Below are positions 1 to 64,000 of a DNA stretch of 64,000 nt, in pieces. Made by a program: the position numbers and the translations under genes. The notes below the pieces were generated by a model. The model ran no database searches and was not told the DNA's origin. It saw only the letters and a list, made by a program, of their open reading frames with translations. Numbering within the stretch: the stretch's first letter is position 1; each line of letters opens with the position of its first letter. The stretch comes from an uncultured Kordiimonas sp. (GTDB taxonomy: Bacteria; Pseudomonadota; Alphaproteobacteria; Sphingomonadales; Kordiimonadaceae), in assembly GCA_947503575.1 (NCBI GenBank), contig CANNDZ010000001.1:248001-312000 (forward strand). Reading direction: 5' to 3'.

Positions 1-1113
1 GATGGGGTGCCATTGTATGTGGACCCGCTGGGTCAATGGTGGACGGGCGATGCCTTAAAAAGCCGCAAAAACTACCCTGTTTCTGTACAGGACGCCGGGC
101 TTGTTCAGGTAACACTGGACCTTGCGGCACCTGCGGCGGCGCGGCCCCGGCTTGGGTTTCAAAAAAAGAGCCTTCTGGCGGAGAAAACACAGTTCATTGA
201 ATTTGACCTGATGGTCCCGGCCATCCATGGCTCAAACGGCGAAGACGGCACCCTCCAGGGTTTGCTTGAGTTTGCTGGCATCCCTTATGCCGGTTGTCGA
301 ACCCTTGGTGCCGCTGCAACCATGAACAAGCAATTTGCCAAAGCCGTTGCCCGCAGGGAAGGTTTGAATGTCCTGCCAGAATTGACCGTTACAAAGCCTA
401 AAAAAGGCCAGTTTATTGACCCCGGCGAGCTATCCAAGGAACTACAGGCCGCTCTAGGCGACGCCCCCTTTCCGGTGATCGCCAAACCCAGCAACCTGGG
501 GTCCAGCGTTGGCGTCTCGAAAGCAGATGATATGGACAGCCTGGTCGCATCTCTAATGGCTATTTTCCGGTTGGACGGGTCTGCGATCGTTGAGCCCTTC
601 GTGCAAAATTTAGTTGAATATAATGTCGCTGTGCGCCGCAACCCCGCGCAGCAGATTGAAACGTCGGCAATTGAGCGCCCCTTAAGCAAAACCGACGTAC
701 TGGATTTTAAAAACAAGTATCTGGCCGGCGGCGCGCCCGGCGGCCCAAAACTTGATACCGGCCCAAGTGAAGGCATGGCATCCCTGAACCGTGTATTGAA
801 CCCGGAAGACCTGACACCCGAACAAGAGGCCCAGATGCGCGACACTTCAACTCGCCTGTTTGATGCCTTGTCGCTTGCTGGCAGTGTGCGGATAGACTTT
901 TTATGTAACAGCGAAACCGGCGAAATCTGGTTCAATGAAGCCAACACCATTCCCGGCTCTTTCGCCTACTTTCTTTGGGAAGCGGCGCCAACACCCCTAA
1001 GCTTTCTGTCACTCACCAGCGACATGATCGCAGAGGGTTTCCGGCTTTCAAGCGACCGGTTGGGCGCTACAGACGCTGCCAGTGGCGGCGCTACAATTTT
1101 CAGTCAGCGCTAG
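1..1113 (+). CDS. D-alanine--D-alanine ligase-like ATP-grasp protein, 5' partial
   Basis: The reading frame is already open at base 1, so the N-terminus lies upstream; the GTG at base 7 is probably internal. The visible protein has the Ddl features: an HGSNGEDGTLQG stretch at the end of the N-terminal lobe, the ATP-grasp segment PVIAKPSNLGSSVGVSKA, and the metal-binding C-terminal motif ending in FNEANTIPG. Ddl enzymes join two D-alanines using ATP in the cytoplasm for peptidoglycan precursors. The omega-loop region reads VLDFKNKY where standard Ddl has FYDYEAKY, so the substrate may differ. It is followed within about 30 bases by a hydrolase and then a membrane Mur ligase, not by the usual ftsQAZ neighbours. 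I am confident of the family and unsure of the exact substrate. Confidence 0.85.
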   Translation, partial: DGVPLYVDPLGQWWTGDALKSRKNYPVSVQDAGLVQVTLDLAAPAAARPRLGFQKKSLLAEKTQFIEFDLMVPAIHGSNGEDGTLQGLLEFAGIPYAGCRTLGAAATMNKQFAKAVARREGLNVLPELTVTKPKKGQFIDPGELSKELQAALGDAPFPVIAKPSNLGSSVGVSKADDMDSLVASLMAIFRLDGSAIVEPFVQNLVEYNVAVRRNPAQQIETSAIERPLSKTDVLDFKNKYLAGGAPGGPKLDTGPSEGMASLNRVLNPEDLTPEQEAQMRDTSTRLFDALSLAGSVRIDFLCNSETGEIWFNEANTIPGSFAYFLWEAAPTPLSFLSLTSDMIAEGFRLSSDRLGATDAASGGATIFSQR

Positions 1114-1145
1114 ACCGAAAGCAAAAGCAAACGGAGGCGTTGACG

Positions 1146-1913
1146 GTGGCAGAAGACAAGACCATTACAAACTGGCACAGCGAAACCAAAGGCAGCGGTG
1201 CGCCAAGTTTTATCTGGCTGCACGGCTGGGGTCAGGACTTAACCGCCTTTAGCCGCCTGTCTGACATTCTGGCGGCAACTGGCACGCACCAGCTTTTTGA
1301 CCAGCCCGGATTTGGCAAAACGCCAATTATTACCAAAGATGATGGTACGCGCGATTATGCCGACAAACTGGCCACTCTGCTTGAAGGGTCGGGCCCTCAT
1401 ATTTTTGTAGGCCACAGTTTTGGCGTCCGCGTCTCTATTCAGCTTGCAGCCAATCACCCTCATCTCGTGAAAGCGATCGTGGGCATCGCAGGCGCAGGGC
1501 TGAAACGCAAACGCTCGCTCGGTTTCAGGGCAAAGGCAAAACTGATACGGTTGTGGGGGCAAATGACAAAGCGCCTGGACCGATTATTCGGCACCAGGAT
1601 GCGCGACCAGTTTGAAAGCCGTTTTGGCAGCGCAGACTACCGAAACGCGGGTGATCTTCGCACCACGTTTGTCAAGGTCGTGAACGAGGACCTGAGTAAT
1701 GAAGCCAAAACGGTTACCTGCCCAACATGCCTGATTTACGGCGAACATGACACTGAAACACCGCCCGAATTTGGACAGCGATACCAGACCATGATGAAAG
1801 ACGCTGAATTTCATCAACTGGCGGGGTATGATCACTGGGATATCTTGACGCGCGGCGCGTATCAATGCGAAGCCGTGATCAAACGATTTCTAAAGAGTAA
1901 AGACCTGCTATGA
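1146..1913 (+). CDS. alpha/beta hydrolase in the Ddl/Mur ligase cluster
   Basis: A 255-residue alpha/beta-hydrolase-fold protein. Visible elements in order are an oxyanion-hole type WLHGWGQD near the start, the nucleophile elbow GHSFG, a GEHD segment carrying the likely catalytic Asp, and YDHWD with the likely His. It resembles BioH-like small esterases, but the substrate cannot be read from sequence. I start it at GTG 1146 because a GGAGG lies 8 bases upstream; an in-frame TTG at 1140 sits too close to that site. Its stop overlaps the next gene's ATG (ATGA), implying translational coupling, so it probably works with the ligase genes on either side. No signal peptide is apparent, so it should be cytoplasmic. 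Confidence 0.85.
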   Translation: MAEDKTITNWHSETKGSGAPSFIWLHGWGQDLTAFSRLSDILAATGTHQLFDQPGFGKTPIITKDDGTRDYADKLATLLEGSGPHIFVGHSFGVRVSIQLAANHPHLVKAIVGIAGAGLKRKRSLGFRAKAKLIRLWGQMTKRLDRLFGTRMRDQFESRFGSADYRNAGDLRTTFVKVVNEDLSNEAKTVTCPTCLIYGEHDTETPPEFGQRYQTMMKDAEFHQLAGYDHWDILTRGAYQCEAVIKRFLKSKDLL

Positions 1914-3685
1914 CTTCTATCTCAACTCTTGATCCATGGGCCTTGGCTATCCCGGCCCTGCTTGCATTGGGCATGTTGTGGTTTGCCGCGGCCCGCGGGG
2001 CGGCCCTAATGATGTTTTTCCAGCAGGAAGAATATGACAATCCCCGGTTTATCAGCTGGTTTCGGGAAAAGCGCGCTTTTGATATCACCGCCAGCATCTG
2101 GTTTATCGCAGCCGCTGTTCTTTCTGCCTTGCTGCAAAGCGACCTGACTGCAACGGCACTGGAGATGTTGCCCCAGCTTATCGTCGCGCCCTTATTCATG
2201 CTGATTGCAGGTGTTGTGCATGGTGTCGCCAGGTCCGCTGCTGCCATGCGCGACAATAAAAAACCGCTTGTGCGCACAGACCGAGTTAAACGTATTCTGC
2301 GGCTCTATCACCTGCTCGCCATTTTGCTGATCGCAGTCGCCTTTTTCATCGCTTCTCTGGCACCCGTTGGGTCCACTTACAGCGTATCCTATAACGAATC
2401 TGCGGCAATCTGGCTGGACCGGCTTGAGTTTTTGAGCCTTAGCCATGACTGGCGCCTGTCTGCACTGGCTGCTCTTGCGGTGGTGGTGGCGCAGGCTTTG
2501 CCGTTTCTAATAATTGGCGCCAACAAATTGCTGGAGCCGGTTGAAGAGCGCATAAAAGCCGGGTTCAGGGATGAGGCTGTTGAAAAATTCAACCGCTTGG
2601 CCCCGACCGTGGTGGCAATTACAGGATCGTTTGGCAAAACCTCTACCAAGCATATTCTGGCTCATATTCTTGCAGAAGCAGCCCCCACGCTGGCTACACC
2701 CGGCAGCGTGAACACAGAAATGGGTATCACACGCGTGATCCGCGAGCAGTTAACGCCGGAACATCAATATTTCATTGTCGAAATGGGCGCTTATGGCCCC
2801 GGATCAATTGCGCGGCTATGCAGGCTGACACCTCCCAACGTATCCCTTGTTACTGCTGTCGGTGCAGCACACTATGAGCGGTTTAAAACCCTGGAAACAG
2901 TGGCAAAAGCCAAGTTTGAAATTGCCGAAGCTGTCTTTAAAAACGGGGGCCGCGCCATCGTCAGCACGGACGGCATTCCCGAGCATTTGCTGAAAGAACG
3001 ACTGTCGGCTGTGCCGGGGGACTATATTCAGGCAGGGGCCAGCGGTGACCTGCAACCAGGCGACCTTCGGTTGAAAGAGTATGGCCTGACACCGGACGGT
3101 TTGAAGATTGCCCTAATTGAAGACGGGGAAGAGCATGTGCTTGTTGTGCCGCTTTATGGTCGGCACCAGGCAGGCAATGTTGTAATGGCGGTGGCAACCG
3201 CCCGCGTCTTGGGTCTGCCTTGGGCAGCGATTAAGGGGTCGCTCGCAACGGTGCCGCAAATACGATACCGCCTTGAAGTTTCCCGTGCCGACGGCGCGCC
3301 GACAATCATCAATGACGCCTACAATTCCAACCCAATTGGCTTTGCCGCCGCGCTTGATTGCCTGGATGTTCTGGTCAAGGAAGGCGGTCGCCGTATTCTG
3401 GTAACGCCGGGCATGGTTGAATTGGGCGCCCTACATGAAGCAGAGCATGAGCGACTGGGCCGCATGACAGCCAAACAAACCGATGTTGTGTGTGTGGTAA
3501 CGCCGGACCGTATTCCAAGTTACGTGCGCGGTCTGGAAGCAGAAAATGATGGCTCAACCACCGTCATGACATTTTCAACACAAGATGATGCAGAAACCTG
3601 GGTCAAAAATAACTGGCAACCGGCAGACGCCGTTTTATTTGAAAATAATTTGCCCGACCTGTATGAGGCAGACGTGCGGTTCTAA
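1910..3685 (+). CDS. membrane-anchored Mur ligase family protein (MurF-like)
   Basis: The 591-residue protein has two parts. Roughly the first 205 residues contain about five hydrophobic, probably membrane-spanning segments (near 10-30, 53-72, 84-105, 129-150 and 183-203). The rest is a Mur ligase: P-loop GSFGKTST near residue 239, the TPGSVNTEMGI segment, and INDAYNSNP near residue 466, followed by a C-terminal ligase domain. Mur ligases use ATP to form amide bonds through an acyl phosphate; MurF adds D-Ala-D-Ala to UDP-MurNAc-tripeptide. The normal MurF N-terminal UDP-binding domain appears to be replaced by the membrane region, so a lipid-linked or non-nucleotide acceptor is possible. Coupling to the hydrolase (4-base overlap) and nearness to the Ddl-like gene suggest one pathway. 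The family call is strong, the substrate unknown. Confidence 0.85.
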   Translation: MTSISTLDPWALAIPALLALGMLWFAAARGAALMMFFQQEEYDNPRFISWFREKRAFDITASIWFIAAAVLSALLQSDLTATALEMLPQLIVAPLFMLIAGVVHGVARSAAAMRDNKKPLVRTDRVKRILRLYHLLAILLIAVAFFIASLAPVGSTYSVSYNESAAIWLDRLEFLSLSHDWRLSALAALAVVVAQALPFLIIGANKLLEPVEERIKAGFRDEAVEKFNRLAPTVVAITGSFGKTSTKHILAHILAEAAPTLATPGSVNTEMGITRVIREQLTPEHQYFIVEMGAYGPGSIARLCRLTPPNVSLVTAVGAAHYERFKTLETVAKAKFEIAEAVFKNGGRAIVSTDGIPEHLLKERLSAVPGDYIQAGASGDLQPGDLRLKEYGLTPDGLKIALIEDGEEHVLVVPLYGRHQAGNVVMAVATARVLGLPWAAIKGSLATVPQIRYRLEVSRADGAPTIINDAYNSNPIGFAAALDCLDVLVKEGGRRILVTPGMVELGALHEAEHERLGRMTAKQTDVVCVVTPDRIPSYVRGLEAENDGSTTVMTFSTQDDAETWVKNNWQPADAVLFENNLPDLYEADVRF

Positions 3686-3690
3686 AGGTG

Positions 3691-4548
3691 TCACTGGATA
3701 TCTGGTTTTGTGACGTCAAGACGTTCAATATTGGCGCGCGCGGCGTCGGCATCTGGCCCGGATTGTACCAGCGTCAAAACCTTCACCCACGCGGCACGCG
3801 CCTGCTCAGCATTCCCCACAGCATCCTTCAAATTGCCCAGCTCGAGATACGCAGATGGGTCATCTGGAAATGCGTCAAGATACTGTGTAAGGGCGCTTTC
3901 CGCCCGGTCATGTTCACCAAGGGCGCGGGCGGCGGATGCAATAAACAACAGCAAATCGGTCCGTTTCCGGTCGGAGCGATAAACCAGATCAAGGTCTTCA
4001 AGGGCAAGGAGGAAGTCCTCAGCTGCAGCCGCAATATAGGCGCGGTCTTCACGGATTGATAACTGTAGCGCGGTGTTTTCGGGCACGATGGCGAGCGCTT
4101 GCTCAATTGCAGACTCCGCGCGCTCCAGCTCACTGCCGCGTAACCAGGCATTAGCCGCCTGCCGATAGGTATCTGCCAACATGCTGGCTGTGGCTGTTGT
4201 GCGTTCGTCGCCGCGTACCGGCATGCCGCGCCCTATGCGCATATCTTCTGCAATGCCTTCAAGCCGAATTGCGGACTCGGCATACTCTCCGGCAAAAAAA
4301 AGACCCAGCGCTTCACAGTGCCGCGCGGGAACACCGCCGCCATCCAGTTGCCAGACAAGAGCCTGGTTGATACCGCGATCCGGCGCCCGCTGCGCCGTGT
4401 CTACACACCGGGCATAACGCTGCTCATCCTCTTGTTCATTGGGTTGCGCATATGCGTTATCAGGGCTGGCAGCAAGCATCAAAATAGCTATGCTGATCGC
4501 CATGCTGTTGGCAGACACACTTTTTTTATCGTGAATGTTAGCACTCAT
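3691..4548 (-). CDS. secreted TPR-repeat protein
   Basis: A 285-residue protein rich in helical repeats. From roughly residue 125 to the end it shows TPR-like pairs, for example LERAESAIEQALAIVPENTA and EHDRAESALTQYLDAFPDDP, ending in DAVGNAEQARAAWVKVL. The N-terminus has a basic stretch followed by a hydrophobic core and ASPDNAYA, which looks like a Sec signal peptide, so it should be periplasmic. I start it at ATG 4548, which keeps the Lys pair in the signal n-region; ATG 4599 (overlapping the divergent epimerase) and ATG 4503 are alternatives and none has a clear ribosome site. It ends 5 bases from the convergent Mur ligase. Function unknown; TPRs usually scaffold protein contacts. Confidence 0.75.
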   Translation of the reverse strand: MSANIHDKKSVSANSMAISIAILMLAASPDNAYAQPNEQEDEQRYARCVDTAQRAPDRGINQALVWQLDGGGVPARHCEALGLFFAGEYAESAIRLEGIAEDMRIGRGMPVRGDERTTATASMLADTYRQAANAWLRGSELERAESAIEQALAIVPENTALQLSIREDRAYIAAAAEDFLLALEDLDLVYRSDRKRTDLLLFIASAARALGEHDRAESALTQYLDAFPDDPSAYLELGNLKDAVGNAEQARAAWVKVLTLVQSGPDADAARANIERLDVTKPDIQ

Positions 4549-4597
4549 GCGGCGGACAGTGCGCAAAAGGCGTGGCAATTTCAAGGCGGAAAATGAC

Positions 4598-5476
4598 ATG
4601 ACAGACCAAAGACAAGAACGCCCTCATCTGCTGGTTTTTGGGCCAGGGTATAGTGCAACACCGTTTATGGAGCGCGCGCTGGCGGATGGGTGGACCGTGT
4701 CCGCAACATGGCGACGCCCGGAAGCAAAAGAAACGCTGGTTAAACAGGGCATTGAACCGGTCCCCTTTGATACACAGCACCCGTTGCGGGAAGATATCAC
4801 GCATGTTTTGACGTCTATTGCGCCGCAGCCAGACGGCGACCCTGTTTTAAGGCAATTTAGCGACAAACTGCGCGACCTGAAGCACTTGCGTTGGGCGGGC
4901 TATCTGTCCAGTACAAATGTTTACGGTGACCATGATGGGGCATGGGTTGATGAAACCTCTGACACAAAGCCGAGCCTGGACCGGGGAAAGCGACGGTTGC
5001 TGGCCGAGGAAGCCTGGACAGACCTGGGGGCCGATATTAGCGCAGCGGTACATGTGTTCCGGCTGGCGGGTATTTACGGGCCCGGCAAAAATGCGATCCG
5101 GTCTGTGCTGGATGGCAGGGCGCGGCGTGTAATTAAACCCGGTCAGGTGTTTGGGCGCATTCACCGCGACGACATAGCAGATGCCCTGTGGCGCGGTGCA
5201 AACAGCGATGTACCAAGCCATGTGTTTAACCTGTCAGATGACCTGCCATCGCCGCCGCAAGATGTTATCGCTGAAGCAGCCAGGCTTTTGGGCGTGGAGC
5301 CACCGCCGGAGATATCGCTGGAACAAGCCGCCATGAGCCCGATGGGCCGCAGTTTTTACGAAGAAAACAAGCGCGTTAGCAACAAGAAGGCCAAGGAACT
5401 GTTGGGGTGGAAGCCGTTATGGCCTGACTATCACTATGCGTTGCCGAAACTTATTGAACAGGAAACAAGCGCTTAG
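4598..5476 (+). CDS. YeeZ-like NAD-dependent epimerase/dehydratase (SDR)
   Basis: A 292-residue extended short-chain dehydrogenase-like protein. It begins with a beta strand and the dinucleotide-binding turn FGPGYSATPF, has the strand-ending YLSSTNVYGD, and later RLAGIYGPGKNAIRSV followed by GRIHRDDIA, all typical of the YeeZ branch of NAD(P)-dependent sugar epimerase-like proteins. The usual active-site YxxxK tyrosine is not evident: the aligned stretch reads DRGKRRLLAEEAW, as in other YeeZ proteins, so catalysis may be altered. ATG 4598 is used because an AAGGCGGA lies just upstream and the domain begins soon after. It is divergent from the TPR gene and its stop overlaps the end of the universal stress gene. 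Substrate unknown. Confidence 0.8.
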   Translation: MTDQRQERPHLLVFGPGYSATPFMERALADGWTVSATWRRPEAKETLVKQGIEPVPFDTQHPLREDITHVLTSIAPQPDGDPVLRQFSDKLRDLKHLRWAGYLSSTNVYGDHDGAWVDETSDTKPSLDRGKRRLLAEEAWTDLGADISAAVHVFRLAGIYGPGKNAIRSVLDGRARRVIKPGQVFGRIHRDDIADALWRGANSDVPSHVFNLSDDLPSPPQDVIAEAARLLGVEPPPEISLEQAAMSPMGRSFYEENKRVSNKKAKELLGWKPLWPDYHYALPKLIEQETSA

Positions 5477-5976
5477 GCCATTTCATCGACTTCGTCGTAC
5501 GTCATTTTGCCGGGAATGATAAAAACCGGACAGGGCATTTCACTGATTGCAGTGCTGGTGACATAATCCACCAATGGGCCAGGACCGCCTTCTTCGCTTG
5601 CGCCCAGAACAAGGCCAAATATATCGTTGCGGGAGTTTAGATATTTGATTAGTTCCTCGGCCGGATCACCTTCAAGAACAATGGTTTCAGGTTCGACACC
5701 ACAATAATCATTAAGCTGCTGGCCAACGCCTGACAGCAATTCTTCGGCCTCTTCAAAGGCTTCTTCCCGCATGCGGTCAGCAACGGCCATCCAGTGCTGA
5801 AATTCGCCGGGCCGAATACAGTGAAACAGGATCAGGCCACCGCCTGTAATGTGCACGGCGCGGGCGGCGGCAAACCGGATAGCAACCTTGCTTTCAGGCG
5901 AGTCGTCAACCACCACCACAAGCTTGCGGTGGCGCTTGGCCACTGGCCGGATCGGACCGTGAATGTCTTCAACCAA
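5473..5976 (-). CDS. universal stress protein (UspA family)
   Basis: A single UspA domain of 167 residues. After about 16 residues comes the signature strand KLVVVVDDSPESKVAIRFAA with the nucleotide-contacting Asp, then GLILFHCI, and a C-terminal segment LVLGASEEGGPGPLVDYVTS ending in PCPVFIIP. The ATP-binding consensus G-2x-G-9x-G(S/T) is not well kept (GASEEGG...), so nucleotide binding is uncertain. The start codon is TTG at 5976; it is chosen because AAGGGGA sits about 7 bases upstream, and the nearby ATG is out of frame. It lies 77 bases downstream of the DUF2333 gene on the same strand and may share its transcript. USPs are usually cytoplasmic stress or dormancy proteins. Confidence 0.85.
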   Translation of the reverse strand: MVEDIHGPIRPVAKRHRKLVVVVDDSPESKVAIRFAAARAVHITGGGLILFHCIRPGEFQHWMAVADRMREEAFEEAEELLSGVGQQLNDYCGVEPETIVLEGDPAEELIKYLNSRNDIFGLVLGASEEGGPGPLVDYVTSTAISEMPCPVFIIPGKMTYDEVDEMA

Positions 5977-6053
5977 GCATCTGTCCCCTTCGATTTACAG
6001 CTTGGCAGGCAATTGTCCGGCTTGCAAGCGTCGAAACCCGTCAAAAAACTAGG

Positions 6054-7076
6054 CTACTTCAGCAAAATGTTGCTGACTTCCCGCAACTGTGTGCGGGCCC
6101 GCAACAGATAAAAGCCCTGCATAGACAAATGATTGGCCAAAACGCCGTCAACCGCCCCATTGGTAACAACCAGCGGGTCAAGGGTTGCCGCTGAACTCAT
6201 TGATTTCAACAGGTCATCATACAGGGCTGCAACCTCGCGGTTTTCAATAACATCGGAAAAATCCTTGCGAATCGCCTTCAGCAAAATGGTGTAGGCATAA
6301 ACTTGGCCCTTCACCTGATAAAAAAGGTCATCTGCGCCAAAATCTGGGACGATACCGCCAGCATGGTCACCAATGTAGGTGTCTAGCGATGCTGACGAAG
6401 CACCAAGATCAAGCGCGATGCGATCAAGCGTTGCGAGCAGGTTATCCGACCGGCGGTCAAACACCGACTGGCCGGTTCCGAGCTGCGCATTATAGGTTTC
6501 AAGCTGACCGAGCGCTTCCTGATAATACTGGTTGGATGGTTTGGTTGGCAGCAAGCTGGTAGACATATCGATGATCCAGCGCTCAGGCTCTATCGACAGG
6601 TTGCTCGCTGCTTTTTCCAGGTTCTCGTCAACCGAACTTGAGCCTCGGCGGCGACCAAGCTGATCCCGCATTTCAAAGGAAAACCGCGATACCGCGCCCA
6701 TAATGCCTTTCTGGAAGTTGGGGGTGTTATCCAGCCACCAGCCCGGCAATACAACGGGGTCGTTTGGGGTCCAGTTATTCAGGTCTACTTCCCGGCGCAC
6801 CAGATAGGTAACGGCGGACACAGTTGCGGAACCACCCGGGGGGGCAACAGAGTCAACCGCCAGCGAATCATCAATGCGGTTGGCAATCGGCATACCAATC
6901 AGAATATAGACAAAAAACGCTAGCGGAATGCCAAGCGCAACTTTTCTCCAGGTGCTACCGGAAACAGTGCGCAGCCACCCACCAGCATAGCGCCATAAGG
7001 CGGATACGCCGCGACCAAGCCAGCCCGCTAAGGCTGCGATTTGCTCTTTTATCCACAACCAGATTTCGTTCGCCAC
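6054..7076 (-). CDS. DUF2333 family membrane protein
   Basis: A 340-residue protein with one clear transmembrane helix near residues 46-64 (KVALGIPLAFFVYILIGMPI) and a long C-terminal domain. The region LDNTPNFQKGIMGAVSRFSF followed by RDQLGRRRGSSSVD is diagnostic of DUF2333. These proteins are anchored in the inner membrane with most of the chain probably in the periplasm; no biochemical role is established. It starts at GTG 7076, with GAGGAG seven bases upstream. The universal stress gene follows on the same strand. The 182-base gap to the divergent DUF952 gene must hold both promoters; I could not mark them with confidence. Confidence 0.85.
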   Translation of the reverse strand: MANEIWLWIKEQIAALAGWLGRGVSALWRYAGGWLRTVSGSTWRKVALGIPLAFFVYILIGMPIANRIDDSLAVDSVAPPGGSATVSAVTYLVRREVDLNNWTPNDPVVLPGWWLDNTPNFQKGIMGAVSRFSFEMRDQLGRRRGSSSVDENLEKAASNLSIEPERWIIDMSTSLLPTKPSNQYYQEALGQLETYNAQLGTGQSVFDRRSDNLLATLDRIALDLGASSASLDTYIGDHAGGIVPDFGADDLFYQVKGQVYAYTILLKAIRKDFSDVIENREVAALYDDLLKSMSSAATLDPLVVTNGAVDGVLANHLSMQGFYLLRARTQLREVSNILLK

Positions 7077-7258
7077 GATCCGTCTCCTCGCGTTTTTCCG
7101 CTATTTGGCGGTTATTTTGACAGATATGTGTTGTTTTTTAGCGATCAAAACAAGGTTTCAGGACAATTTTTGCCCAAAAAAGGACGGAAACCAGCAAAAA
7201 AGGGAACGGCGCGGCGATCAGACTTGCACGTTCTGGCATCGCAGCCTATTCAATCGCC

Positions 7259-7627
7259 ATGAGCAGTTGGATATTTAAAATTTTGCGCCCGCCTGAATGG
7301 CAATCAGCAAAAGCAGACAAAAATTATGCCGGATCACCGATTGATATCGCAGATGGGTTCATTCATTTTTCAACAATCGAGCAACTTTCAGACACGGCAG
7401 AAAAACACTTTGCTGATGTGCCAACCGTTCATTTTTTGGCGTTTGACGCAGCTTTGTGGTCCGGCGATACACTGAAGTGGGAGCCATCGCGCGGCGGGGC
7501 CTCGTTCCCGCATGTTTATGACACGCTCGATGTCACAAAAGCACACTGCCATTGGCATGTGAAACGCGACAATGAAGGCGGGTTTGACGTCAGCCCTATA
7601 ACCAAATGGGTACAAAAAAATGATTGA
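7259..7627 (+). CDS. DUF952 family protein
   Basis: A 122-residue cytoplasmic protein matching DUF952: it begins with IFKILRPPEWQSA, contains the conserved DGFIHFSTIEQL and AEKHF segments, and then LKWEPSRGGASFPHVYD. The family is a small glutathione S-transferase C-terminal-like or PRTase-like fold of unknown function. The gene overlaps the start of pyrD by 8 bases, so the two are almost certainly co-transcribed, an arrangement seen in several alphaproteobacteria. Whether it aids pyrimidine synthesis is not known. Confidence 0.85.
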   Translation: MSSWIFKILRPPEWQSAKADKNYAGSPIDIADGFIHFSTIEQLSDTAEKHFADVPTVHFLAFDAALWSGDTLKWEPSRGGASFPHVYDTLDVTKAHCHWHVKRDNEGGFDVSPITKWVQKND

Positions 7628-8705
7628 TCTGTATCCTTTCGCAAAACCGTTTATTCATGCGCTCGATCCTGAAAAAGCCCACAACCTGAGCATTGCGATG
7701 CTCCGACGCGGTGTCACCGGCACAAGCCACCGCCCGCGCCGCTATAAAAACCTGCGCTCCCGTGTTTTTGGCCTTGATTTCGACAACCCGGTTGGGTTGG
7801 CCGCAGGATACGACAAAGACGCTGAAGCGCTTGCTGGCTCGCGTGCGCTGGGGTTTGGCTTTGTTGAAGCAGGCACCGTTACCCCCAAACCACAGCCCGG
7901 TAACGACAGACCGCGCCTGTTTCGCCTCAGCGCCGACAAAGCCGTCATCAACCGCTTTGGGTTCAACAACAAAGGGGTTGAGGCCTTCGCCCACCGCCTT
8001 GACCAGTTTGCAAAAAAAACCGGTGGTTCAAACTGCATTGTTGGGGCCAATGTGGGGGCCAACAAAGACGCCCAGGACCGCACCGCAGATTACGAAACCT
8101 GTATCGACCGGCTGTATGGCCTAAGTGACTATTTCACGGTGAATATATCCAGCCCGAACACACCGGGTTTGCGGGCTTTGCAATCTCGCGAAGCGCTCGA
8201 AGACCTGGTCTGGCGCGTGCTGGCGGTTCGCAACAAAAAAGTATCAGAGGGTCAGAGGCGCGTCCCGATTTTGGTAAAAATTGCCCCTGACCTGACAGAC
8301 GACGACATCGCTGATATCGCCGCCATTCCTACCACGACAGAAATTGACGGTCTGATCGTCAGCAACACGACGATTGACCGGCCGGATACCTTGAAATCAC
8401 GCGACACGGGTGAAGCTGGCGGACTGTCGGGCCAACCACTGTTTGCCCCGTCAACAGAAATGCTTCGACAAATGTACCGCGCGACCAATGGGGCGGTCCC
8501 TCTTATTGGGGTAGGCGGTATCAGCTCGGGCAAAGATGCCTATACCAAAATCCGCGCAGGCGCATCGCTGATACAGCTTTATTCTGCCTTGGTCTACGAG
8601 GGGCCTGGGCTGGTTGAGCGCATAAAGCGCGACCTTAGTCGGCGCCTGAAAAAAGATGGTTTTGCCTGTGTTGCTGATGCGGTGGGCGCAGACCACCAAG
8701 GCTAA
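7620..8705 (+). CDS. pyrD: dihydroorotate dehydrogenase (quinone), class 2
   Basis: PyrD oxidises dihydroorotate to orotate with FMN and passes electrons to the quinone pool, step four of pyrimidine synthesis, at the inner membrane. The 361-residue length and N-terminal helix (LYPFAKPFIHALDPEKAHNL) mark the membrane-associated class 2 enzyme. Visible motifs are NPVGLAAGYDKDAEA, the VEAGTVTPKPQPGNDRPR segment, NISSPNTPG with the neighbouring catalytic-loop region, VSNTTIDRP, and the FMN phosphate site IGVGGISSGKDAYTKIRAGA. Its start lies inside the DUF952 gene, implying coupled translation. The following gene is convergent. Confidence 0.97.
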   Translation: MIDLYPFAKPFIHALDPEKAHNLSIAMLRRGVTGTSHRPRRYKNLRSRVFGLDFDNPVGLAAGYDKDAEALAGSRALGFGFVEAGTVTPKPQPGNDRPRLFRLSADKAVINRFGFNNKGVEAFAHRLDQFAKKTGGSNCIVGANVGANKDAQDRTADYETCIDRLYGLSDYFTVNISSPNTPGLRALQSREALEDLVWRVLAVRNKKVSEGQRRVPILVKIAPDLTDDDIADIAAIPTTTEIDGLIVSNTTIDRPDTLKSRDTGEAGGLSGQPLFAPSTEMLRQMYRATNGAVPLIGVGGISSGKDAYTKIRAGASLIQLYSALVYEGPGLVERIKRDLSRRLKKDGFACVADAVGADHQG

Positions 8706-8732
8706 TGCCTGCGCAAAACGGCGGGCGCTTGA

Positions 8733-9752
8733 TCAAACGATTAAATCAAGACCAGCCCTGATATCCAAGCCAGCTCGGACATCAAGACCTGTCCCGGCAT
8801 CGTCTTGCCTATTCAGCCCCGCAGACTGATTAAATGCGGCTTGTGAAAACGCTTGTTGCGCAACCAAATTCGCCGCAAATGATGGCTCACCCCTGTCATT
8901 GGGGCTGTCACCAGAGCTGCTATCGGGGCTGCTATCGGAGCTGCCCTCTCGGCTCTCGGCAATTTGTTCGCTAATGCTGGGTGTGCCGGTATCCGCCTCG
9001 GCTGGCTCATCGCCCAATTGCTCCCGCGTCTCCTCCGTGCGTTTTTCTCTCAATTCCGCCTGGGCTTGGCGAATTGCGGCTTCTGCCTGCGCGGCAACGG
9101 CACGGTCCTGCCCGGATGGCTTGGCAGGGGCAAGAGCGGCCCTTCGAACGGTTTCCAGTTTGCGAATTGTCGCTTCCGGGTCGCCCGCCACGACGCCAGT
9201 ATCGATTTGCACCCGGCCAGACACCGCATACCGAACGCCGTCGGGGCCCGTGACATATTCGTATGTCGGCCTGCCTGCATACCCGCCGCCTTTTGCGGCA
9301 TGAGCAGCTTCATGGGCACGCACCTCGCGGTCAATCGCTTTTAATTCTTCAACGTACGCCTGTTCTTCTTCGGTCAGGCCTTGCGCATTAACACCTTCGT
9401 CAGGTTCCGCAGCCTCCCTAATCAACCGTTCAAAACGGCGCGAAGCTTCCGACGGAGGAGGAGCAGAAACCGGCTTGGGTGGTGCAACAAAAGAAGGCTG
9501 GCTGTCCGTGGCCCGGGGTGCGAGTACCGCTGCATCACCTGCGATGATCGGGCGTCCAAATACAGTCCGGCTGCCGTCAGTTTGGGCACTTTGCCCGAAA
9601 GTTTGCTCAGGAGCTCCCTCCGGCGTTTGACCGCGCGCACGCACAGCATCTGCCGCATTCGGCACATCAGGCTGCAACTCGCGCGGGATGCTGACACGCC
9701 TGATATTGGGCGGTGCGGCACCGAAGGTTGGCAATATGGAACCACTAGACAT
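8733..9752 (-). CDS. SprA-related putative metalloprotease
   Basis: A 339-residue protein. Its middle holds the SprA-family core: [20 protein letters not shown] running into a HEAAH zinc-protease-like motif near residue 147, then [20 protein letters not shown] and [12 protein letters not shown]. This core is about 110 residues; both flanks are low-complexity, rich in Pro, Ala, Ser and Asp, and probably disordered. No signal peptide is apparent. Family members are annotated as putative metalloproteases only from the HExxH-like motif; activity is unproven. ATG 9752 is preferred over TTG 9758, though neither has a strong ribosome site. The C-terminus carries a short repeat around [15 protein letters not shown]. 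Confidence 0.8.
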
Positions 9753-9857
9753 AACCAAAGTATATCATAATTTAGGCATATCTGGCCAAGTCAATTATTT
9801 TGGGGGCCATAGATTAAGGCAGAGAGGACAGAGGGGATCGAAAGGCTGTGGTTAGCC

Positions 9858-10430
9858 CTAACCGCCGTCAGGCGGCGGCCTTCGTTCACCGTCTGGAGGC
9901 TGTCGCCGACCCCGGAAACGCCGTGGTGCATCCTCACCAGGGCCGCGCGCCCGCCTAAACAGATCCTCGGCAACAGCGCGCCTTGTCTCCAAATCAAGCG
10001 TGGCGACAAATTCAAGCAGCACCTTGCGCATGGTCTGGTTTGTGTCCTGAACCAAAGAATGGTGTTCTTCGATCTTCAGGGCAAGCGTGGCTGTGTCCAC
10101 AACTTCGGCTTTCAACAATTCCCTGATTTCATGCTCGTTTTGCCTCAAAAGCCGACCTTTTTGGCGCAGGAAAGCCCTATTTTCCATCAGGAGTTCACGC
10201 GCAACACGTTTTTCATCTGTCGACAGATACTGCCCCAAGGTCCGCACATTCAAGCCACCGGCACTAACACCACCCGGTGGCGGGCCACCTGGTTCTCCGG
10301 GGCCTGTGCTTTGGCTTTCGTTCATGCGCGGTGCAACAACGCTTTTGCCCAGAAAAAACCCAACGACAAGAATGTTGAAGGACATAGACAAAGCAAGGCC
10401 TGCAATGACCCATTTTGTTGACGTTTTCAT
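9858..10430 (-). CDS. periplasmic heavy-metal sensor/resistance protein (CnrX/CpxP-like)
   Basis: A 190-residue protein with an N-terminal membrane anchor (about residues 7-29) and a periplasmic helical domain. The segment from LGQYLSTDEKRVARELLMEN through LLRQNEHEIRELLKAE and then HHSLVQDTNQTMRKVLLEFVA is typical of the Metal_resist/CpxP-like helical hairpins; the HH pair and acidic residues could bind metal. A Pro/Gly linker (about 43-55) and an Arg/Pro/Gly-rich tail (after about 160) flank it. It is the third gene of an operon after an ECF sigma factor and a one-pass membrane protein, so a role as periplasmic sensor tethering an anti-sigma factor, as CnrX does with CnrY, is likely but inferred. 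Confidence 0.8.
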   Translation of the reverse strand: MKTSTKWVIAGLALSMSFNILVVGFFLGKSVVAPRMNESQSTGPGEPGGPPPGGVSAGGLNVRTLGQYLSTDEKRVARELLMENRAFLRQKGRLLRQNEHEIRELLKAEVVDTATLALKIEEHHSLVQDTNQTMRKVLLEFVATLDLETRRAVAEDLFRRARGPGEDAPRRFRGRRQPPDGERRPPPDGG

Positions 10431-10490
10431 AAGGAAAACAGCTCCTGCCCTTTGTCTGGTCTGTGGTTGTCTGGTATTTGGTTCATGTCT

Positions 10491-10886
10491 CTATCCATCC
10501 AACGCATAATTGTCGTCTTCGCTGCCAAACAAACCAGCGCTTACATCAAAATCATCAAAAACCTGAGGGTCTTCCGCGGCCTCTAACCCGGCGACCATAC
10601 CCGTTACAAGTAATACAGCAGCAAAAGCACCCTGAGAGACAAGCCCTCTGGCTGACAGCAACGTCGCCGGGTCAAACAAGGCGTTAAAAAACGACCCGAA
10701 AGATGAAGGCCGCACAGGCACCGGATTGAGGGTAGGTATCGCTTGGGCATGCCGGTCGGGAACGCTGGTCAGGGCATTGAGGAAGCTTTGCGCTTCGGGC
10801 GTTGCCGCGCCGCGTTCCTTCTTCTGCACCGCAGCAAAGGCAGCGGCCAATTCAGCATCTGTGAGGTTCTTATAGTCTTCCGCCAT
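10491..10886 (-). CDS. one-pass membrane protein, candidate anti-sigma factor
   Basis: This 131-residue protein matches no family I recognise by sequence. It has a polar N-terminal region of about 83 residues (starting YKNLTDAELAAAFAAVQKKE), one transmembrane helix at about 84-102 (SQGAFAAVLLVTGMVAGLEA), and a short acidic C-terminal tail. An AGGAGA ribosome site sits upstream of its ATG. It lies 10 bases after an ECF sigma gene and before a CnrX-like periplasmic protein. That position and an N-in/C-out topology are what a CnrY-type anti-sigma factor would show: the cytoplasmic part would hold the sigma factor and the tail would contact the sensor. This is an inference from context. Confidence 0.7.
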   Translation of the reverse strand: MAEDYKNLTDAELAAAFAAVQKKERGAATPEAQSFLNALTSVPDRHAQAIPTLNPVPVRPSSFGSFFNALFDPATLLSARGLVSQGAFAAVLLVTGMVAGLEAAEDPQVFDDFDVSAGLFGSEDDNYALDG

Positions 10887-10896
10887 TAATCGTCTC

Positions 10897-11529
10897 CTAC
10901 ACCAACCCTGCCAACAAGTCGGCTTTGTCTGCTCTCAGTTCTTCTCGCATTTTGGTCCGGGCGCGCACAAGCAGGCTCTCCAGAGCTTTGATGTTCAGCT
11001 CCATTATCTCTGCAGCTTCCTGGTTTGAATAGCCATCAAGATAACTGAGCGTTAGCGCACGGCGCTGCCGTTCTGGAAGCCGGGATAAAGCGGCCATCAA
11101 AATGGCATTATCACTGTCGGTTTCCAGCACTTCATCAGCCACCGGCCTATGGTCAACCTCGTCAAAGCCATCAGGCAATGCCTCGGGTTTGCGGCGCCGG
11201 AGTTCATCAAGGCATCGGTTTACAACAACCCGGTGAAACCATGTGGTGAATTTGGCTTTATCGGCATCAAACCGGTCGGGCCGTGTCCACAGCTTTATGA
11301 AAGCTTCCTGTACCATTTCTTCTGCCATTGTCAGGTCACCGCATGTGCGCACGGCGATCGCACGAAACCGCAGGCCATGCCTGTCGACCAGGCCGGAAAA
11401 TGCCAGCCGGTCGCCTTTGCATACCTGGGCAACGAGCGTCTCGTCGCTTGTGTTCTGCTGGCTATCGTGCACCCGGGATTTAACCTCTGTAACCAACGCC
11501 TTGTTTCTGCGCTGAAGATGATACGCCAT
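10897..11529 (-). CDS. ECF-type RNA polymerase sigma factor
   Basis: A 210-residue sigma-70 family factor with only regions 2 and 4. Region 2 spans about residues 30-105, with LAFSGLVDRHG, MAEEMVQEAFIKLW and the promoter-melting FTTWFHRVVVNRCLDELRRR. Region 4 near 140-200 contains LSRLPERQRRALTLSYLDGY and the helix-turn-helix SNQEAAEIMELNIKALESLL. ECF factors direct polymerase to stress or envelope regulons and are held by membrane anti-sigma factors. The next two genes (one-pass membrane protein, metal-sensor-like protein) fit that role. ATG 11529 is used; a GTG nineteen codons later with an AGAGG upstream is a possible alternative start. It is divergent from ugd. Confidence 0.92.
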   Translation of the reverse strand: MAYHLQRRNKALVTEVKSRVHDSQQNTSDETLVAQVCKGDRLAFSGLVDRHGLRFRAIAVRTCGDLTMAEEMVQEAFIKLWTRPDRFDADKAKFTTWFHRVVVNRCLDELRRRKPEALPDGFDEVDHRPVADEVLETDSDNAILMAALSRLPERQRRALTLSYLDGYSNQEAAEIMELNIKALESLLVRARTKMREELRADKADLLAGLV

Positions 11530-11751
11530 TCGCGCTGCAACCCTTCGCAGAAAATAACCTTAAACGAAATTTTGCGGCCAACGATTGGTTTGATGCCAGA
11601 TTTTATTTCACCTGTTGCGTTGGCTGGTCTATCACAGGACCGTAACAATGACGCAGTAAGCCGCCCAAAGAGAAAGCGTGTATGCCAATAGGCAGAAATG
11701 CCAACAGCCCGCAAGGCCATGCCACCGGGTACCAACAAAAAGGATACGTTT

Positions 11752-13059
11752 ATGAAAATCGCGGTTATCGGTACAGGCTATGTTGGCCTGGTTTCAGGTA
11801 CCTGTTTTTCTGAGTATGGCCACCATGTCACTTGCGTCGATAAAGACGCAGCCAAAATTGACGCCCTGAAAAATGGTATTATCCCGATTTTTGAACCCGG
11901 TCTGGAAACCATGGTATCCCGCAACCAGGACGCAGGCCAGCTGCGGTTTACGACATCCCTTGCAGAAGCAATGGACGGCGCAGAAGCCGTTTTCATCGCC
12001 GTTGGCACCCCAAGCAGGCGCGGAGACGGACACGCAGACCTGCAATATGTGTTTGCCGCCGTTGACGAATTGGCTGACCATATCAAGGCCTTTACAGTTG
12101 TTGTGACAAAATCAACCGTCCCTGTAGGCACAGGTGCCGAAATCAAAAAGCGGCTGATGGCCAAGCTTGATCCGTCGCTGTTTAGCGTTGCATCAAACCC
12201 TGAGTTTTTGCGCGAAGGGGCCGCAATTGAAGATTTTATGCGACCAGACAGGGTGGTTGTGGGTGTTGAAGAAGACCGCGCACAGGCCGTAATGCGAGAA
12301 CTGTATCGACCCCTTAATATTAACGAATCGCCTTTGTTGTTCACGGGTCGGGAAACGGCAGAAATCATCAAATATGCGGCCAATGCGTTTTTGGCGACAA
12401 AGATCAGTTTCATTAACGAAATGGCTGATTTGTGTGAAGCTGTTGGCGCGGACGTCCAACAGGTTGCCAAGGGCATTGGCCTGGATAAGCGGATAGGCGG
12501 CAAGTTTTTGCACGCAGGGCCAGGGTTTGGTGGCAGTTGCTTCCCTAAGGACACGCGCGCTCTTGTTCACTCGGCCGATGATTATGGCATACCGATGCGG
12601 ATTGTACGTTCGGTTGTCGATGTAAACGAAAACCGCAAGCTAGCAATGGCCGACAAGGTTATTCAGGCAGCGGGCGGGTCTGTTGATGGTAAGCGCGTTG
12701 CTGTTCTTGGGCTGACGTTTAAGCCTAATACGGATGATATGCGCGAAAGCCCATCCCTTGATATTATCCCTGCGCTGCAAAAAGCGGGGGCAGATGTGCA
12801 CGCCTATGACCCAAAGGGAATGGATGAAGCGCGCGAAATGCTCGCGGGTGTAACCTTCCACGACGAGCCATATGGAACCATGGACGGCGCAGATGTGCTG
12901 GTCATTATCACGGAATGGAACCAATTCAGAGCCTTGGACCTGAATAAGGTCAAAGGGCTTATGAAAAGCCATGTAATGGTTGATTTGCGTAATATTTATG
13001 GCCGGGCTGACATGGAAGAGCACGGCTTTACCTATGTTGGTATCGGCCGTAAGCCCTGA
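11752..13059 (+). CDS. ugd: UDP-glucose 6-dehydrogenase
   Basis: A 435-residue enzyme that oxidises UDP-glucose twice with NAD+ to UDP-glucuronate, a precursor for acidic surface polysaccharides. The N-terminus has the Rossmann motif KIAVIGTGYVGLVSG; the centre holds SNPEFLREGAAIEDFM and KYAANAFLATKISFINE; the catalytic cysteine lies in GFGGSCFPKDT; and the C-terminal domain begins near VAVLGLTFKPNTDDMRESPS. ATG 11752 is chosen because the Rossmann strand begins immediately after it and an AAAGGA lies upstream; the longer in-frame start adds 18 unlikely residues. It is followed 12 bases later by a MATE exporter. Confidence 0.96.
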   Translation: MKIAVIGTGYVGLVSGTCFSEYGHHVTCVDKDAAKIDALKNGIIPIFEPGLETMVSRNQDAGQLRFTTSLAEAMDGAEAVFIAVGTPSRRGDGHADLQYVFAAVDELADHIKAFTVVVTKSTVPVGTGAEIKKRLMAKLDPSLFSVASNPEFLREGAAIEDFMRPDRVVVGVEEDRAQAVMRELYRPLNINESPLLFTGRETAEIIKYAANAFLATKISFINEMADLCEAVGADVQQVAKGIGLDKRIGGKFLHAGPGFGGSCFPKDTRALVHSADDYGIPMRIVRSVVDVNENRKLAMADKVIQAAGGSVDGKRVAVLGLTFKPNTDDMRESPSLDIIPALQKAGADVHAYDPKGMDEAREMLAGVTFHDEPYGTMDGADVLVIITEWNQFRALDLNKVKGLMKSHVMVDLRNIYGRADMEEHGFTYVGIGRKP

Positions 13060-13071
13060 TGTTATGCAGGC

Positions 13072-14436
13072 ATGACCGCAAACACCAACAGCCTGGACAA
13101 AAACGGGAAAGAGCTATCCGCTGACCGACAGGTTTGGGCTATTGCAGGTCCTGCGATTGTTGCCAATTCGTCGGCACCGCTGGTTGGTTTGATTGATACC
13201 TGGGCAATTGGTCACCTGCCCGTGGCAACGCACCTTGCCGCCGTAGGGGTTGGGGCCACCGTATTTAGTTTTATATTCTGGGCCTTTGGGTTCATGCGCA
13301 TGAGCACCACCGGCCTGATAGCGCAGGCCTGCGGTCGGGATGACAAACGCGGCATGGAACGGACCATCGTGCGGTCCCTGGCGTTTGGCCTTTTGATTGC
13401 CCTGGTATTGCTAGGTGTTCAGCAACTGCTTTACGGCGCCAGTCTTGCTGTCCTGTCGCCAACGCAAGCCATTGCGGCCCTGTATCAGCAGTATTTTGAT
13501 ATTCGTATCTGGTCTGCACCTGCTGTGTTGGTGACATATGGCATTAGTGGGTTTCTGATCGGGGTAAAAAAGGCACGGTCTGCGCTGGTTTTACAGTTGG
13601 TGCTCAACATCTGTAATGGGGGGCTCAATCTTCTGTTTGTGCTGGGGCTGGATATGGGGGTTGAAGGGATTGCTCTTGGCTCCCTGATCGCAGAATGGCT
13701 TGCTGCGCTGACCGGTATCGCCATGGTGGCGCAATATTTTGGAGCGGCCGCGTTACTTGCAACCCTGAAAGAGCGATCATTATGGAAGCTGAGAGGTTTT
13801 ATTGCGCTGGCGCAAACCAACGGGTTTATCTTTGTTCGCACCCTTCTGTTAATGACGGCCCTGACCATGGTAATGCGCGAAGCCAACACCATCGGTGAAG
13901 GTGCGGTTGCAGCAAGCCATGTGATGAATGTGTTTATGCTGCTGATCAGTTTGGGGCTTGATGGGTTTGCCTATGCGGTAGAGGCGCTGGCGGGCGGCGC
14001 TTACGGGAAAGGAGCGCGGCACGAGTTTAAAAAATGGGTGTCTGTGACAACCAAATGGGCGCTGATTGCGGCGGGTTTTTACACGGCCGGGTTTTACTGG
14101 CTGGGGGAGCCGATCATTGCTCTCTTGACGGACGTGGAAAGTGTGCGGGCAGAAGCGGTGGCAACCTTGCCTGTCATTGTGTGGCTGCCGATTGTGTCTG
14201 TCTGGTGTTATCAGTTTGATGGTATTTTTATTGGTGCCACGGCGGCAGGTGCCATGATGGCAACCATGGCCCTCTCGTTTGTAGCTTTCATTGCGCTTGT
14301 CGGCCCGTTGACCGAGACCTACGGGCTGATGGGCTTGTGGCTGACCGTTGCGGTTTTCTCTGCCTGTCGGGGGTTGACGCAGGCAGTATATTATCCCGTT
14401 ATACTGCGCCGTATTGCACCAGCGCCTACGCCATAA
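13072..14436 (+). CDS. MATE family (DinF-like) efflux transporter
   Basis: A 454-residue integral membrane protein with about twelve hydrophobic helices. It starts with a short charged tail and DRQVWAIAGPAIVANSSAPL, followed by LIDTWAIGHL, the first MATE repeat signature, and GFMRMSTTGLIAQACGRDD. The second half repeats the pattern, with LDGFAYAVEALAGGAYGKGA. This matches the DinF branch of multidrug and toxic compound extruders, cation-coupled antiporters of the inner membrane. It follows ugd closely on the same strand and the two may be co-transcribed, although no functional link is evident. Substrate not predictable. Confidence 0.9.
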   Translation: MTANTNSLDKNGKELSADRQVWAIAGPAIVANSSAPLVGLIDTWAIGHLPVATHLAAVGVGATVFSFIFWAFGFMRMSTTGLIAQACGRDDKRGMERTIVRSLAFGLLIALVLLGVQQLLYGASLAVLSPTQAIAALYQQYFDIRIWSAPAVLVTYGISGFLIGVKKARSALVLQLVLNICNGGLNLLFVLGLDMGVEGIALGSLIAEWLAALTGIAMVAQYFGAAALLATLKERSLWKLRGFIALAQTNGFIFVRTLLLMTALTMVMREANTIGEGAVAASHVMNVFMLLISLGLDGFAYAVEALAGGAYGKGARHEFKKWVSVTTKWALIAAGFYTAGFYWLGEPIIALLTDVESVRAEAVATLPVIVWLPIVSVWCYQFDGIFIGATAAGAMMATMALSFVAFIALVGPLTETYGLMGLWLTVAVFSACRGLTQAVYYPVILRRIAPAPTP

Positions 14437-14442
14437 AAAGCG

Positions 14443-14784
14443 CTAGAGAATATCCAGAACATTTTTTGGCGGGCGACCGAGCGCTGCCTTGGTGCCGTTG
14501 ATGACCACCGGCCGCTCAATAAGTTTTGGCGTTGCCGCCATGGCATCAATCAATGCGTCGCCTTCAACCGTTTTGAGGTTCTGTTCCTTGTAATCAGCTT
14601 CGCCCGTGCGCATCAGCGCGCGCGGCTCAATGCCAAGCATATTAAGGACAGAGCGAATTTCCTGTACTGTTGGGGCATCTTCCAGATACAGGCGAACAGA
14701 GGGGGTGAAACCATTTTCCTCAAGCAAGGCAAGCGTTTGGCGGGATTTGCTGCACCGGGGGTTGTGCCAGATCGTCAAAGACAT
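14443..14784 (-). CDS. arsC: arsenate reductase (ArsC, glutaredoxin-dependent type)
   Basis: A 113-residue thioredoxin-fold protein. Near the N-terminus is IWHNPRCSKSRQTLALLEEN with the catalytic cysteine, and further on IEPRALMRTGEADYKE and RPVVINGTKAALGRPP, the hallmarks of the ArsC/Spx-like family. ArsC reduces arsenate to arsenite using glutathione and glutaredoxin. No arsB, acr3 or arsR lies nearby, so it may instead be one of the housekeeping ArsC-like reductases. A longer in-frame start would read through the adjacent tRNA gene, so I use ATG 14784, which begins at the conserved first strand. Confidence 0.88.
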   Translation of the reverse strand: MSLTIWHNPRCSKSRQTLALLEENGFTPSVRLYLEDAPTVQEIRSVLNMLGIEPRALMRTGEADYKEQNLKTVEGDALIDAMAATPKLIERPVVINGTKAALGRPPKNVLDIL

Positions 14785-14813
14785 AGGGTTCACTCTTTCT
14801 GGGGCCGAAGATT

Positions 14814-14888
14814 TGGAGCGGGTGAAGGGAATTGAACCCTCGACACCGAGCTTGGGAAGCTCGTGCTCTACCACTGAGCTACACCCGC
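14814..14888 (-). tRNA. tRNA-Gly (anticodon CCC)
   Basis: The minus strand folds into a full cloverleaf of 75 bases including an encoded CCA: acceptor stem GCGGGTG/CACCCGC, D arm GCTC-AGTGGTA-GAGC, anticodon stem CGAGC/GCTCG around loop TTCCCAA, and T arm with the TTCAATT loop. The loop places CCC at positions 34-36, reading glycine GGG codons. The 3' end lies about 30 bases upstream of arsC on the same strand. Confidence 0.95.
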
Positions 14889-15030
14889 TTATGGGTCTTT
14901 CTTAGCGCCAAAGGCAGTAAAAACTCAACCGCAATCTTGAAACGCCAACATGAAATCAGGCCTTGACGACCCCAACCGCGGGGGCCAACGTGGCGGCGAG
15001 CCAACCAGGCAAACCGTTTGGAGAGTTAAA
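14889..15030 (+). promoter_or_regulatory. metZ leader with possible structured RNA
   Basis: The 142-base leader holds a GC-rich block around 14970-15020 with short inverted repeats: CCCC/GGGG near 14981-14996, TGGC/GCCA near 14991-15004, and CAAA/TTTG spanning about 15010-15020 that would overlap the ribosome site GGAGAG. Alphaproteobacterial met genes often carry SAM riboswitches, but the sequence does not fit the SAM-II consensus I know. A regulatory role is only a suggestion. Confidence 0.25.
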
Positions 15031-16239
15031 ATGAAAGACCGGACAGGCAAAGACCGCACAATCACCAAAAATTGGGGATACCAGACCCAGATGGTGCGCG
15101 CGGGCTCCATGCGGTCGAACATGGACGAAATGTCAGAAGCCCTGTTCCTGACGTCCGGGTTTGCCTATGAAACAGCAGAAGAAGCAGAGGCGCGCTTTGA
15201 TGGCCGCGCTGAAGGGTTCACCTATTCCCGGCAAACCAACCCGACAGTTGCCATGTTTGAAGAACGCATGGCTGTTCTGGAAGGCGCTGACGTTGCCCGC
15301 GCTACAGGCACCGGTATGGCGGCGATGACGGCGTCCTTGCTCGCAGGGCTTAGGGCTGGTGATCATGTTGTTGGCGCGCGCGCGTTATTTGGCAGCTGCC
15401 GCTGGCTTTTGGATGAACTGTTACCTCGTTACGGTATCGAAACAACCCTGGTGGATGGACGTGACCTGCAAGCATGGAAAGCCGCTGTCAGGCCAAACAC
15501 CAAAGTGTTTTTCCTGGAAACACCAGCCAACCCAACGCTGGAAATCATTGATCTGAAAGCTGTTGCTGATATAGCCCACGAAAACGGGGCAAAGCTGGTG
15601 GTGGACAATGTTTTCGCGACGCCCGTATTGCAAAAGCCCATGGATCTGGGCGCTGACATCGTGTGTTATTCTGCAACCAAGCATATCGACGGTCAGGGCC
15701 GCTGCCTTGGCGGCGTTGTTTTATGTGATGCGAAGTTTGATGAAGACTTTCTGTATCCTTATTACCGGCACACCGGGTGCGCGATGTCCCCGTTCAATGC
15801 CTGGGTTATGCTGAAAGGGTTGGAAACGCTTGGCCTGCGGGTCAACGCCATGTGCGACAACGCAGAACAGGTTGCAAGCGCCATGGCTGACCGCATCACA
15901 GACGTGCGCCATCCGGCCCGTACCGATTTTGCCCAACACACCCTTGCGATGCAGCAAATGACCCGCGGAGGCACAATGGTGGTGACCGAATTGCCGGGCG
16001 GTCGGGATCAGGCATTTGCCTTCCTGAATGCGCTGCAAATTGTTGATATTTCCAATAACCTGGGCGACTCGCGCTCTATTGCCACACACCCCTGGAGCAC
16101 AACACACAAAGCGCTCGCGGAAGAGGCCCGGCTTGAGCTTGGCATAACACCTGGCTTATTGCGGTTGTCGATTGGGCTTGAAGACCCGGATGATCTTGTC
16201 GCCGATATAACGCAGGCGCTCGATGCGGCAGGAGTTTGA
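15031..16239 (+). CDS. metZ: O-succinylhomoserine sulfhydrylase
   Basis: A 402-residue PLP enzyme of the Cys/Met metabolism family that makes homocysteine from O-succinylhomoserine and sulfide. It shows SGFAYETAEEAEARFDG and YSRQTNPTVAMFEERMAVLE, then ATGTGMAAMTASLL, the Asp of VVDNVFATPV that contacts the pyridine nitrogen, and the Schiff-base lysine in YSATKHIDGQGR. The FLTSGFAYE/HIDGQGR pattern is closer to MetZ than to cystathionine gamma-synthase, but the two are hard to separate by eye. ATG 15031 has GGAGAG just upstream; an ATG at 14950 would add 27 unlike residues. apaG follows after 4 bases. Confidence 0.92.
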   Translation: MKDRTGKDRTITKNWGYQTQMVRAGSMRSNMDEMSEALFLTSGFAYETAEEAEARFDGRAEGFTYSRQTNPTVAMFEERMAVLEGADVARATGTGMAAMTASLLAGLRAGDHVVGARALFGSCRWLLDELLPRYGIETTLVDGRDLQAWKAAVRPNTKVFFLETPANPTLEIIDLKAVADIAHENGAKLVVDNVFATPVLQKPMDLGADIVCYSATKHIDGQGRCLGGVVLCDAKFDEDFLYPYYRHTGCAMSPFNAWVMLKGLETLGLRVNAMCDNAEQVASAMADRITDVRHPARTDFAQHTLAMQQMTRGGTMVVTELPGGRDQAFAFLNALQIVDISNNLGDSRSIATHPWSTTHKALAEEARLELGITPGLLRLSIGLEDPDDLVADITQALDAAGV

Positions 16240-16243
16240 TCAG

Positions 16244-16663
16244 ATGGAAGATTTAATCGACGATGTAATGACCTTTGAGGCGGAAACCGCCGGCATTCGG
16301 GTCGCTGTGCAATCCTATTTTCTGGACGACCAGTCAGACCCGGACCAGTCCCGGTTTGTCTGGGCCTACCGCATCAGGATCACAAACGACAGTGACATAA
16401 CGGTCCAGTTGCTGAACCGGCACTGGATCATCACGGATGCTAAAGGCAAGGTGCAGGAAGTGAAGGGAGAAGGCGTCATTGGTGAACAACCCGTTGTCGG
16501 GCCAGGGCAATCCTTCACCTATACCAGTGGCACACCCTTATCGACACCAAGCGGCTTCATGCATGGAAACTATGAAATGCAGGACGAAGACGGCGGCCAC
16601 TTTTTTGTTGAGATACCTTCCTTCTCCCTGGATAGTCCCTATTACTCTTTGAAGGTCAACTGA
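16244..16663 (+). CDS. apaG: ApaG domain protein
   Basis: A 139-residue protein with the ApaG fold, an immunoglobulin-like beta sandwich. Signature stretches are VAVQSYFLDDQSDP, FVWAYRIRITNDSDITVQLL, NRHWIITDAKGKVQEV, GEGVIGEQPVVGPGQSF and GFMHGNYEMQDEDG. ApaG has been linked to cobalt/magnesium homeostasis in enterobacteria, but its molecular role is not settled. ATG 16244 is used, with AGGAG about 10 bases upstream inside the end of metZ; ATG 16268 is possible. It sits between metZ and trkH on one strand with tiny gaps. Confidence 0.92.
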   Translation: MEDLIDDVMTFEAETAGIRVAVQSYFLDDQSDPDQSRFVWAYRIRITNDSDITVQLLNRHWIITDAKGKVQEVKGEGVIGEQPVVGPGQSFTYTSGTPLSTPSGFMHGNYEMQDEDGGHFFVEIPSFSLDSPYYSLKVN

Positions 16664-16670
16664 GGCCCCC

Positions 16671-18119
16671 ATGTTGGATCTGCGCCCGGTCTTATATACC
16701 TTGGGCTCGCTGGTGCTGATGCTTGCGGGCGGTATGTTTGTGCCGGTATTGTTCGACCTTCTCGCAGGCAACCAGGACTGGGAAATCTTTGTGCTGGCCG
16801 CTTTTTTGTCCGCCAGCGTAGGCGGCATGTTTATGCTGGCCAACCGGGGGACCGGGGATGCCCTAAACCTGCGGCAAGCCTTTCTGTTGACGTTCCTTGC
16901 CTGGTCTATGCTACCGGCGTTCGCGGCGTTACCGCTTGCTTTTTCGGAGCTCAATCTGAGCTACACAGATGCCTACTTCGAGGCCATGAGCGGCCTGACA
17001 ACAACAGGGTCCACCATCATTACAGGGCTTGATACCGCGCCACCCGGCATATTGATATGGCGGGCTTTGCTGCAATGGTTTGGCGGTATCGGTATTGTGG
17101 TTATGGCGGTTGCTGTATTGCCTATGCTGCAGGTTGGCGGGATGCAGGTTTTTAAGGCTGAAAGCTTTGATACAGTTGAAAAAATCCTGCCTCGGGCTGG
17201 TCAGATATCCGGCGTAATCAGTGGCGTATATGTTGCGCTGACAGCGCTATGCATGTTCGCCTATTTGGTCGCTGGTATGGGGGCGTTTGACGCGCTTGCC
17301 CATGCCATGACAACCATTGCAACTGGTGGCTTTTCAACGTCAGACGCCTCCATGGGCAAGTTTGACAGTTTCAGCATCGACATGTTGGCAACCATTTTCA
17401 TGATTGTGGGCTCAATTCCGTTCATCCTGTATTTGCAGGTTCTACGCGGAAAACCCCTAGCCTTGTGGCGAGATGAACAGGTTCGCGGGTTCCTGCAACT
17501 GGTTCTTTTTCTGTCCGTTTCGGTGGTTACGTGGCTCATGGTCTGGAAGGGGTTTTCCCTGCCGGAAGCCATCCGTTTCGGCATCTTCAATATTATCTCA
17601 ATCCTTACCGGCACCGGATATTCCACCATTGACTACAGCCAGTGGGGTAGCTTTTCGGCAACCCTATTTTTCATGGTAATGTTCATTGGTGGGTGTGCCG
17701 GGTCGACCAGTTGCGGGATCAAAGTGTTCCGTTTTCAGGTGTTGCTCAAATCCATGAAAAGCTGGATTGATCATATTCTACAACCAAACGGCGTTTTTAT
17801 CGCGCGGTACAACGGCAGGCCGATCCCAGACGATGTCCGCAACTCTGTCATGAGCTTTCTGACGCTGTTTATGGCCACATTTCTCCTGCTGTCCCTTGCC
17901 ATTGCAACCACGGGCGTGGACTGGATTACCGCCTTCTCCAGCGCAGGCACGGCCCTGGCAAATGTTGGGCCCGGCCTTGGTGAAGATGTGGGGCCTGCTG
18001 GCACGTTTGGCGGCCTCAACAATGCTGCCAAATGGCTGATGTCCCTTGGTATGCTTATTGGTCGCCTGGAGCTTTTTTCTGTGCTTGTTTTGCTTTCACC
18101 CCGTTTCTGGCGCGCTTGA
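16671..18119 (+). CDS. trkH: TrkH family potassium uptake protein
   Basis: A 482-residue membrane transporter, the K+-conducting subunit of the Trk system. It has the four membrane-pore-membrane repeats; the pore loops with their filter glycines are visible at SGLTTTGSTIITGL, TTIATGGFSTSDASM, ILTGTGYSTIDYSQW and ANVGPGLGEDVGPAG. The conserved WFGGIGIVVMAVAVLP and FIGGCAGSTSCGIKVFR are also present. It normally works with the cytoplasmic NAD-binding subunit TrkA, which is not in this window. It begins 7 bases after apaG, so probably shares its transcript. Confidence 0.95.
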   Translation: MLDLRPVLYTLGSLVLMLAGGMFVPVLFDLLAGNQDWEIFVLAAFLSASVGGMFMLANRGTGDALNLRQAFLLTFLAWSMLPAFAALPLAFSELNLSYTDAYFEAMSGLTTTGSTIITGLDTAPPGILIWRALLQWFGGIGIVVMAVAVLPMLQVGGMQVFKAESFDTVEKILPRAGQISGVISGVYVALTALCMFAYLVAGMGAFDALAHAMTTIATGGFSTSDASMGKFDSFSIDMLATIFMIVGSIPFILYLQVLRGKPLALWRDEQVRGFLQLVLFLSVSVVTWLMVWKGFSLPEAIRFGIFNIISILTGTGYSTIDYSQWGSFSATLFFMVMFIGGCAGSTSCGIKVFRFQVLLKSMKSWIDHILQPNGVFIARYNGRPIPDDVRNSVMSFLTLFMATFLLLSLAIATTGVDWITAFSSAGTALANVGPGLGEDVGPAGTFGGLNNAAKWLMSLGMLIGRLELFSVLVLLSPRFWRA

Positions 18120-18192
18120 TTGTTGATCCTGGTTGCGCACACCGCCGTAAACCGTTCAAGCAACATTCATACAAACGGCCTAAAGTAGACCA

Positions 18193-19035
18193 ATGAAATA
18201 TATATTCATCATCGCGGCGTTTCTGTGCGCCTCCGGTGCCCATGCAGACGCCAGTCTACCGGGTTGGGCGGCCTACGTGGCGGGTGACTTTATCACCTCA
18301 CGCAGCGAGGCTCACAAAAGCGGTGTCGCATCCAACAATGCGGATGCCTTTGCATTGGCTTGCCGGTCTGGCTTGGTGGTTGGCGGGTTTCTGGAAACGG
18401 GGAAGGCGGCAGTAAAAAGCCTTCATCGTGCCTTAAAAGACTGCGAAAAAGCGCTTGCCATCAACCCAGATAATTACGTGGCTGGCCTTAGTCACGCCAT
18501 TGCTATTGGTTTTGAAGGGTTAAGGCTGAGGAAGGCGTCGTATGCCAGGGCATCAAAGCGCGAAATTGAACGGCTGATAGACAAATACCCCCAAAACGCC
18601 TTGGCTCTGGGCGCATTGGCCGGTTGGCACGCAGCCGTGGTGCGTGAAGGGTGGTTCGCACAGGTGTTTTTGGGGGGCAGCAAACGCCGGGCTGATACGC
18701 TGTATGCAGCAGCGATGGAGCTACCAAATGCTGAACTGCCGCTTGTCTATGAATATATAAGGTTTCTTGCCGCTAACAATACAATAGACCAACAGCGCGC
18801 CGCTGACCTTGTCAGGCGCTCCGTCAAGAAGGGCGCTAATGATGGCTTTGATGCTCTGTTGCTGGAACGCTGTACGGCTATTCTGCAGGCGATTGGCACA
18901 CAATCCAGAAAACAGATCCGTGCCAGTGTGGCGGCAGCAACCCCCTTTTATGGTATTGATACATGGGGGCGAACACGCGTGACACAAATTGAAGCATACC
19001 CGCTGCGCAAAAGGACAAGCACTTCCGATGACTAA
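18193..19035 (+). CDS. periplasmic TPR-like protein
   Basis: A 280-residue protein with a clear signal peptide (MKYIFIIAAFLCASGAHADA). The mature part is helical with TPR-like pairs, for example VKSLHRALKDCEKALAINPD followed by RASKREIERLIDKYPQNALAL. I do not recognise a specific family. It starts 73 bases after trkH, and its stop overlaps the start of the cytochrome b561 gene by 8 bases, so it is probably the first gene of a four-gene run with b561 and two YceI proteins. Confidence 0.75.
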   Translation: MKYIFIIAAFLCASGAHADASLPGWAAYVAGDFITSRSEAHKSGVASNNADAFALACRSGLVVGGFLETGKAAVKSLHRALKDCEKALAINPDNYVAGLSHAIAIGFEGLRLRKASYARASKREIERLIDKYPQNALALGALAGWHAAVVREGWFAQVFLGGSKRRADTLYAAAMELPNAELPLVYEYIRFLAANNTIDQQRAADLVRRSVKKGANDGFDALLLERCTAILQAIGTQSRKQIRASVAAATPFYGIDTWGRTRVTQIEAYPLRKRTSTSDD

Positions 19036-19612
19036 GCTTTTGCAACAAAGTAACCGCTATTCCGCCGTGGCAATTGCGCTCCACTGGCTCATAGCTGCCT
19101 GCTTTATAGGGCTGTTGACGGTGGGGTTTATAATGACGCACTTGGAGGATGATACGCTGTCGCTCAAATTTACCCTGTATCAATGGCACAAGTCCTTTGG
19201 CGTGACGCTATTGTTGCTGACCCTCGTACGTATTATGTGGCGTTTGACCAATGTGCCGCCGCCACCACTTAATGAAGGTTGGCAGGCCAATGCATCTTTG
19301 GTCGCACATGGTTTACTGTATGTATTAACGCTGCTTATCCCGCTTGCCGGTTGGGCGATGGTGTCAGCGTCTCCGTGGAATATTCCGACCGTGTTATATG
19401 GTGTTATCCCCTGGCCACACCTGCCGTATTTGCCTGACCTTGCGGACAAACAGAGTGCAGAAGCTGTTTTAAAGCTTACCCATAAAACGCTGGCCTATTT
19501 TGCTGCCAGCCTTGCGGTTTTGCATGGTGCCGCTGCGTTCAGGCACCATTTCTTACTGAAAGATAAAACCCTTATGAGAATGATCCCGCCCCGGAAAGGG
19601 CCCACATCATGA
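19028..19612 (+). CDS. cytochrome b561 family protein
   Basis: A 194-residue inner-membrane protein with four hydrophobic helices and the diheme b561 histidines: YSAVAIALHWLIAACF in helix 1, YQWHKSFGVTLLLLTLVRIMWRL in helix 2, then LVAHGLLYVLTLLIPLAGW and LKLTHKTLAYFAASLAVLHG. These proteins move electrons across the membrane, usually between quinol and a periplasmic acceptor. ATG 19028 overlaps the preceding stop; a further upstream ATG would add 13 unconvincing residues. The coupled yceI genes downstream match the E. coli yceJ-yceI pairing. Confidence 0.92.
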   Translation: MTKLLQQSNRYSAVAIALHWLIAACFIGLLTVGFIMTHLEDDTLSLKFTLYQWHKSFGVTLLLLTLVRIMWRLTNVPPPPLNEGWQANASLVAHGLLYVLTLLIPLAGWAMVSASPWNIPTVLYGVIPWPHLPYLPDLADKQSAEAVLKLTHKTLAYFAASLAVLHGAAAFRHHFLLKDKTLMRMIPPRKGPTS

Positions 19613-20193
19613 CACACAAGTTTTTCCGGCATGGCATCAGCTGCTTTTTTGTGATTCTGGGCCTTATAACAGCAGCAGCGCCGGTTCGGGCAGATACTTG
19701 GATTGTCGAACCAGACAGCAGCAAAATTGTGTTTTCTGGCACTCAGACAGGAAACCGGTTTGAAGGGCAGTTCAATACATTTGATGCTGATATTCGTTTT
19801 GACCCCTCTGCATCCGAAAACGCCCACGTGCGCGCTGTGATCAAAGCAGGGTCAGCCATAACTGGTGACACACAACGGGACGAAGCCATGCGCGGCAAAG
19901 ACTGGTTCGCGGTGTCGGTGTTTCCAGATATCGTGTTTGAAGCGACCGGCTTCAGAAAAGATGGTGAAACGAGCTACACCGCCGCAGGCACCTTGACTGT
20001 ACTAGGGGTGGAATACCCCTTCACCTTACCGTTTGACCTAACGATCAAAGAGCAGACTGCTACAATGAACGCTGAGTTCAACCTGAACCGCCAAGACATT
20101 GGTATTGGCACGGGGGCCTGGTCTGAAGGCAAATGGGTAGGGCTTGATGTCACCATGAAAATCCGGGTCGTCGCTAAAAGGAAAGCCCCATGA
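19609..20193 (+). CDS. YceI family periplasmic lipid-binding-like protein
   Basis: A 194-residue YceI protein with a signal peptide ending near APVRADTW. The lipocalin-like barrel is seen in IVEPDSSKIVFSGTQTGNRF, FDADIRFDPSASENAHVRAV, RDEAMRGKDWFAVSVFPDIV and AAGTLTVLGVEYPFTLPFDL. Members bind polyisoprenoids such as ubiquinone-like lipids in a long hydrophobic pocket. It overlaps the b561 gene by four bases and the next yceI gene by four, so all three are co-translated; a quinone-carrier partner for the b561 heme protein is a reasonable inference. Confidence 0.92.
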   Translation: MTHKFFRHGISCFFVILGLITAAAPVRADTWIVEPDSSKIVFSGTQTGNRFEGQFNTFDADIRFDPSASENAHVRAVIKAGSAITGDTQRDEAMRGKDWFAVSVFPDIVFEATGFRKDGETSYTAAGTLTVLGVEYPFTLPFDLTIKEQTATMNAEFNLNRQDIGIGTGAWSEGKWVGLDVTMKIRVVAKRKAP

Positions 20194-20825
20194 AACAAAG
20201 GCTACCGATACCAAGGTTTATACTAGTGGCGGCGGCGTTTACCGTCCTTTCTGCCTGCGCGACGGTGGCTTCCATCGTTTACCCCTTGAATGAAAACGCT
20301 GATCGGGCACGAGCGGGTGCGTATATCCTGGATGATGACCATGCCAGCGTTTTATTCAGTGTGAACCACTTTGGTTTTTCCATGTTTAGAGGCCGTTTTG
20401 ATACGCTTTCAGGTTCTCTGGACCTGGATACAGACACACCGGAAAACAGTGCTTTTGTGGTTGAAGTAGATATCACCAGTTTGCACACCGGCGCGCCAGA
20501 ACTGGATGAAAAGCTGTTTATGCCCAGCATGTTTGACGTTACAGAACACCCCACAGCCCGCTTTGTATCAGGTTCTATTACGCGGACGTCAGACAATGAT
20601 GCCCTTGTTGAAGGAGTTCTAACTATCAATCAGGTTTCACAACCTGTGCAGCTTGCTGCGCGCTTTATTGGCAGTGGCAAAAACCCATTGTCTGGCAGAC
20701 AAACTATCGGGTTTAGTGCTACGGGCACCATAAAGCGCTCAGACTTTGGCCTGAACGAATGGCTGCCCTTCGTCGGCGATGACGTTACCCTTGAGATGGA
20801 TGTCGAGTTTGCGGAAAAACGCTAG
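20190..20825 (+). CDS. YceI family lipoprotein
   Basis: A second YceI-domain protein, 211 residues, with a lipoprotein signal: the hydrophobic segment ends in LSAC, so Cys would be lipidated. The barrel is seen in YILDDDHASVLFSVNHFGFS, MFRGRFDTLSGSLDLDTD, LDEKLFMPSMFDVTEHPTAR and GTIKRSDFGLNEWLPFVGDD. It is closer to the canonical YceI consensus than the upstream copy, so the pair is not a recent duplication. One copy is soluble and one membrane-tethered, which suggests a relay rather than redundancy. Confidence 0.9.
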   Translation: MKQRLPIPRFILVAAAFTVLSACATVASIVYPLNENADRARAGAYILDDDHASVLFSVNHFGFSMFRGRFDTLSGSLDLDTDTPENSAFVVEVDITSLHTGAPELDEKLFMPSMFDVTEHPTARFVSGSITRTSDNDALVEGVLTINQVSQPVQLAARFIGSGKNPLSGRQTIGFSATGTIKRSDFGLNEWLPFVGDDVTLEMDVEFAEKR

Positions 20826-21235
20826 TCGACAGTTTTCTGCCGCGCCGCAATGCCGCGCTCGATAGCTGCTGCGGTTAGCCTGTCTACATTCAGATAATGG
20901 CGGAACATTTCAAGTAGGCGGAGCTCTTCCTGCGTCAAATTGCTGTCAGAAGCAGCAACCTCACACGCCAACGCATAAACAAGGTCATAATGCGTTTCCG
21001 GCACGGCTTCTTCAATCAGCCCCAGCACGGCATCCAGGCCCTCTTCGCTTTGCAGTAGCTGGGTGCATGTTTCAGTGTCCGTGCGAAGCCGCTCAATATT
21101 ATAACCACGGAAGGCGGGCAAATACCCAACAAGGCCCGTCATGCGTGTCAGCTCTGTATCTGTCATCACGTCATCCGACGCTGAGACAGTTACCATTGTA
21201 TAGACGAGGGCGGTTTCCGGGCTGATCGTTGACAT
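20822..21235 (-). CDS. TerB-like tellurite resistance domain protein
   Basis: A 137-residue all-helical protein. Features of the TerB family are SASDDVMTDTELTRMTGLVG, GLIEEAVPETHYDLVYALAC and VAASDSNLTQEELRLLEMF with its acidic calcium/metal-site-like DxN/T-E pattern. An AGGAGA lies just upstream of the ATG. TerB domains appear in many stress contexts; tellurite resistance should not be assumed because no other ter genes are near. Its stop overlaps the end of the convergent yceI gene. Confidence 0.82.
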   Translation of the reverse strand: MSTISPETALVYTMVTVSASDDVMTDTELTRMTGLVGYLPAFRGYNIERLRTDTETCTQLLQSEEGLDAVLGLIEEAVPETHYDLVYALACEVAASDSNLTQEELRLLEMFRHYLNVDRLTAAAIERGIAARQKTVD

Positions 21236-21321
21236 GGGCTTCTCCTTATTCGGCGACCCTAATTTGGCCCGCTTGCAGACACAAGGGAAATAGCGGTCGC
21301 CGCGTTAAAAACTGTGGGCTT

Positions 21322-22260
21322 TTAAAAAAAACCGAATCGGCGTTTGGGGATTGGTGTGTCTGGCGTTTGAAAATAGGTGCACTCGTCACGTGTTTGAACC
21401 AGGCCAAATCGCAGCCACACGTCAGCGATACTTTTTTGGTTTTCCGCGTCTGCGGCTTCAAAAACTGCGCGGTGCACACCAAAGCAGTAAACATCCGCCC
21501 GGTCGAGAACAGGAAGCAGCTCCCTGAGCTTTTTCGGGTCCTGGGCCGCACTTCTGAACAAAGTTACCTGAGGGCGGCTGCGGGTCACATAAAGCGCACC
21601 AAGAAGGCCCGGTTTTGATAACAGATATGCGAAATAGAAATAGAACTCCGTATAATTACCGCTTTCCGTGAAGAAAACCTGAAACGGTTTCTTCTCGCGG
21701 GTTTCAACATCGCTGATAAGCGCACACACAGCCTTTGTTGACATTAAAAACGGCGTGGCTGTGGGCATGGCCTCAAGATCAGGGCCAGGGCCTGCAACGC
21801 CAAAATACTGGCAGGCATTGTCAAACTTGCTGCGGAATTTTTCATTGAAGCTGTACCTGTGTGTTTTCAAGCGACCGTCTGCAGCAATAAATGTCGTGAT
21901 CTCGACGGGTCGGATAAAGTGGTTTTTACTATCAAGGACAAGAAACTGCGGAGACAACACATGGCGGGCCGCCAGAAGTTTAAGCGACTGCTGGCTCCGC
22001 CAATCGGTGCGGTCCAGTTTTCCGCCGGCAACATTTTTGCCGTCCATGAGTTGGGCGCGCGGTGCCGCAGGGCCAAGCTCCGGTACTATTTTCTGCTCAA
22101 AAAACTGTTCAAAAGCGCGGAAGTTCTGGTCATTTACCACATAGATTATGTGTGAAAAAACATCTGGCGCAAACAGACGGATCGACCGCGCCTGCAGCTC
22201 CAACATCTTAAGTTCGCCGGTAAAACCCACCACAACAAGGTCTAACTGTTTGTTTGTCAT
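21322..22260 (-). CDS. DUF6492 family (glycosyltransferase-like) protein
   Basis: A 312-residue cytoplasmic protein with a glycosyltransferase-like N-terminus (LDLVVVGFTGELKMLELQAR), a mid segment QFLVLDSKNHFIRPVEITTF in which DSKNHF takes the place of a DxD-like metal site, and HRYSFNEKFRSKFDNACQYF. This fits DUF6492, proteins often found near polysaccharide genes. Here it is instead coupled by a 4-base overlap (ATGA) to the end of a DinG-type helicase gene, an unexpected partner. Function unknown. Confidence 0.72.
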   Translation of the reverse strand: MTNKQLDLVVVGFTGELKMLELQARSIRLFAPDVFSHIIYVVNDQNFRAFEQFFEQKIVPELGPAAPRAQLMDGKNVAGGKLDRTDWRSQQSLKLLAARHVLSPQFLVLDSKNHFIRPVEITTFIAADGRLKTHRYSFNEKFRSKFDNACQYFGVAGPGPDLEAMPTATPFLMSTKAVCALISDVETREKKPFQVFFTESGNYTEFYFYFAYLLSKPGLLGALYVTRSRPQVTLFRSAAQDPKKLRELLPVLDRADVYCFGVHRAVFEAADAENQKSIADVWLRFGLVQTRDECTYFQTPDTPIPKRRFGFF

Positions 22261-25061
22261 GATTGAGGCTCAGCGGAGAAAAACGCACGAATGTGCCCCA
22301 GCGCCTCGCTTAGACCAACTCGATCAACGGTCACACCAGGCGGAAAAGCATCCAGCAGCCGGGTGGGCGTTTGCCCGTCCAGCATAACAAAAATACCGCG
22401 GTCATCTGCGCGGCGGACTAACCGGCCATAAGCTTGAGACAGCTTCAAGCGGGTCAGCATCTCATCATAGGCCCGGCCGCCGAAAGCAGCGCGGCGCGCC
22501 TTATGCAGCAAAGTGGGGCGCGGCCACGGCACACGATCAAAAACAATCAGTCGCAGGCTGTCGCCCGGCACATCAACGCCGTCCCGTACAGCATCTGTGC
22601 CCAGAAGGCAGGCATCGTTTTCATCCCTGAAAATATCAACCAGTGTTGCGGTGTCCACAGGGTCAACGTGCTGACCATAAAGCGGCAGCCCTGCGGCTTC
22701 CAGATCCGCCGCGATATGATGATAGGTGGCGCGTAAGCGGCTTATGGCTGTAAAAAGGCCAAGGGCACCGCCCCCCGATGCGAGAAACAGCTCCCGGTAA
22801 GCAGCACCAACCTGCAAAGGGTCCGCTTTGTTAACGTCGCCAATGATAAGCACCTTGGTTTGGCCCGCATAGTCAAACGGCGACGCAACACCGAGCCTTT
22901 TGGGCGGTACCGTAAGATGTTGAGCACCGGTGCGCATATCGGCAGATGACCAGTCATCAGCATGGCCCGCCTTGTCGCGCAGGGTCGCGGATGTAATGAG
23001 CGCACCGTGGGTGCTCGCCAGCACCACCTCGGCGAAAGGTTTGGTTGGGTCGACAAAATGGCGGCAATAAGCCACATCGCGCTCGCGCCCGTCAAAGCGG
23101 TCCACCTCAAGCCAATCAACAAACTCGTCAGGCGCGGGGCTGCCAAAGCTTTCTGCCATGCTGGCCCACAAGCCAACCGTATCGGCGCGCAGCTTCAGGG
23201 ACCGAGCTGACGCCTCGAGCCGCCCGCGTGTGCTGCTCTCCAAAGTCTCGCTTTCTTCATCCAATTTAATCGCCAAAGCCGCAGCGAGGGCCGCCATTGG
23301 TTTCGATAGCGTAATGAATGCCTCTGCCAGGCTGTGGGCAGCAGGGGCCAGGCCATCAATAGGGTCTGTTACTGGTGCTTCAATACCATGCGGGCCACCT
23401 GCATTTGTGCGCGCCAGCACCTGAGCGCGCGCCAGCATCAAAAAGCTTTCAAACCGTGTCATGGCAGCGGCGCCCGTGACACGACCAAGCCAGTTATCCG
23501 AGGGCAGTATGCGGGCGGCCTCAAGAACTTCATCCATCAGGGCGCGGCATTGCATATCGTCTGCGACAAGTTCTTCCAGCCGCGACTTGAGGCCCCGTGC
23601 GCGGGTGCTGCCACCCGATTCCTTGCCCCGTATCCAGCGCCGCAACTCTGCGCCTTCAAGGCCGGAAAGGCGGACGGAAAAAGCACTGTCTGCTGCCTCA
23701 AACACATGGTGGCCTTCGTCAAAAACCAAGCGGCGCGGCAGGTCCGGGTCGTCGCCTCGCGTCGCTGCCTGCGTAACTACCAGTGCATGATTTGCAACCA
23801 CAAGGTCGGCATGCTTGGCCTTGCGCACGGTTTTTTCGATGAAACACTTCCTGAAATGCGCGCAGGCAGAATAAAGGCATTCGCCCCGGCGGTCAGTTAG
23901 CCCCGCAATGCGGCCAATACCAAAATGAGCCCCCAGCCAGCTTGGGAAATCACCGCCAATCATATCGCCGTCACGGGTAAAACGCGCCCAGCGCACTACC
24001 AAACCAACCAGCACCCGGTCCCGGTCAATACCGCGGGGGCCGCTTTTTGACCCGGTATTCATAGAAGCGCGCATCATCACAGCACGCAGTGTTTCTTCAA
24101 TGTTCAGCAAACAAGCGTAATTTTCGCGCCCTTTGCGAATGACAGCTCGCTTTGCCTTGATTTTTGGGTCCGGGTACAAACGCGACAGTTCCTGATCAAG
24201 CTGCCGTTGCAGGTTTTTGGTATATGTCGATAGCCAGACCGGACCCTCGTTTTTTTCAGCCCACAGGCTCGCAGGCGCAATATAGCCCAACGTTTTACCA
24301 GTGCCTGTACCGCCTTCCAGCAATTGCAGGTTTGGGCTTTCCGCCACCTCTCGCGGCCGGAATGCATGCGTTGCGGCGGCGGCAAAACGTTGCTGACCCT
24401 CACGGGTTTCAGATCCTTCTCCCAAAAGTTCTGCGAGGCGACTTTGGCTATCTGCTGCCTCTACGGGCTCATCACCAGGCGGCGGCGGCGGCGCACCATC
24501 TTCCCATTCCCGAAGGGCGGACCAAACCGACAAGCCGTCCTCGCGGCTATGGTCCGGATATGCGTCCAGTGACTTGAGAACAAGTGGCCCCCACAGCCAC
24601 CCAGCGCGCGCCATCATCATGGCCACCTTGCCCGCGCCCGCGCGGTAACGGTAGGTTTGCGCCGTCGGGTCTTGTAACAGTCGTTCAGAAATGGCCTGTA
24701 TTGCCAAACAGTCATCTTCTGTATTGCCACTCTGCACGTCCAGCGTGAGCGCATTGGCAAGGCCGCCAACGGTTGGCAGGCAATAGCGCGCAGGCCGGAT
24801 AAACGCGAAAAGCTCAAGAACATCGTAGGCGGCTAATCCCGGAAGCCCCAAACGGCGCGCAACCTGTACCCGGTTGACCAAAATGTGTGGATGACGGCTT
24901 AATTCATCGGCGGCTTCATCCAATGACAGAGCCTCGAAGGTGCCGTCCGTCGTTAGGATCGTTGCAGAAGTAACACCAACAACAGCGACGGGCAGCGCAT
25001 CAAGCGACGCGCTGTCTTTTTCAGCACCAATCAGCAAATCATCAGGGGCATAGTCCGACAT
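22257..25061 (-). CDS. DinG-type ATP-dependent DNA helicase (XPD-like)
   Basis: A 934-residue superfamily 2 helicase. Walker A is GGTGTGKT at about residue 248, the motif II region is FDEGHH near 447, and four cysteines suitable for an iron-sulfur cluster lie between them (YACLL, GECLYSACAHFRKC). Motifs toward the C-terminus include ITSATL, LLGTDAVRDGVDVPG and LSQAYGRLVRRADDRGIF. The first 110 residues resemble the tail of a DnaQ-type exonuclease (YDVLELFAFIRPARYCLPT, then GLANAL) but lack its catalytic acidic residues. DinG enzymes unwind forked DNA, R-loops and G4 structures. ATG 25061 is preferred to 25121 because the domain begins after it. Confidence 0.9.
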   Translation of the reverse strand: MSDYAPDDLLIGAEKDSASLDALPVAVVGVTSATILTTDGTFEALSLDEAADELSRHPHILVNRVQVARRLGLPGLAAYDVLELFAFIRPARYCLPTVGGLANALTLDVQSGNTEDDCLAIQAISERLLQDPTAQTYRYRAGAGKVAMMMARAGWLWGPLVLKSLDAYPDHSREDGLSVWSALREWEDGAPPPPPGDEPVEAADSQSRLAELLGEGSETREGQQRFAAAATHAFRPREVAESPNLQLLEGGTGTGKTLGYIAPASLWAEKNEGPVWLSTYTKNLQRQLDQELSRLYPDPKIKAKRAVIRKGRENYACLLNIEETLRAVMMRASMNTGSKSGPRGIDRDRVLVGLVVRWARFTRDGDMIGGDFPSWLGAHFGIGRIAGLTDRRGECLYSACAHFRKCFIEKTVRKAKHADLVVANHALVVTQAATRGDDPDLPRRLVFDEGHHVFEAADSAFSVRLSGLEGAELRRWIRGKESGGSTRARGLKSRLEELVADDMQCRALMDEVLEAARILPSDNWLGRVTGAAAMTRFESFLMLARAQVLARTNAGGPHGIEAPVTDPIDGLAPAAHSLAEAFITLSKPMAALAAALAIKLDEESETLESSTRGRLEASARSLKLRADTVGLWASMAESFGSPAPDEFVDWLEVDRFDGRERDVAYCRHFVDPTKPFAEVVLASTHGALITSATLRDKAGHADDWSSADMRTGAQHLTVPPKRLGVASPFDYAGQTKVLIIGDVNKADPLQVGAAYRELFLASGGGALGLFTAISRLRATYHHIAADLEAAGLPLYGQHVDPVDTATLVDIFRDENDACLLGTDAVRDGVDVPGDSLRLIVFDRVPWPRPTLLHKARRAAFGGRAYDEMLTRLKLSQAYGRLVRRADDRGIFVMLDGQTPTRLLDAFPPGVTVDRVGLSEALGHIRAFFSAEPQS

Positions 25062-25243
25062 GTGCCGAGCATAGCTTTGTGATGGTAAAAATACAGAGGC
25101 AAAAACATTCAAGCTAATCAAGCGGGTGAAATAGCGTTCGTACGCTAAGTAATCTATAGTGTTTTTCTTGACGCAAGGCCGCAGAATGCATAGGGTCCGC
25201 CGCCTTGATGACTATCTAATTTTCAACCGTAAGAGTGAAGCCC

Positions 25244-26836
25244 ATGACCAGAAACCCTGACCTCGCGCTCGCATCCAAAGCCTGGCCCTTTGTAGAGGCG
25301 GAGAAGCTTGTCAAACGGTTCAAAGATGGTGTGCCGGAGAAGGGCTACATTTTGTTTGAAACGGGGTATGGCCCATCGGGCCTGCCACACCTTGGCACCT
25401 TTGGCGAGGTGGCCCGCACCACAATGGTGATGAGGGCGTTTCAGGAAATTTCTGATATGCCAACCAAGCTGATTTGCTTTTCGGACGACATGGATGGCTT
25501 GCGCAAGGTGCCAACCAATGTGCCAAACCAGGAATTGTTAGCCGAAGCGCTCGGCAAACCCCTGACGGCTGTGCCGGACCCCTTTGGCACGCATGACAGT
25601 TTTGGCGCACACAATAATGCGCGCTTGAAGGCGTTCCTGGACCAGTATGGGTTTGAGTATGAGTTTCTGTCGTCCACCGAGTGTTACCGTGCAGGTCGGT
25701 TTGATGAAACGCTGGTAAAAATCTGCCAGCGGTACGACAAAATTATCAATGTCATTCTGCCCACGCTGGGGGAAGAACGCCGCCAAACCTACAGCCCTTT
25801 CCTGCCATTATGCCCGGAAACCGGAGTGGTTTTGCAGGTGCCTTTGGAAATTATTGACGCAGAAAACGGCATCATCGCTTTTGAAAGCGAGAGCGGCACG
25901 CGGTATGAACGCCCAGTCACTGGCGGCAATGTGAAATGCCAGTGGAAAGTAGACTGGGCCATGCGCTGGGATGCGCTGGACGTCGACTATGAAATGGCCG
26001 GCAAGGACCTGGATGAAAGTGTCAAACTGTCATCCATCATTCGTCGTATTTTAGGCGGCAAGCCGCCTGAAGCTTTGTCGTATGAAATGTTCCTCGACCA
26101 AAACGGCCAGAAAATTTCCAAATCCAAAGGCAATGGCATCTCGATTGAAGAATGGCTGGCCTATGCAAGCCCCGAAAGCCTGAGCCTTTATATGTTTCAG
26201 GCGCCTCGCAAGGCCAAGCGACTGTATTTTGATGTGATCCCGAAAGCGGTCGATGAATATTATACCTTTGTCTCCAAATTCCATGAGCAAGAGCTGGCGG
26301 ACCAGTATAAAAACCCTGCCTGGCACATCCACGGCGGTAACGTGCCGGTGGCAAATCTGCCGGTTTCCTTTGCTCTTTTGCTGAACCTGGTATCGGTCGC
26401 CAACACCGAGGACAAAGCAACGCTGTGGGGGTTTGTCGCCCGCTATGTGGACGGCGCGACGGCGGAGAAATACCCAACACTAGATATGCTGATGGGCTAT
26501 GCGATCCGCTACTATGAGGACTTCGTGAAGCCTGCAAAAACCTTCCGTCTGCCTACAGATCAGGAAACAAAGGCCTTTGAGAGCCTGAAAACGCGCCTTG
26601 CAGCGCTTGATGCCAGCGAGCATGACCCTGAAGTGATCATGACCGAGGTATTTTCTGCGGGTAAAGACGCGGGGTTCGAGAACCTGCGCGAGTGGTTCAA
26701 AGCATGCTACGAAGTGCTGATCGGCCAAAGCCAAGGCCCGCGCATGGGCGGCTTTATCGCGCTGTATGGCAAGCAGGAAACTATCGCGCTGATCGAGGAC
26801 GCACTGGAAGGCAAGCTGGTGGCAACCGAAAAATAG
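25244..26836 (+). CDS. lysK: lysyl-tRNA synthetase, class I
   Basis: A 530-residue class I (archaeal-type) lysyl-tRNA synthetase, which charges tRNA-Lys with lysine. The HIGH-like motif is PSGLPHLGTFGE near residue 44 and the KMSKS-like motif is KISKSKGNG near 290; LICFSDDMDGLRKVPTNVPN is also typical. Many alphaproteobacteria use this enzyme instead of the class II LysS. ATG 25244 is used; a GTG three codons earlier is possible. The gene reads away from the helicase across a 182-base gap, and its end abuts the convergent XRE regulator. Confidence 0.97.
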   Translation: MTRNPDLALASKAWPFVEAEKLVKRFKDGVPEKGYILFETGYGPSGLPHLGTFGEVARTTMVMRAFQEISDMPTKLICFSDDMDGLRKVPTNVPNQELLAEALGKPLTAVPDPFGTHDSFGAHNNARLKAFLDQYGFEYEFLSSTECYRAGRFDETLVKICQRYDKIINVILPTLGEERRQTYSPFLPLCPETGVVLQVPLEIIDAENGIIAFESESGTRYERPVTGGNVKCQWKVDWAMRWDALDVDYEMAGKDLDESVKLSSIIRRILGGKPPEALSYEMFLDQNGQKISKSKGNGISIEEWLAYASPESLSLYMFQAPRKAKRLYFDVIPKAVDEYYTFVSKFHEQELADQYKNPAWHIHGGNVPVANLPVSFALLLNLVSVANTEDKATLWGFVARYVDGATAEKYPTLDMLMGYAIRYYEDFVKPAKTFRLPTDQETKAFESLKTRLAALDASEHDPEVIMTEVFSAGKDAGFENLREWFKACYEVLIGQSQGPRMGGFIALYGKQETIALIEDALEGKLVATEK

Positions 26837-26839
26837 CAG

Positions 26840-27034
26840 TTAGGCCTCTGGACTAAAAATATCTTCAATCGCCTGCCCGAACGTGCGGGCGATTGAGAAC
26901 GCCAGCGGCAGGGAGGGGTCATACTTGCCGCGCTCTATGGCAATAATGGTTTGTCGTGAAACACCAAGCCGGTCCGCAAGGTCCGCTTGTGACCAGCCAC
27001 GTGCCGCCCGCAGGTCTTTCATGCGATTTTTCAT
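26840..27034 (-). CDS. small XRE-type transcriptional regulator
   Basis: A 64-residue helix-turn-helix protein comprising little beyond the Cro/C1 domain: LRAARGWSQADLADRLGVSR followed by QTIIAIERGKYDPSLPLAF and ARTFGQAIEDIF. It is the last gene of a three-gene operon, overlapping the preceding membrane-protein gene by 4 bases. The pairing of a short XRE regulator with a small four-helix membrane protein is common in bacteria. It probably acts as a dimer on the two 16-base palindromes over the operon promoter at 28320-28372. Confidence 0.9.
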   Translation of the reverse strand: MKNRMKDLRAARGWSQADLADRLGVSRQTIIAIERGKYDPSLPLAFSIARTFGQAIEDIFSPEA

Positions 27035-27414
27035 TTATATTTTATCGCTGTGTAAACCTGAGCAAGACCCATAGTGCCGATCAACAGCACAAAAACCCAG
27101 TGTGTTCCCATGCGGGGAAAGCCTACTCCTTCCAGAAACCCATAAGCCAGGGTTCCCATGCCAACGCATACAAACGAAATGAGAACCGCCTCCATCACTT
27201 TCAGCCGCTCCAGTTCATCCCATGTTCTGCTAAAAACCAGAACCGCACGCAAAGCCAGAAAAACACCTGTCATTGGCAATAGTGCCAGCGCAATTGCAAC
27301 CGGCGTCAAAACCTCTGTAGATTTTAGATAACTGTTCACTGCGAATAGTAGGGCTCCGTATAGGATTATGGAGCCCAAAAAATCTCGGGTATATTTTTTC
27401 GCTGCTGGTTTCAT
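27031..27414 (-). CDS. four-helix membrane protein paired with XRE regulator
   Basis: A 127-residue protein with four hydrophobic segments (about 12-28, 37-61, 75-94 and 103-123) and a short basic N-terminus. The loop between helices 2 and 3 reads SRTWDELERLKVMEA, similar to the charged loop in DUF2178-type proteins that accompany small XRE regulators. It starts 11 bases after the hydrolase stop and overlaps the regulator start. Function unknown; it may sense membrane state or anchor the regulator's response. Confidence 0.75.
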   Translation of the reverse strand: MKPAAKKYTRDFLGSIILYGALLFAVNSYLKSTEVLTPVAIALALLPMTGVFLALRAVLVFSRTWDELERLKVMEAVLISFVCVGMGTLAYGFLEGVGFPRMGTHWVFVLLIGTMGLAQVYTAIKYK

Positions 27415-27425
27415 TATGAGGCTCC

Positions 27426-28286
27426 TTATTTCAAAAAGGCTGACAAAGCGGCAGAAAAGACCTCAGGCTGATCAATCATGATGAAGTGGTAACTGTCATC
27501 AACAACCTGAATGACTTTGTTGGCAAGTCCGTCAAATTGCGTTTGGTATAAATTTTCGAGTGCGTCGCGCCCTATGGGGGCATCAGCGGAATGAGCAACG
27601 AGAACCTTGACCGGCACTTTGATGGACGCCAAAGCAGCACGATAGTCTGTTGATAGAACCTCTCTAAAAGCCTGAGCCACAGTTGCCTGGTCAGATGCAC
27701 GCGACCATGTCTCAAGCATAGGTAAAAAAGCAGGGGTGTTGGTCAATATTGCCAAGCCGTACTTTTGCTGCTGATCAAATGCAACCCGTGGCATGGAGGC
27801 CATCTGTTTGCTCATAAACTGGGCGCGCTGGCTGACAGCCTCAGGCGCAAGACCCGGCATAAATAAGCCGCCCAAAAATGGTAGGCTATCCACAACCAAA
27901 ACGACGCCAACAAGCTCTGGCGCTTCATTGGCGATCATCAACGCCATCAAGCCACCAATGGAATGACCAACAAGCACAGCGCCTTCAACATTGTTCTCGC
28001 GCAGTGTTTTTATCATTTCATCAACTGTTGTTTTGAGGAATGGTTTTTCTGGCATGCGGGCCGGTACACCAGCAAAACCAGGGGCCGAAAGAACATAAAT
28101 ATCATGGCTTTGCTGATATGCCTCCACCCACGGTTGCCACAGACCGGCGCTTGAGGCCAGACCCGGCAAAAACACCAGTGCGGGGCCTTCAGGGTTGCCG
28201 CTGTGTCTGACCTCAGCAGACGCCGCACCCGCCTGCACAAACAGCACGGTAACAACAGAAATAAATAGTCTCAGTGTAAAACTCAT
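27426..28286 (-). CDS. secreted alpha/beta hydrolase
   Basis: A 286-residue alpha/beta hydrolase with an export signal (SFTLRLFISVVTVLFVQAGA followed by ASAEV). Active-site elements are LVFLPGLASSAGLW (oxyanion hole), GHSIGG with the nucleophile serine, LVAHSADAPIG near the likely acid, and DSYHFIMIDQP with the likely histidine. It is therefore a periplasmic or secreted esterase-like enzyme, substrate unknown. ATG 28286 is chosen because GAGG lies about 8 bases upstream and the signal peptide begins there. It leads the hydrolase-membrane protein-XRE operon and lies just downstream of two operator-like palindromes. Confidence 0.87.
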   Translation of the reverse strand: MSFTLRLFISVVTVLFVQAGAASAEVRHSGNPEGPALVFLPGLASSAGLWQPWVEAYQQSHDIYVLSAPGFAGVPARMPEKPFLKTTVDEMIKTLRENNVEGAVLVGHSIGGLMALMIANEAPELVGVVLVVDSLPFLGGLFMPGLAPEAVSQRAQFMSKQMASMPRVAFDQQQKYGLAILTNTPAFLPMLETWSRASDQATVAQAFREVLSTDYRAALASIKVPVKVLVAHSADAPIGRDALENLYQTQFDGLANKVIQVVDDSYHFIMIDQPEVFSAALSAFLK

Positions 28287-28319
28287 CGCCCAACCTCTAT
28301 CAAAAAAGCACTTTCTTTT

Positions 28320-28372
28320 GTAAAGCACGCTTTACATGGGCCTGAAAACCTTAAGAGTCAAGCACCCTTTAC
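28320..28372 (-). promoter_or_regulatory. promoter with two operator palindromes for the hydrolase-XRE operon
   Basis: Two related 16-base elements lie upstream of the operon: GTAAAGCACGCTTTAC at 28320-28335, a perfect inverted repeat, and GTCAAGCACCCTTTAC at 28357-28372, differing at two bases. On the minus strand a -35 candidate TTGACT (28356-28361) overlaps the second element, and a weak -10 candidate CATGTA (28333-28338) overlaps the first with 17-base spacing. This is the expected layout for autorepression by the operon's own XRE protein. Confidence 0.6.
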
Positions 28373-28384
28373 ATCACACAATAT

Positions 28385-28413
28385 AAAAAGCCCCGCTTGA
28401 TAGCGGGGCTTTT
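28385..28413 (-). terminator. rho-independent terminator after grpE
   Basis: Stem GCCCCGC/GCGGGGC around a TTGATA loop, with A runs on one side and T runs on the other, so it can work in both directions. It ends hrcA-grpE transcription before the hydrolase operon promoter. Confidence 0.9.
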
Positions 28414-28437
28414 GAAACTTGCTTGTTTTTTTGGGGC

Positions 28438-29061
28438 TTATGCCTCGGTGTCTACCGCTTTGGCATCGCCCTTGGCAACACCCACCATCGCAGGGCGCAG
28501 TAGGCGGTCTTTTATGACATACCCAGCGGCCACAACCTGCATTACACTGCCTGGCGCGTGCTCAGTGGTTGGCACCTCAAACATGGCCTGGTGAAATTTG
28601 TGGTCAAACTTTTCACCAACTTCTGGCTCCACCTTCGTAATGCCGTATTTTTCCATGGTGTTGAGAAGCTCTCGCTCCGTCATCTCAACACCTTCAACAA
28701 ACACCTTCATTTCTTCGGCGATGTCTTCAGGCATGCTATCCAGCGCGCGGCGCAAATTATCACTAACGGACAGCATATCGCGGGCAAAACCCGTCACGGC
28801 GTAAGCGCTCGCGTCTGCACGGTCCCGATCGGCACGGCGGCGCACATTTTCCGTTTCGGCGCGCGCACGCAAAACCTGATCTTTCAGCATTGCAACTTCT
28901 TCAGTTAGCGCAGCAATTGGGTCAAGGTCGGCATCATCAGCCGGAGCATCCTGCTCTTCTGTGTTGCCCTCATCTGCTGCCTGATCTTCGGTCACTGTGT
29001 GGTCTTCGGCCGCTGTTTGGCCTTCCGTGTCTTCCGCTGGATTTTTTTCTTCTGCGCTCAT
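28438..29061 (-). CDS. grpE: nucleotide exchange factor GrpE
   Basis: A 207-residue co-chaperone that speeds ADP release from DnaK. The first 60 residues are acidic and low-complexity; then comes the long coiled coil ([20 protein letters not shown] and [20 protein letters not shown]) and the beta wing carrying [20 protein letters not shown] and [20 protein letters not shown]. It lies downstream of hrcA on the same strand with a 43-base gap, the usual alphaproteobacterial pair. A strong terminator follows it. Confidence 0.97.
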
Positions 29062-29104
29062 GGTGCGGTAATCCTTAACTCGTCAATCTTTACAAAGGGG
29101 GACG

Positions 29105-30142
29105 CTATAAAAGGCGGCCCACCACCTGGGCGGTATAATCAACCATTGGCACAATGCGAGCATAATTAAGCCGGGTAGGGCCAATTACGCCAATCACGCC
29201 AACGATTTTGTTCGCGCCATTCATATAGGGAGAAACCACCAGAGATGAACCCGATAGCGAAAATAAATTATTCTCTGACCCAATGAACAAGCGCACGCCG
29301 CGCCCGTCTTTGGCGAGTTCCATCAGTTTGATCAAGTCTTTTTTGCGCTCAAGCTCGTCAAAAAGCTGTTTCATGCGTTCCAGATCATCCGTTGCCTGCA
29401 CATTTTCAAGCAAGTTGCTGTGCCCGGAAACAATAAGAGTAGATGACGGGCTGTCCCCGCCCGCCCAGACGGCAAGGCCACTTTCCACCACTTTTTCGGC
29501 CAGCGTGTCCAGTTCGCTTTGGCGACTTTTCAACTCTGCTTCAATGCCGACAACCACATCTTCCAATGACCGGCCAGCCAGCCGTGTATTCAGGAAGTTG
29601 GTCGCCTGTACCAGCGCCGATGGTGGCAAGCCCACCGGGATGCTGATAAGACGGTTTTCGACAATGCCGTCTTCTGAGACCAGAACCACCAGCGCCCGAT
29701 CTGATGAAATAGGCACAAATTCGATATGGCGAATACGCGCTTCCTGATGAGGTACCATCACGAGCGACGCGCAATGCGACAGGCCAGAAAGCGCTTTGGT
29801 CGCGTCAGAAAGCACATCCTCGATTTGTTTGCCGGACGCAGCACATTGGCCCTTGATAGCGGCGCGTTCTTCTTTTGTAAGGTTGCCTACCTCCATCATG
29901 CCATCCACAAATAACCGCAAACCCAGGTCTGTTGGCACCCGACCGGCGGATGTGTGGGGTGATACAATGAGGCCCGACTCTTCCAGGTCTGACATGACGT
30001 TGCGGACGGTTGCAGGCGACACGCTGATGCCATCCGCCCGGCTAATGGTGCGGGACCCCACCGGATCGCCCGTATCAAGGTACGTCTCAACAATTTGCTG
30101 AAAAATCGACCTGGATCGGTCCGTCAACTTGGCAATAGACAT
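29105..30142 (-). CDS. hrcA: heat-inducible transcription repressor HrcA
   Basis: A 345-residue repressor of heat-shock genes that binds CIRCE elements. The N-terminal winged helix is seen in RSIFQQIVETYLDTGDPVGS and SPATVRNVMSDLEESGLI, and the C-terminal GAF-like part includes VLVSEDGIVENRLI and GSENNLFSLSGSSLVVSPY, ending in GVIGVIGPTRLNYARIVPMV. A GAGG is placed before its ATG. I could not find a full CIRCE element (TTAGCACTC-N9-GAGTGCTAA) upstream of it or of dnaK in this window, so its target may be groESL elsewhere. Confidence 0.97.
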   Translation of the reverse strand: MSIAKLTDRSRSIFQQIVETYLDTGDPVGSRTISRADGISVSPATVRNVMSDLEESGLIVSPHTSAGRVPTDLGLRLFVDGMMEVGNLTKEERAAIKGQCAASGKQIEDVLSDATKALSGLSHCASLVMVPHQEARIRHIEFVPISSDRALVVLVSEDGIVENRLISIPVGLPPSALVQATNFLNTRLAGRSLEDVVVGIEAELKSRQSELDTLAEKVVESGLAVWAGGDSPSSTLIVSGHSNLLENVQATDDLERMKQLFDELERKKDLIKLMELAKDGRGVRLFIGSENNLFSLSGSSLVVSPYMNGANKIVGVIGVIGPTRLNYARIVPMVDYTAQVVGRLL

Positions 30143-30366
30143 AAGAAAAGCCTCTTTATCGCTGTAAGCCTGTTTGAACGCCTTTTTGCATGGTGGATAC
30201 CTAAAAACCTAGAAACACAAGCAAGGTTCGTCAATCCTGCAGAAAAAGCCAGAACAAATGATGTGAAGGCCTTTGACCTATATGGGGTTCAGGGCTAGAA
30301 GAAGCAACTGACTGCGAAGAGCGGCCACAATGGTACCACTAAAGCCAGAACACTGAAGGATAAAGT

Positions 30367-31098
30367 ATGCGACCGAGCGGACGGACCCACGATGAAATGC
30401 GGGCGATTGAAATGATACCCGGTTTTGCCAAGCATGCCGAAGGCAGTTGTTTTGTGAAATTTGGTGATACGCATGTTCTTGTAACGGCCACCTTTGAAGA
30501 GCGGACGCCGCCATGGTTGCGGGACAGTGGCAAAGGCTGGATTACGGCCGAGTATGGCATGTTGCCAAGGGCCACGCACGGCCGGGTACCGCGCGAAGCT
30601 GCAAAGGGCAAGCAAAGTGGTCGCACGCAGGAAATTCAGCGCCTTATCGGTAGAGCGCTTCGCGCAACGGTAGACCTGGAGTTGATGGGCGAACGCCAGA
30701 TCAGGCTTGACTGCGATGTTATTCAGGCCGACGGCGGCACCCGCACTGCGTCCATTTCTGGTGCTTATGTTGCGCTCAGCCAATGCTTTGACTGGCTGAT
30801 TGAAAAAGGCGATTTGGCCGTATCGCCGTTTACTGACAGTGTGGCCGCCATTTCGTGCGGGATTTATAACGGAAACCCGGTTTTGGACCTGGATTACCCA
30901 GAGGATAGTGCAGCAGCCACAGACGCAAATTTTGTTCTGACCGGAAACGGCGGCATCGTGGAGATTCAGTCCACTGCAGAGGAAGAGCCTTTTTCGGAGG
31001 AAGAATTTATGCGCCTGCTGCGCCTGGCACGCATCGGATGTGATGAAATAAAGCGCGCGCAAGACACCGCCATCGCCGCCTACAGAGTCAAAGGGTAA
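30367..31098 (+). CDS. rph: ribonuclease PH
   Basis: A 243-residue phosphorolytic 3'-5' exoribonuclease that trims tRNA 3' ends. The start [20 protein letters not shown] is typical, as are [40 protein letters not shown] with the phosphate-binding arginines, [20 protein letters not shown] and the C-terminal [18 protein letters not shown]. An AAGGA lies upstream of its ATG. It heads the rph-rdgB-hemW run and diverges from hrcA across 224 bases in which I saw no CIRCE element. Confidence 0.97.
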
Positions 31099-31104
31099 GG
31101 CCTG

Positions 31105-31707
31105 ATGGCTCGACATTTCGCGGACAAAAAGCTTGTTATTGCCAGCCATAACCAAGGCAAAGTGCGCGAAATTGGCGAGCTTTTGAGCCCTTTTGGGGTT
31201 GAGACCATATCAGCCGGTGACCTGGGGTTGCCCGAACCCGTTGAAGATGGCCTGACCTTTATCGCCAACGCAGAAATAAAAGCCCTCGCTGCGGCAACTG
31301 CATCGGGCCTGCCGGCTCTTTCAGATGACAGTGGCCTTGAGGTGCACGGCCTAAACGGCGACCCTGGGATATATAGCGCCCGGTGGTGTGGGCCTGAAAA
31401 AGACTTTTCTGTTGGCATGAGGATGATTGACCAAAAACTAGGGAACAATCCAAACCGGGCGGCTAATTTTACCTGTGCGCTGACGCTTGCATGGCCGGAT
31501 GGACATATGGAAAGCTTTGAAGGCAAGGTCTTTGGCTCTGTGACGTGGCCGATGCGCGGAGATAAGGGGTTTGGGTACGATCCAATTTTTGTACCAGACG
31601 GGTTTGATGTTACTTTTGCCGAAATGGAGCCTGCGCAGAAACATGCCATGAGCCACAGGGCCGATGCTTTCCGGCAATTGATTGATGCCTGCTTCAACCG
31701 CAACTGA
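31105..31707 (+). CDS. rdgB: non-canonical purine NTP pyrophosphatase (RdgB/HAM1)
   Basis: A 200-residue enzyme that hydrolyses dITP, ITP and XTP to the monophosphate, keeping damaged purines out of nucleic acids. Signature features are [19 protein letters not shown] at the start, [33 protein letters not shown] with metal-binding acids, [15 protein letters not shown] and the SHRADAF tail. It starts 6 bases after rph and overlaps hemW by 23 bases, so the three are one operon. Confidence 0.97.
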
Positions 31708-32890
31708 CACAGCCCTGTTGCCATCTTCTTCTGTGGCGACAGAAGCAGCAATTTATGTGCATTGGCCGTTTTGCGCCAAAAAATGCCCTTACTGCGATTT
31801 CAATAGTCATGTCCGCGAGCGCGTTGACCAAACCGCCTGGCAGCAGGCAATGGTGCGCGAAATTGACGATTTTGCTGAACGGTTCCCAAACCTTAGCGCG
31901 TCATCGATTTTCTTCGGCGGGGGAACACCTAGCCTTATGCCACCGGAGACAACGGCGGCAATTATTGAGCATATTCAAAAGGTTTGGAAACCAAAAACCA
32001 ATATTGAAATAACACTGGAAGCAAACCCATCCAGTGTCGAGGCAGGGCGCTTTGCCGACTTTGCCGGAGCTGGTGTAAACCGTGTTTCTATTGGTGTTCA
32101 AAGCTTTAGGAATGCATCTTTAAAGTTTCTTGGCAGGTTACATTCAGCAGGTGAGGCCGAAGCAGCTATAAGTGTTGCGCGAGACAACTTTTCTCGTACA
32201 AGCTTTGATCTGATATATGCCCTGCCTGAACAAACAGTTGAAGATTGGCGGGCAGAGCTGCAGCAAGCGCTCGATTTTTCGCCGTCGCACCTGTCGCTCT
32301 ATCAGCTGACCATCGAGGAAAGCACTGCCTTCTATCATCAATATAAACGTGGCAAGTTCACGTTACCCGACGAATATGAGGCGACCGCCTTGTATGAGGT
32401 CACGCAGGAAATGACAGCAAGGGCCGGGCTACCAGCCTATGAAACATCGAACCACGCCCGTTTGGGCGAACAATCGCAGCATAATTTGGCCTATTGGCAG
32501 GGCAGGCCTTATGTTGGTATAGGCCCCGGCGCGCACGGTAGACTGCCAAGCGATACCCAGGGGGCAGCCATTGCACACCAACAGGTCAAGCGGCCAGAAG
32601 ATTGGCTGAAAGCGGTGGCGAAAACCGGTAACGGACTTGAGTGTTTTGAGGCCATCAACCCAACAGAAAGAGCCATTGAAGCCATCATGATGGGGCTGCG
32701 GTTGACACAGGGTATTTCAGTACCCTGGTTCGCCGAACAGTTTAAACATAGCCCAATGCACTTTTTCAACCCGTCGGAGTATTCGGCATTATTGGCAGAT
32801 GGCTATATGGCCCGGCAGGGCGACTATATTTCCCTTACTGAAAAAGGCAGGCCTGTCCTCAATTTCATCCTGCAAAAACTGTTGGCATAA
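31685..32890 (+). CDS. hemW: radical SAM heme chaperone HemW
   Basis: A 401-residue radical SAM protein. The CxxxCxxC cluster motif is CAKKCPYC in [20 protein letters not shown], followed by [31 protein letters not shown] and the C-terminal HemN-like domain with [20 protein letters not shown]. HemW delivers heme to respiratory enzymes and is distinct from the oxygen-independent coproporphyrinogen oxidase HemN, which is longer and has a fourth nearby cysteine (CxxxCxxCxC); this protein has CDF instead. The gene begins inside the end of rdgB. Confidence 0.94.
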
Positions 32891-32955
32891 CCCACCGGTT
32901 GGTTAACAGGCTTCCACCCGCACGCCAAAAGAGTGGAGTTATCTGCGCTATACCC

Positions 32956-34365
32956 TCAATTACTCTTCAGGGCATAGCCGAAAGACGGGAAGCTTGTAGG
33001 GGCAGGGTCAACAACATCAAATCCGCCGCGTTTAATTTCCAGGACAGCCAATGCGCGCTCTGCCGTGCCGTCCGGTAAAAAACGGAACAAGCCGTCTACG
33101 CCGCTAAAACCCTCTGGTGACATCAGGCGGGCAACGGAGAAACGAGGGTCTTTGAAAGCGGCTGCGGGCTCAGCGCTGGACACTTCTTCTTCCATCGGTT
33201 CGCGGGCAAGTGTCGCCACCAATGCCATGGCATCATATGCAAGTGTTGCAATTCTAGGGGCCGCCGATCCATATGTCTGTTCAAAGCGCTCAAGAAAAGC
33301 CGCTGGCCGTGACGGGTCGGGCGCTGCAAACCATGCACCCTGCAAGGGGGGTTCACCCAACAGGGCCTCGTCATTCCAAAGGCCAGTACCCAGCAATTTA
33401 ACCCGATTGGGGTCGATTTCATAAAATGGCAAGAGGGGCGCTAGGGTGCGCATCATAGCGCCGCCTTCTGGCACCAGCACAGCATCAAAGGAGACGCCTT
33501 CCATAACCTCGGCATCTTCCAGCTTATCTGCGATCTCATCTGTCACATCATCCCGCAACGATCGCAAAAAACGAGCCTCCTGGCGCACATCTTCCCGCCG
33601 CTCATCATAGCGGGCAAGCCTTTTAACCGGCTCAAACAAAGCGTCCGGGTCTGGCGGATAACTCTCTATTGCCTCAACGGAAATACCCGCTTCCTGTGCT
33701 GCATCCCCAAAAGCCAGACGAATACGGTCACCGTATCGGCCCATGGGGATTAAGGCCCCCATGTTCGTAAGCCCCTGACCCGAAGCGTGATCAAGCACTC
33801 GCTTTACTTCGACTTCTGGCAAAAACCCCATGATAAAGCGCCCGGTGTCAGCAACGCGGCTATCGTTCGAAAACCCAATCACAGGGATGCCCACAGGCGC
33901 GAGAATGTCGCCAGCAGCTTTCACATTGCCCGCCAACAGCGGCCCCAGCACGACACTGGCCCCGAGTTCCATCGCTTCTCGGGCTCTGGCCTCGGTAACC
34001 TCAACATCGGCTTCTGTATCTAGCGGCAGGAGTTGAATTTTGGGGTCATATGCATCAAAAAGCGCCATGGTCGCCGCGCGCAACATTGCTTTTCCTGTGT
34101 CTTCTTCCGGCCCCGAAAGGGGCAAAAGTAGAGCGACAACAAGAGGTGGTTCTTCTTCTGGTGCTGAAGGCAACGGCTCAGGTGTCTCGCTTGATGGCTG
34201 TATCTCAACTTGCTGTTCCTGCGCCACAGGGCCGGGTATTGTGGTCACCACAGGCGGCTGCGAACCACCGCAAGCGACAAGAACAAATGCCATGAACGGC
34301 AACAAGGCAACTTTGAAAAACAGTCCAAAGAAGAATTTAATGGTGCTTGCGTACATTTGAACCAT
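32956..34365 (-). CDS. penicillin-binding protein activator (LpoA-type) lipoprotein
   Basis: A 469-residue lipoprotein; its signal ends in VLVACGGS, a good lipobox. After a Pro/Glu-rich linker (about residues 40-75) comes a periplasmic type I binding-protein fold: VALLLPLSGPEEDTGKAMLR, VVLGPLLAGNVKAAGDILA, IPVIGFSNDSRVADTGRFI and DAVLVPEGGAMMRTLAPLLP. LpoA-like proteins stimulate bifunctional peptidoglycan synthases. In alphaproteobacteria it is commonly divergent from rsmI, as here. The start is uncertain between ATG 34365, ATG 34356 and an upstream ATG at 34425. Confidence 0.88.
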   Translation of the reverse strand: MVQMYASTIKFFFGLFFKVALLPFMAFVLVACGGSQPPVVTTIPGPVAQEQQVEIQPSSETPEPLPSAPEEEPPLVVALLLPLSGPEEDTGKAMLRAATMALFDAYDPKIQLLPLDTEADVEVTEARAREAMELGASVVLGPLLAGNVKAAGDILAPVGIPVIGFSNDSRVADTGRFIMGFLPEVEVKRVLDHASGQGLTNMGALIPMGRYGDRIRLAFGDAAQEAGISVEAIESYPPDPDALFEPVKRLARYDERREDVRQEARFLRSLRDDVTDEIADKLEDAEVMEGVSFDAVLVPEGGAMMRTLAPLLPFYEIDPNRVKLLGTGLWNDEALLGEPPLQGAWFAAPDPSRPAAFLERFEQTYGSAAPRIATLAYDAMALVATLAREPMEEEVSSAEPAAAFKDPRFSVARLMSPEGFSGVDGLFRFLPDGTAERALAVLEIKRGGFDVVDPAPTSFPSFGYALKSN

Positions 34366-34539
34366 GGTGTTTGTTGAAATGAACGGTGTGCCATACCGCA
34401 TGCCCGGACGCGACAGTAGGTGCAAACCGACGGGCTGTAAATTACCTACTCAGAGCACAGGGCTGTTTTGTGGCAGACACACCACACCCCATTGCAGACT
34501 GTTGCATCACAAAGTGGCAAAAATTCGATAAGGTCCACC

Positions 34540-35442
34540 ATGCAGGGCACCACAGAAAAAAACATACCGCGGACGCAACCAGCATCATCGCTGAAAGCCG
34601 GGCTGTATATTGTTGCCACCCCAATAGGGAACCTGAAAGACATAACAGCACGGGCACTGGACACGATAAAAGCTGCTGATGTTATTGCCTGCGAAGACAC
34701 GCGCGTTACCGCCAAGCTATTGAATGCCTTTATGATCAAAAAGCCGATGATGGCCTATCACGAACACAATGGGGCGCAACAACGGCCAAAAATAGAGCAG
34801 TTAATACAAGACGGAAAAGCCGTTGCACTTGTTTCTGATGCTGGCACGCCGCTGATTTCTGACCCCGGCTTTAAACTGGTAGAAGACTTTTCAAACAAAG
34901 GCATTTACATCACTACATTGCCTGGTCCGTCAGCGGCTATTGCCGCGTTAACTCTGGCAGGTCTGCCAACAAACAGGTTTCTTTTTCTGGGTTTTTCGCC
35001 CAACAAAAGCAAAGCGCGGCAGGACTGGTTTGCTGCTGAGGTGAAAACCGAAGCAACCCTGGTGTTTTATGAAAGTGCCCGCCGGTTGAAAGACAGCTTG
35101 TCGGACGCCCACGCTGTTTTGGGCAACCGCCGCGCCGCTGTTTGCAGGGAGATAAGCAAACGGTTTGAAGAAGTTGTGCGGGGCGATATTTCTGATTTAC
35201 TGACGAAATACGAAGAGCTTGGCAACCCAAAGGGTGAAGTGGTCGTTGTAATTGAAGCAGCAAGGCCTGCAAAGGACCTCCGTGAGGCAACCCTAAACGC
35301 CGATGCCCTTCTGGAAAAAGCGCTGACGCATATGTCCGTGAAATCTGCGGCAGCCTTTGTCTCGGATGTAACGGGTGTGAAAAAAAAGGAACTGTACAGT
35401 AAAGCAGTGGAATGGGCCAAGACCAATCGGACAGAACAATAA
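34540..35442 (+). CDS. rsmI: 16S rRNA (cytidine1402-2'-O)-methyltransferase
   Basis: A 300-residue SAM-dependent tetrapyrrole-methylase-fold enzyme that methylates the ribose of C1402 in the ribosomal decoding centre. Clear motifs are LYIVATPIGNLKDITARALD, ADVIACEDTRVTAKLL, GKAVALVSDAGTPLISDPG, LPGPSAAIAALTLAGLPTNR and TLVFYESARRLKDSL. ATG 34540 is taken because AAGG lies upstream and the domain starts soon after. It precedes yraN, the standard pairing. The 174 bases upstream are shared with the divergent LpoA-like gene. Confidence 0.97.
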   Translation: MQGTTEKNIPRTQPASSLKAGLYIVATPIGNLKDITARALDTIKAADVIACEDTRVTAKLLNAFMIKKPMMAYHEHNGAQQRPKIEQLIQDGKAVALVSDAGTPLISDPGFKLVEDFSNKGIYITTLPGPSAAIAALTLAGLPTNRFLFLGFSPNKSKARQDWFAAEVKTEATLVFYESARRLKDSLSDAHAVLGNRRAAVCREISKRFEEVVRGDISDLLTKYEELGNPKGEVVVVIEAARPAKDLREATLNADALLEKALTHMSVKSAAAFVSDVTGVKKKELYSKAVEWAKTNRTEQ

Positions 35443-35470
35443 TAGCTTTGTGTAGGCTGGCGGTCGTATC

Positions 35471-35848
35471 ATGAAAAACAACAGCACCCAAAAAAGCCGC
35501 CAAAAAGCCGAGCAACGCGGCCGCCAGGCAGAAATGCTTGCAGCAATGCTGCTCCGGGCGAAAGGCTACCGAATTTTAGAGCAGCGGTTTCGATGCGCAG
35601 CAGGAGAAATCGATATCATTGCGCAGCGGCGTCATATGTTTGTCTTTGTTGAAGTTAAAGCCCGAAAAACAAATATTGAAGCGCTGGAAGGCATTACAGG
35701 GCAGCAACAAAAACGCATTGAAAATGCTGCGGACATCTGGCTTCAAACCGCGCCACTAAACGATTTTGATGTCCGCTTCGACGTAATAACGGTTGTACCG
35801 TTCCAATTGCCAACCCATATGGTGGACGCATGGCGACCGGGGTGGTAG
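35471..35848 (+). CDS. yraN: YraN family (UPF0102) putative nuclease
   Basis: A 125-residue protein with the restriction-endonuclease-like UPF0102 fold: AEQRGRQAEMLAAMLLRAKG, YRILEQRFRCAAGEIDIIAQ and FVFVEVKARKTN, which carry the E, D and ExK residues of a PD-(D/E)XK nuclease site. No activity has been fixed for the family. It starts 28 bases after rsmI and is the usual neighbour, before gshB. Confidence 0.93.
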   Translation: MKNNSTQKSRQKAEQRGRQAEMLAAMLLRAKGYRILEQRFRCAAGEIDIIAQRRHMFVFVEVKARKTNIEALEGITGQQQKRIENAADIWLQTAPLNDFDVRFDVITVVPFQLPTHMVDAWRPGW

Positions 35849-35920
35849 GGAAAACTAACCAACACAACCGTTTTTGACTATAGCGAACCGAGCAACCGCA
35901 GATAGATAAAGGTTTTACAG

Positions 35921-36883
35921 ATGGCTTCATCCAATCGTCAGGTCGCTTTCCAGATGGATGCTCTGGAAGGAATAAACATTGATGGCGACAGCACGTTTGT
36001 TTTGATGCTGGAAGCACAAGAACGTGGATATGCGGTATGGCATTATCTTGCGGAAAACTTGTCCTATAAAGATGGCGCCGTTTACGCAAGCGCACAACAG
36101 GTAGAGGTGCGGCGTAAAAAAGGCGACCACTATCGATTTATATCAGAGCCTAAACAGCTTGATTTGCGAGATGTTGATGTGGTTTGGATGCGCCAGGATC
36201 CGCCATTTGATATGGCATATATTACGGCAACACACCTACTTGATTTGGTTGAAGACAAAACACTGGTCATGAACAACCCCTCAGAGGTGAGAAATGCACC
36301 CGAAAAGCTGTTTGTTATGCAGTTTGAAGACCTTATGCCCCCTACGTTGATCACGCGGCGCGAAGATGAGGTAAAAGCATTCCGGGCAGAACACGGCGAA
36401 ATTATCATCAAGCCATTGTACGGCAATGGGGGTGCGGGTGTATTCCATCTTAAAGAAGACGATTCAAACCTTGGTAGCCTGATGGAAATGTTTCTTATGG
36501 CATCCCGCGAACCGATTATGGTTCAAAAGTTTTTGTCAGAGGTGCGTGACGGCGACAAGCGCATCATCCTGATCGACGGCGAACCTGTGGGCGCTATTAA
36601 CCGGGTACCCGCCAAGGGTGAGGTACGCTCCAACCTTGTTGCGGGCGGAAGCGCTGTGCGCTCAAGCCTTACGGAACGGGAAAAAGAAATCTGCGACGCC
36701 ATTGGCCCAGACCTGAAGGCCCGCGGATTAACCTTTGTTGGTATTGATGTTATCGGTGACTGGCTAACCGAAATCAACGTAACATCCCCAACCGGGCTAC
36801 AATCCGTCAACCAGTTTGACGGGACAAAGCTTGAAGCTCAAATATGGGACGCTGTTGAAGCTAAACTAAAGCGAAAACCGTAA
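35921..36883 (+). CDS. gshB: glutathione synthetase
   Basis: A 320-residue ATP-grasp enzyme joining gamma-glutamylcysteine and glycine in the cytoplasm. It begins FQMDALEGINIDGDSTFVLM, has VWMRQDPPFDMAYITATHLL, MNNPSEVRNAPEKLFVMQFE, the ATP-grasp loop IIKPLYGNGGAGVFHLKED, and ends with INVTSPTGLQSVNQFDGTKL. It follows yraN by 72 bases. The gene ends 10 bases before the convergent parB. Confidence 0.97.
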   Translation: MASSNRQVAFQMDALEGINIDGDSTFVLMLEAQERGYAVWHYLAENLSYKDGAVYASAQQVEVRRKKGDHYRFISEPKQLDLRDVDVVWMRQDPPFDMAYITATHLLDLVEDKTLVMNNPSEVRNAPEKLFVMQFEDLMPPTLITRREDEVKAFRAEHGEIIIKPLYGNGGAGVFHLKEDDSNLGSLMEMFLMASREPIMVQKFLSEVRDGDKRIILIDGEPVGAINRVPAKGEVRSNLVAGGSAVRSSLTEREKEICDAIGPDLKARGLTFVGIDVIGDWLTEINVTSPTGLQSVNQFDGTKLEAQIWDAVEAKLKRKP

Positions 36884-36893
36884 TCTATTGTAG

Positions 36894-37835
36894 CTAAAAC
36901 CCGCAAACGCCGAGCTTTGAACACAATTCATCCAGCTCTTCCAAAGACTTATAGGAAATCATTACGGCACCACCTTCGCCCTGGTGATCAATCATCACCT
37001 TCATCGATAGGGACGCTGACAGGTCTTTTTCAAGCGCGATAGTATCAGCGTCTTTGGGTGCTGCTGATTTTTGCCTGCCACCAGGGGTTGGCTCCCGACG
37101 CTTTACAGTCCCTGATTTCGCGGCGGCTTCAGTTTGGCGCACACTCATGCCGTCCGCGACAACCTTACCGGCAAGTGCCACAGGGTCGTCCGCAGACAAC
37201 AGGGCCCGAGCATGCCCCATTGATAAACGGCCCTCATCCACCAGGTCACGGACTTTGTTGGGCAGGTTAAGAAGACGCATTAAGTTCGTGATATGGCTGC
37301 GGCTTTTGCCAACAATACCCGAGAGCACCTCTTGAGTGTGGCCAAACTCGTCTATCAGTCGTTTGTAGGCGGTTGCTTCCTCAATGGCAGAAAGATCCTC
37401 ACGCTGTATATTTTCAACGATTGCAACCTCCAGCACCTCTGTGTCGTCCAGCTCGCGGACCACAACGGGCACCTCGTGGATGCCAGCTTTTTGGGCTGCG
37501 CGCCACCGACGTTCGCCCGCGACGATCTGGTATTTATCGGGGCCGATGCTGCGAACAAGGATGGGCTGGAGAACACCTTTTTCCTTGATGGATAACGCCA
37601 ATTCCTCAAGAGCACTGTCATCAAAGCGGTACCGCGGCTGCGCGCTGTTACGCTCCAGAAATTCAATCGGAAGACGGCGGCGGCTCATGGTTGCTTCGTC
37701 GGAAACCGCAGTAGCAGACCTTCGACCCTCGTCAGGTAGGTCCGTCAGGGCAGGCGAGTCTTCGATTACCGGTCGGTCATCACCCAAAAGAGCAGACAGC
37801 CCACGCCCCAAACCTTTTCTAACCGTTTTTGCCAT
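36894..37835 (-). CDS. parB: chromosome partitioning protein ParB
   Basis: A 313-residue CTPase and DNA-binding clamp that loads at parS and drives origin segregation with ParA. The N-terminus GLGRGLSALLGDD is the ParA-contact peptide; the CTP-binding region contains QPILVRSIGPDKYQIVAGER and GERRWRAAQKAG; the helix-turn-helix reads THQ-like in THTQEVLSGIVGKSRSHITN (seen as HTQEVLSGIVGKSRSHITNL); and the C-terminal dimer domain ends KSLEELDELCSKLG. Three parS sites lie 1.4-3.9 kb upstream within rsmG, mnmE and their gap. It lies 30 bases after parA on the same strand. Confidence 0.97.
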   Translation of the reverse strand: MAKTVRKGLGRGLSALLGDDRPVIEDSPALTDLPDEGRRSATAVSDEATMSRRRLPIEFLERNSAQPRYRFDDSALEELALSIKEKGVLQPILVRSIGPDKYQIVAGERRWRAAQKAGIHEVPVVVRELDDTEVLEVAIVENIQREDLSAIEEATAYKRLIDEFGHTQEVLSGIVGKSRSHITNLMRLLNLPNKVRDLVDEGRLSMGHARALLSADDPVALAGKVVADGMSVRQTEAAAKSGTVKRREPTPGGRQKSAAPKDADTIALEKDLSASLSMKVMIDHQGEGGAVMISYKSLEELDELCSKLGVCGF

Positions 37836-37865
37836 TGTTCACCTGTAAGTGTTTGTTTTTGTTCA

Positions 37866-38666
37866 TTATGCTGCCTGCGCCGCAGCGTCGCGCACAAGAA
37901 GCTCTCGCGCTAAGTCAATGTAGGCTCTGCTGCCGGTGCAGCGATGATCATAAAGTAACGCCGGTTTGCCAAAACTTGGGGCCTCAGAGACCCTGACGTT
38001 TCTGGGGATGACCGTTTTGAACACCTTCTCGCCCAGGTAATCACGCACATCGGTTTCCACCTGCACCGCCAAATTATTGCGCTTGTCGAACATTGTTAAA
38101 ACAACGCCGTTTACAGTGAGCTGTGGATTTAGTCCTGATCGAACCTGCTCAACAGTTTTCAACAACAAACTTAAGCCCTCGAGGGCAAAAAACTCACATT
38201 GAAGAGGAACAAGGACAGAATCAGCGGCAACAAGCGCATTAATCGTTAAGAGGCTCAATGATGGTGGGCAGTCAATCAGGATATAATCATAATGATCGCG
38301 CACCTGTGCTTTCTCCAGCGCATAACGGAGTCTAAAGTTACGTTGGGGCAACTCTGCAAGCTCAAGGTCAGCACCAGACAGATCAATGGTCGAAGGCACG
38401 ATACTCAAACCCGGGATTTCAGTGTCCATTGTTGCGTCCGCAAGGGGAGCGGCGCCCAAAACAAGGTCATAAGAGGTAATATCACGATTAGCGCGATCAA
38501 CCCCGAAACCAGTACTGGCATTACCCTGAGGGTCCAGGTCGAGCACAAGCACCCTTTTCTTTACAGCAGCTATCGCGGTTGCAAGGTTGATAGTGGTGGT
38601 GGTTTTGCCAACACCGCCCTTTTGATTAGCAACAGCAATTATTTTTGCGCAAGCGCCGTCTTGCAT
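37866..38666 (-). CDS. parA: chromosome partitioning ATPase ParA
   Basis: A 266-residue deviant Walker-A ATPase that forms a gradient on the nucleoid and pulls ParB-parS complexes. The motif KGGVGKTT lies in IIAVANQKGGVGKTTTTINL, followed by VLVLDLDPQGNASTGFGVDR, the Walker B-like YDYILIDCPPSLSLLTINAL and VSEAPSFGKPALLYD. ATG 38666 has AGGG upstream and starts just before the first strand; the longer form adds eight residues. It lies 33 bases downstream of rsmG. Confidence 0.97.
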   Translation of the reverse strand: MQDGACAKIIAVANQKGGVGKTTTTINLATAIAAVKKRVLVLDLDPQGNASTGFGVDRANRDITSYDLVLGAAPLADATMDTEIPGLSIVPSTIDLSGADLELAELPQRNFRLRYALEKAQVRDHYDYILIDCPPSLSLLTINALVAADSVLVPLQCEFFALEGLSLLLKTVEQVRSGLNPQLTVNGVVLTMFDKRNNLAVQVETDVRDYLGEKVFKTVIPRNVRVSEAPSFGKPALLYDHRCTGSRAYIDLARELLVRDAAAQAA

Positions 38667-38699
38667 GGAACAATCCCTAAATCGAAACAAATCAACGGC

Positions 38700-39332
38700 T
38701 TATTTTAGTTTTATATCACGAAGCCTTAGAATGACGCCTGTCGGATCAGACCTGCTTTGAAACCGTTCTACCGTCATATTCCATGAAGCAAGCGCTTCGG
38801 TCAATTCCCCTTCTGCACCCACCCCCTTCAGAAGCCACATTTCTGTACCCTCAGTCAAAAACGGTAGCGCCCACCGCAGGAGCTGATCAACTTTGGCGCA
38901 GGCGCGCGATGTTATGATATCAACGGGGCGCGCAGGTATGTCTTCTATGCGTTTATTAACAGCAACGGCGTCAGCACCCGTCTGGCGAGCAATTTGGTTC
39001 ATAAACACGCATTTACGGCCATTAGACTCAACAAGCTCGACAGAGCCTAAGCCCATAATGGACAGAACCAACCCAGGAAACCCAGCCCCTGACCCGATAT
39101 CAAGAAGCTGAAAGGTTCTTTTTTTGTTTTTCTGCAAGATTAGAGGTGCTATCTGGGCCGAATCGAGGAAGTGGCGACGCCAACGGTCTTCAAGCGTTGA
39201 GTTTGCAACCAGGTTTTTGGCGCGCTGCCACTTCACCAGCTCGTCTGCGTAAAAATTCAGCGCTTGAAATGTTTCACGTGGAACATCGATGTCGGACAGA
39301 AACTGTTCAGGGCCGTACCAAGTATCAGACAT
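38700..39332 (-). CDS. rsmG: 16S rRNA (guanine527-N7)-methyltransferase
   Basis: A 210-residue SAM-dependent methyltransferase, formerly gidB. The SAM site is FQLLDIGSGAGFPGLVLSIM, preceded by RWRRHFLDSAQIAPL, and followed by VELVESNGRKCVFMNQIARQ and VDIITSRACAKVDQLLRWAL. It lies 8 bases after mnmG, the classic pair. Near its N-terminus the residues VPRETF are encoded by a parS site (39270-39285), so this stretch carries both protein and segregation information. Confidence 0.97.
   Translation of the reverse strand: MSDTWYGPEQFLSDIDVPRETFQALNFYADELVKWQRAKNLVANSTLEDRWRRHFLDSAQIAPLILQKNKKRTFQLLDIGSGAGFPGLVLSIMGLGSVELVESNGRKCVFMNQIARQTGADAVAVNKRIEDIPARPVDIITSRACAKVDQLLRWALPFLTEGTEMWLLKGVGAEGELTEALASWNMTVERFQSRSDPTGVILRLRDIKLK
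39270..39285. promoter_or_regulatory. parS: parS site in rsmG
   Basis: The sequence TGTTTCACGTGGAACA differs at one position from the perfect parS palindrome TGTTTCACGTGAAACA. It lies within the rsmG coding region and is one of three sites within 2.5 kb. Confidence 0.88.
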
Positions 39333-39340
39333 GTAACCCC

Positions 39341-41227
39341 TCAGGCAGCATGACGCTTTTTTATATAACCTAAAAGAATAGTGAGTGCCGCTGGCGTTAC
39401 GCCAGCTATCCTCGCGGCAGCGCCGAGTGTTGAAGGGCGGGCAACAGAGAATTTTTCACGCATTTCATTGGATAGGCCTTCGATCAAACTGAAATCCAGA
39501 CCCTCAGGGATTTCCAGCGCTTCATCCTTACGAAATGCCAGAACGTCTTGATGCTGCCGGTCCAGATAAGTCCTGTACATGGCATCAATTTCAACCTGCC
39601 TGGCAATATCCGGGTCAATGGCGGACAGCTCCGTCGGCCATATCCGCTTCAAGGTATCAAGGTTAATTTCGGTGAAACCAAGTAAAACAATGCCATTGCG
39701 GCGGATACCATCAAGGTTGATCTTGAGGCCGTGCTTGGCTGCTTCATTGGGGGTGAGGGACAAGCCTTCCAGTATGCTGCGGGCACGCGCCAAAGCTGCC
39801 TTTTTTTCCAGGTACTTTTGCAGTCTGTGGTAGCCAACCAAACCAACCTCCGCGCCCTTTTCAGTTAAGCGCTGGTCTGCGTTGTCCGCCCGAAGCGTGA
39901 GCCTGTACTCCGCCCGGCTTGTAAACATCCGGTAAGGCTCTCGTGTACCCTGGGTAACAAGGTCGTCAATCATCACGCCGATATAACCGTCCGCACGATC
40001 CAAACGGAACTCTGTATAGTGACCAAGCGCCTGCAGGCCTGCGTTAGCGCCGGCAATCAGCCCTTGAGCTGCAGCCTCCTCGTAGCCGGTCGTCCCGTTA
40101 ATTTGACCCGCAAGAAACAGCTGTTGGGCCCGTCGTGTTTCAAGCGATGGCTTTAACTCTCGAGGGTCAACAAAGTCATATTCTATCGCGTAGCCAGCCT
40201 GCAATATTACGGCATTCTCGAGGCCAGGAATGGTTTTAATCATCGCTGCCTGAACATCCTCTGGCAGGCTTGTTGATATACCGTTCGGATACACCGTATG
40301 GTCATCCAATCCTTCCGGTTCCAGAAAAATCTGATGACTATCTTTGTCGGCAAATCGCACAATCTTGTCTTCTATAGAAGGGCAATAGCGCGGCCCGCTG
40401 CTATCAATTTGGCCGGAATACATTGGCGACCGATGCAGGTTATCGCGAATAACCTTGTGGGTCTCTGTCGTGGTCCGGGTCAAATAGCAACTTATCTGGG
40501 GAACCTCTATCTGGGAATTCAGGAAAGAAAACGGCGTTGGCGGCTCGTCGCCAGCTTGTTCAACACACCGGGACCAATCAATGGTCCGACCATCCAGCCT
40601 CGCGGGGGTCCCGGTTTTTAGCCGGCCAAGCTCAAACCCAAGCTTTTCAAGGGTTAACGATAAACCCACCGCTGGCCCTTCGCCAATGCGCCCCGCAGGA
40701 ATTTGGGTTTCACCCATATGTATAAGTCCGCGCAAGAAAGTCCCGGTTGTCAGGATCACCGACTTCGCAGAAATACGCTTTCCTGCATCCGTAATTATGC
40801 CTGTACATACCGGTGTGTTTGAGCGCCTAGAAATGTCATCACGATCAAATAACAAGTCTTCAACTGCGCCCGCTTCTATGGTGAGGTTCGCATAATCAGA
40901 CAACATCGCCTGCATTGCTTGTCGATAAAGTTTGCGGTCTGACTGACAGCGGGGCCCCTGAACAGCGGGCCCTTTACGCTGGTTGAGAAGACGAAACTGA
41001 ATACCTGATGCATCGGCAACGCGCCCCATTAGCCCGTCGAGCGCGTCAATCTCTCTTACAAGGTGGCCTTTGCCCAAGCCTCCGATTGCCGGGTTACAGG
41101 ACATTTCACCGATAGTCTCCGGCTTGTGGGTAATAAGAAGCGTGTTGGCACCGACCCGAGCTGATGCCGCAGCTGCCTCACAGCCAGCGTGCCCACCACC
41201 GATAACAATAACATCAAAGTCTACCAT
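39341..41227 (-). CDS. mnmG: tRNA uridine-5-carboxymethylaminomethyl modification enzyme MnmG
   Basis: A 628-residue FAD protein (formerly gidA) that with MnmE modifies the wobble uridine of certain tRNAs. The dinucleotide site is [19 protein letters not shown] near the start, then [52 protein letters not shown], and the C-terminal helical domain with [20 protein letters not shown]. It is directly followed by rsmG. The 160-base gap to mnmE upstream holds a perfect parS. Confidence 0.97.
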
Positions 41228-41335
41228 AGCTGTTGAGCCATATCCCTAGCGGCCCATCAATGGACCAGAAATTTAGGGCATCATATATCGACGTTCCTGG
41301 CCCGAGTCAAAAACAACCCTCCGCCGCATTGGCAA

Positions 41336-41351
41336 TGTTTCACGTGAAACA
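41336..41351. promoter_or_regulatory. parS: parS site between mnmG and mnmE
   Basis: TGTTTCACGTGAAACA is a perfect 16-base parS palindrome and the only one of the three that is not in a coding region. It lies about 6.9 kb from the predicted oriC. Confidence 0.95.
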
Positions 41352-41387
41352 CTAGTGCTGTGAATATTCGTCCGTCAGGGGTTCTCG

Positions 41388-42746
41388 TCACTTACCGATA
41401 CAAAAATCGGAGAAGACAATATCCAGCATATCTTCCACACCCACGCGTCCCGTTATTCGACCAATTGAGCGCACCGCCATCCTGACGTCTTCGGCGGCCA
41501 AAACAGCATCTCTGCCCGCATTCGCCTTAAACCTTTCCAGATGCTCAATCGCGTCTTCCAGTGCACGCTGATGTCGAAGCCTGGTTAGCGCAGGGGCCTC
41601 CCGCGCCGACATCTTTTCGGTAACGATTTTCTCAAGTTCGTCAAATAAGACATTTAGGCCCGCGCCACTTTTGGCGGAAACTGGCACTATTGTTGGTGGG
41701 CTAAGGCCAGCCAGATGTTCCACGTGAAACATTTTTTTCGCAACAAGGTCCGTCTGAGTCACTACAAGGATTGTACTTTGATCAATCCAATTGCGCACGG
41801 CATCAGGGACAACAGGCCAGATATCGGCGCGCACTAAAACAAGTTTCAGGTCCGAATCCTTCGCGCGTTCAAGCGCTCGACGCACACCTTCTTGTTCCAC
41901 TTTTTGCACGCTAGTTCTCACACCAGCGGTATCCAAAAGGCGCACCGGGAACCCACCAAGGTCTAACTGAACCTCAATAACATCCCGCGTCGTGCCTGCT
42001 TCATCAGATACGATGGCGACATCAGCCTGCGCCAACGCGTTCAGAAGTGTCGATTTACCTGCATTTGGCTCCCCCAACAACGCAATGCGAAAGCCGTCCC
42101 GCATCATGCGGCCCCTTCGGCTGTCGGCCATGTGGTGTTCAATTTTTTCCTTCAAATACTGTATTTCAGGCATAACAGCTGCCGATACGCCTTCGGGTAA
42201 GTCTTCGTCAGGGAAATCTATGTCTGCTTCCAAATGTGCCAGGTGGCCAAGCAAGTCTTCCCTCCACCCGTCGTACAGTCTTCGCAGTTCGCCGTCCATC
42301 TGACGCAACGCCTGGTCCCTCTGTGCGACGGTTTGTGCGTGGATAAGGTCATTCAGACCTTCCGCCTCCGTTAAATCGAGTTTGCCATTGTCGAAGGCAC
42401 GGCGGGAAAACTCGCCAGCCTCTGCAAGCCTAAGTCCCTCAATTGACCCAAGGGCGGTCAACACACCCGCGACAACCGCACGTCCTCCATGCAGATGCAT
42501 TTCAACGGTATCTTCGCCTGTGAAGCTTGCAGGACCTTTAAAAACCAGCACAAGAGCTTGATCTAAGCGCTCCCCCGACACAGGGTCATAAAGCGTTCGC
42601 AGTGCCGCGTAACGCGGTTTTGGGACAGCACTCTTAAGAAGCGCAGACAATGCGTCAATGGCCTCGTTACCAGACAACCTCACGACAGCAACACCCGCTG
42701 TGCCGCTACCGCTTGAAAGAGCAAAAATTGTGCCGTTGTCGGTCAT
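41388..42746 (-). CDS. mnmE: tRNA modification GTPase MnmE
   Basis: A 452-residue protein (formerly trmE) with an N-terminal folate-binding domain (IFALSSGSGTAGVAVVRLSG and MHLHGGRAVV), a helical domain, a GTPase insert with P-loop GEPNAGKS and the SDEAGTTRDV/LLDTAG motifs, and the terminal CIGK cysteine peptide. It partners MnmG. Inside the GTPase region the residues MFHVEH are encoded over a parS site (41716-41731), a peptide I associate with alphaproteobacterial MnmE. It diverges from ogt. Confidence 0.97.
   Translation of the reverse strand: MTDNGTIFALSSGSGTAGVAVVRLSGNEAIDALSALLKSAVPKPRYAALRTLYDPVSGERLDQALVLVFKGPASFTGEDTVEMHLHGGRAVVAGVLTALGSIEGLRLAEAGEFSRRAFDNGKLDLTEAEGLNDLIHAQTVAQRDQALRQMDGELRRLYDGWREDLLGHLAHLEADIDFPDEDLPEGVSAAVMPEIQYLKEKIEHHMADSRRGRMMRDGFRIALLGEPNAGKSTLLNALAQADVAIVSDEAGTTRDVIEVQLDLGGFPVRLLDTAGVRTSVQKVEQEGVRRALERAKDSDLKLVLVRADIWPVVPDAVRNWIDQSTILVVTQTDLVAKKMFHVEHLAGLSPPTIVPVSAKSGAGLNVLFDELEKIVTEKMSAREAPALTRLRHQRALEDAIEHLERFKANAGRDAVLAAEDVRMAVRSIGRITGRVGVEDMLDIVFSDFCIGK
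41716..41731. promoter_or_regulatory. parS: parS site in mnmE
   Basis: TGTTCCACGTGAAACA, one mismatch from the perfect palindrome, within the mnmE GTPase coding region. Confidence 0.88.
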
Positions 42747-42907
42747 GGATTACGCCTTGTAATAATCTTCGGGGGTGCTGGCGTTTTCACGCTTTACCCT
42801 CTTTTCCCTTGCTGCGGACTTGTGGCACATTAGCAAACTGACGCGCAAGTCGCTGGTTATATTGCTATATGGTCACGTAGCAGCAGTTCATTTGTTTTAG
42901 GAAGATC

Positions 42908-43402
42908 ATGTTCCAACTTTCGATGCATACACCAATAATTGATATTACCATATCGGAACTTGAAGGCGCGATAATCGCTCTTGATTGGGGCTGGAGCCCG
43001 TTTCAGGGATCGTCTCCTTTACTACAGGAAGCCAAGCACCAGCTAGACGCCTATTTCGATGGTGACCTGAAAGAGTTTGATTTGCCTCTTTCCCCCATGG
43101 GCACCCGTCATCAGGAAAAGGTGTGGCAAAGCATGCAACGCATCCCTTACGGCGAAACCCGAACGTATGGCGCAATAGCAAAAGAGATCGGGTCGGCTGC
43201 GCAGGCAGTCGGATCAGCCTGTGGCAGAAACCCTATTCCTATCCTGATCCCATGCCACCGTGTTGTTGCACATGCCTCAAAACTTGGCGGCTATTCTGGC
43301 GACGGCGGGTTTTACACAAAACGGGCCTTGTTGGTGCTTGAAGGGGCACTGTCCGTGGAAAAGGGCTTCGCCCTAGAGCAATCTGGTGCACTCGACCAGT
43401 AA
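42908..43402 (+). CDS. ogt: methylated-DNA--protein-cysteine methyltransferase
   Basis: A 164-residue DNA-repair protein that removes alkyl groups from O6-guanine in one suicidal reaction. The active-site motif is IPCHRV in IPILIPCHRVVAHASKLGGY; upstream is RHQEKVWQSMQRIPYGETRT followed by YGAIAKEIG and AVGSACGRNPI, which place the helix-turn-helix and arginine finger. The length and short N-terminal domain fit Ogt better than Ada. It stands alone, divergent from mnmE. Confidence 0.95.
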   Translation: MFQLSMHTPIIDITISELEGAIIALDWGWSPFQGSSPLLQEAKHQLDAYFDGDLKEFDLPLSPMGTRHQEKVWQSMQRIPYGETRTYGAIAKEIGSAAQAVGSACGRNPIPILIPCHRVVAHASKLGGYSGDGGFYTKRALLVLEGALSVEKGFALEQSGALDQ

Positions 43403-43452
43403 CCTGTGGTATTAAGAGGCACTCAATACCTCACCAAATTGCGGAGATAATA

Positions 43453-44151
43453 ATGGCCGATACAGTATCCATCAAAGCGAGAGACAATAGTGGGCATTTT
43501 GCTGCCTATATTGCAAAGCCACACTCTGGTTCAGGGCCTGCAATCATCGCAATTCAAGAAATTTTTGGCGTAAACGCAGGGATGCGCCAGATATGTGATG
43601 ACCTTGCAGACAAAGGTTACATTGCCATATGCCCCGATCTTTTTTGGCGGCAAGAACCTGGGGTAGATATTACGGATAAAACACAGGCCGAATGGGACAA
43701 GGCATTTGAGCTGTACCAGGGCTTTAATGTAGACAAAGGGGTCGACGATATCGCGGCGACCATTGACACAGTACGCGCTATGAATGATTGCACGGGAAAA
43801 GTTGGCTGCGTGGGTTATTGCCTCGGAGGTCTGCTGGCATACCTCACAGCAGCAAGAACCAATGTTGATGCCAGCGTCAGCTACTATGGTGTTGGAATTG
43901 ATACCAAGCTGACTGAGGCGGACACCGTTAAAACGCCTGTTATGATGCACATCGCAGAAGAAGACGGTTTCGTTGACAAAGATGCGCAGGCTCGTATTCA
44001 CAAAGCATTGGATGCTCATAAAACCATACAGCTGTATGACTATGCGGGTGTTGACCACGCATTTGCCCGCCCTGACGGGCTCAACTGGGATACAGGCGCA
44101 GCAAACCTGGCGAATGCCCGTACGGCGACGTTTTTTAAAGAAAACCTATAA
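43453..44151 (+). CDS. dienelactone hydrolase family protein
   Basis: A 232-residue alpha/beta hydrolase of the dienelactone type, with a Cys nucleophile in GCVGYCLGGLLAYL and the residues DGFVDKDAQARIHKAL and GVDHAFARP that would give the Asp and His. The N-terminal IIAIQEIFGVNAGMRQICDD and AICPDLFWRQEPGVDI are also characteristic. Family members open lactone rings or act as broad esterases. It lies 10 bases before a quinone oxidoreductase-like gene on the same strand. Confidence 0.92.
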   Translation: MADTVSIKARDNSGHFAAYIAKPHSGSGPAIIAIQEIFGVNAGMRQICDDLADKGYIAICPDLFWRQEPGVDITDKTQAEWDKAFELYQGFNVDKGVDDIAATIDTVRAMNDCTGKVGCVGYCLGGLLAYLTAARTNVDASVSYYGVGIDTKLTEADTVKTPVMMHIAEEDGFVDKDAQARIHKALDAHKTIQLYDYAGVDHAFARPDGLNWDTGAANLANARTATFFKENL

Positions 44152-44161
44152 GGCACCGTCC

Positions 44162-45136
44162 ATGACATATGCTGTTCGCTTTTCTGCAACCGGTGGCCCA
44201 GACGTTCTGAAGTGGGAGAAGGTGGATGTCCCTGACCCTAGACCCGGTGAAGTACGCATCAGACACACAGCCATTGGACTGAATTTCATCGATACCTATC
44301 ACCGAAGTGGTCTGTATCCCATGCCACTGCCGGCGGTTCCGGGTATCGAGGGTGTTGGTATTGTAGAAGCAGTAGGTGAAGGCGTTAACACCTTTAAAGA
44401 AGGCACGCGCGTTGGCTATCCCGCCGGGCCAGCCGGCGCATATTGTGAAGTTCGGAGTATCCTTGCAGACCGTTTGATAGAAATACCAGATAGCGTGAGC
44501 GACCAGGACGCAGCTGCCCTGTTAACAAAGGGCTGTACTGTCGAGTTTCTCGTACGGCGGTTATATAGAGTCAACCCCGGCGATACAGTGCTTTTGCACG
44601 CAGCAGCAGGCGGTGTCGGCCTGATTGCCTGCCAATGGCTTAGCTCTATCGGCGCTATTGTTATAGGAACCGTAGGGTCGAAGGAAAAAGCGGCTTTGGC
44701 GAAAGAAAATGGCTGTACACATACGGTATTGTACCGGGAAGAAAACTTTGAAAATGCCGTAATGGACATAACCGGCGGTAAAGGTGTTCCTGTGGTGTAC
44801 GATAGCGTGGGGGCAGCCACTTTTGATCAGTCAATCAACTGTCTGGCCAGAAGAGGTATGATGGTAACTTTCGGTAATGCTACAGGGCCGGTTCCCGCTG
44901 TTTCGCCTGCAACTCTTGCGCAAAAAGGGTCACTAATTCTCACGCGTCCAAGCTTGATGGATTATGTTGCTGATCGGGACGACCTAATCACATCGACATC
45001 TTCAGTTTTGATGAAAATTGCAACCGGCGCACTTAAAGCAAATATTCGTCAGATTTTCGCACTTCAGCATGCAAGGCAGGCGCATAGTGCACTGGAAGCC
45101 CGCAAAACCAGTGGCCAAACTATTCTGACGCTATGA
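44162..45136 (+). CDS. NADPH:quinone oxidoreductase (zeta-crystallin-like)
   Basis: A 324-residue zinc-independent medium-chain reductase. Key stretches are IRHTAIGLNFIDTYHRSGLY, PGIEGVGIVEAVGEGV, the NADPH-binding HAAAGGVGLIACQWLSSIGA and VYDSVGAATFDQSINCLA. No zinc ligands are visible, as in quinone reductases of the Qor group. ATG 44162 is used, with AAGG upstream; a longer in-frame ATG (43973) lies within the hydrolase gene and is rejected. A stem-loop terminator overlaps its end. Confidence 0.92.
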   Translation: MTYAVRFSATGGPDVLKWEKVDVPDPRPGEVRIRHTAIGLNFIDTYHRSGLYPMPLPAVPGIEGVGIVEAVGEGVNTFKEGTRVGYPAGPAGAYCEVRSILADRLIEIPDSVSDQDAAALLTKGCTVEFLVRRLYRVNPGDTVLLHAAAGGVGLIACQWLSSIGAIVIGTVGSKEKAALAKENGCTHTVLYREENFENAVMDITGGKGVPVVYDSVGAATFDQSINCLARRGMMVTFGNATGPVPAVSPATLAQKGSLILTRPSLMDYVADRDDLITSTSSVLMKIATGALKANIRQIFALQHARQAHSALEARKTSGQTILTL

Positions 45137-45162
45137 AAAGGCCCGCTGAATAGCAGGCCTTT
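45135..45162. terminator. bidirectional stem-loop terminator
   Basis: AAAAGGCC-C-GCT, loop GAAT, AGC-A-GGCCTTT: a stem with one internal mismatch between the convergent quinone oxidoreductase and rho genes, with short A/T flanks on both sides. Confidence 0.7.
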
Positions 45163-45186
45163 GTTGGGAGTTCGGGGTTGATGAAA

Positions 45187-46443
45187 TCAATTGTTCATCT
45201 GGTTGAAGAAATCTTCGTTGTTTTTCGCGTCTTTCAACTTTGCCAACAAAAACTCCATCGCATCTACAGTTCCCATCGGCGTAAGGATACGGCGTAGCAC
45301 CCACATTTTTGACAGAATACCCGGATCAACCAACAGCTCTTCTTTCCGGGTACCGGACTTCAGAATATCGATGGCAGGGAAAACCCGTTTATCGGCAACT
45401 TTGCGATCTAGGACGATCTCACTGTTACCAGTACCTTTGAATTCTTCAAATATCACTTCATCCATGCGGCTACCTGTTTCGATCAACGCTGTGGCAATGA
45501 TCGATAGGGATCCGCCTTCCTCGATATTACGGGCAGCACCAAAAAACCGTTTTGGCCGTTGCAGCGCATTGGCATCTACACCACCAGTTAGGACTTTACC
45601 AGACGATGGCACCACAGTGTTATAAGCTCGCGCAAGGCGGGTAATACTATCAAGCAGGATGACAACATCTTTTCCGTGCTCAACAAGTCTTTTGGCTTTT
45701 TCTATAACCATTTCAGATACTTGAACATGTCGTGAGGCAGGTTCGTCAAACGTGGAGGACACCACTTCACCTTTTACAGACCGTTGCATGTCTGTCACTT
45801 CCTCTGGACGCTCATCAATCAAAAGCACGATGACATAACACTCAGGGTGATTGGCGGTAATAGACTTGGCGATATTCTGTAACAGAACAGTTTTACCTGT
45901 CCGCGGCGGCGCAACGATAAGGGCACGCTGACCTTTACCAATCGGCGCAACCAAGTCGATAACTCTGGGAGATTTATCTTTCACCGTTGGGTCATCTGGA
46001 TCAAGTTTCAGTCGATCATCCGGATACAGCGGCGTTAGATTATCAAAGTGAATCTTATGCTTAGTTTTCTCAGGCTCATCAAAGTTGATACTGGAAACTT
46101 TCAGCAAAGCAAAATAACGCTCGCCGTCTTTTGGTGCGCGTATCTGCCCTTCAACCGTATCGCCAGTTCTGAGCGCAAAGCGCCTGATTTGGCTAGGACT
46201 TACATAAATGTCGTCCGGACCGGGCAAATAATTTGCTTCCGGGCTTCGCAAAAAACCAAATCCATCGGATAAAATCTCAATAACACCACCGCCGGATATC
46301 TCAATATCATCTTCGGCGAGCTGCTTGAGGATAGCGAACATCATATCTTGCTTTCGCATACTGCTCGCGTTTTCAACGCCAGATTCTTCTGCAAGAGACA
46401 AGAGGTCGGCAGGGGATTTTTCTTTTAGATCCTGAAGGTGCAT
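45187..46443 (-). CDS. rho: transcription termination factor Rho
   Basis: A 418-residue RecA-fold hexameric RNA helicase. The N-terminal RNA-binding part contains [40 protein letters not shown] and [20 protein letters not shown]; the Walker A is APPRTGKT; other signatures are [20 protein letters not shown] and [23 protein letters not shown] 46443 is chosen over a TTG four codons upstream. The 275 bases upstream to the hemJ stop (46444-46718) are AT-rich and non-coding and could be the long leader through which Rho typically limits its own synthesis; I saw no clear stem-loop there. Confidence 0.97.
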
Positions 46444-46718
46444 TGGATCGCCCAAATTGTTGTTAGTGGAATGGTAAACTGTGTTTGAAGGCTATTTCGA
46501 TCCCGGCTTTACATAAAAAGCACTAGGTATCTTGATATTATAGATGATTTTTTTGGTACTAGATTACCGAAAAGATATGAAAGAGCCCTACTATTGCTTT
46601 CTGATACTATCAAAAACAAAGGGAAACTGCGGCGTGCAATAGATTTATTACACAACCTATAGGCTAACACTATTTAGCCGGGTGTCAAGAAAATTGAATT
46701 TTACGAGTTGGGTTAATG

Positions 46719-47162
46719 TTAAAACGGTTTCACAACAGCGAGAATTACGACGAGGATAATGGCCACCGCAGGCACTTCGTTGATGAGCCGGTAAAATTTC
46801 TCACTACGGTTACGGCTACCTGAAGACAAGCTTTTCATTTCACGCGTTATCATGACATGAAAAACCGTTAGCAGAACGACAAACAATAATTTTGCATGAA
46901 GCCAACCGCCCGCCCCAAAGCCGATGTTCACTACCAACAATAAACCTAACACCCAGGCAACCATCATTGCCGGATTAAGAATTATTTTCTTAAGACGACG
47001 CTCACGCTCAATCCAGTGTGCGTCTTCCTCGCTACCCACGTCATATTGCACGTGATAAGCAAAAAACCGGGGCATCATAAAAAGTCCGGCCATCCAGAAA
47101 ATAACGAAAATTATGTGGGAGGCTTTTACCCAAAGGTATGCCCCTTCCAAGAAACCTTCCAC
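46719..47162 (-). CDS. hemJ: protoporphyrinogen oxidase HemJ
   Basis: A 147-residue four-helix membrane protein of the HemJ/UPF0093 family that oxidises protoporphyrinogen IX to protoporphyrin IX in heme synthesis. It shows YLWVKASHIIFVIFWMAGLF and MMPRFFAYHV with the essential histidine and arginine, LNPAMMVAWVLGLLLV, and KLLFVVLLTVFHVMIT. It lies between hemE and rho, on the same strand as both, which supports the assignment. Confidence 0.95.
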   Translation of the reverse strand: MEGFLEGAYLWVKASHIIFVIFWMAGLFMMPRFFAYHVQYDVGSEEDAHWIERERRLKKIILNPAMMVAWVLGLLLVVNIGFGAGGWLHAKLLFVVLLTVFHVMITREMKSLSSGSRNRSEKFYRLINEVPAVAIILVVILAVVKPF

Positions 47163-47199
47163 AGCTAAACTCCAATCATTTAACGTACTATACTATATA

Positions 47200-48231
47200 C
47201 TATCTTCTGAAAGCTTTGATTGTCTCAGACAGCAACCCAACATTTTCTGGCGGCGTCTCGGGGACAAAGCCATGACCGAGGTTGAAAATGTGAGGCCCTG
47301 ATTTCAAGCTTTCAAGAACTCTATTGGCCTCATCAACCATCGGTGCACCACCCGCCACAACCAAATGGGGATCAATGTTACCCTGAACACAAACTGATGG
47401 CTGAAGTTTTTTTGCTGCCCAGTCGAGTGGTACACCTGTATCCAATGAAACGGCATCAACGCCCGTTTCTTTCACAAAGCGTTCGTATTGAGCACCAGAA
47501 AGCCGCGGAAACCCAATAATTGGTGTGTCAGGATGATCTGCTCGAACACGATCAACAATTGCTTTCGTCGGCTCAATGACCCACGCATCGAATGCAGGTT
47601 CTGGCAATGCCGCGGCCCAACTGTCAAAAATCTGGACAGCGTCAGCGCCTGCTTCAATTTGCCGGGACAAATACTGCGAGGTTGCATCAACCAGCATATC
47701 CAATATGCGGGAAAACAGGCCGGGATTACCGTAACCCATCTGTCGTGCTGCACCATGATCTTTGCTACCGGCACCTTCAACCATGTAGGTTGCTACTGTC
47801 CAGGGTGCACCGGCAAAGCCGAGCAGCGTTTTATCGGCCGGCAAAGCATTTTTCAGCCTCGCAACGGTGTCATACACGGGACCCACATTGTCATGGAAGG
47901 ATGCCATCGACAGGTCTGAGAAAGACTTTTCATCAGAAACAGCCGAAAGCTTGGGTCCGTGTCCAGCCTCAAACCATACTTTTTGCCCTAAACCATCTGG
48001 GACAACCAGTATATCCGCAAACAAAATTGCGCCGTCCATATTGTACCGCCTGATGGGCTGTAGTGTTACTTCAGCAGCCTTGTCCGGGCTGTAACAAAAT
48101 TCCATAAAGCTTTTGGTCGTTGCACGTACTTCCTTGTATTCCGGCAGATAACGCCCAGCTTGCCGCATGAACCAGAAAGGGACTTTGTCACCCGGGTTAC
48201 CTTTGAGCGTTTCAAGCAGTGGTTTTTGCAT
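47200..48231 (-). CDS. hemE: uroporphyrinogen decarboxylase
   Basis: A 343-residue cytoplasmic enzyme converting uroporphyrinogen III to coproporphyrinogen III. The family signatures are PFWFMRQAGRYLPEYKEVRA near the start, AILFADILVVPDGLGQKVWF with the catalytic Asp, and FAGAPWTVATYMVEG. hemE borders the origin in Caulobacter, and here too its start faces an AT-rich region with DnaA boxes. It is followed by hemJ 37 bases later. Confidence 0.97.
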   Translation of the reverse strand: MQKPLLETLKGNPGDKVPFWFMRQAGRYLPEYKEVRATTKSFMEFCYSPDKAAEVTLQPIRRYNMDGAILFADILVVPDGLGQKVWFEAGHGPKLSAVSDEKSFSDLSMASFHDNVGPVYDTVARLKNALPADKTLLGFAGAPWTVATYMVEGAGSKDHGAARQMGYGNPGLFSRILDMLVDATSQYLSRQIEAGADAVQIFDSWAAALPEPAFDAWVIEPTKAIVDRVRADHPDTPIIGFPRLSGAQYERFVKETGVDAVSLDTGVPLDWAAKKLQPSVCVQGNIDPHLVVAGGAPMVDEANRVLESLKSGPHIFNLGHGFVPETPPENVGLLSETIKAFRR

Positions 48232-48389
48232 AAGTGAGGCTTTCTGATGGTCTACAAAGAGTGTGAATACTATTCATGAGAACGCAATACTGTCTATCGC
48301 ACTAAGCATACTAAAATAATATATTTAAAAATAAAGATGATGATTTAGTGGTTTCCTGTGAACTCTGGGGAAAACAACTTTTTCCTTAG

Positions 48390-48398
48390 TTATCCACA
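48390..48398 (+). promoter_or_regulatory. DnaA box 1
   Basis: Perfect TTATCCACA, about 40 bases from the A/T-rich segment. Confidence 0.85.
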
Positions 48399-48634
48399 GA
48401 CCTTTAAAGAAACATCCGAAACGAATATTTTGCTAATTACGTAAACCTGATTGTGTGCATATCGGTGTAAAAAAACTGCTGGCCACAGTGTTACACTTGA
48501 TCATTAATGACTGAGTTATTGGCTGTGAAAAACGGGCATAACTTTCCGCATAAGATATTTCTTGTGTATTTTGTTACCGCAATGGAGGCCCTGTGGATTT
48601 ATTTTGAAAACCTATGGATAGATTATCTCTGGAA

Positions 48635-48643
48635 TCTGGATAA
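48635..48643 (-). promoter_or_regulatory. DnaA box, one mismatch
   Basis: TCTGGATAA on the plus strand reads TTATCCAGA on the minus strand, one mismatch from the consensus TTATCCACA. Confidence 0.55.
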
Positions 48644-48681
48644 AAAAGACACCGTGGATGTTCAACCAGTTGTCAGGTAGG

Positions 48682-48690
48682 TTATCCACA
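48682..48690 (+). promoter_or_regulatory. DnaA box 2
   Basis: Perfect TTATCCACA, 77 bases before the start of the dikinase regulator gene. Confidence 0.85.
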
Positions 48691-48767
48691 TAGTTATCAA
48701 AATAGCGCGGTCGCGACTCGATTTTGTAGCGCTTAAAAAACTCCTTATTACAGGCAGGCCAAAACGC

Positions 48768-49640
48768 ATGAATTTTAACAAGACTGTCAGCAATCAGGAT
48801 GACTATCATCTGCATCTTGTTTCTGATTCAACAGGTGAAACACTTGAGGCAATTGTTTCTGCCGCGCTCGTACAATTTGAAGGCGTTGAAGTAAATAAAC
48901 ACTATTGGCCCCTTGTCCGCAGTGCGATGCAGATGAAAAGGCTGATGGAAGATATAAAAGAACAACCTGGGCTGATCATGTACACATTGGTTAATCCGGA
49001 GATACGGGATGTTCTTGAAAAAGAGTGCCGCTCAGCTAACTTGCCTGTGTTGCCTATCCTTGACCCTGTTATTAATTTGTTGGGGTCTTATTTTGGCGTG
49101 CAGGCGACGCATAAACCGGGCCGTCAACACACCCTGGATGCCGACTATTTTGAACGAATTGATGCTTTGCAGTTTTCAATGGCGCATGATGATGGTCAGC
49201 TGATAGAGGACCTACCACAAGCAGATATCGTTTTAATTGGGGTATCGCGATCTTCCAAAACACCGACCAGCATATATCTTGCCAACAAGGGATATAAAAC
49301 GATGAATGTCCCCTTTGTGCCTCATGTGCCAATGCCCCCACTTCTTGATGTACTGCGTGACAAATTTGTAATTGGTTTGACGACCAGTCCGGAGCGCCTT
49401 GCACAAATTCGCACAAACCGGCTGCGGTCAATTAATGAAGACGAAGAAGGTAGCTACACAGACCTTCAGCTTATACAGGATGAGATAAAACTGTGTCGCC
49501 GTTATTGTACCGATCGAGGGTGGCAAACTATCGATGTCACGCGGCGCTCAATTGAAGAAACCGCTGCCGCCATTTTGAATCGGCACCATCAGTGGCTTGA
49601 TGCTCGTGGAATAAAAAAGCCTGCGGCACCAATAGACTGA
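48768..49640 (+). CDS. pyruvate, phosphate dikinase/PEP synthase regulatory protein
   Basis: A 290-residue DUF299-family bifunctional kinase/phosphorylase that controls pyruvate phosphate dikinase or PEP synthase by threonine phosphorylation. It begins YHLHLVSDSTGETLEAIVSA, has DPVINLLGSYFGVQATHKPG and the P-loop-like GVSRSSKTPTSIYLANKGYK. It is the RP001 equivalent that borders the alphaproteobacterial origin. Its stop overlaps the maf start by one base (TGATG), and the run continues to dnaQ. Confidence 0.95.
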   Translation: MNFNKTVSNQDDYHLHLVSDSTGETLEAIVSAALVQFEGVEVNKHYWPLVRSAMQMKRLMEDIKEQPGLIMYTLVNPEIRDVLEKECRSANLPVLPILDPVINLLGSYFGVQATHKPGRQHTLDADYFERIDALQFSMAHDDGQLIEDLPQADIVLIGVSRSSKTPTSIYLANKGYKTMNVPFVPHVPMPPLLDVLRDKFVIGLTTSPERLAQIRTNRLRSINEDEEGSYTDLQLIQDEIKLCRRYCTDRGWQTIDVTRRSIEETAAAILNRHHQWLDARGIKKPAAPID

Positions 49641-50251
49641 TGACCAAGTCGGATCCTCATACACTGATCCTGTCCTCAGGCAGTAAAACACGGCAGCAGA
49701 TGCTGAGGAACGCCGGCGTTCCGTTTGAAGTATATGTGCCAAAAGTTGATGAAACTGCCATAAAGCAGTCTCTCATTGAAGAAAAAGTTGCTGCCCGTGA
49801 TATTGCAGACGCATTAGCCGACGCAAAAGCGAACTCCGCTAGCTTCATGTATCCAAACAGGATGATTTTAGCCGCAGATCAGATATTGGTTTTCAAGGAA
49901 AAAATACTCTCCAAAGCGCAAACCAGAGACGAAGCCAAAGAAACTCTCATGCTGTTATCTGGAGGAACGCACAGTCTTGTATCAGCGGCGGTTGTTTATG
50001 ATCAGGGACAGCCGGTTTGGCGCCAAGTTGCTACCGCTGAGATGAAAGTACGCCCTTTGACGGATCCATTCATTGATTGGTATCTTGATACACTGGGCAA
50101 CGATGCTTTCTGGAGTGTTGGAGCCTACCAGCTTGAAGGAATTGGTGCGCAGTTATTTGATCAGGTTGACGGCGATTATTTCACAGTTTTGGGTTTGCCT
50201 CTTATACCTGTCCTTGATTTTCTGCGCCGCCGTAACATCCTAAAACTTTGA
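49640..50251 (+). CDS. maf: Maf family nucleotide pyrophosphatase
   Basis: A 203-residue protein of the Maf/HAM1-related fold. It starts TLILSSGSKTRQQMLRNAGV, continues VDETAIKQSLIEEKVAARDI, has MILAADQILVFKEKILSKAQ with the catalytic Asp and SGGTHSLVSAAVVY, and ends with GDYFTVLGLPLIPVLDFLR. Maf proteins hydrolyse modified or canonical nucleoside triphosphates and can affect septation. It is translationally linked to the gene upstream and precedes aroE. Confidence 0.92.
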   Translation: MTKSDPHTLILSSGSKTRQQMLRNAGVPFEVYVPKVDETAIKQSLIEEKVAARDIADALADAKANSASFMYPNRMILAADQILVFKEKILSKAQTRDEAKETLMLLSGGTHSLVSAAVVYDQGQPVWRQVATAEMKVRPLTDPFIDWYLDTLGNDAFWSVGAYQLEGIGAQLFDQVDGDYFTVLGLPLIPVLDFLRRRNILKL

Positions 50252-50273
50252 TGCAAGTAAGGTCGTGTTACCC

Positions 50274-51173
50274 GTGAGAAACCAATCAGAAAACCACAAA
50301 AAACCGGCTTTGTTGAAAGCAGGTGTTATTGGGTCACCTGTGGGTCAATCCTTGTCGCCGCTTATGCACAAATACTGGTTTGAAGCACAGGGCCTGAACG
50401 GTGAATATAAGGCAATTGAAGTATTGCCTGAAAACCTTGGCTCTGCGGTCGATACGTTGAAACGCGATGGATTTTGCGGCTTCAATGTAACCGTTCCTCA
50501 TAAAACTTCAGTCTTACAATATATTGATAAGATCACCCCGCTCGCGCATCAAATGGGTGCCGTTAATACTGTGGTGATCCGCGATGACGGAACAACAACA
50601 GGCCTGAATACTGACGGAATTGGCTTCATCAAGCATCTTAACAACAGCGCGCCAGGTTGGCCCAAAGACAAACCAGCCCTGCTTTTGGGGGCTGGCGGCG
50701 CCGCTCGCGCAGTAGCGTTGGCTCTGGTAAATGCAGGGGTTCCCATGGTGATGATGTGTAACCGGACCAGAGCAAGCGCTCAAGAAATTGCAGACCAAAT
50801 TGGACGAGGCCGTATTACTGTTGTTGATTGGGAGGATAAATCACATGCCGTCACAGGGGCGGGGCTCATTGTTAATGCAACAACGCTTGGGATGGTCGGT
50901 CAGTCAAATCTTGACCTCGAGCTTACCGGCGCAGCGTCTGATAGCGTGGTGTATGACATCGTCTATAAACCACTTAGAACCCCAATTATTGTAAAAGCGC
51001 GAGATATGGGCCTTAGGACAGTGGATGGGTTAGGTATGCTTGTTTATCAGGGTGCAGCGGCCTTCCAGGCCTGGTGTGACCGCGAAGTTGGTTATGATGA
51101 TGCGTTACGCGCAGAACTTCTTAACGCTCTTGGTGAAGAAGCTGCCCCGAATGCAACGGTGGGATATCAATAA
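50274..51173 (+). CDS. aroE: shikimate dehydrogenase
   Basis: A 299-residue NADPH enzyme of the shikimate pathway. The substrate site is [20 protein letters not shown] and [15 protein letters not shown] with the catalytic Lys; the cofactor site is [20 protein letters not shown], and later [12 protein letters not shown] and [11 protein letters not shown]. The start is uncertain: GTG 50274 has AAGG about 10 bases upstream, while a GTG at 50265 lies too near it. It ends by overlapping the coaE start (TAATG). Confidence 0.95.
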
Positions 51174-51772
51174 TGCGTGTTGTTGGCCTGACCGGCTCTA
51201 TCGGTATGGGAAAATCAGAAACGGCCAAGATGTTTTCTGCAATGGGTGTGCCTGTATTTGATGCTGATGCGGCGGTCCACCAGCTGCAAAGTAAAAATGG
51301 ACCAGCTATCCCGGCAATTGAAAAGGCATTTCCTAATGTTGTTGTTGATGGTGTTCTCAACCGCGAAAAGCTTGGTAAACTTATCTTCGGTGATAGGAAG
51401 GCAAAGGCCCGCCTTGAAGCGATTATCCATCCAATGGTGGCAGATGCACGGCAGCAGTTTTTTAAACAGGCTACCTTAGACGGGCATGCGTTTGTTGTTG
51501 TTGATGTGCCTCTTTTGTTTGAAACAGGCGGCAACACAGCATGTGACAAGGTAGTGGTTGTTAGCGCACCAGCGGCGATACAGCGCGAGCGCGTGCTTGC
51601 AAGACCGAGGATGACGGAAGAAAAATTCACCGACATTTTGAACCTTCAAACACCAGATGCAGACAAACGGGCAGGGGCTGATTATATTATCGAAACCGAC
51701 AAAGGGCTTGATCACGCGCGTGATCAGGTTGCCAAAATCGTTTCAGACTTGAGGAAATGGTCACACCAATGA
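51173..51772 (+). CDS. coaE: dephospho-CoA kinase
   Basis: A 199-residue P-loop kinase catalysing the last step of coenzyme A synthesis. It begins [20 protein letters not shown], then [43 protein letters not shown] and [20 protein letters not shown]. It is coupled to aroE upstream (TAATG) and to dnaQ downstream (ATGA overlap), the normal order near the alphaproteobacterial origin. Confidence 0.96.
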
Positions 51773-52434
51773 GAGAATTGATTTTCGATACGGAAACTAC
51801 GGGGTTTGATCCGATGACTGGGGACCGCCTGATTGAGATTGGGCTGGTCGAGATGATTGATCGTTCGCTTACCGGATCAAACTACCATGTGTATGTAAAC
51901 CCCGAGAGGGACATGCCTGAAAGTGCTTTCAAGGTTCACGGCCTATCGTCCGAATTCTTAAAAGATAAGCCGGTTTTCTCTGATATTATGGACGAATTCA
52001 TAGAGTATGTTGGCGAAGATAGCGTTCTAGTCGCGCACAACGCCGAATTTGATATGCGCTTTATCAATTGGGAACTGGAGAACGCGGGCAGGCCAATCCT
52101 GCATACCAAACGATTCATTGACACGCTGGCTATCGCACGCACCAAATTTCCGGGTGCGGCCAATAGTTTGGACGCACTTTGTAAACGCTTTGGCGTAAAC
52201 AACACACACCGGTCCCTGCATGGTGCGCTTCTGGACGCTGAAATCCTTGCCGATGTTTATATCGAACTTCTTGGGGGGCGTCAGGCAGGGCTTGATTTGA
52301 CGGTGCAAAAAACGAATATCGTAGAAGGCCCCAAAAAGACCCGGGCGCCCCGAAGTTTTCCAATTAGCGATGAGGAACTTACAGCGCATGCTGAGTTTGT
52401 TAAGACACTTAAAAACCCTGTCTGGCTTTCGTAA
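51769..52434 (+). CDS. dnaQ: DNA polymerase III epsilon subunit (3'-5' exonuclease)
   Basis: A 221-residue proofreading exonuclease of the replicative polymerase. The ExoI motif is [12 protein letters not shown] with the DxE pair, ExoII is [20 protein letters not shown], and ExoIII is [20 protein letters not shown] with the HxAxxD pattern. Its ATG lies in the coaE stop (ATGA). It is followed just 2 bases later by an AT-rich orphan gene. Confidence 0.96.
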
Positions 52435-52436
52435 TA

Positions 52437-53222
52437 ATGTTTTGCTCAACTGACGATAAGTTCTCTGGCTTTTTCGACATCGACGAAGTTCTTATTCTCG
52501 GCTTGGCAGAGTCCTTAGAGGAATTTGTAAAACGCATTAAATCAAAGGAAAGTTGGGAAACTACACCTACAACAATATCGTCTGAATACAGGATAATAGA
52601 CGACAAAAAAGTAGAATATCAGATAGGAACATTTGATAGTCTTGATGAGTTTATAAGGAAAAAACGCACTTTAATACACGAAATTCGAATGGGCGCTTAC
52701 TCGTTTGATAGTAAGCATAAAATACGAATACATATAGTCAAAGACCATAAAGGAGCATTTGAAGTTGAATATGAGTTGAGGAGCAAGGAAGATATCGTTT
52801 TCTTAATCCAGCGCCAAATTATTGATATTGTTGAAAACTCTAGAAAAGAAGATGTTTTCTTCAATACATACAATCACAAAGCTCTTCCAAAGGCTGGGTT
52901 TTGGCTAGCCGTACTTTTTGGCATAATTTATTTTCTGCAAGAAACGATCAAAGAGCAATCAATCAACACACTTTCTATATCAGACAGTGTCGGAGCAATT
53001 TTAGTTGGTGGTTTTATAGGTATGGTGCCAGGAGCGCTTATCTCGACCATACTAGAAAAAGCAAACTTATATTTTGGGCGAAAGTTGTTTCCCGAAGATA
53101 CGTTGAATGTTGCGTCTGGAAAACTTGTCTGGCAACGCGCCAGAAAATTAAGAAGCAATCTATTTTGGGGGGTGTTCGTTGCAGCTCTAATCACCCTTAT
53201 TATACCAATTGTTTTCTCCTAA
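52437..53222 (+). CDS. AT-rich orphan membrane protein
   Basis: A 261-residue protein I do not recognise. Residues 1-150 are polar, Lys/Glu/Ile-rich and probably cytoplasmic; hydrophobic segments lie at about 152-168, 184-206 and 241-260, with an amphipathic stretch and LFPEDTLNVASGKLVWQRAR between. Its start is 2 bases after the dnaQ stop and it has no clear ribosome site of its own. By eye its GC content is far lower than that of its neighbours and its codons favour A/T ends, which suggests recent acquisition. It ends 8 bases before the convergent lepB genes. It is open across 785 bases and has coherent membrane topology, so I think it real. Confidence 0.7.
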   Translation: MFCSTDDKFSGFFDIDEVLILGLAESLEEFVKRIKSKESWETTPTTISSEYRIIDDKKVEYQIGTFDSLDEFIRKKRTLIHEIRMGAYSFDSKHKIRIHIVKDHKGAFEVEYELRSKEDIVFLIQRQIIDIVENSRKEDVFFNTYNHKALPKAGFWLAVLFGIIYFLQETIKEQSINTLSISDSVGAILVGGFIGMVPGALISTILEKANLYFGRKLFPEDTLNVASGKLVWQRARKLRSNLFWGVFVAALITLIIPIVFS

Positions 53223-53230
53223 TCCCTCCT

Positions 53231-53986
53231 TTAGTTAAGGGCACTGAAGAACCGCCCGAACGGTACACCCGCAAAGCAAGATACGTCCTTGCCACGGTCG
53301 CAGTCGTAGAAGCTGAAGGTTGTTATGTCCGCTCGGCCCATCAGATATTTTTGGGCAATATAGCCTGTGCGGCTCAGATCGCGGCTATCCAGTGATCGGT
53401 CTCTGTTGTCCCCCATCATGAAATAGTGCCCGTCGGGCACTAAATAGGGTCCAACATTGTCATACCTGCCACGGTCGGTTTGTTCGTATATGTTAAAAGT
53501 AACACCATTTGGTAGTGTCTCGATATACTCTCTTGCTGACGTAATACGGCCATCACTATCTGTGTAATTTACATCGCGAACTAAGTCGCGCGGGACCTGT
53601 TGGTCGTTTATGTAAAGAACGCCGCGTCGATACTCGATTTTATCTCCTGGCAGCCCAATGACACGTTTGATCACAACGATGTCTTCGCTCGGTTTATAAA
53701 ATGTGGCTATGTCGCCGCGGTCCGGGGGTGATGAAAACAGTCGGTTTTCAGGTAAAAAACCAGGCTTAAAAAAGGGAACAGAGTAGCGGTTATAGCCGTA
53801 AGCAAACTTTGCAGACAAAACCCGGTCACCGGTTTCCAGTGTTGGTTCCATGCTGCCGGACGGGATATAGTTTTGCTCCCAGGCAAAAGTGAAGAACAAA
53901 AGAACATAAAGAACCGGCTTGATCCAGCCGATCAAACCATCATTCTTTTTCCGGATCTTGGTCTTGCTACCGCTGCTATCTGACAT
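53231..53986 (-). CDS. lepB: signal peptidase I, downstream copy
   Basis: A 251-residue type I signal peptidase, which cuts signal peptides from exported proteins at the outer face of the inner membrane. A single anchor helix (about 22-38) precedes the serine motif IPSGSMEPTLETGDRVLSAK; the general-base lysine is in VVIKRVIGLPGDKIEYRRGV; and the later box is FMMGDNRDRSLDSRDLS. It lies 13 bases after a second, closely similar lepB, so the two are a tandem duplication. Confidence 0.92.
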   Translation of the reverse strand: MSDSSGSKTKIRKKNDGLIGWIKPVLYVLLFFTFAWEQNYIPSGSMEPTLETGDRVLSAKFAYGYNRYSVPFFKPGFLPENRLFSSPPDRGDIATFYKPSEDIVVIKRVIGLPGDKIEYRRGVLYINDQQVPRDLVRDVNYTDSDGRITSAREYIETLPNGVTFNIYEQTDRGRYDNVGPYLVPDGHYFMMGDNRDRSLDSRDLSRTGYIAQKYLMGRADITTFSFYDCDRGKDVSCFAGVPFGRFFSALN

Positions 53987-53999
53987 GTTCAGACTTTGT

Positions 54000-54797
54000 C
54001 TAGTTCAGAGCGTTGAAAAATCTGCCAAGCGGTATGCCAATAGGGCAGAAAATGTCTTTGCCCTGGTCGCAATCATATAGACTGAAGGTCGTGATATCTG
54101 CGCGCCCAACAAAATACGCAGAGGGTACGTACCCAATATCGTTCAGGTTTCGGCTGTCTGAGGAACCGTCCCGATTGTCGCCCATCATAAAATAGTGGCC
54201 GGGCGGCACAACAAATGGCCCCACATTATCGTAAAAACCCCCGTCAGTACTCTCGTAAATTCTGTGTACAACGCCGCCGGGTAACGTTTCGTCATATTCT
54301 TTAACAATTCGGTCAGCGCCATTATAGCTGGTGTATGAGACTTCACGCACCAGTCTACGCTCAACAATCGTATCGTTGATATATAACCGCCCTCCACGCA
54401 TCTCCACGCGGTCTCCCGGCAGGCCAATAACGCGTTTGATGAAATCCTCATTGTTTTTCTTTGGTACGGTAAATACGGCAACATCGCCGCGCTGCGGCGC
54501 GTCTTCAAACAGGCGGCTTTCCGGAATAAAAGATGGATCAAAGTAGACGCTGTACCGATTATAACCATACGCAAGCTTTGAGACGAATATCCTGTCACCG
54601 ACTTCCAGGGTGGGCTCCATACTACCGCTTGGGATATGAAAGCTGGCCCAACCAAATATGCTGAAAACCAGATACGCGGAAAAGATAACCACTACATCTT
54701 TGATCAGAGCAACGGTTTCATTGCGGCCCTGTTTGGGCTCTGTCGCTTTTCCTGTATTTGCACCGGGCGTCTGTTCCGAAGAGTTGTCTGCTGTCAC
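54000..54797 (-). CDS. lepB: signal peptidase I, upstream copy
   Basis: A 265-residue signal peptidase I, the first of the tandem pair. After a polar N-terminus and an anchor helix (about 29-50) come the serine motif IPSGSMEPTLEVGDRIFVSK, the lysine motif FIKRVIGLPGDRVEMRGGRL and FMMGDNRDGSSDSRNLNDI. Both copies keep all catalytic boxes and both end in GRFFNALN or GRFFSALN, so both should be active. They differ mainly in the N-terminal tail and in the variable loops, where substrate preference could lie. It diverges from dnaK across 357 bases. Confidence 0.95.
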   Translation of the reverse strand: MTADNSSEQTPGANTGKATEPKQGRNETVALIKDVVVIFSAYLVFSIFGWASFHIPSGSMEPTLEVGDRIFVSKLAYGYNRYSVYFDPSFIPESRLFEDAPQRGDVAVFTVPKKNNEDFIKRVIGLPGDRVEMRGGRLYINDTIVERRLVREVSYTSYNGADRIVKEYDETLPGGVVHRIYESTDGGFYDNVGPFVVPPGHYFMMGDNRDGSSDSRNLNDIGYVPSAYFVGRADITTFSLYDCDQGKDIFCPIGIPLGRFFNALN

Positions 54798-54993
54798 CTG
54801 AAGGCCTTAATTTTAAATCGTTTCACGCGCTGTCTTTGGGGCCGCAAGTTTACCGGCGTCGACCAGCAATGCAATATAGATTCACCCTGCTTCCTTGCCA
54901 TGGTGGCATACTTATCGGCTTCCGTGCCTAAAAGGTCATGCAAATTCACAGGGTTTCAAGCCCTATAACAGGTAAAATTAATTGCGTGGAGCC

Positions 54994-55025
54994 CTTGCTA
55001 AGCATTGTCACCATCCCTATATAGG
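54994..55025 (+). promoter_or_regulatory. RpoH-type heat-shock promoter of dnaK
   Basis: CTTG at 54994-54997, an 18-base spacer, then CCTATATAGG at 55016-55025. This fits the alphaproteobacterial RpoH consensus CTTG-N17/18-CYTATNTNNG at every position. It predicts a 5' leader of about 125 bases before the dnaK ATG. The rest of the 54798-55154 gap contains no CIRCE element that I can see; it must also hold the lepB promoter. Confidence 0.85.
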
Positions 55026-55154
55026 CGCTGAAACCGGTGGGCTTCGGGTTGTTTTCGAGCTTGCCACCTTAACGAAAAATCAAAGCCCAAGAGGTTACAA
55101 ACGGGTGCCAATGACGGGCCCAAGTAATCGGCTGAAACGGGATGAGGTATAATT

Positions 55155-57083
55155 ATGGGTAAAGTAATCGGTATCGATTTGGGTACGACAAACTCTTGCG
55201 TATCTATCATGGACGGGTCCAAGCCAAAAGTTATTGAAAACGCAGAAGGTGCGCGCACGACGCCGTCTATCGTTGGTTTTACTGACGAAGGCGAACGCCT
55301 TGTAGGTCAGCCAGCCAAACGACAGGCTGTTACAAATCCGGAAGACACACTTTTTGCCATCAAGCGGTTGATCGGTCGGACATTCGATGACCCGACAACA
55401 CAAAAAGACAAGGGCATGGTTCCCTACAACATCGTTAAATCTGACGGTGGTGATGCGTGGGTAGAAGCCAAAGGTGAAAAATATTCACCAAGCCAGATTT
55501 CTGCAATGATCTTGCAGAAAATGAAAGAAACCGCAGAAAGCTATCTCGGCGAAGATGTCGATCAGGCTGTTATTACGGTTCCAGCGTATTTTAATGATGC
55601 TCAACGTCAGGCGACAAAAGACGCCGGTAAAATCGCTGGCCTTGAAGTACTGCGCATTATCAACGAACCAACGGCGGCCGCTCTTGCTTATGGTCTTGAT
55701 AAAGACGATGGCCACACAATTGCTGTGTTTGACCTTGGTGGTGGTACATTTGACGTATCAATTCTGGAAATCGGTGACGGCGTCTTTGAAGTTAAGTCAA
55801 CGAACGGTGATACGTTCCTTGGCGGTGAAGACTTTGACATGCGCCTTGTAGATTATCTGGCCGACGAGTTTAAAAAAGAAAACACAGTTGACTTGCGCCA
55901 GGACAAAATGGCGTTGCAGCGTCTGAAAGAAGCTGCCGAGAAAGCAAAAATTGAACTCTCCAGTTCATCACAAACTGAAGTTAATCTGCCGTTTATTACA
56001 GCGGATGCTTCTGGTCCAAAGCACCTTCAGATCAAACTAACGCGCGCCAAGCTTGAAAGCCTGGTTGAAGATCTGGTGAAGCGCACTCTTGAGCCTTGCA
56101 AAAAAGCCCTCAAAGATGCGGGCCTTGCTGCAGGCGAAATTGATGATGTTATCCTGGTGGGCGGCCAAACGCGCATGCCCAAGATTCAGGAAATCGTGAA
56201 AGACTTCTTTGGTCGCGAACCCCACAAGGGTGTGAACCCTGATGAAGTTGTTGCTATGGGCGCTGCTATTCAGGCGGGTGTTCTGCAGGGGGACGTGAAA
56301 GACGTCCTTCTTCTTGATGTCACTCCGCTATCGCTTGGTATTGAAACCCTCGGCGGTGTGTTCACGCGCCTTATCGAGCGCAACACAACAATCCCGACCA
56401 AGAAATCTCAGGTCTTCTCAACAGCAGAAGACAACCAGGGCGCTGTTACCATTCGCGTTTTCCAGGGTGAACGTGAAATGGCCGCAGATAACAAGCTGCT
56501 TGGCCAATTTGATCTGGTTGGTATTCCTGCAGCACCCCGCGGCGTGCCACAAATCGAAGTTACCTTCGACATCGATGCCAATGGTATCGTGAATGTGTCT
56601 GCCAAAGATAAGGGTACTGGCAAAGAGCAGCAGATCCGCATCCAGGCATCTGGTGGTCTGTCTGATGACGACATCGAACAAATGGTCAAGGATGCCGAAG
56701 CTAATGCAGAGGCAGACAAAGTTCGCAAAGAGCTTGTTGAAGCCAAGAACCAAGCTGAAGCGTTGATCCACTCTTCTGAAAAGAACGTGGAGGAACACAA
56801 AGACAAGGTTTCTGACGAAGACAAAGCAGCTATCGAAGCGGCTATTGCCGAGTTGAAAACAGCGCTTGAAGGTGAAGATGTTGAGGCAATCAAAGCTAAA
56901 ACAGAAGCACTTGCACAGGCTTCTATGAAGCTTGGCGAAGCGATCTACAAAGAAACCCAGGAAGCTGGCGGCGATGCAGCCGCTGCTGACGCTGCGGCCA
57001 AGGCGGCAGAAGCTGGCGATGAGCAAGCTGACGATGTTGTTGATGTTGACTTTGAAGAAGTTGACGAAGACGAAAAGAAATAG
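55155..57083 (+). CDS. dnaK: chaperone DnaK (Hsp70)
   Basis: A 642-residue Hsp70. The ATPase domain begins [20 protein letters not shown], includes [20 protein letters not shown] and [20 protein letters not shown] and [20 protein letters not shown]; the substrate domain includes [20 protein letters not shown]; and the lid ends in an acidic EEVDEDEKK tail. It holds unfolded proteins with DnaJ (next gene) and GrpE (at 28.4 kb). Expression is probably RpoH-driven from the promoter at 54994-55025. A weak GU-paired hairpin (about 57109-57145) lies before dnaJ. Confidence 0.99.
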
Positions 57084-57201
57084 TCGGCTGTTTTGACTGC
57101 ACCAAACAAAAAAGCCGTCTCAGCATCTGTTGGGGCGGCCTCTTTGTAAACATGGTGGTCAGGTATTCGTGCTTTTCGCTTAAAGTTTCGGGAAAAGATC
57201 A

Positions 57202-58341
57202 ATGTCAAAAACAGACTATTATGAGCTCTTGGGTGTTGGGCGCGACGTAGACGCTGCAACGCTCAAAAAAGCGTTCCGCAAAAAAGCGATGGAGTTTCAC
57301 CCAGACCGCAACCCGGACAACCCGGAAGCGGAAAAGAAGTTCAAAGAATTCGGCGAAGCCTATGATGTTTTGAAGGACCCTGAAAAACGCGCGGCCTATG
57401 ATCGTTACGGCCACGCGGCCTTTGAAAACGGCATGGGCGGCGGTGGCCCTGGCGCGGGTGCTGGCGGCTTTGATTTCTCGGATGTTTTTGAAGAGTTCTT
57501 CGGTGATTTTATGGGCGGCGGTGGCCGTCGGGGAGGCAGAAGGGGAGGCCCCGCACGCGGTTCCGACCTTCGCTTCAATATGGAGATTTCGCTCGAAGAC
57601 GCCTTTAACGGGAAAAGTGACAAGATCACAATCCCTACATCCGTCAGCTGCGACCCTTGTGGTGGTTCCGGCGCTGAGCCTGGCTCGAGTCCAGAAGTGT
57701 GCTCAACATGCGGCGGCGCAGGTAAGGTGCGCGCCAACCAGGGCTTTTTCATGGTAGAACGCACCTGTCCGACGTGTCAGGGCAGCGGGCAAATTATCGC
57801 AAACCCGTGCAAGGTGTGTCGCGGTGCTGGCAAAGTGCAAAAGGAAAAAACCTTACAGGTTAAAATTCCTAAGGGTGTTGAAGAAGGCACCCGTATTCGT
57901 TTGTCTGGCGAAGGTGAGGCTGGTGGCCGCGGCGCACCTTCAGGAGATCTATATATTTTCCTGTCGATAAAGCCGCACCCTATCTTCAAACGCGACGCTG
58001 ACCTGTTGTTCTGCCAGGTTCCAATCCCGATGGCGACGGCAACGCTGGGCGGCACGATCGAGGTGCCAACAATTGAGGGAAAACGTGCCCGCATTAAAGT
58101 TCCTGCCGGCACACAAAGCGGACGTCAGTTCCGTCTAAAGGGCAAAGGCATGCCCGAATTGAACGGTGGTTTTGTTGGCGACATGATCATTGAAACCCAG
58201 GTTGAAACGCCGGTGAACCTTACCAAGCGCCAAAAGGAACTGATGGAGGAATTCGCTGGCGAAGGGGGCGATAGCGTTTCCCCGCGCTCTGATGGGTTTT
58301 TCACCAAAGTCAAAGAGCTTTGGGAAGACCTGACAGACTGA
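57202..58341 (+). CDS. dnaJ: chaperone DnaJ (Hsp40)
   Basis: A 379-residue type I J-protein. The J domain holds the HPD motif in [17 protein letters not shown], followed by a Gly-rich region from about 75 to 110, and then four zinc-binding CxxCxGxG repeats ([32 protein letters not shown]) between about 150 and 220, and the C-terminal substrate domain. It stimulates the DnaK ATPase and delivers substrates. It follows dnaK by 118 bases and is ended by a strong terminator. Confidence 0.99.
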
Positions 58342-58364
58342 CGACCGCCACAGAATAGCTATGT

Positions 58365-58390
58365 AAAGCCGCCTTTCTGGGCGGCTTTTT
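58365..58390 (+). terminator. rho-independent terminator after dnaJ
   Basis: AAAGCCGCC, a six-base loop, GGCGGCTTTTT: perfect stem plus T tract, 24 bases after the dnaJ stop. Confidence 0.92.
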
Positions 58391-58476
58391 CGTTTGTGTT
58401 TCCCGGGCCCGTTTACCTAATCGCTTGACATGCCACCACCGAAGCCAGAGCCTGACTATGAGGACAGGAGGGTAAT

Positions 58477-59697
58477 ATGAAGCTTTTCTTTATTGCTGGT
58501 TTGCTGTTTTTGACATCGTCTGCGATGGCACAGGAGACAAGGCCGGAAGGTGTAACCGGAGCGACTTGGCAGTTTGGCCCGCTTAATCGCTGGGCATACA
58601 CCCATATCCGAGAAATTCTACCGACCAAAAGTATCCCCAATGACTATCGCACCGTTCGCCCCTTACCTGGCCTAAATACGGCGACCAGCGATTTGATGAT
58701 TGGTGTTGAAGGTGAAGCTGTTCCTTTGTCACATGCAATGAAGCAGGCATACATGGACGGTGTTCTTGTTATGAAAGACGGGCGCGTTTTAGTGGAGCGC
58801 TACGAGGGAACCTTAACACCTGAACGCACACATCTGTTGTGGTCTGTCAGCAAAACCATAACAGGTTTGACAGCCGCTAGTGTTGTAGCGGACGGCCTTG
58901 TTGACCTAGATAAAAGCATTGCTGATTATGTGCCGGAATTGGTGAAAACCGGTTGGGCGAATAACAGTGTACGCACGCTTCTGGATATGCGGGACACGTC
59001 AGATTGGAACGAAGATTATGCAGCTCCGGACAGCACCGTCAGGCGTCAGGACTGCGCGGATGGTCTGCTGGCCGGCCCATCCTGTGACGGCGTTGCTGTC
59101 GTTGGCAACTATGTGTTTTTACCCACTGTTGGCCATGATGATGAGCGCAAAGCCCGCTTTGTCTACAAATCCGGTACAACAGATGTGGTTGCCTGGGTCC
59201 TTGAGGCCGCGACAGGAAAGCGTTTTGCAGACCTTGTCTCAGAGCGAATCTGGAAACCGATGGGTGCAGAGCGCAGCGCTGATATTACCGTTGATGTATC
59301 GGGCTTTACCCTAGCGAGTGGAGGGATGGTTGCCACCCTTCGTGACGTTGCCCGCGTTGGACAGCTTATGCTAGATTATGGCCGCATGGGTGATAGCCAG
59401 ATTGTCCCAAAAACGTGGCTTGAAGATATCTTTCAAAGGCCCGGTGACCCAAGTTGGTCTTTGCCAAAAGCTGATGGCCAGGAGCCTTATTACCGTTCCT
59501 TTGTGTGGGGTGTTGGCGATGGAAAGGGAACAGTTCAAGCTCGTGGTGTGCATGGTCAGGTGATTGATGTTTCACCGTCAACGGGCACTGTGATTGTTGT
59601 TCTTTCAAGCTGGCCAGATGCCGATGGCGGCGCGCCTGGTGTTGGTGCCAAGGAAACGCAGGTCGTGATTGATGGTATAAAACAGGCTGTTCGCTAA
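58477..59697 (+). CDS. secreted serine beta-lactamase-like hydrolase
   Basis: A 406-residue exported protein (signal MKLFFIAGLLFLTSSAMAQE) of the beta-lactamase/penicillin-binding-protein-like serine hydrolases. The SxxK motif is SVSK in HLLWSVSKTITGLTAASV near residue 123; the second motif is likely YKSGTTDVVAWVLEAATGKR; and GVHGQV near the end takes the KTG position. This resembles class C-like 6-aminohexanoate-dimer hydrolases or esterases rather than true beta-lactamases. It begins about 86 bases after the dnaJ terminator and is convergent with a TetR gene. No antibiotic role should be assumed. Confidence 0.88.
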   Translation: MKLFFIAGLLFLTSSAMAQETRPEGVTGATWQFGPLNRWAYTHIREILPTKSIPNDYRTVRPLPGLNTATSDLMIGVEGEAVPLSHAMKQAYMDGVLVMKDGRVLVERYEGTLTPERTHLLWSVSKTITGLTAASVVADGLVDLDKSIADYVPELVKTGWANNSVRTLLDMRDTSDWNEDYAAPDSTVRRQDCADGLLAGPSCDGVAVVGNYVFLPTVGHDDERKARFVYKSGTTDVVAWVLEAATGKRFADLVSERIWKPMGAERSADITVDVSGFTLASGGMVATLRDVARVGQLMLDYGRMGDSQIVPKTWLEDIFQRPGDPSWSLPKADGQEPYYRSFVWGVGDGKGTVQARGVHGQVIDVSPSTGTVIVVLSSWPDADGGAPGVGAKETQVVIDGIKQAVR

Positions 59698-60326
59698 TCG
59701 GTTTGATCAAACGTTGCAACATATGCTTCAAGCAACACGGCAAGCTCATCAAGAAGCGCATTTGCCGTGTCATTATTATCTTCTTCAACGATCAGATCGA
59801 CAAGCACAGATGTGGTCGTGACCATTATTTTGCTGGCTGCTGTTTTACGATGTGCCGGGATGCGTGCGCCTGAATAGTCCAGTGTTTCTTCAATCAAGGT
59901 GGCAAGGTTGCTGTCACCGCCTGGCGTCACATCCCACAGGCTGTAATGGCTATTGGCCCAACGGGTTAACTTGACAAAAGTAGGATGTGCTTTTGCTATT
60001 TGCCAAAAGCTACCGAGTATGTGCCGAATTGGGTCTGTCGTATTATCTGTTGATATCCGTGCGTGGCTTTTCATCAGGGATTTTTCAACAGATTCAAAGG
60101 CTTGTTGGTACAACAGCTCAAGAATATCGTTACGGTCGCCGAAATAACGATATACGGACCCCACCGGTACCGATGCTTTTAAGGCAATCGTTGTTGTCGT
60201 TACATCGCTAATGGATCCGGTTTGCAACAACCCACCCGCAGCACGCAAAATTTTAGCTTGTCGCTCTCTGGCCCGCACTTGTTTCGGCTCAGGTCGGTGC
60301 TGTCTGCGTTCAATTGCTTTGGTCAT
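59694..60326 (-). CDS. TetR family transcriptional regulator
   Basis: A 210-residue repressor-type protein. The DNA-binding helices are QAKILRAAGGLLQTGSISDV and TTTTIALKASVPVGSVYRYF followed by GDRNDILELLYQQAFESV; the C-terminal ligand domain is more variable. ATG 60326 is used, but ATG 60356 is equally possible because neither has a good ribosome site. It diverges from the beta-helix gene; a 13-base perfect palindrome (60380-60392) lies between the two and is the likely operator. Confidence 0.9.
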   Translation of the reverse strand: MTKAIERRQHRPEPKQVRARERQAKILRAAGGLLQTGSISDVTTTTIALKASVPVGSVYRYFGDRNDILELLYQQAFESVEKSLMKSHARISTDNTTDPIRHILGSFWQIAKAHPTFVKLTRWANSHYSLWDVTPGGDSNLATLIEETLDYSGARIPAHRKTAASKIMVTTTSVLVDLIVEEDNNDTANALLDELAVLLEAYVATFDQTD

Positions 60327-60379
60327 GGTACCGCTTTGTATTGATGTATTCTGCATTTATAGCGGACACGGCAAAAAAG

Positions 60380-60392
60380 TGAAACTGTTTCA
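60380..60392. promoter_or_regulatory. candidate TetR operator
   Basis: TGAAAC-T-GTTTCA, a perfect inverted repeat in the gap between tetR and the beta-helix gene, just before a TTGACT (60399-60404) that could be the -35 of the beta-helix gene. Confidence 0.5.
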
Positions 60393-60458
60393 TTTTTGTT
60401 GACTTGATAGACTGGTTTGCGTCATTTTGTTGGTCGAGTATTTGCTAGGGGAATTGCC

Positions 60459-61700
60459 ATGCGTCAAGTTGGATCTGCCACTATTGCTGTCATCATTGGT
60501 TTTCTGTTTTCTGCAACAGCATCGGCACAAGATGCCGTAACTGTCTCCGCGGGGGGAGACTTTCAGGAAAATTTGCAGGAAGCTCTTATTCTTGCAGAAC
60601 CCGGCAGTGTCATACAGTTGCCGGCTGGCCGGTTTGATCTCAAAACCGCCTTGTCTCTGGATGTGCCAAACGTCACAGTGCGCGGCGCAGGCATGAATGA
60701 GACAGTTCTGTCCTTTGCCGGCCAGGTGGCAGGCTCTGAAGGCCTTCTTGTAACGTCCGACGGCGTTTGGCTGGAAGGCTTTTCTGTCGAAGACACCCCT
60801 GGCGACGGAATAAAGGCCAAGGGTGTTGATCAAATCTCATTCAAGGACATTCGCGTGGAGTGGACTCGAGGCCCTCACCCAGAAAACGGCGCATACGGCC
60901 TGTACCCGGTTGAAAGCAAAAATGTCCTGATTGATGGAGCCCTGGTAAAAGGCGCATCAGATGCCGGTATTTATGTTGGGCAAAGCCAGCATATTATCGT
61001 GCGCAACAGTAGGGCTGAATACAATGTTGCCGGTATAGAGATTGAAAACAGCTATTATGCAGATGTGTTTGATAATGTTGCGACCCATAACACAGGCGGA
61101 ATACTTGTTTTTGATTTACCCAATTTGCCCCAAATGGGTGGTCACACGGTCCGCGTTTTCAACAACCGTTCCGTTAACAATGACACAGCAAATTTTGCGC
61201 CTGAAGGCAACATTGTTGCAACTGTCCCTAAGGGTACCGGGTTGTTGATTATGGCTAATCACAATATTGAAGTGTTTGGCAATGAATTTGCCGAAAATGC
61301 CTCCGCCAATGTGTTGCTGGCGGCATACCCGCGCGAATATAATGATGATTATTATAACCCTTTGCCTCGTGGTATATATGTCCATGGCAACACCTATGGA
61401 CGGGCAGGATGGGCACCGGACAAAGCTGTTGCAGAGCTAATCGCGCCAGCGACAGGCCTGCCAGTGCCCGACATTGTCTGGGACGGTGCGGTAGACGGGA
61501 TATGGTCAGCTTTTTTTGGCCCCGATCAGGAAGACCGCATCATCATAAAAGAGTCTGATGATACCACCTTTGCAAACCTGCAATTTGTTAAGGATATGAT
61601 CTTGCCGTGGGGCGCTTCTGTGTTGACAGACCTGTCTGATCATGAGGGTCAGCGTGTACCCATAAGCACTGTGCGCCTGCCGCAAGAAGACACAGAATAG
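60459..61700 (+). CDS. secreted parallel beta-helix protein
   Basis: A 413-residue exported protein (signal ending near SATASAQD) built of parallel beta-helix coils. Repeating units can be seen, for example NVTVRGAGMNETVLSFAGQV, QISFKDIRVEWTRGPHPENG, HIIVRNSRAEYNVAGIEIEN and NIEVFGNEFAENASANVLLA. This matches the conserved beta-helix family that occurs next to SO2930-type diheme cytochromes, which is the next gene here, 13 bases on. ATG 60459 has AGGGGA upstream. Function unknown; the fold is common in polysaccharide lyases, but I see no catalytic signature. Confidence 0.87.
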   Translation: MRQVGSATIAVIIGFLFSATASAQDAVTVSAGGDFQENLQEALILAEPGSVIQLPAGRFDLKTALSLDVPNVTVRGAGMNETVLSFAGQVAGSEGLLVTSDGVWLEGFSVEDTPGDGIKAKGVDQISFKDIRVEWTRGPHPENGAYGLYPVESKNVLIDGALVKGASDAGIYVGQSQHIIVRNSRAEYNVAGIEIENSYYADVFDNVATHNTGGILVFDLPNLPQMGGHTVRVFNNRSVNNDTANFAPEGNIVATVPKGTGLLIMANHNIEVFGNEFAENASANVLLAAYPREYNDDYYNPLPRGIYVHGNTYGRAGWAPDKAVAELIAPATGLPVPDIVWDGAVDGIWSAFFGPDQEDRIIIKESDDTTFANLQFVKDMILPWGASVLTDLSDHEGQRVPISTVRLPQEDTE

Positions 61701-61713
61701 AGGGCCGTTCATC

Positions 61714-62766
61714 GTGTTTCGAGTGATTTATACCGCGGCCCTCTGGTTAGGGTTGTTTGTTGCACCCGCAGTAGCGCAAGCTGTAAACGACGAAGCCCTT
61801 TTGAATAAACGCCCCCAAAAGCTTTTGTCCGCATACGGATTATTTGATGATGGTCCGGCCCAATTGCCCGCAACAGGGGTTATTCGCTATGACCTTCAGG
61901 TGCCTTTGTTCACCGATTATGCGGAAAAATACAGATTTGTTTATTTGCCCGCAGGTCAATCAGCAGCCTTTGACACCACAGAAGTCTTTAATTTTCCCAT
62001 TGGCTCCGTATTGGTGAAAACATTTGCTTATCCCGCAGACCTTCGGTCTCCTGAAAACGATGTACGACTTTTGGAAACCCGGCTTCTGATCCATCAGCAA
62101 GATGGTTGGAACGCCTGGACATATGTATGGGATGATGAGCAAAAAGACGCTGTGTTGAAAGTTGCGGGCAAAGTGGTTCCGTTAGATTTTGTCGATATCG
62201 ATGGTCTGCCGCGCTCAATAAACTACATCGTTCCCAATAAAAACCAATGCAAGGGGTGTCATACCTTCGACCGGGCACTGACGCCGATTGGACCCAAGGC
62301 GCGCAACCTCAATAAGGTTTTTACATATGACGGTGAGAACAAAAACCAGCTAAGTTTTTGGCAAGATGCCGGTATTCTGAACGAGTTGCCACCACTGGAC
62401 CAGATTCAGCCTTTACCTTTGGTTGACGATGATGGGGCGCCCATCAACGACCGTGCCCGTGCCTACCTGGATATTAACTGTGCCCACTGCCATCGACGTG
62501 AAGGACCTGGGTCAACGTCAGGTCTGTTCCTAACATACGGTGAAGAAAACCCGGTTGCATGGGGGTACAAAAAGCGCCCAGTTGCCGCGGGGCGGGGATC
62601 GGGTGGGCTTACTTACGACATCGCCCCCGGAAATGCGGAACAATCCATACTCTACTATCGTATGCACTCCACCGACCCGGGCATTATGATGCCCGAGGTG
62701 GGCCGCACATTGGTGCATAAAGAAGGGCTAGAGCTGATAAGAGACTGGATCAACCAGCTTGACTAA
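61714..62766 (+). CDS. SO2930 family diheme c-type cytochrome
   Basis: A 350-residue exported protein (signal ending APAVAQA) with two heme c motifs, CKGCH at 179-183 and CAHCH at 256-260. Around them are DGLPRSINYIVPNKNQCKGC and RARAYLDINCAHCHRREGPG, with MMPEVGRTLVHKEGLELIRD near the end supplying a possible axial Met. The family is conserved as a pair with the beta-helix protein upstream. It starts with GTG, with AGAGGG upstream. It should act in periplasmic electron transfer, but its partner is unknown. Confidence 0.9.
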   Translation: MFRVIYTAALWLGLFVAPAVAQAVNDEALLNKRPQKLLSAYGLFDDGPAQLPATGVIRYDLQVPLFTDYAEKYRFVYLPAGQSAAFDTTEVFNFPIGSVLVKTFAYPADLRSPENDVRLLETRLLIHQQDGWNAWTYVWDDEQKDAVLKVAGKVVPLDFVDIDGLPRSINYIVPNKNQCKGCHTFDRALTPIGPKARNLNKVFTYDGENKNQLSFWQDAGILNELPPLDQIQPLPLVDDDGAPINDRARAYLDINCAHCHRREGPGSTSGLFLTYGEENPVAWGYKKRPVAAGRGSGGLTYDIAPGNAEQSILYYRMHSTDPGIMMPEVGRTLVHKEGLELIRDWINQLD

Positions 62767-62838
62767 GTCACCTTCCCTGTGCAGGTGCAGCATGCTAGTT
62801 CTGGTCAAAAGCCAAAGAAAAGAACGCAAGGTACACTG

Positions 62839-63621
62839 ATGCAGAAAGTTGGAATATTGGGATGTATGGGCCGCATGGGCCAAGCCCTTGCAGTTGCAAC
62901 GGCCAAGGTTGATGCCTTGTCTCTTGTTGTTGGCTCCGAAAGTCGCGGACACCCCATGGTTGGTGAAACGATGCCAGAAAGTGGTATACCAATTACGGAC
63001 CAACCGGAGGTCGTTTTTGACCTTGCAGATTTGGTAATTGATTTTACACCTCCCGGTCAGACACAGCAGCATGCAAACCTTGCCAGAACACGCGGCGTTA
63101 AGCTTTTGGTGGGTACGACCGGCTTGACAGACCTTGATCATGTTGCCCTTGATCAGGCGGCGGCGGACATACCGGTTATGCAAGCGGGCAACTATTCCCT
63201 TGGAGTTAATCTATTATTGTCTCTGGTTCGGTCGGCGGCCGCCCGACTAGAAAACGGTTGGGATATAGATATTCTGGAAATGCACCACAAGCATAAGGTT
63301 GATGCACCTTCTGGCACCGCTTTAATGTTGGGCGAGGCCGCAGCAGAAGGGCGTGGTCAGCCCCTGGAAGCCCTACGAACGCCAGCGCGTGAAGGCATAA
63401 CAGGTGTCCGCGAAGAAGGCTCGATTGGGTTTGCCGCGCTACGGGGCGGAAGTGTTATCGGGGAACATTCTGTCATTTTTGCCAGCGAAAGCGAGCGGAT
63501 AACCTTATCTCACAAAGCCGAGAATAGAGACCTTTTTGCGCAGGGCGCAGTGACAGCAGCGTCGTGGTTGGCAGACAAAAATGCCGGACGCTACAGCATG
63601 CGTGACATGTTGGGGCTTTAG
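62839..63621 (+). CDS. dapB: 4-hydroxy-tetrahydrodipicolinate reductase
   Basis: A 260-residue NAD(P)H enzyme of lysine and meso-diaminopimelate synthesis, hence of peptidoglycan supply. The cofactor site is VGILGCMGRMGQALAVATA; next come VIDFTPPGQTQQHANLART, LLVGTTGLTDLDHVAL, the catalytic EMHHKHKVDAPSGTALMLGE, and the substrate region GSIGFAALRGGSVIGEHSVI. ATG 62839 is chosen, with AAGG upstream. A DUF350 gene follows 30 bases later. Confidence 0.97.
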   Translation: MQKVGILGCMGRMGQALAVATAKVDALSLVVGSESRGHPMVGETMPESGIPITDQPEVVFDLADLVIDFTPPGQTQQHANLARTRGVKLLVGTTGLTDLDHVALDQAAADIPVMQAGNYSLGVNLLLSLVRSAAARLENGWDIDILEMHHKHKVDAPSGTALMLGEAAAEGRGQPLEALRTPAREGITGVREEGSIGFAALRGGSVIGEHSVIFASESERITLSHKAENRDLFAQGAVTAASWLADKNAGRYSMRDMLGL

Positions 63622-63651
63622 CGTGCTTTGCTGCCTCAAAGGAGAAATGCG

Positions 63652-64000
63652 ATGAATGAAGCCATGTTGGCTCTGTGGGCCGGGCTTCCGGTATTTCTGG
63701 TTCATTCAGCGACAAGCCTTCTGATCCTGTTTGTTGGTGTTGCCATTTATATAAAACTGACGAAACACGATGAGCTTGTGTTGATACGCGCAGGTAACTC
63801 AGCGGCCTCTCTATCTCTTGGCGGTGCGATAGTAGGCCTTGCTCTGCCGCTGGCATTTTCGCTCGCTGCTTCTGTGTCGCTATGGGATTTATTTATTTGG
63901 GGCGTGGTTGCTCTTTTGCTTCAGTTGATTGCTTTCAGGATGACAGACCTGTTCCTCAAAGACATTTCAACCCGCATTGAGACCGGGGATATGGCTGCTG
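63652..64000 (+). CDS. DUF350 family membrane protein, 3' partial
   Basis: The gene runs off the window edge after 116 residues. It has a strong GGAG before ATG 63652. The translation contains a hydrophobic helix with IYIKLTKHDELVLIRAGNSA, ASLSLGGAIVGLALPLAFSL, and SLWDLFIWGVVALLLQLIAF, followed by RIETGDMAA. These match DUF350, a two-repeat membrane family of unknown function. Confidence 0.85.
   Translation, partial: MNEAMLALWAGLPVFLVHSATSLLILFVGVAIYIKLTKHDELVLIRAGNSAASLSLGGAIVGLALPLAFSLAASVSLWDLFIWGVVALLLQLIAFRMTDLFLKDISTRIETGDMAA

Follow-up and report, generated by a model that had tools for sequence, protein, structure and literature searches.

The question raised by this locus is whether a Ddl-like ligase, an alpha/beta hydrolase and a membrane-anchored relative of MurF form a second route that joins a dipeptide to a non-nucleotide acceptor, as the original prediction had it, or are the cell's own means of finishing the peptidoglycan stem. 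The window, i.e. the whole stretch of DNA analysed, comprises 64,000 nucleotides from an uncultured Kordiimonas sp. As had been described, the three genes follow one another on its plus strand, the last two share an ATGA overlap (1910-1913), and the division and cell-wall (dcw) cluster is absent from the window. That cluster lies on another contig. Upstream of base 1, where inspection had been advised, the Ddl-like gene begins 111 bases before the window edge that cuts it, giving a full protein of 407 aa. We refer to the two ligases as Ddl' and TM-MurF; the features of the locus are as follows.

1..1113, plus strand: Ddl', a Ddl-like ATP-grasp ligase (Dala_Dala_lig_N 100.9 bits, Dala_Dala_lig_C 97.5 bits; TIGR01205 215.2 bits)
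1146..1913, plus strand: alpha/beta hydrolase, 255 aa, GTG start (Pfam and aligned triad, AlphaFold2)
1910..3685, plus strand: TM-MurF, 591 aa, a membrane domain plus the MurF middle and C-terminal domains (Pfam, NCBIfam, AlphaFold2)
1910..2599, plus strand: membrane domain and linker helix of TM-MurF, residues 1-230, replacing the UDP-binding domain (Pfam, AlphaFold2, hydropathy)
2021..2059, plus strand: membrane-edge motif QQEEYD..RF..W of TM-MurF, residues 38-50 (Q38 and Y42 in 75 of 75 rows, two phyla)
2258..2293, plus strand: membrane-edge motif KKPLV.T.R..R of TM-MurF, residues 117-128 (K117 and K118 in 73 of 75 rows, T123 and R125 in 75 of 75)
2618..3202, plus strand: Mur ligase middle domain of TM-MurF, residues 237-431, with the P-loop GSFGKTS at 239-245
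3269..3640, plus strand: Mur ligase C-terminal domain of TM-MurF, residues 454-577, with DAYNSNP at 469-475

That about five membrane helices take the place of the UDP-binding domain of MurF is borne out by hydropathy, AlphaFold2 and Pfam. The hydropathy profile has five membrane segments (best windows 10-28, 57-75, 89-107, 135-153 and 185-203), the AlphaFold2 model (pLDDT 87.3) places helices at all of them, and the Pfam scan returns Mur_ligase_M (111.6 bits) and Mur_ligase_C (39.7 bits), with no match at E≤0.01 to PF01225, the N-terminal Mur_ligase domain, in this protein or in three other TM-MurF proteins. The same scan detects PF01225 in the dcw MurF of a relative, and finds it marginal or undetected in decayed dcw MurFs. 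The rest of the protein resembles MurF: its first PDB matches are MurF structures, it retains the P-loop, the active-site Lys and His, and YNxNP, which we take to be the MurF-defining motifs, and the catalytic motifs are kept in 24 of 24 aligned TM-MurF rows. (For 37 MurF alignment columns the absence of violations in TM-MurF is by construction, the columns having been picked as fixed in TM-MurF too.) The score against TIGR01143, 217.5 bits, falls below the curated cut-off of 288.6, and two Bacillota members reach 253.9 and 241.5 bits. In a clean tree built by a quick method, which excluded one TM row lacking the P-loop (L091), TM rows shorter than 480 aa (e.g. L087 and L203), the four P-loop-less dcw proteins and the dcw MurF of G031, which runs off its contig, TM-MurF forms a branch of its own.

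Is there another murF or ddl in this genome, which is rated 100% complete? The proposed search for separate copies found the dcw cluster, intact (ftsI included) except that both genes are missing, with mraY directly after murE. The best MurF match in the genome is TM-MurF itself (218.3 bits), followed by MurE (120.2 bits). Seven proteins match Mur_ligase_M, among them the dcw MurE, MurD and MurC and TM-MurF; the remaining three are presumably two cyanophycin-synthetase-like proteins and one FolC-like protein (to judge by place and length), and we rejected the existence of a further murF. Only one Ddl match is found at E≤1e-25. The broad model PF07478 gives nine matches, eight of them above its low cut-off, of which two start, by eye, like biotin carboxylases. 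The runner-up to Ddl', a 337-aa ATP-grasp protein (G000:C1:718004; 53.6 bits), scores 68.5 bits against TIGR01205 (cut-off 245.65) and is 22% identical to Ddl' over 124 columns, and the Pfam scan finds no Ddl N-terminal domain in it. We disfavour it as a second Ddl; it is probably an ATP-grasp enzyme of a different kind. With no further murF in the genome, and this distant Ddl-like protein in place of a further good ddl, the trio holds its only good MurF and Ddl, and these therefore look like the essential copies. A second route, for which the original prediction itself required further copies, is thus essentially not borne out.

The arrangement extends well beyond this genome. TM-MurF-type proteins occur in at least 44 of 118 genomes of the order, in 23 of 385 of the class and in at least 21 of 398 of a Clostridia phylum (Bacillota), where three candidates per genome were scored and 19 genomes had one match at E≤1e-40 and two (G685 and G871) had two. 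Their genes mostly adjoin the same alpha/beta hydrolase and a Ddl. The trio, whose conservation had been left to be checked, is thus widely conserved, and its recurrence in two phyla, as judged from gene neighbourhoods, is far beyond chance. None of the 44 TM-MurF genomes listed for the order has a Ddl above the curated cut-off, as against 64 of the 74 others; G006 and G007 have a weak second Ddl match (120.1 and 112.3 bits). In 13 genomes from several families (this one and 12 more) murE directly abuts mraY, leaving no room for murF, for which reason we reject incomplete assembly as the cause of its absence, and other genomes hold graded murF remnants in the dcw cluster. On the evidence of these slots, standard murF is lost repeatedly. 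Full-length standard MurF is also present in 29 of the 44 TM-MurF genomes listed for the order, so that neither enzyme excludes the other and their roles may differ. Two named species match members of these groups: in Kordiimonas aquimaris JCM 16665 the ligase portion of TM-MurF is identical to that of G043, a genome without murF in its dcw cluster, and the TM-MurF of Rhodothalassium salexigens DSM 2132 matches that of G013, which has both enzymes. In G038 and G064 the dead dcw MurF is under purifying selection, which plain redundancy does not explain.

Such coexistence would fit a trio that modified a lipid or polymer other than peptidoglycan, with the wall precursor completed in some other way. 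We regard this as very improbable, since murF is gone from its slot in the 13 genomes, no TM-MurF genome listed in the order has a Ddl above the cut-off, and no alternative pentapeptide-making enzyme was found.

We consider it fairly probable instead, from sequence comparison, that the trio forms the part of peptidoglycan synthesis that makes and attaches D-Ala-D-Ala, with the stem completed on a lipid-linked tripeptide. Ddl', to judge by its family and active site, would make D-Ala-D-Ala; MraY would make the lipid-linked tripeptide from UDP-MurNAc-tripeptide; and TM-MurF, predicted to be an inner-membrane protein whose catalytic domain faces the cytosol, would attach the dipeptide to the MurNAc-tripeptide stem at the expense of ATP, as its catalytic motifs and the repeated loss of standard MurF suggest. 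Where MurF has its UDP-binding domain, TM-MurF has a membrane domain whose cytosolic edge carries two conserved motifs and the residues fixed across two phyla, and the most likely acceptor is for this reason the tripeptide in its lipid-linked form (lipid I or II). The stem would thus be completed after, rather than before, the membrane step. Of the original prediction, then, the conserved cluster with a membrane-linked ligase stands, and so, probably, does the non-nucleotide acceptor, as a lipid-linked one, although this would most likely be the normal peptidoglycan precursor in lipid-bound form rather than the end of a separate route.

Two bodies of earlier work bear on this. According to PMC6113224, MurT, which has no UDP-binding domain, acts on lipid II. 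Purified MraY of B. subtilis accepts the nucleotide that lacks D-Ala-D-Ala, its activity being 17% lower, as reported in PMC4987650; the same paper cites older work with membrane fractions, where the tripeptide proved a far poorer substrate. An alternative is that TM-MurF carries out ordinary MurF chemistry on UDP-MurNAc-tripeptide, its membrane domain docking to MraY or another membrane enzyme and handing over the pentapeptide nucleotide. Its catalytic and C-terminal domains are indeed MurF-like, and MraY elsewhere uses the pentapeptide nucleotide, the substrate preferred in the older assays. Nevertheless, we think this explanation rather unlikely: the whole UDP-binding domain has been lost, a loss that in MurT goes with a lipid II substrate, and the Lys/Arg motifs at the cytosolic edge are fixed in two phyla. 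The coexistence of both MurFs, the selection in G038 and G064, the older MraY assays and the distant Ddl-like ATP-grasp protein all count against the reading that we favour.

Ddl' has both Ddl domains and the catalytic motifs, and scores below the TIGR01205 cut-off, which a Bacillota trio Ddl (L239) passes at 306.4 bits. As noticed originally, its omega loop departs from FYDYEAKY: it reads VLDFKNKY, against FY[DN][YF]xAKY in standard Ddls, and retains the terminal Lys-Tyr. Among the 17 trio rows listed, the loop that follows NExN reads PGSxx[YF]xLW, against PGMTPLSLVP in standard alphaproteobacterial Ddls. This difference, together with the tie of the hydrolase to the ligase and a VanX-like dipeptidase adjoining Ddl' in L072, would fit a variant stem end, somewhat as in vancomycin resistance, where Ddl' would join D-Ala to a residue other than D-Ala, TM-MurF attach the product and the hydrolase clear what is unwanted. 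That is improbable, as all 17 trio rows listed retain the Lys-Tyr of the omega loop, the family scores of Ddl' are highest for D-Ala-D-Ala ligase models, and the dcw cluster holds ftsI, whose kind of transpeptidase normally needs D-Ala-D-Ala. In G433 and L073 Ddl' adjoins ftsQ within the dcw cluster, the usual position of ddl. The trees that had been called for differ in quality: unlike that of MurF, the Ddl tree is not clean, with trio Ddls needing two changes in the alphaproteobacteria and four in the Bacillota, so that their descent as one unit is not established.

The hydrolase model (pLDDT 91.5) has the alpha/beta hydrolase fold, the triad Ser91, Asp202 and His230 is kept in 52, 52 and 51 of 52 aligned rows, and no signal peptide was seen by eye. 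That it trims or edits the product of the trio, as first proposed, is possible; that it serves quality control in the cytosol, as an esterase or amidase with the same dipeptide or product as its substrate, is a guess, and a somewhat doubtful one.

With a little less assurance, as only slightly better than an even call, we would extend the lipid-stage reading to several alphaproteobacterial and Bacillota lineages, in which MraY would load UDP-MurNAc-tripeptide, the membrane MurF would complete lipid I or II, and Park's nucleotide would never be made where standard MurF is absent; the hydrolase, TM-MurF and Ddl' would be a unit spanning two phyla that displaced the standard enzymes many times. 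The Mur ligase steps are taught as universally acting on soluble UDP-MurNAc, and our results suggest that one of these textbook reactions can shift to the membrane. If so, a widespread membrane MurF devoid of the UDP-binding domain, in replacing the standard enzyme, would place the final peptide addition at the lipid stage, changing the substrate of MraY, the nucleotide precursor that accumulates under wall antibiotics and the MurF inhibitors that can work. A natural experiment is offered by related genomes, of which some have both enzymes, some a decaying standard MurF and some the membrane enzyme alone. In the literature searched, where subscription papers were mostly beyond reach, we recognised no paper describing a membrane MurF.

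Among known systems, the hydrolase shares its fold and catalytic triad with the BioH/EstV/RsbQ type (EstV being the best NCBIfam model), but scores 84.8 bits against a curated cut-off of 300, is 16-23% identical to the 50 structural matches listed, and differs in its genomic tie to TM-MurF. Ddl' shares both Pfam domains and the catalytic motifs with Ddl (TIGR01205), yet is longer, at about 400 aa where the order's standard dcw Ddl has about 310, with a long insertion after the omega loop as well as the altered loop after NExN. MurT of the lipid II amidase MurT/GatD is, like the proposed TM-MurF, a Mur ligase that lacks the UDP-binding domain and works on a lipid-linked precursor (PMC6113224), but it contains a Cys4 zinc ribbon, pairs with GatD and amidates D-Glu, whereas TM-MurF has just three cysteines (304, 484 and 528) and no such ribbon, and the trio loci looked at include no GatD. 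With MurF (TIGR01143), TM-MurF shares the middle and C-terminal domains and all the motifs named above, differing in its five helices in place of the UDP-binding domain, its score below the cut-off and its separate branch; it is nearer to MurF than to MurT.

Near its start the window, G000:C1:248001-312000, holds three adjoining genes (the trio), in a genome (G000) of 10 contigs and 3.61 Mb that is rated 100% complete:

Start 111 bases upstream of the window, which begins inside the gene: Ddl-like ligase (Ddl'), 407 aa in full
1146-1913: alpha/beta hydrolase, 255 aa
1910-3685: membrane MurF-like ligase (TM-MurF), 591 aa

The last two genes share an ATGA overlap. TM-MurF has five membrane segments followed by the MurF middle and C-terminal domains, and a domain scan of the window's protein did not detect PF01225, the UDP-binding domain. 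The first structural matches of its predicted structure (pLDDT 87.3, pTM 0.73) are MurF crystal structures (4qf5, 4ziy and 1gg4), and the presumed catalytic residues, P-loop Lys243, His321, Lys335 and Asn472/Asn474, are invariant in an alignment of 24 TM-MurFs. Nine Lys/Arg residues lie in the loop joining helices 3 and 4, and two in the one joining helices 4 and 5, a distribution that places the ligase part in the cytosol, the former loop being predicted as cytosolic and the latter as outward.

Ddl' and TM-MurF are this genome's only good copies of the two enzymes. Its division/cell-wall (dcw) cluster, with names assigned from gene order and sequence, reads mraZ, rsmH, ftsL, ftsI, murE, mraY, murD, ftsW, murG, murC, murB, ftsQ, ftsA, ftsZ; since murE and mraY are 3 bases apart and murB overlaps ftsQ, murF and ddl are absent from their usual slots. 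In profile searches of the genome, the top match to the murF model TIGR01143 (cut-off 288.6 bits) was TM-MurF itself at 218.3 bits, followed by MurE at 120.2, and the single match to the ddl model TIGR01205 at E<=1e-25 was the trio Ddl. All three TM-MurFs tested against NCBIfam match the murF model below its cut-off. A distant Ddl-like ATP-grasp protein of 337 aa is also present (L012:1045-2058, near position 718004 of the same contig), scoring 68.5 bits against a TIGR01205 cut-off of 245.65. It probably does not make D-Ala-D-Ala. Given its presence, we speak of the "only good Ddl" rather than the "only Ddl"; in view of its very low scores, the odds of the readings discussed here are left unchanged. 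A cyanophycin-type cluster also occurs in this genome (G000:C1:1288001-1302000), whose genes we take to be cyanophycinase-like, CphA-like (933 aa), a second Mur-ligase-like gene (581 aa) and isoaspartyl-peptidase-like.

One set of 118 genomes of the order was used for the TM-MurF, standard MurF and Ddl searches. Among the matches listed, TM-MurF occurs in 44 of them, 29 in the window's GTDB family and 8, 5 and 2 in three others; one carrier, G043, belongs to the same GTDB genus as the window's genome, and its TM-MurF and that of Kordiimonas aquimaris have identical ligase parts. A Ddl above the cut-off occurs in none of the 44, versus 64 of the 74 remaining genomes. A lower-scoring Ddl is found in 43 (fragments only in G016, G033 and G096), and in the other, G042 (71% complete), the TIGR01205 search found none. 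A full-length standard MurF is present in 29 of the 44 (26 above the cut-off, three below), and none was found at E<=1e-40 in the other 15. Across the class, TM-MurF was found at E<=1e-70 in 23/385 genomes, the window's included, and 20/277 genera. In a follow-up of 24 class genomes, namely the other 22 carriers and those of the named loci L072 and L073, standard MurF exceeded the cut-off in three, with a full-length one below it in G334, and Ddl in two: G352, beside a lower-scoring one, and G147, where it is the Ddl adjoining TM-MurF.

In a second phylum, Bacillota, reached through a Clostridia locus, 21 of 398 genomes carry TM-MurF among the matches listed, as delimited by an E-value gap from 1.9e-93 to 1.6e-64; in two of the 21 the profile matches from position 100 onward only, and these sequences still begin with hydrophobic stretches. 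In a ligase-part tree the TM-MurFs (58 alphaproteobacterial, 20 from Bacillota) cluster together with support 100, and 48 standard MurFs, drawn from both phyla, fall outside this cluster. Most membrane-domain residues that are fixed in both phyla are located at the membrane's cytosolic edge; Q38, Y42, T123 and R125 are found in 75/75 rows and K117 and K118 in 73/75.

Among loci whose TM-MurF frame has at least 400 aa, a co-oriented hydrolase gene is no more than 60 bases away in 35/38 loci of the order plus named loci (a set with some species twice), 19/23 of the class and 18/20 of Bacillota, and a trio-type Ddl within 4 kb in 34/38, 15/23 and 20/20, respectively. Several loci missing a partner are contig edges. 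Of the 20 Bacillota loci read (of 21), 19 have the hydrolase, and the remaining one begins at a contig edge; G185 and G334 have room beside TM-MurF, yet no hydrolase was found there. The Bacillota order is hydrolase, TM-MurF, Ddl, and the window's is Ddl, hydrolase, TM-MurF. The trio Ddl of G433 and that of L073 sit beside ftsQ, the normal ddl position, with hydrolase and TM-MurF adjoining. Two side observations concern single loci: in L091 (G037:C20) two TM-MurF copies, the first lacking the P-loop, flank Ddl' and hydrolase, and at L072:2859-3659 a VanX-like M15 D-Ala-D-Ala dipeptidase (PF01427, 67 bits) adjoins the trio-type Ddl.

The dcw murF slot could be inspected in 12 of the 15 MurF-less genomes of the order (mraY is split over two contigs in G096 and was not found in G014 and G033). 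In eight, murE and mraY are directly adjacent (-50 to 4 bases): G000, G043, G049, G052, G067, G070, G085 and, from another family, G006. Five class genomes (G389, G174, G482, G350 and G337) have them 3-148 bases apart, giving 13 without room for murF. G061 and G076 retain a frame of 329 or 332 aa without P-loop or C-terminal motif, whose dN/dS is 0.345 versus 0.079-0.162 for its neighbours. In G038 and G064 the slot is occupied by a MurF of 473 aa from which both the P-loop lysine and YNAN have been lost:

L103:3846-5267 (G038): degenerate dcw MurF
L104:3849-5270 (G064): degenerate dcw MurF

Its dN/dS of 0.051 is like that of neighbour genes (0.034-0.069), and it looks like a retained pseudoenzyme, perhaps with a binding or scaffolding role. 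The slot of G433 contains a frame of 430 aa that lacks a P-loop, and in G166 and G281 a MurF-like part is fused behind MurE, without P-loop in G166. About 500 bases remain between murE and mraY in G352 and in G499, which carries L073; the short open frames there (L169:9440-9940 and L170:13080-13595, about 150 codons) resemble, by eye, the end of the G433 remnant. Within GTDB family f156, murF is kept in G313 and lost in G482. Judged from these slots, loss of standard murF is a repeated event. Three more trio genomes, G087, G104 and G034, have full-length MurFs in which 15, 14 and 13, respectively, of 37 positions that are fixed elsewhere have been lost. A His at position 167 (G021 numbering) is fixed in 8/8 outgroup MurFs and kept in 1/32 dcw MurFs of trio genomes; the same column is Gly in 12/12 TM-MurFs. 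By this His, standard MurF seems altered even in trio genomes that keep it.

Regarding the product, Ddl' retains the catalytic motifs and the omega-loop Lys-Tyr, whereas the stretch following NExN reads PGSxx[YF]xLW in the 17 trio rows listed instead of the PGMTPLSLVP of standard Ddl, and with this altered loop Ddl' might, less probably, add a changed second residue. With D-Ala-D-Ala as the product, TM-MurF would join it to the tripeptide stem. The hydrolase looks active, as Ser91, Asp202 and His230 are kept in 52/52, 52/52 and 51/52 aligned rows; its predicted structure (pLDDT 91.5) resembles esterases, BioH and RsbQ, a likeness that leaves the substrate unfixed. That it clears wrong or surplus product is a rather doubtful guess, and the weakest step of the scheme.

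Among the papers listed by searches of open-access literature, we recognised none on a membrane-anchored MurF. The sequences themselves show that a membrane domain has replaced the UDP-binding domain, that the catalytic motifs are intact and that a hydrolase is linked; a bolder interpretation, in which the steps of the peptidoglycan pathway run in a changed order, is favoured by this evidence, which does not prove it. By analogy, and with less certainty than the joining step, the acceptor is probably lipid I or II, whose pyrophosphate the Lys/Arg motif of TM-MurF could hold. MraY would previously have loaded nucleotide lacking D-Ala-D-Ala, a step we judge possible because purified Bacillus subtilis MraY uses this nucleotide, with 17% less activity after 1 h according to a passage of PMC4987650, which also refers to earlier work on membrane fractions where it was a much weaker substrate. 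The precedent for such a TM-MurF is MurT, which acts on lipid II and has no UDP-MurNAc-binding domain; in a passage of the MurT structure paper (PMC6113224), the lipid II substrate makes that domain unnecessary, and the domain would likely clash with the membrane.
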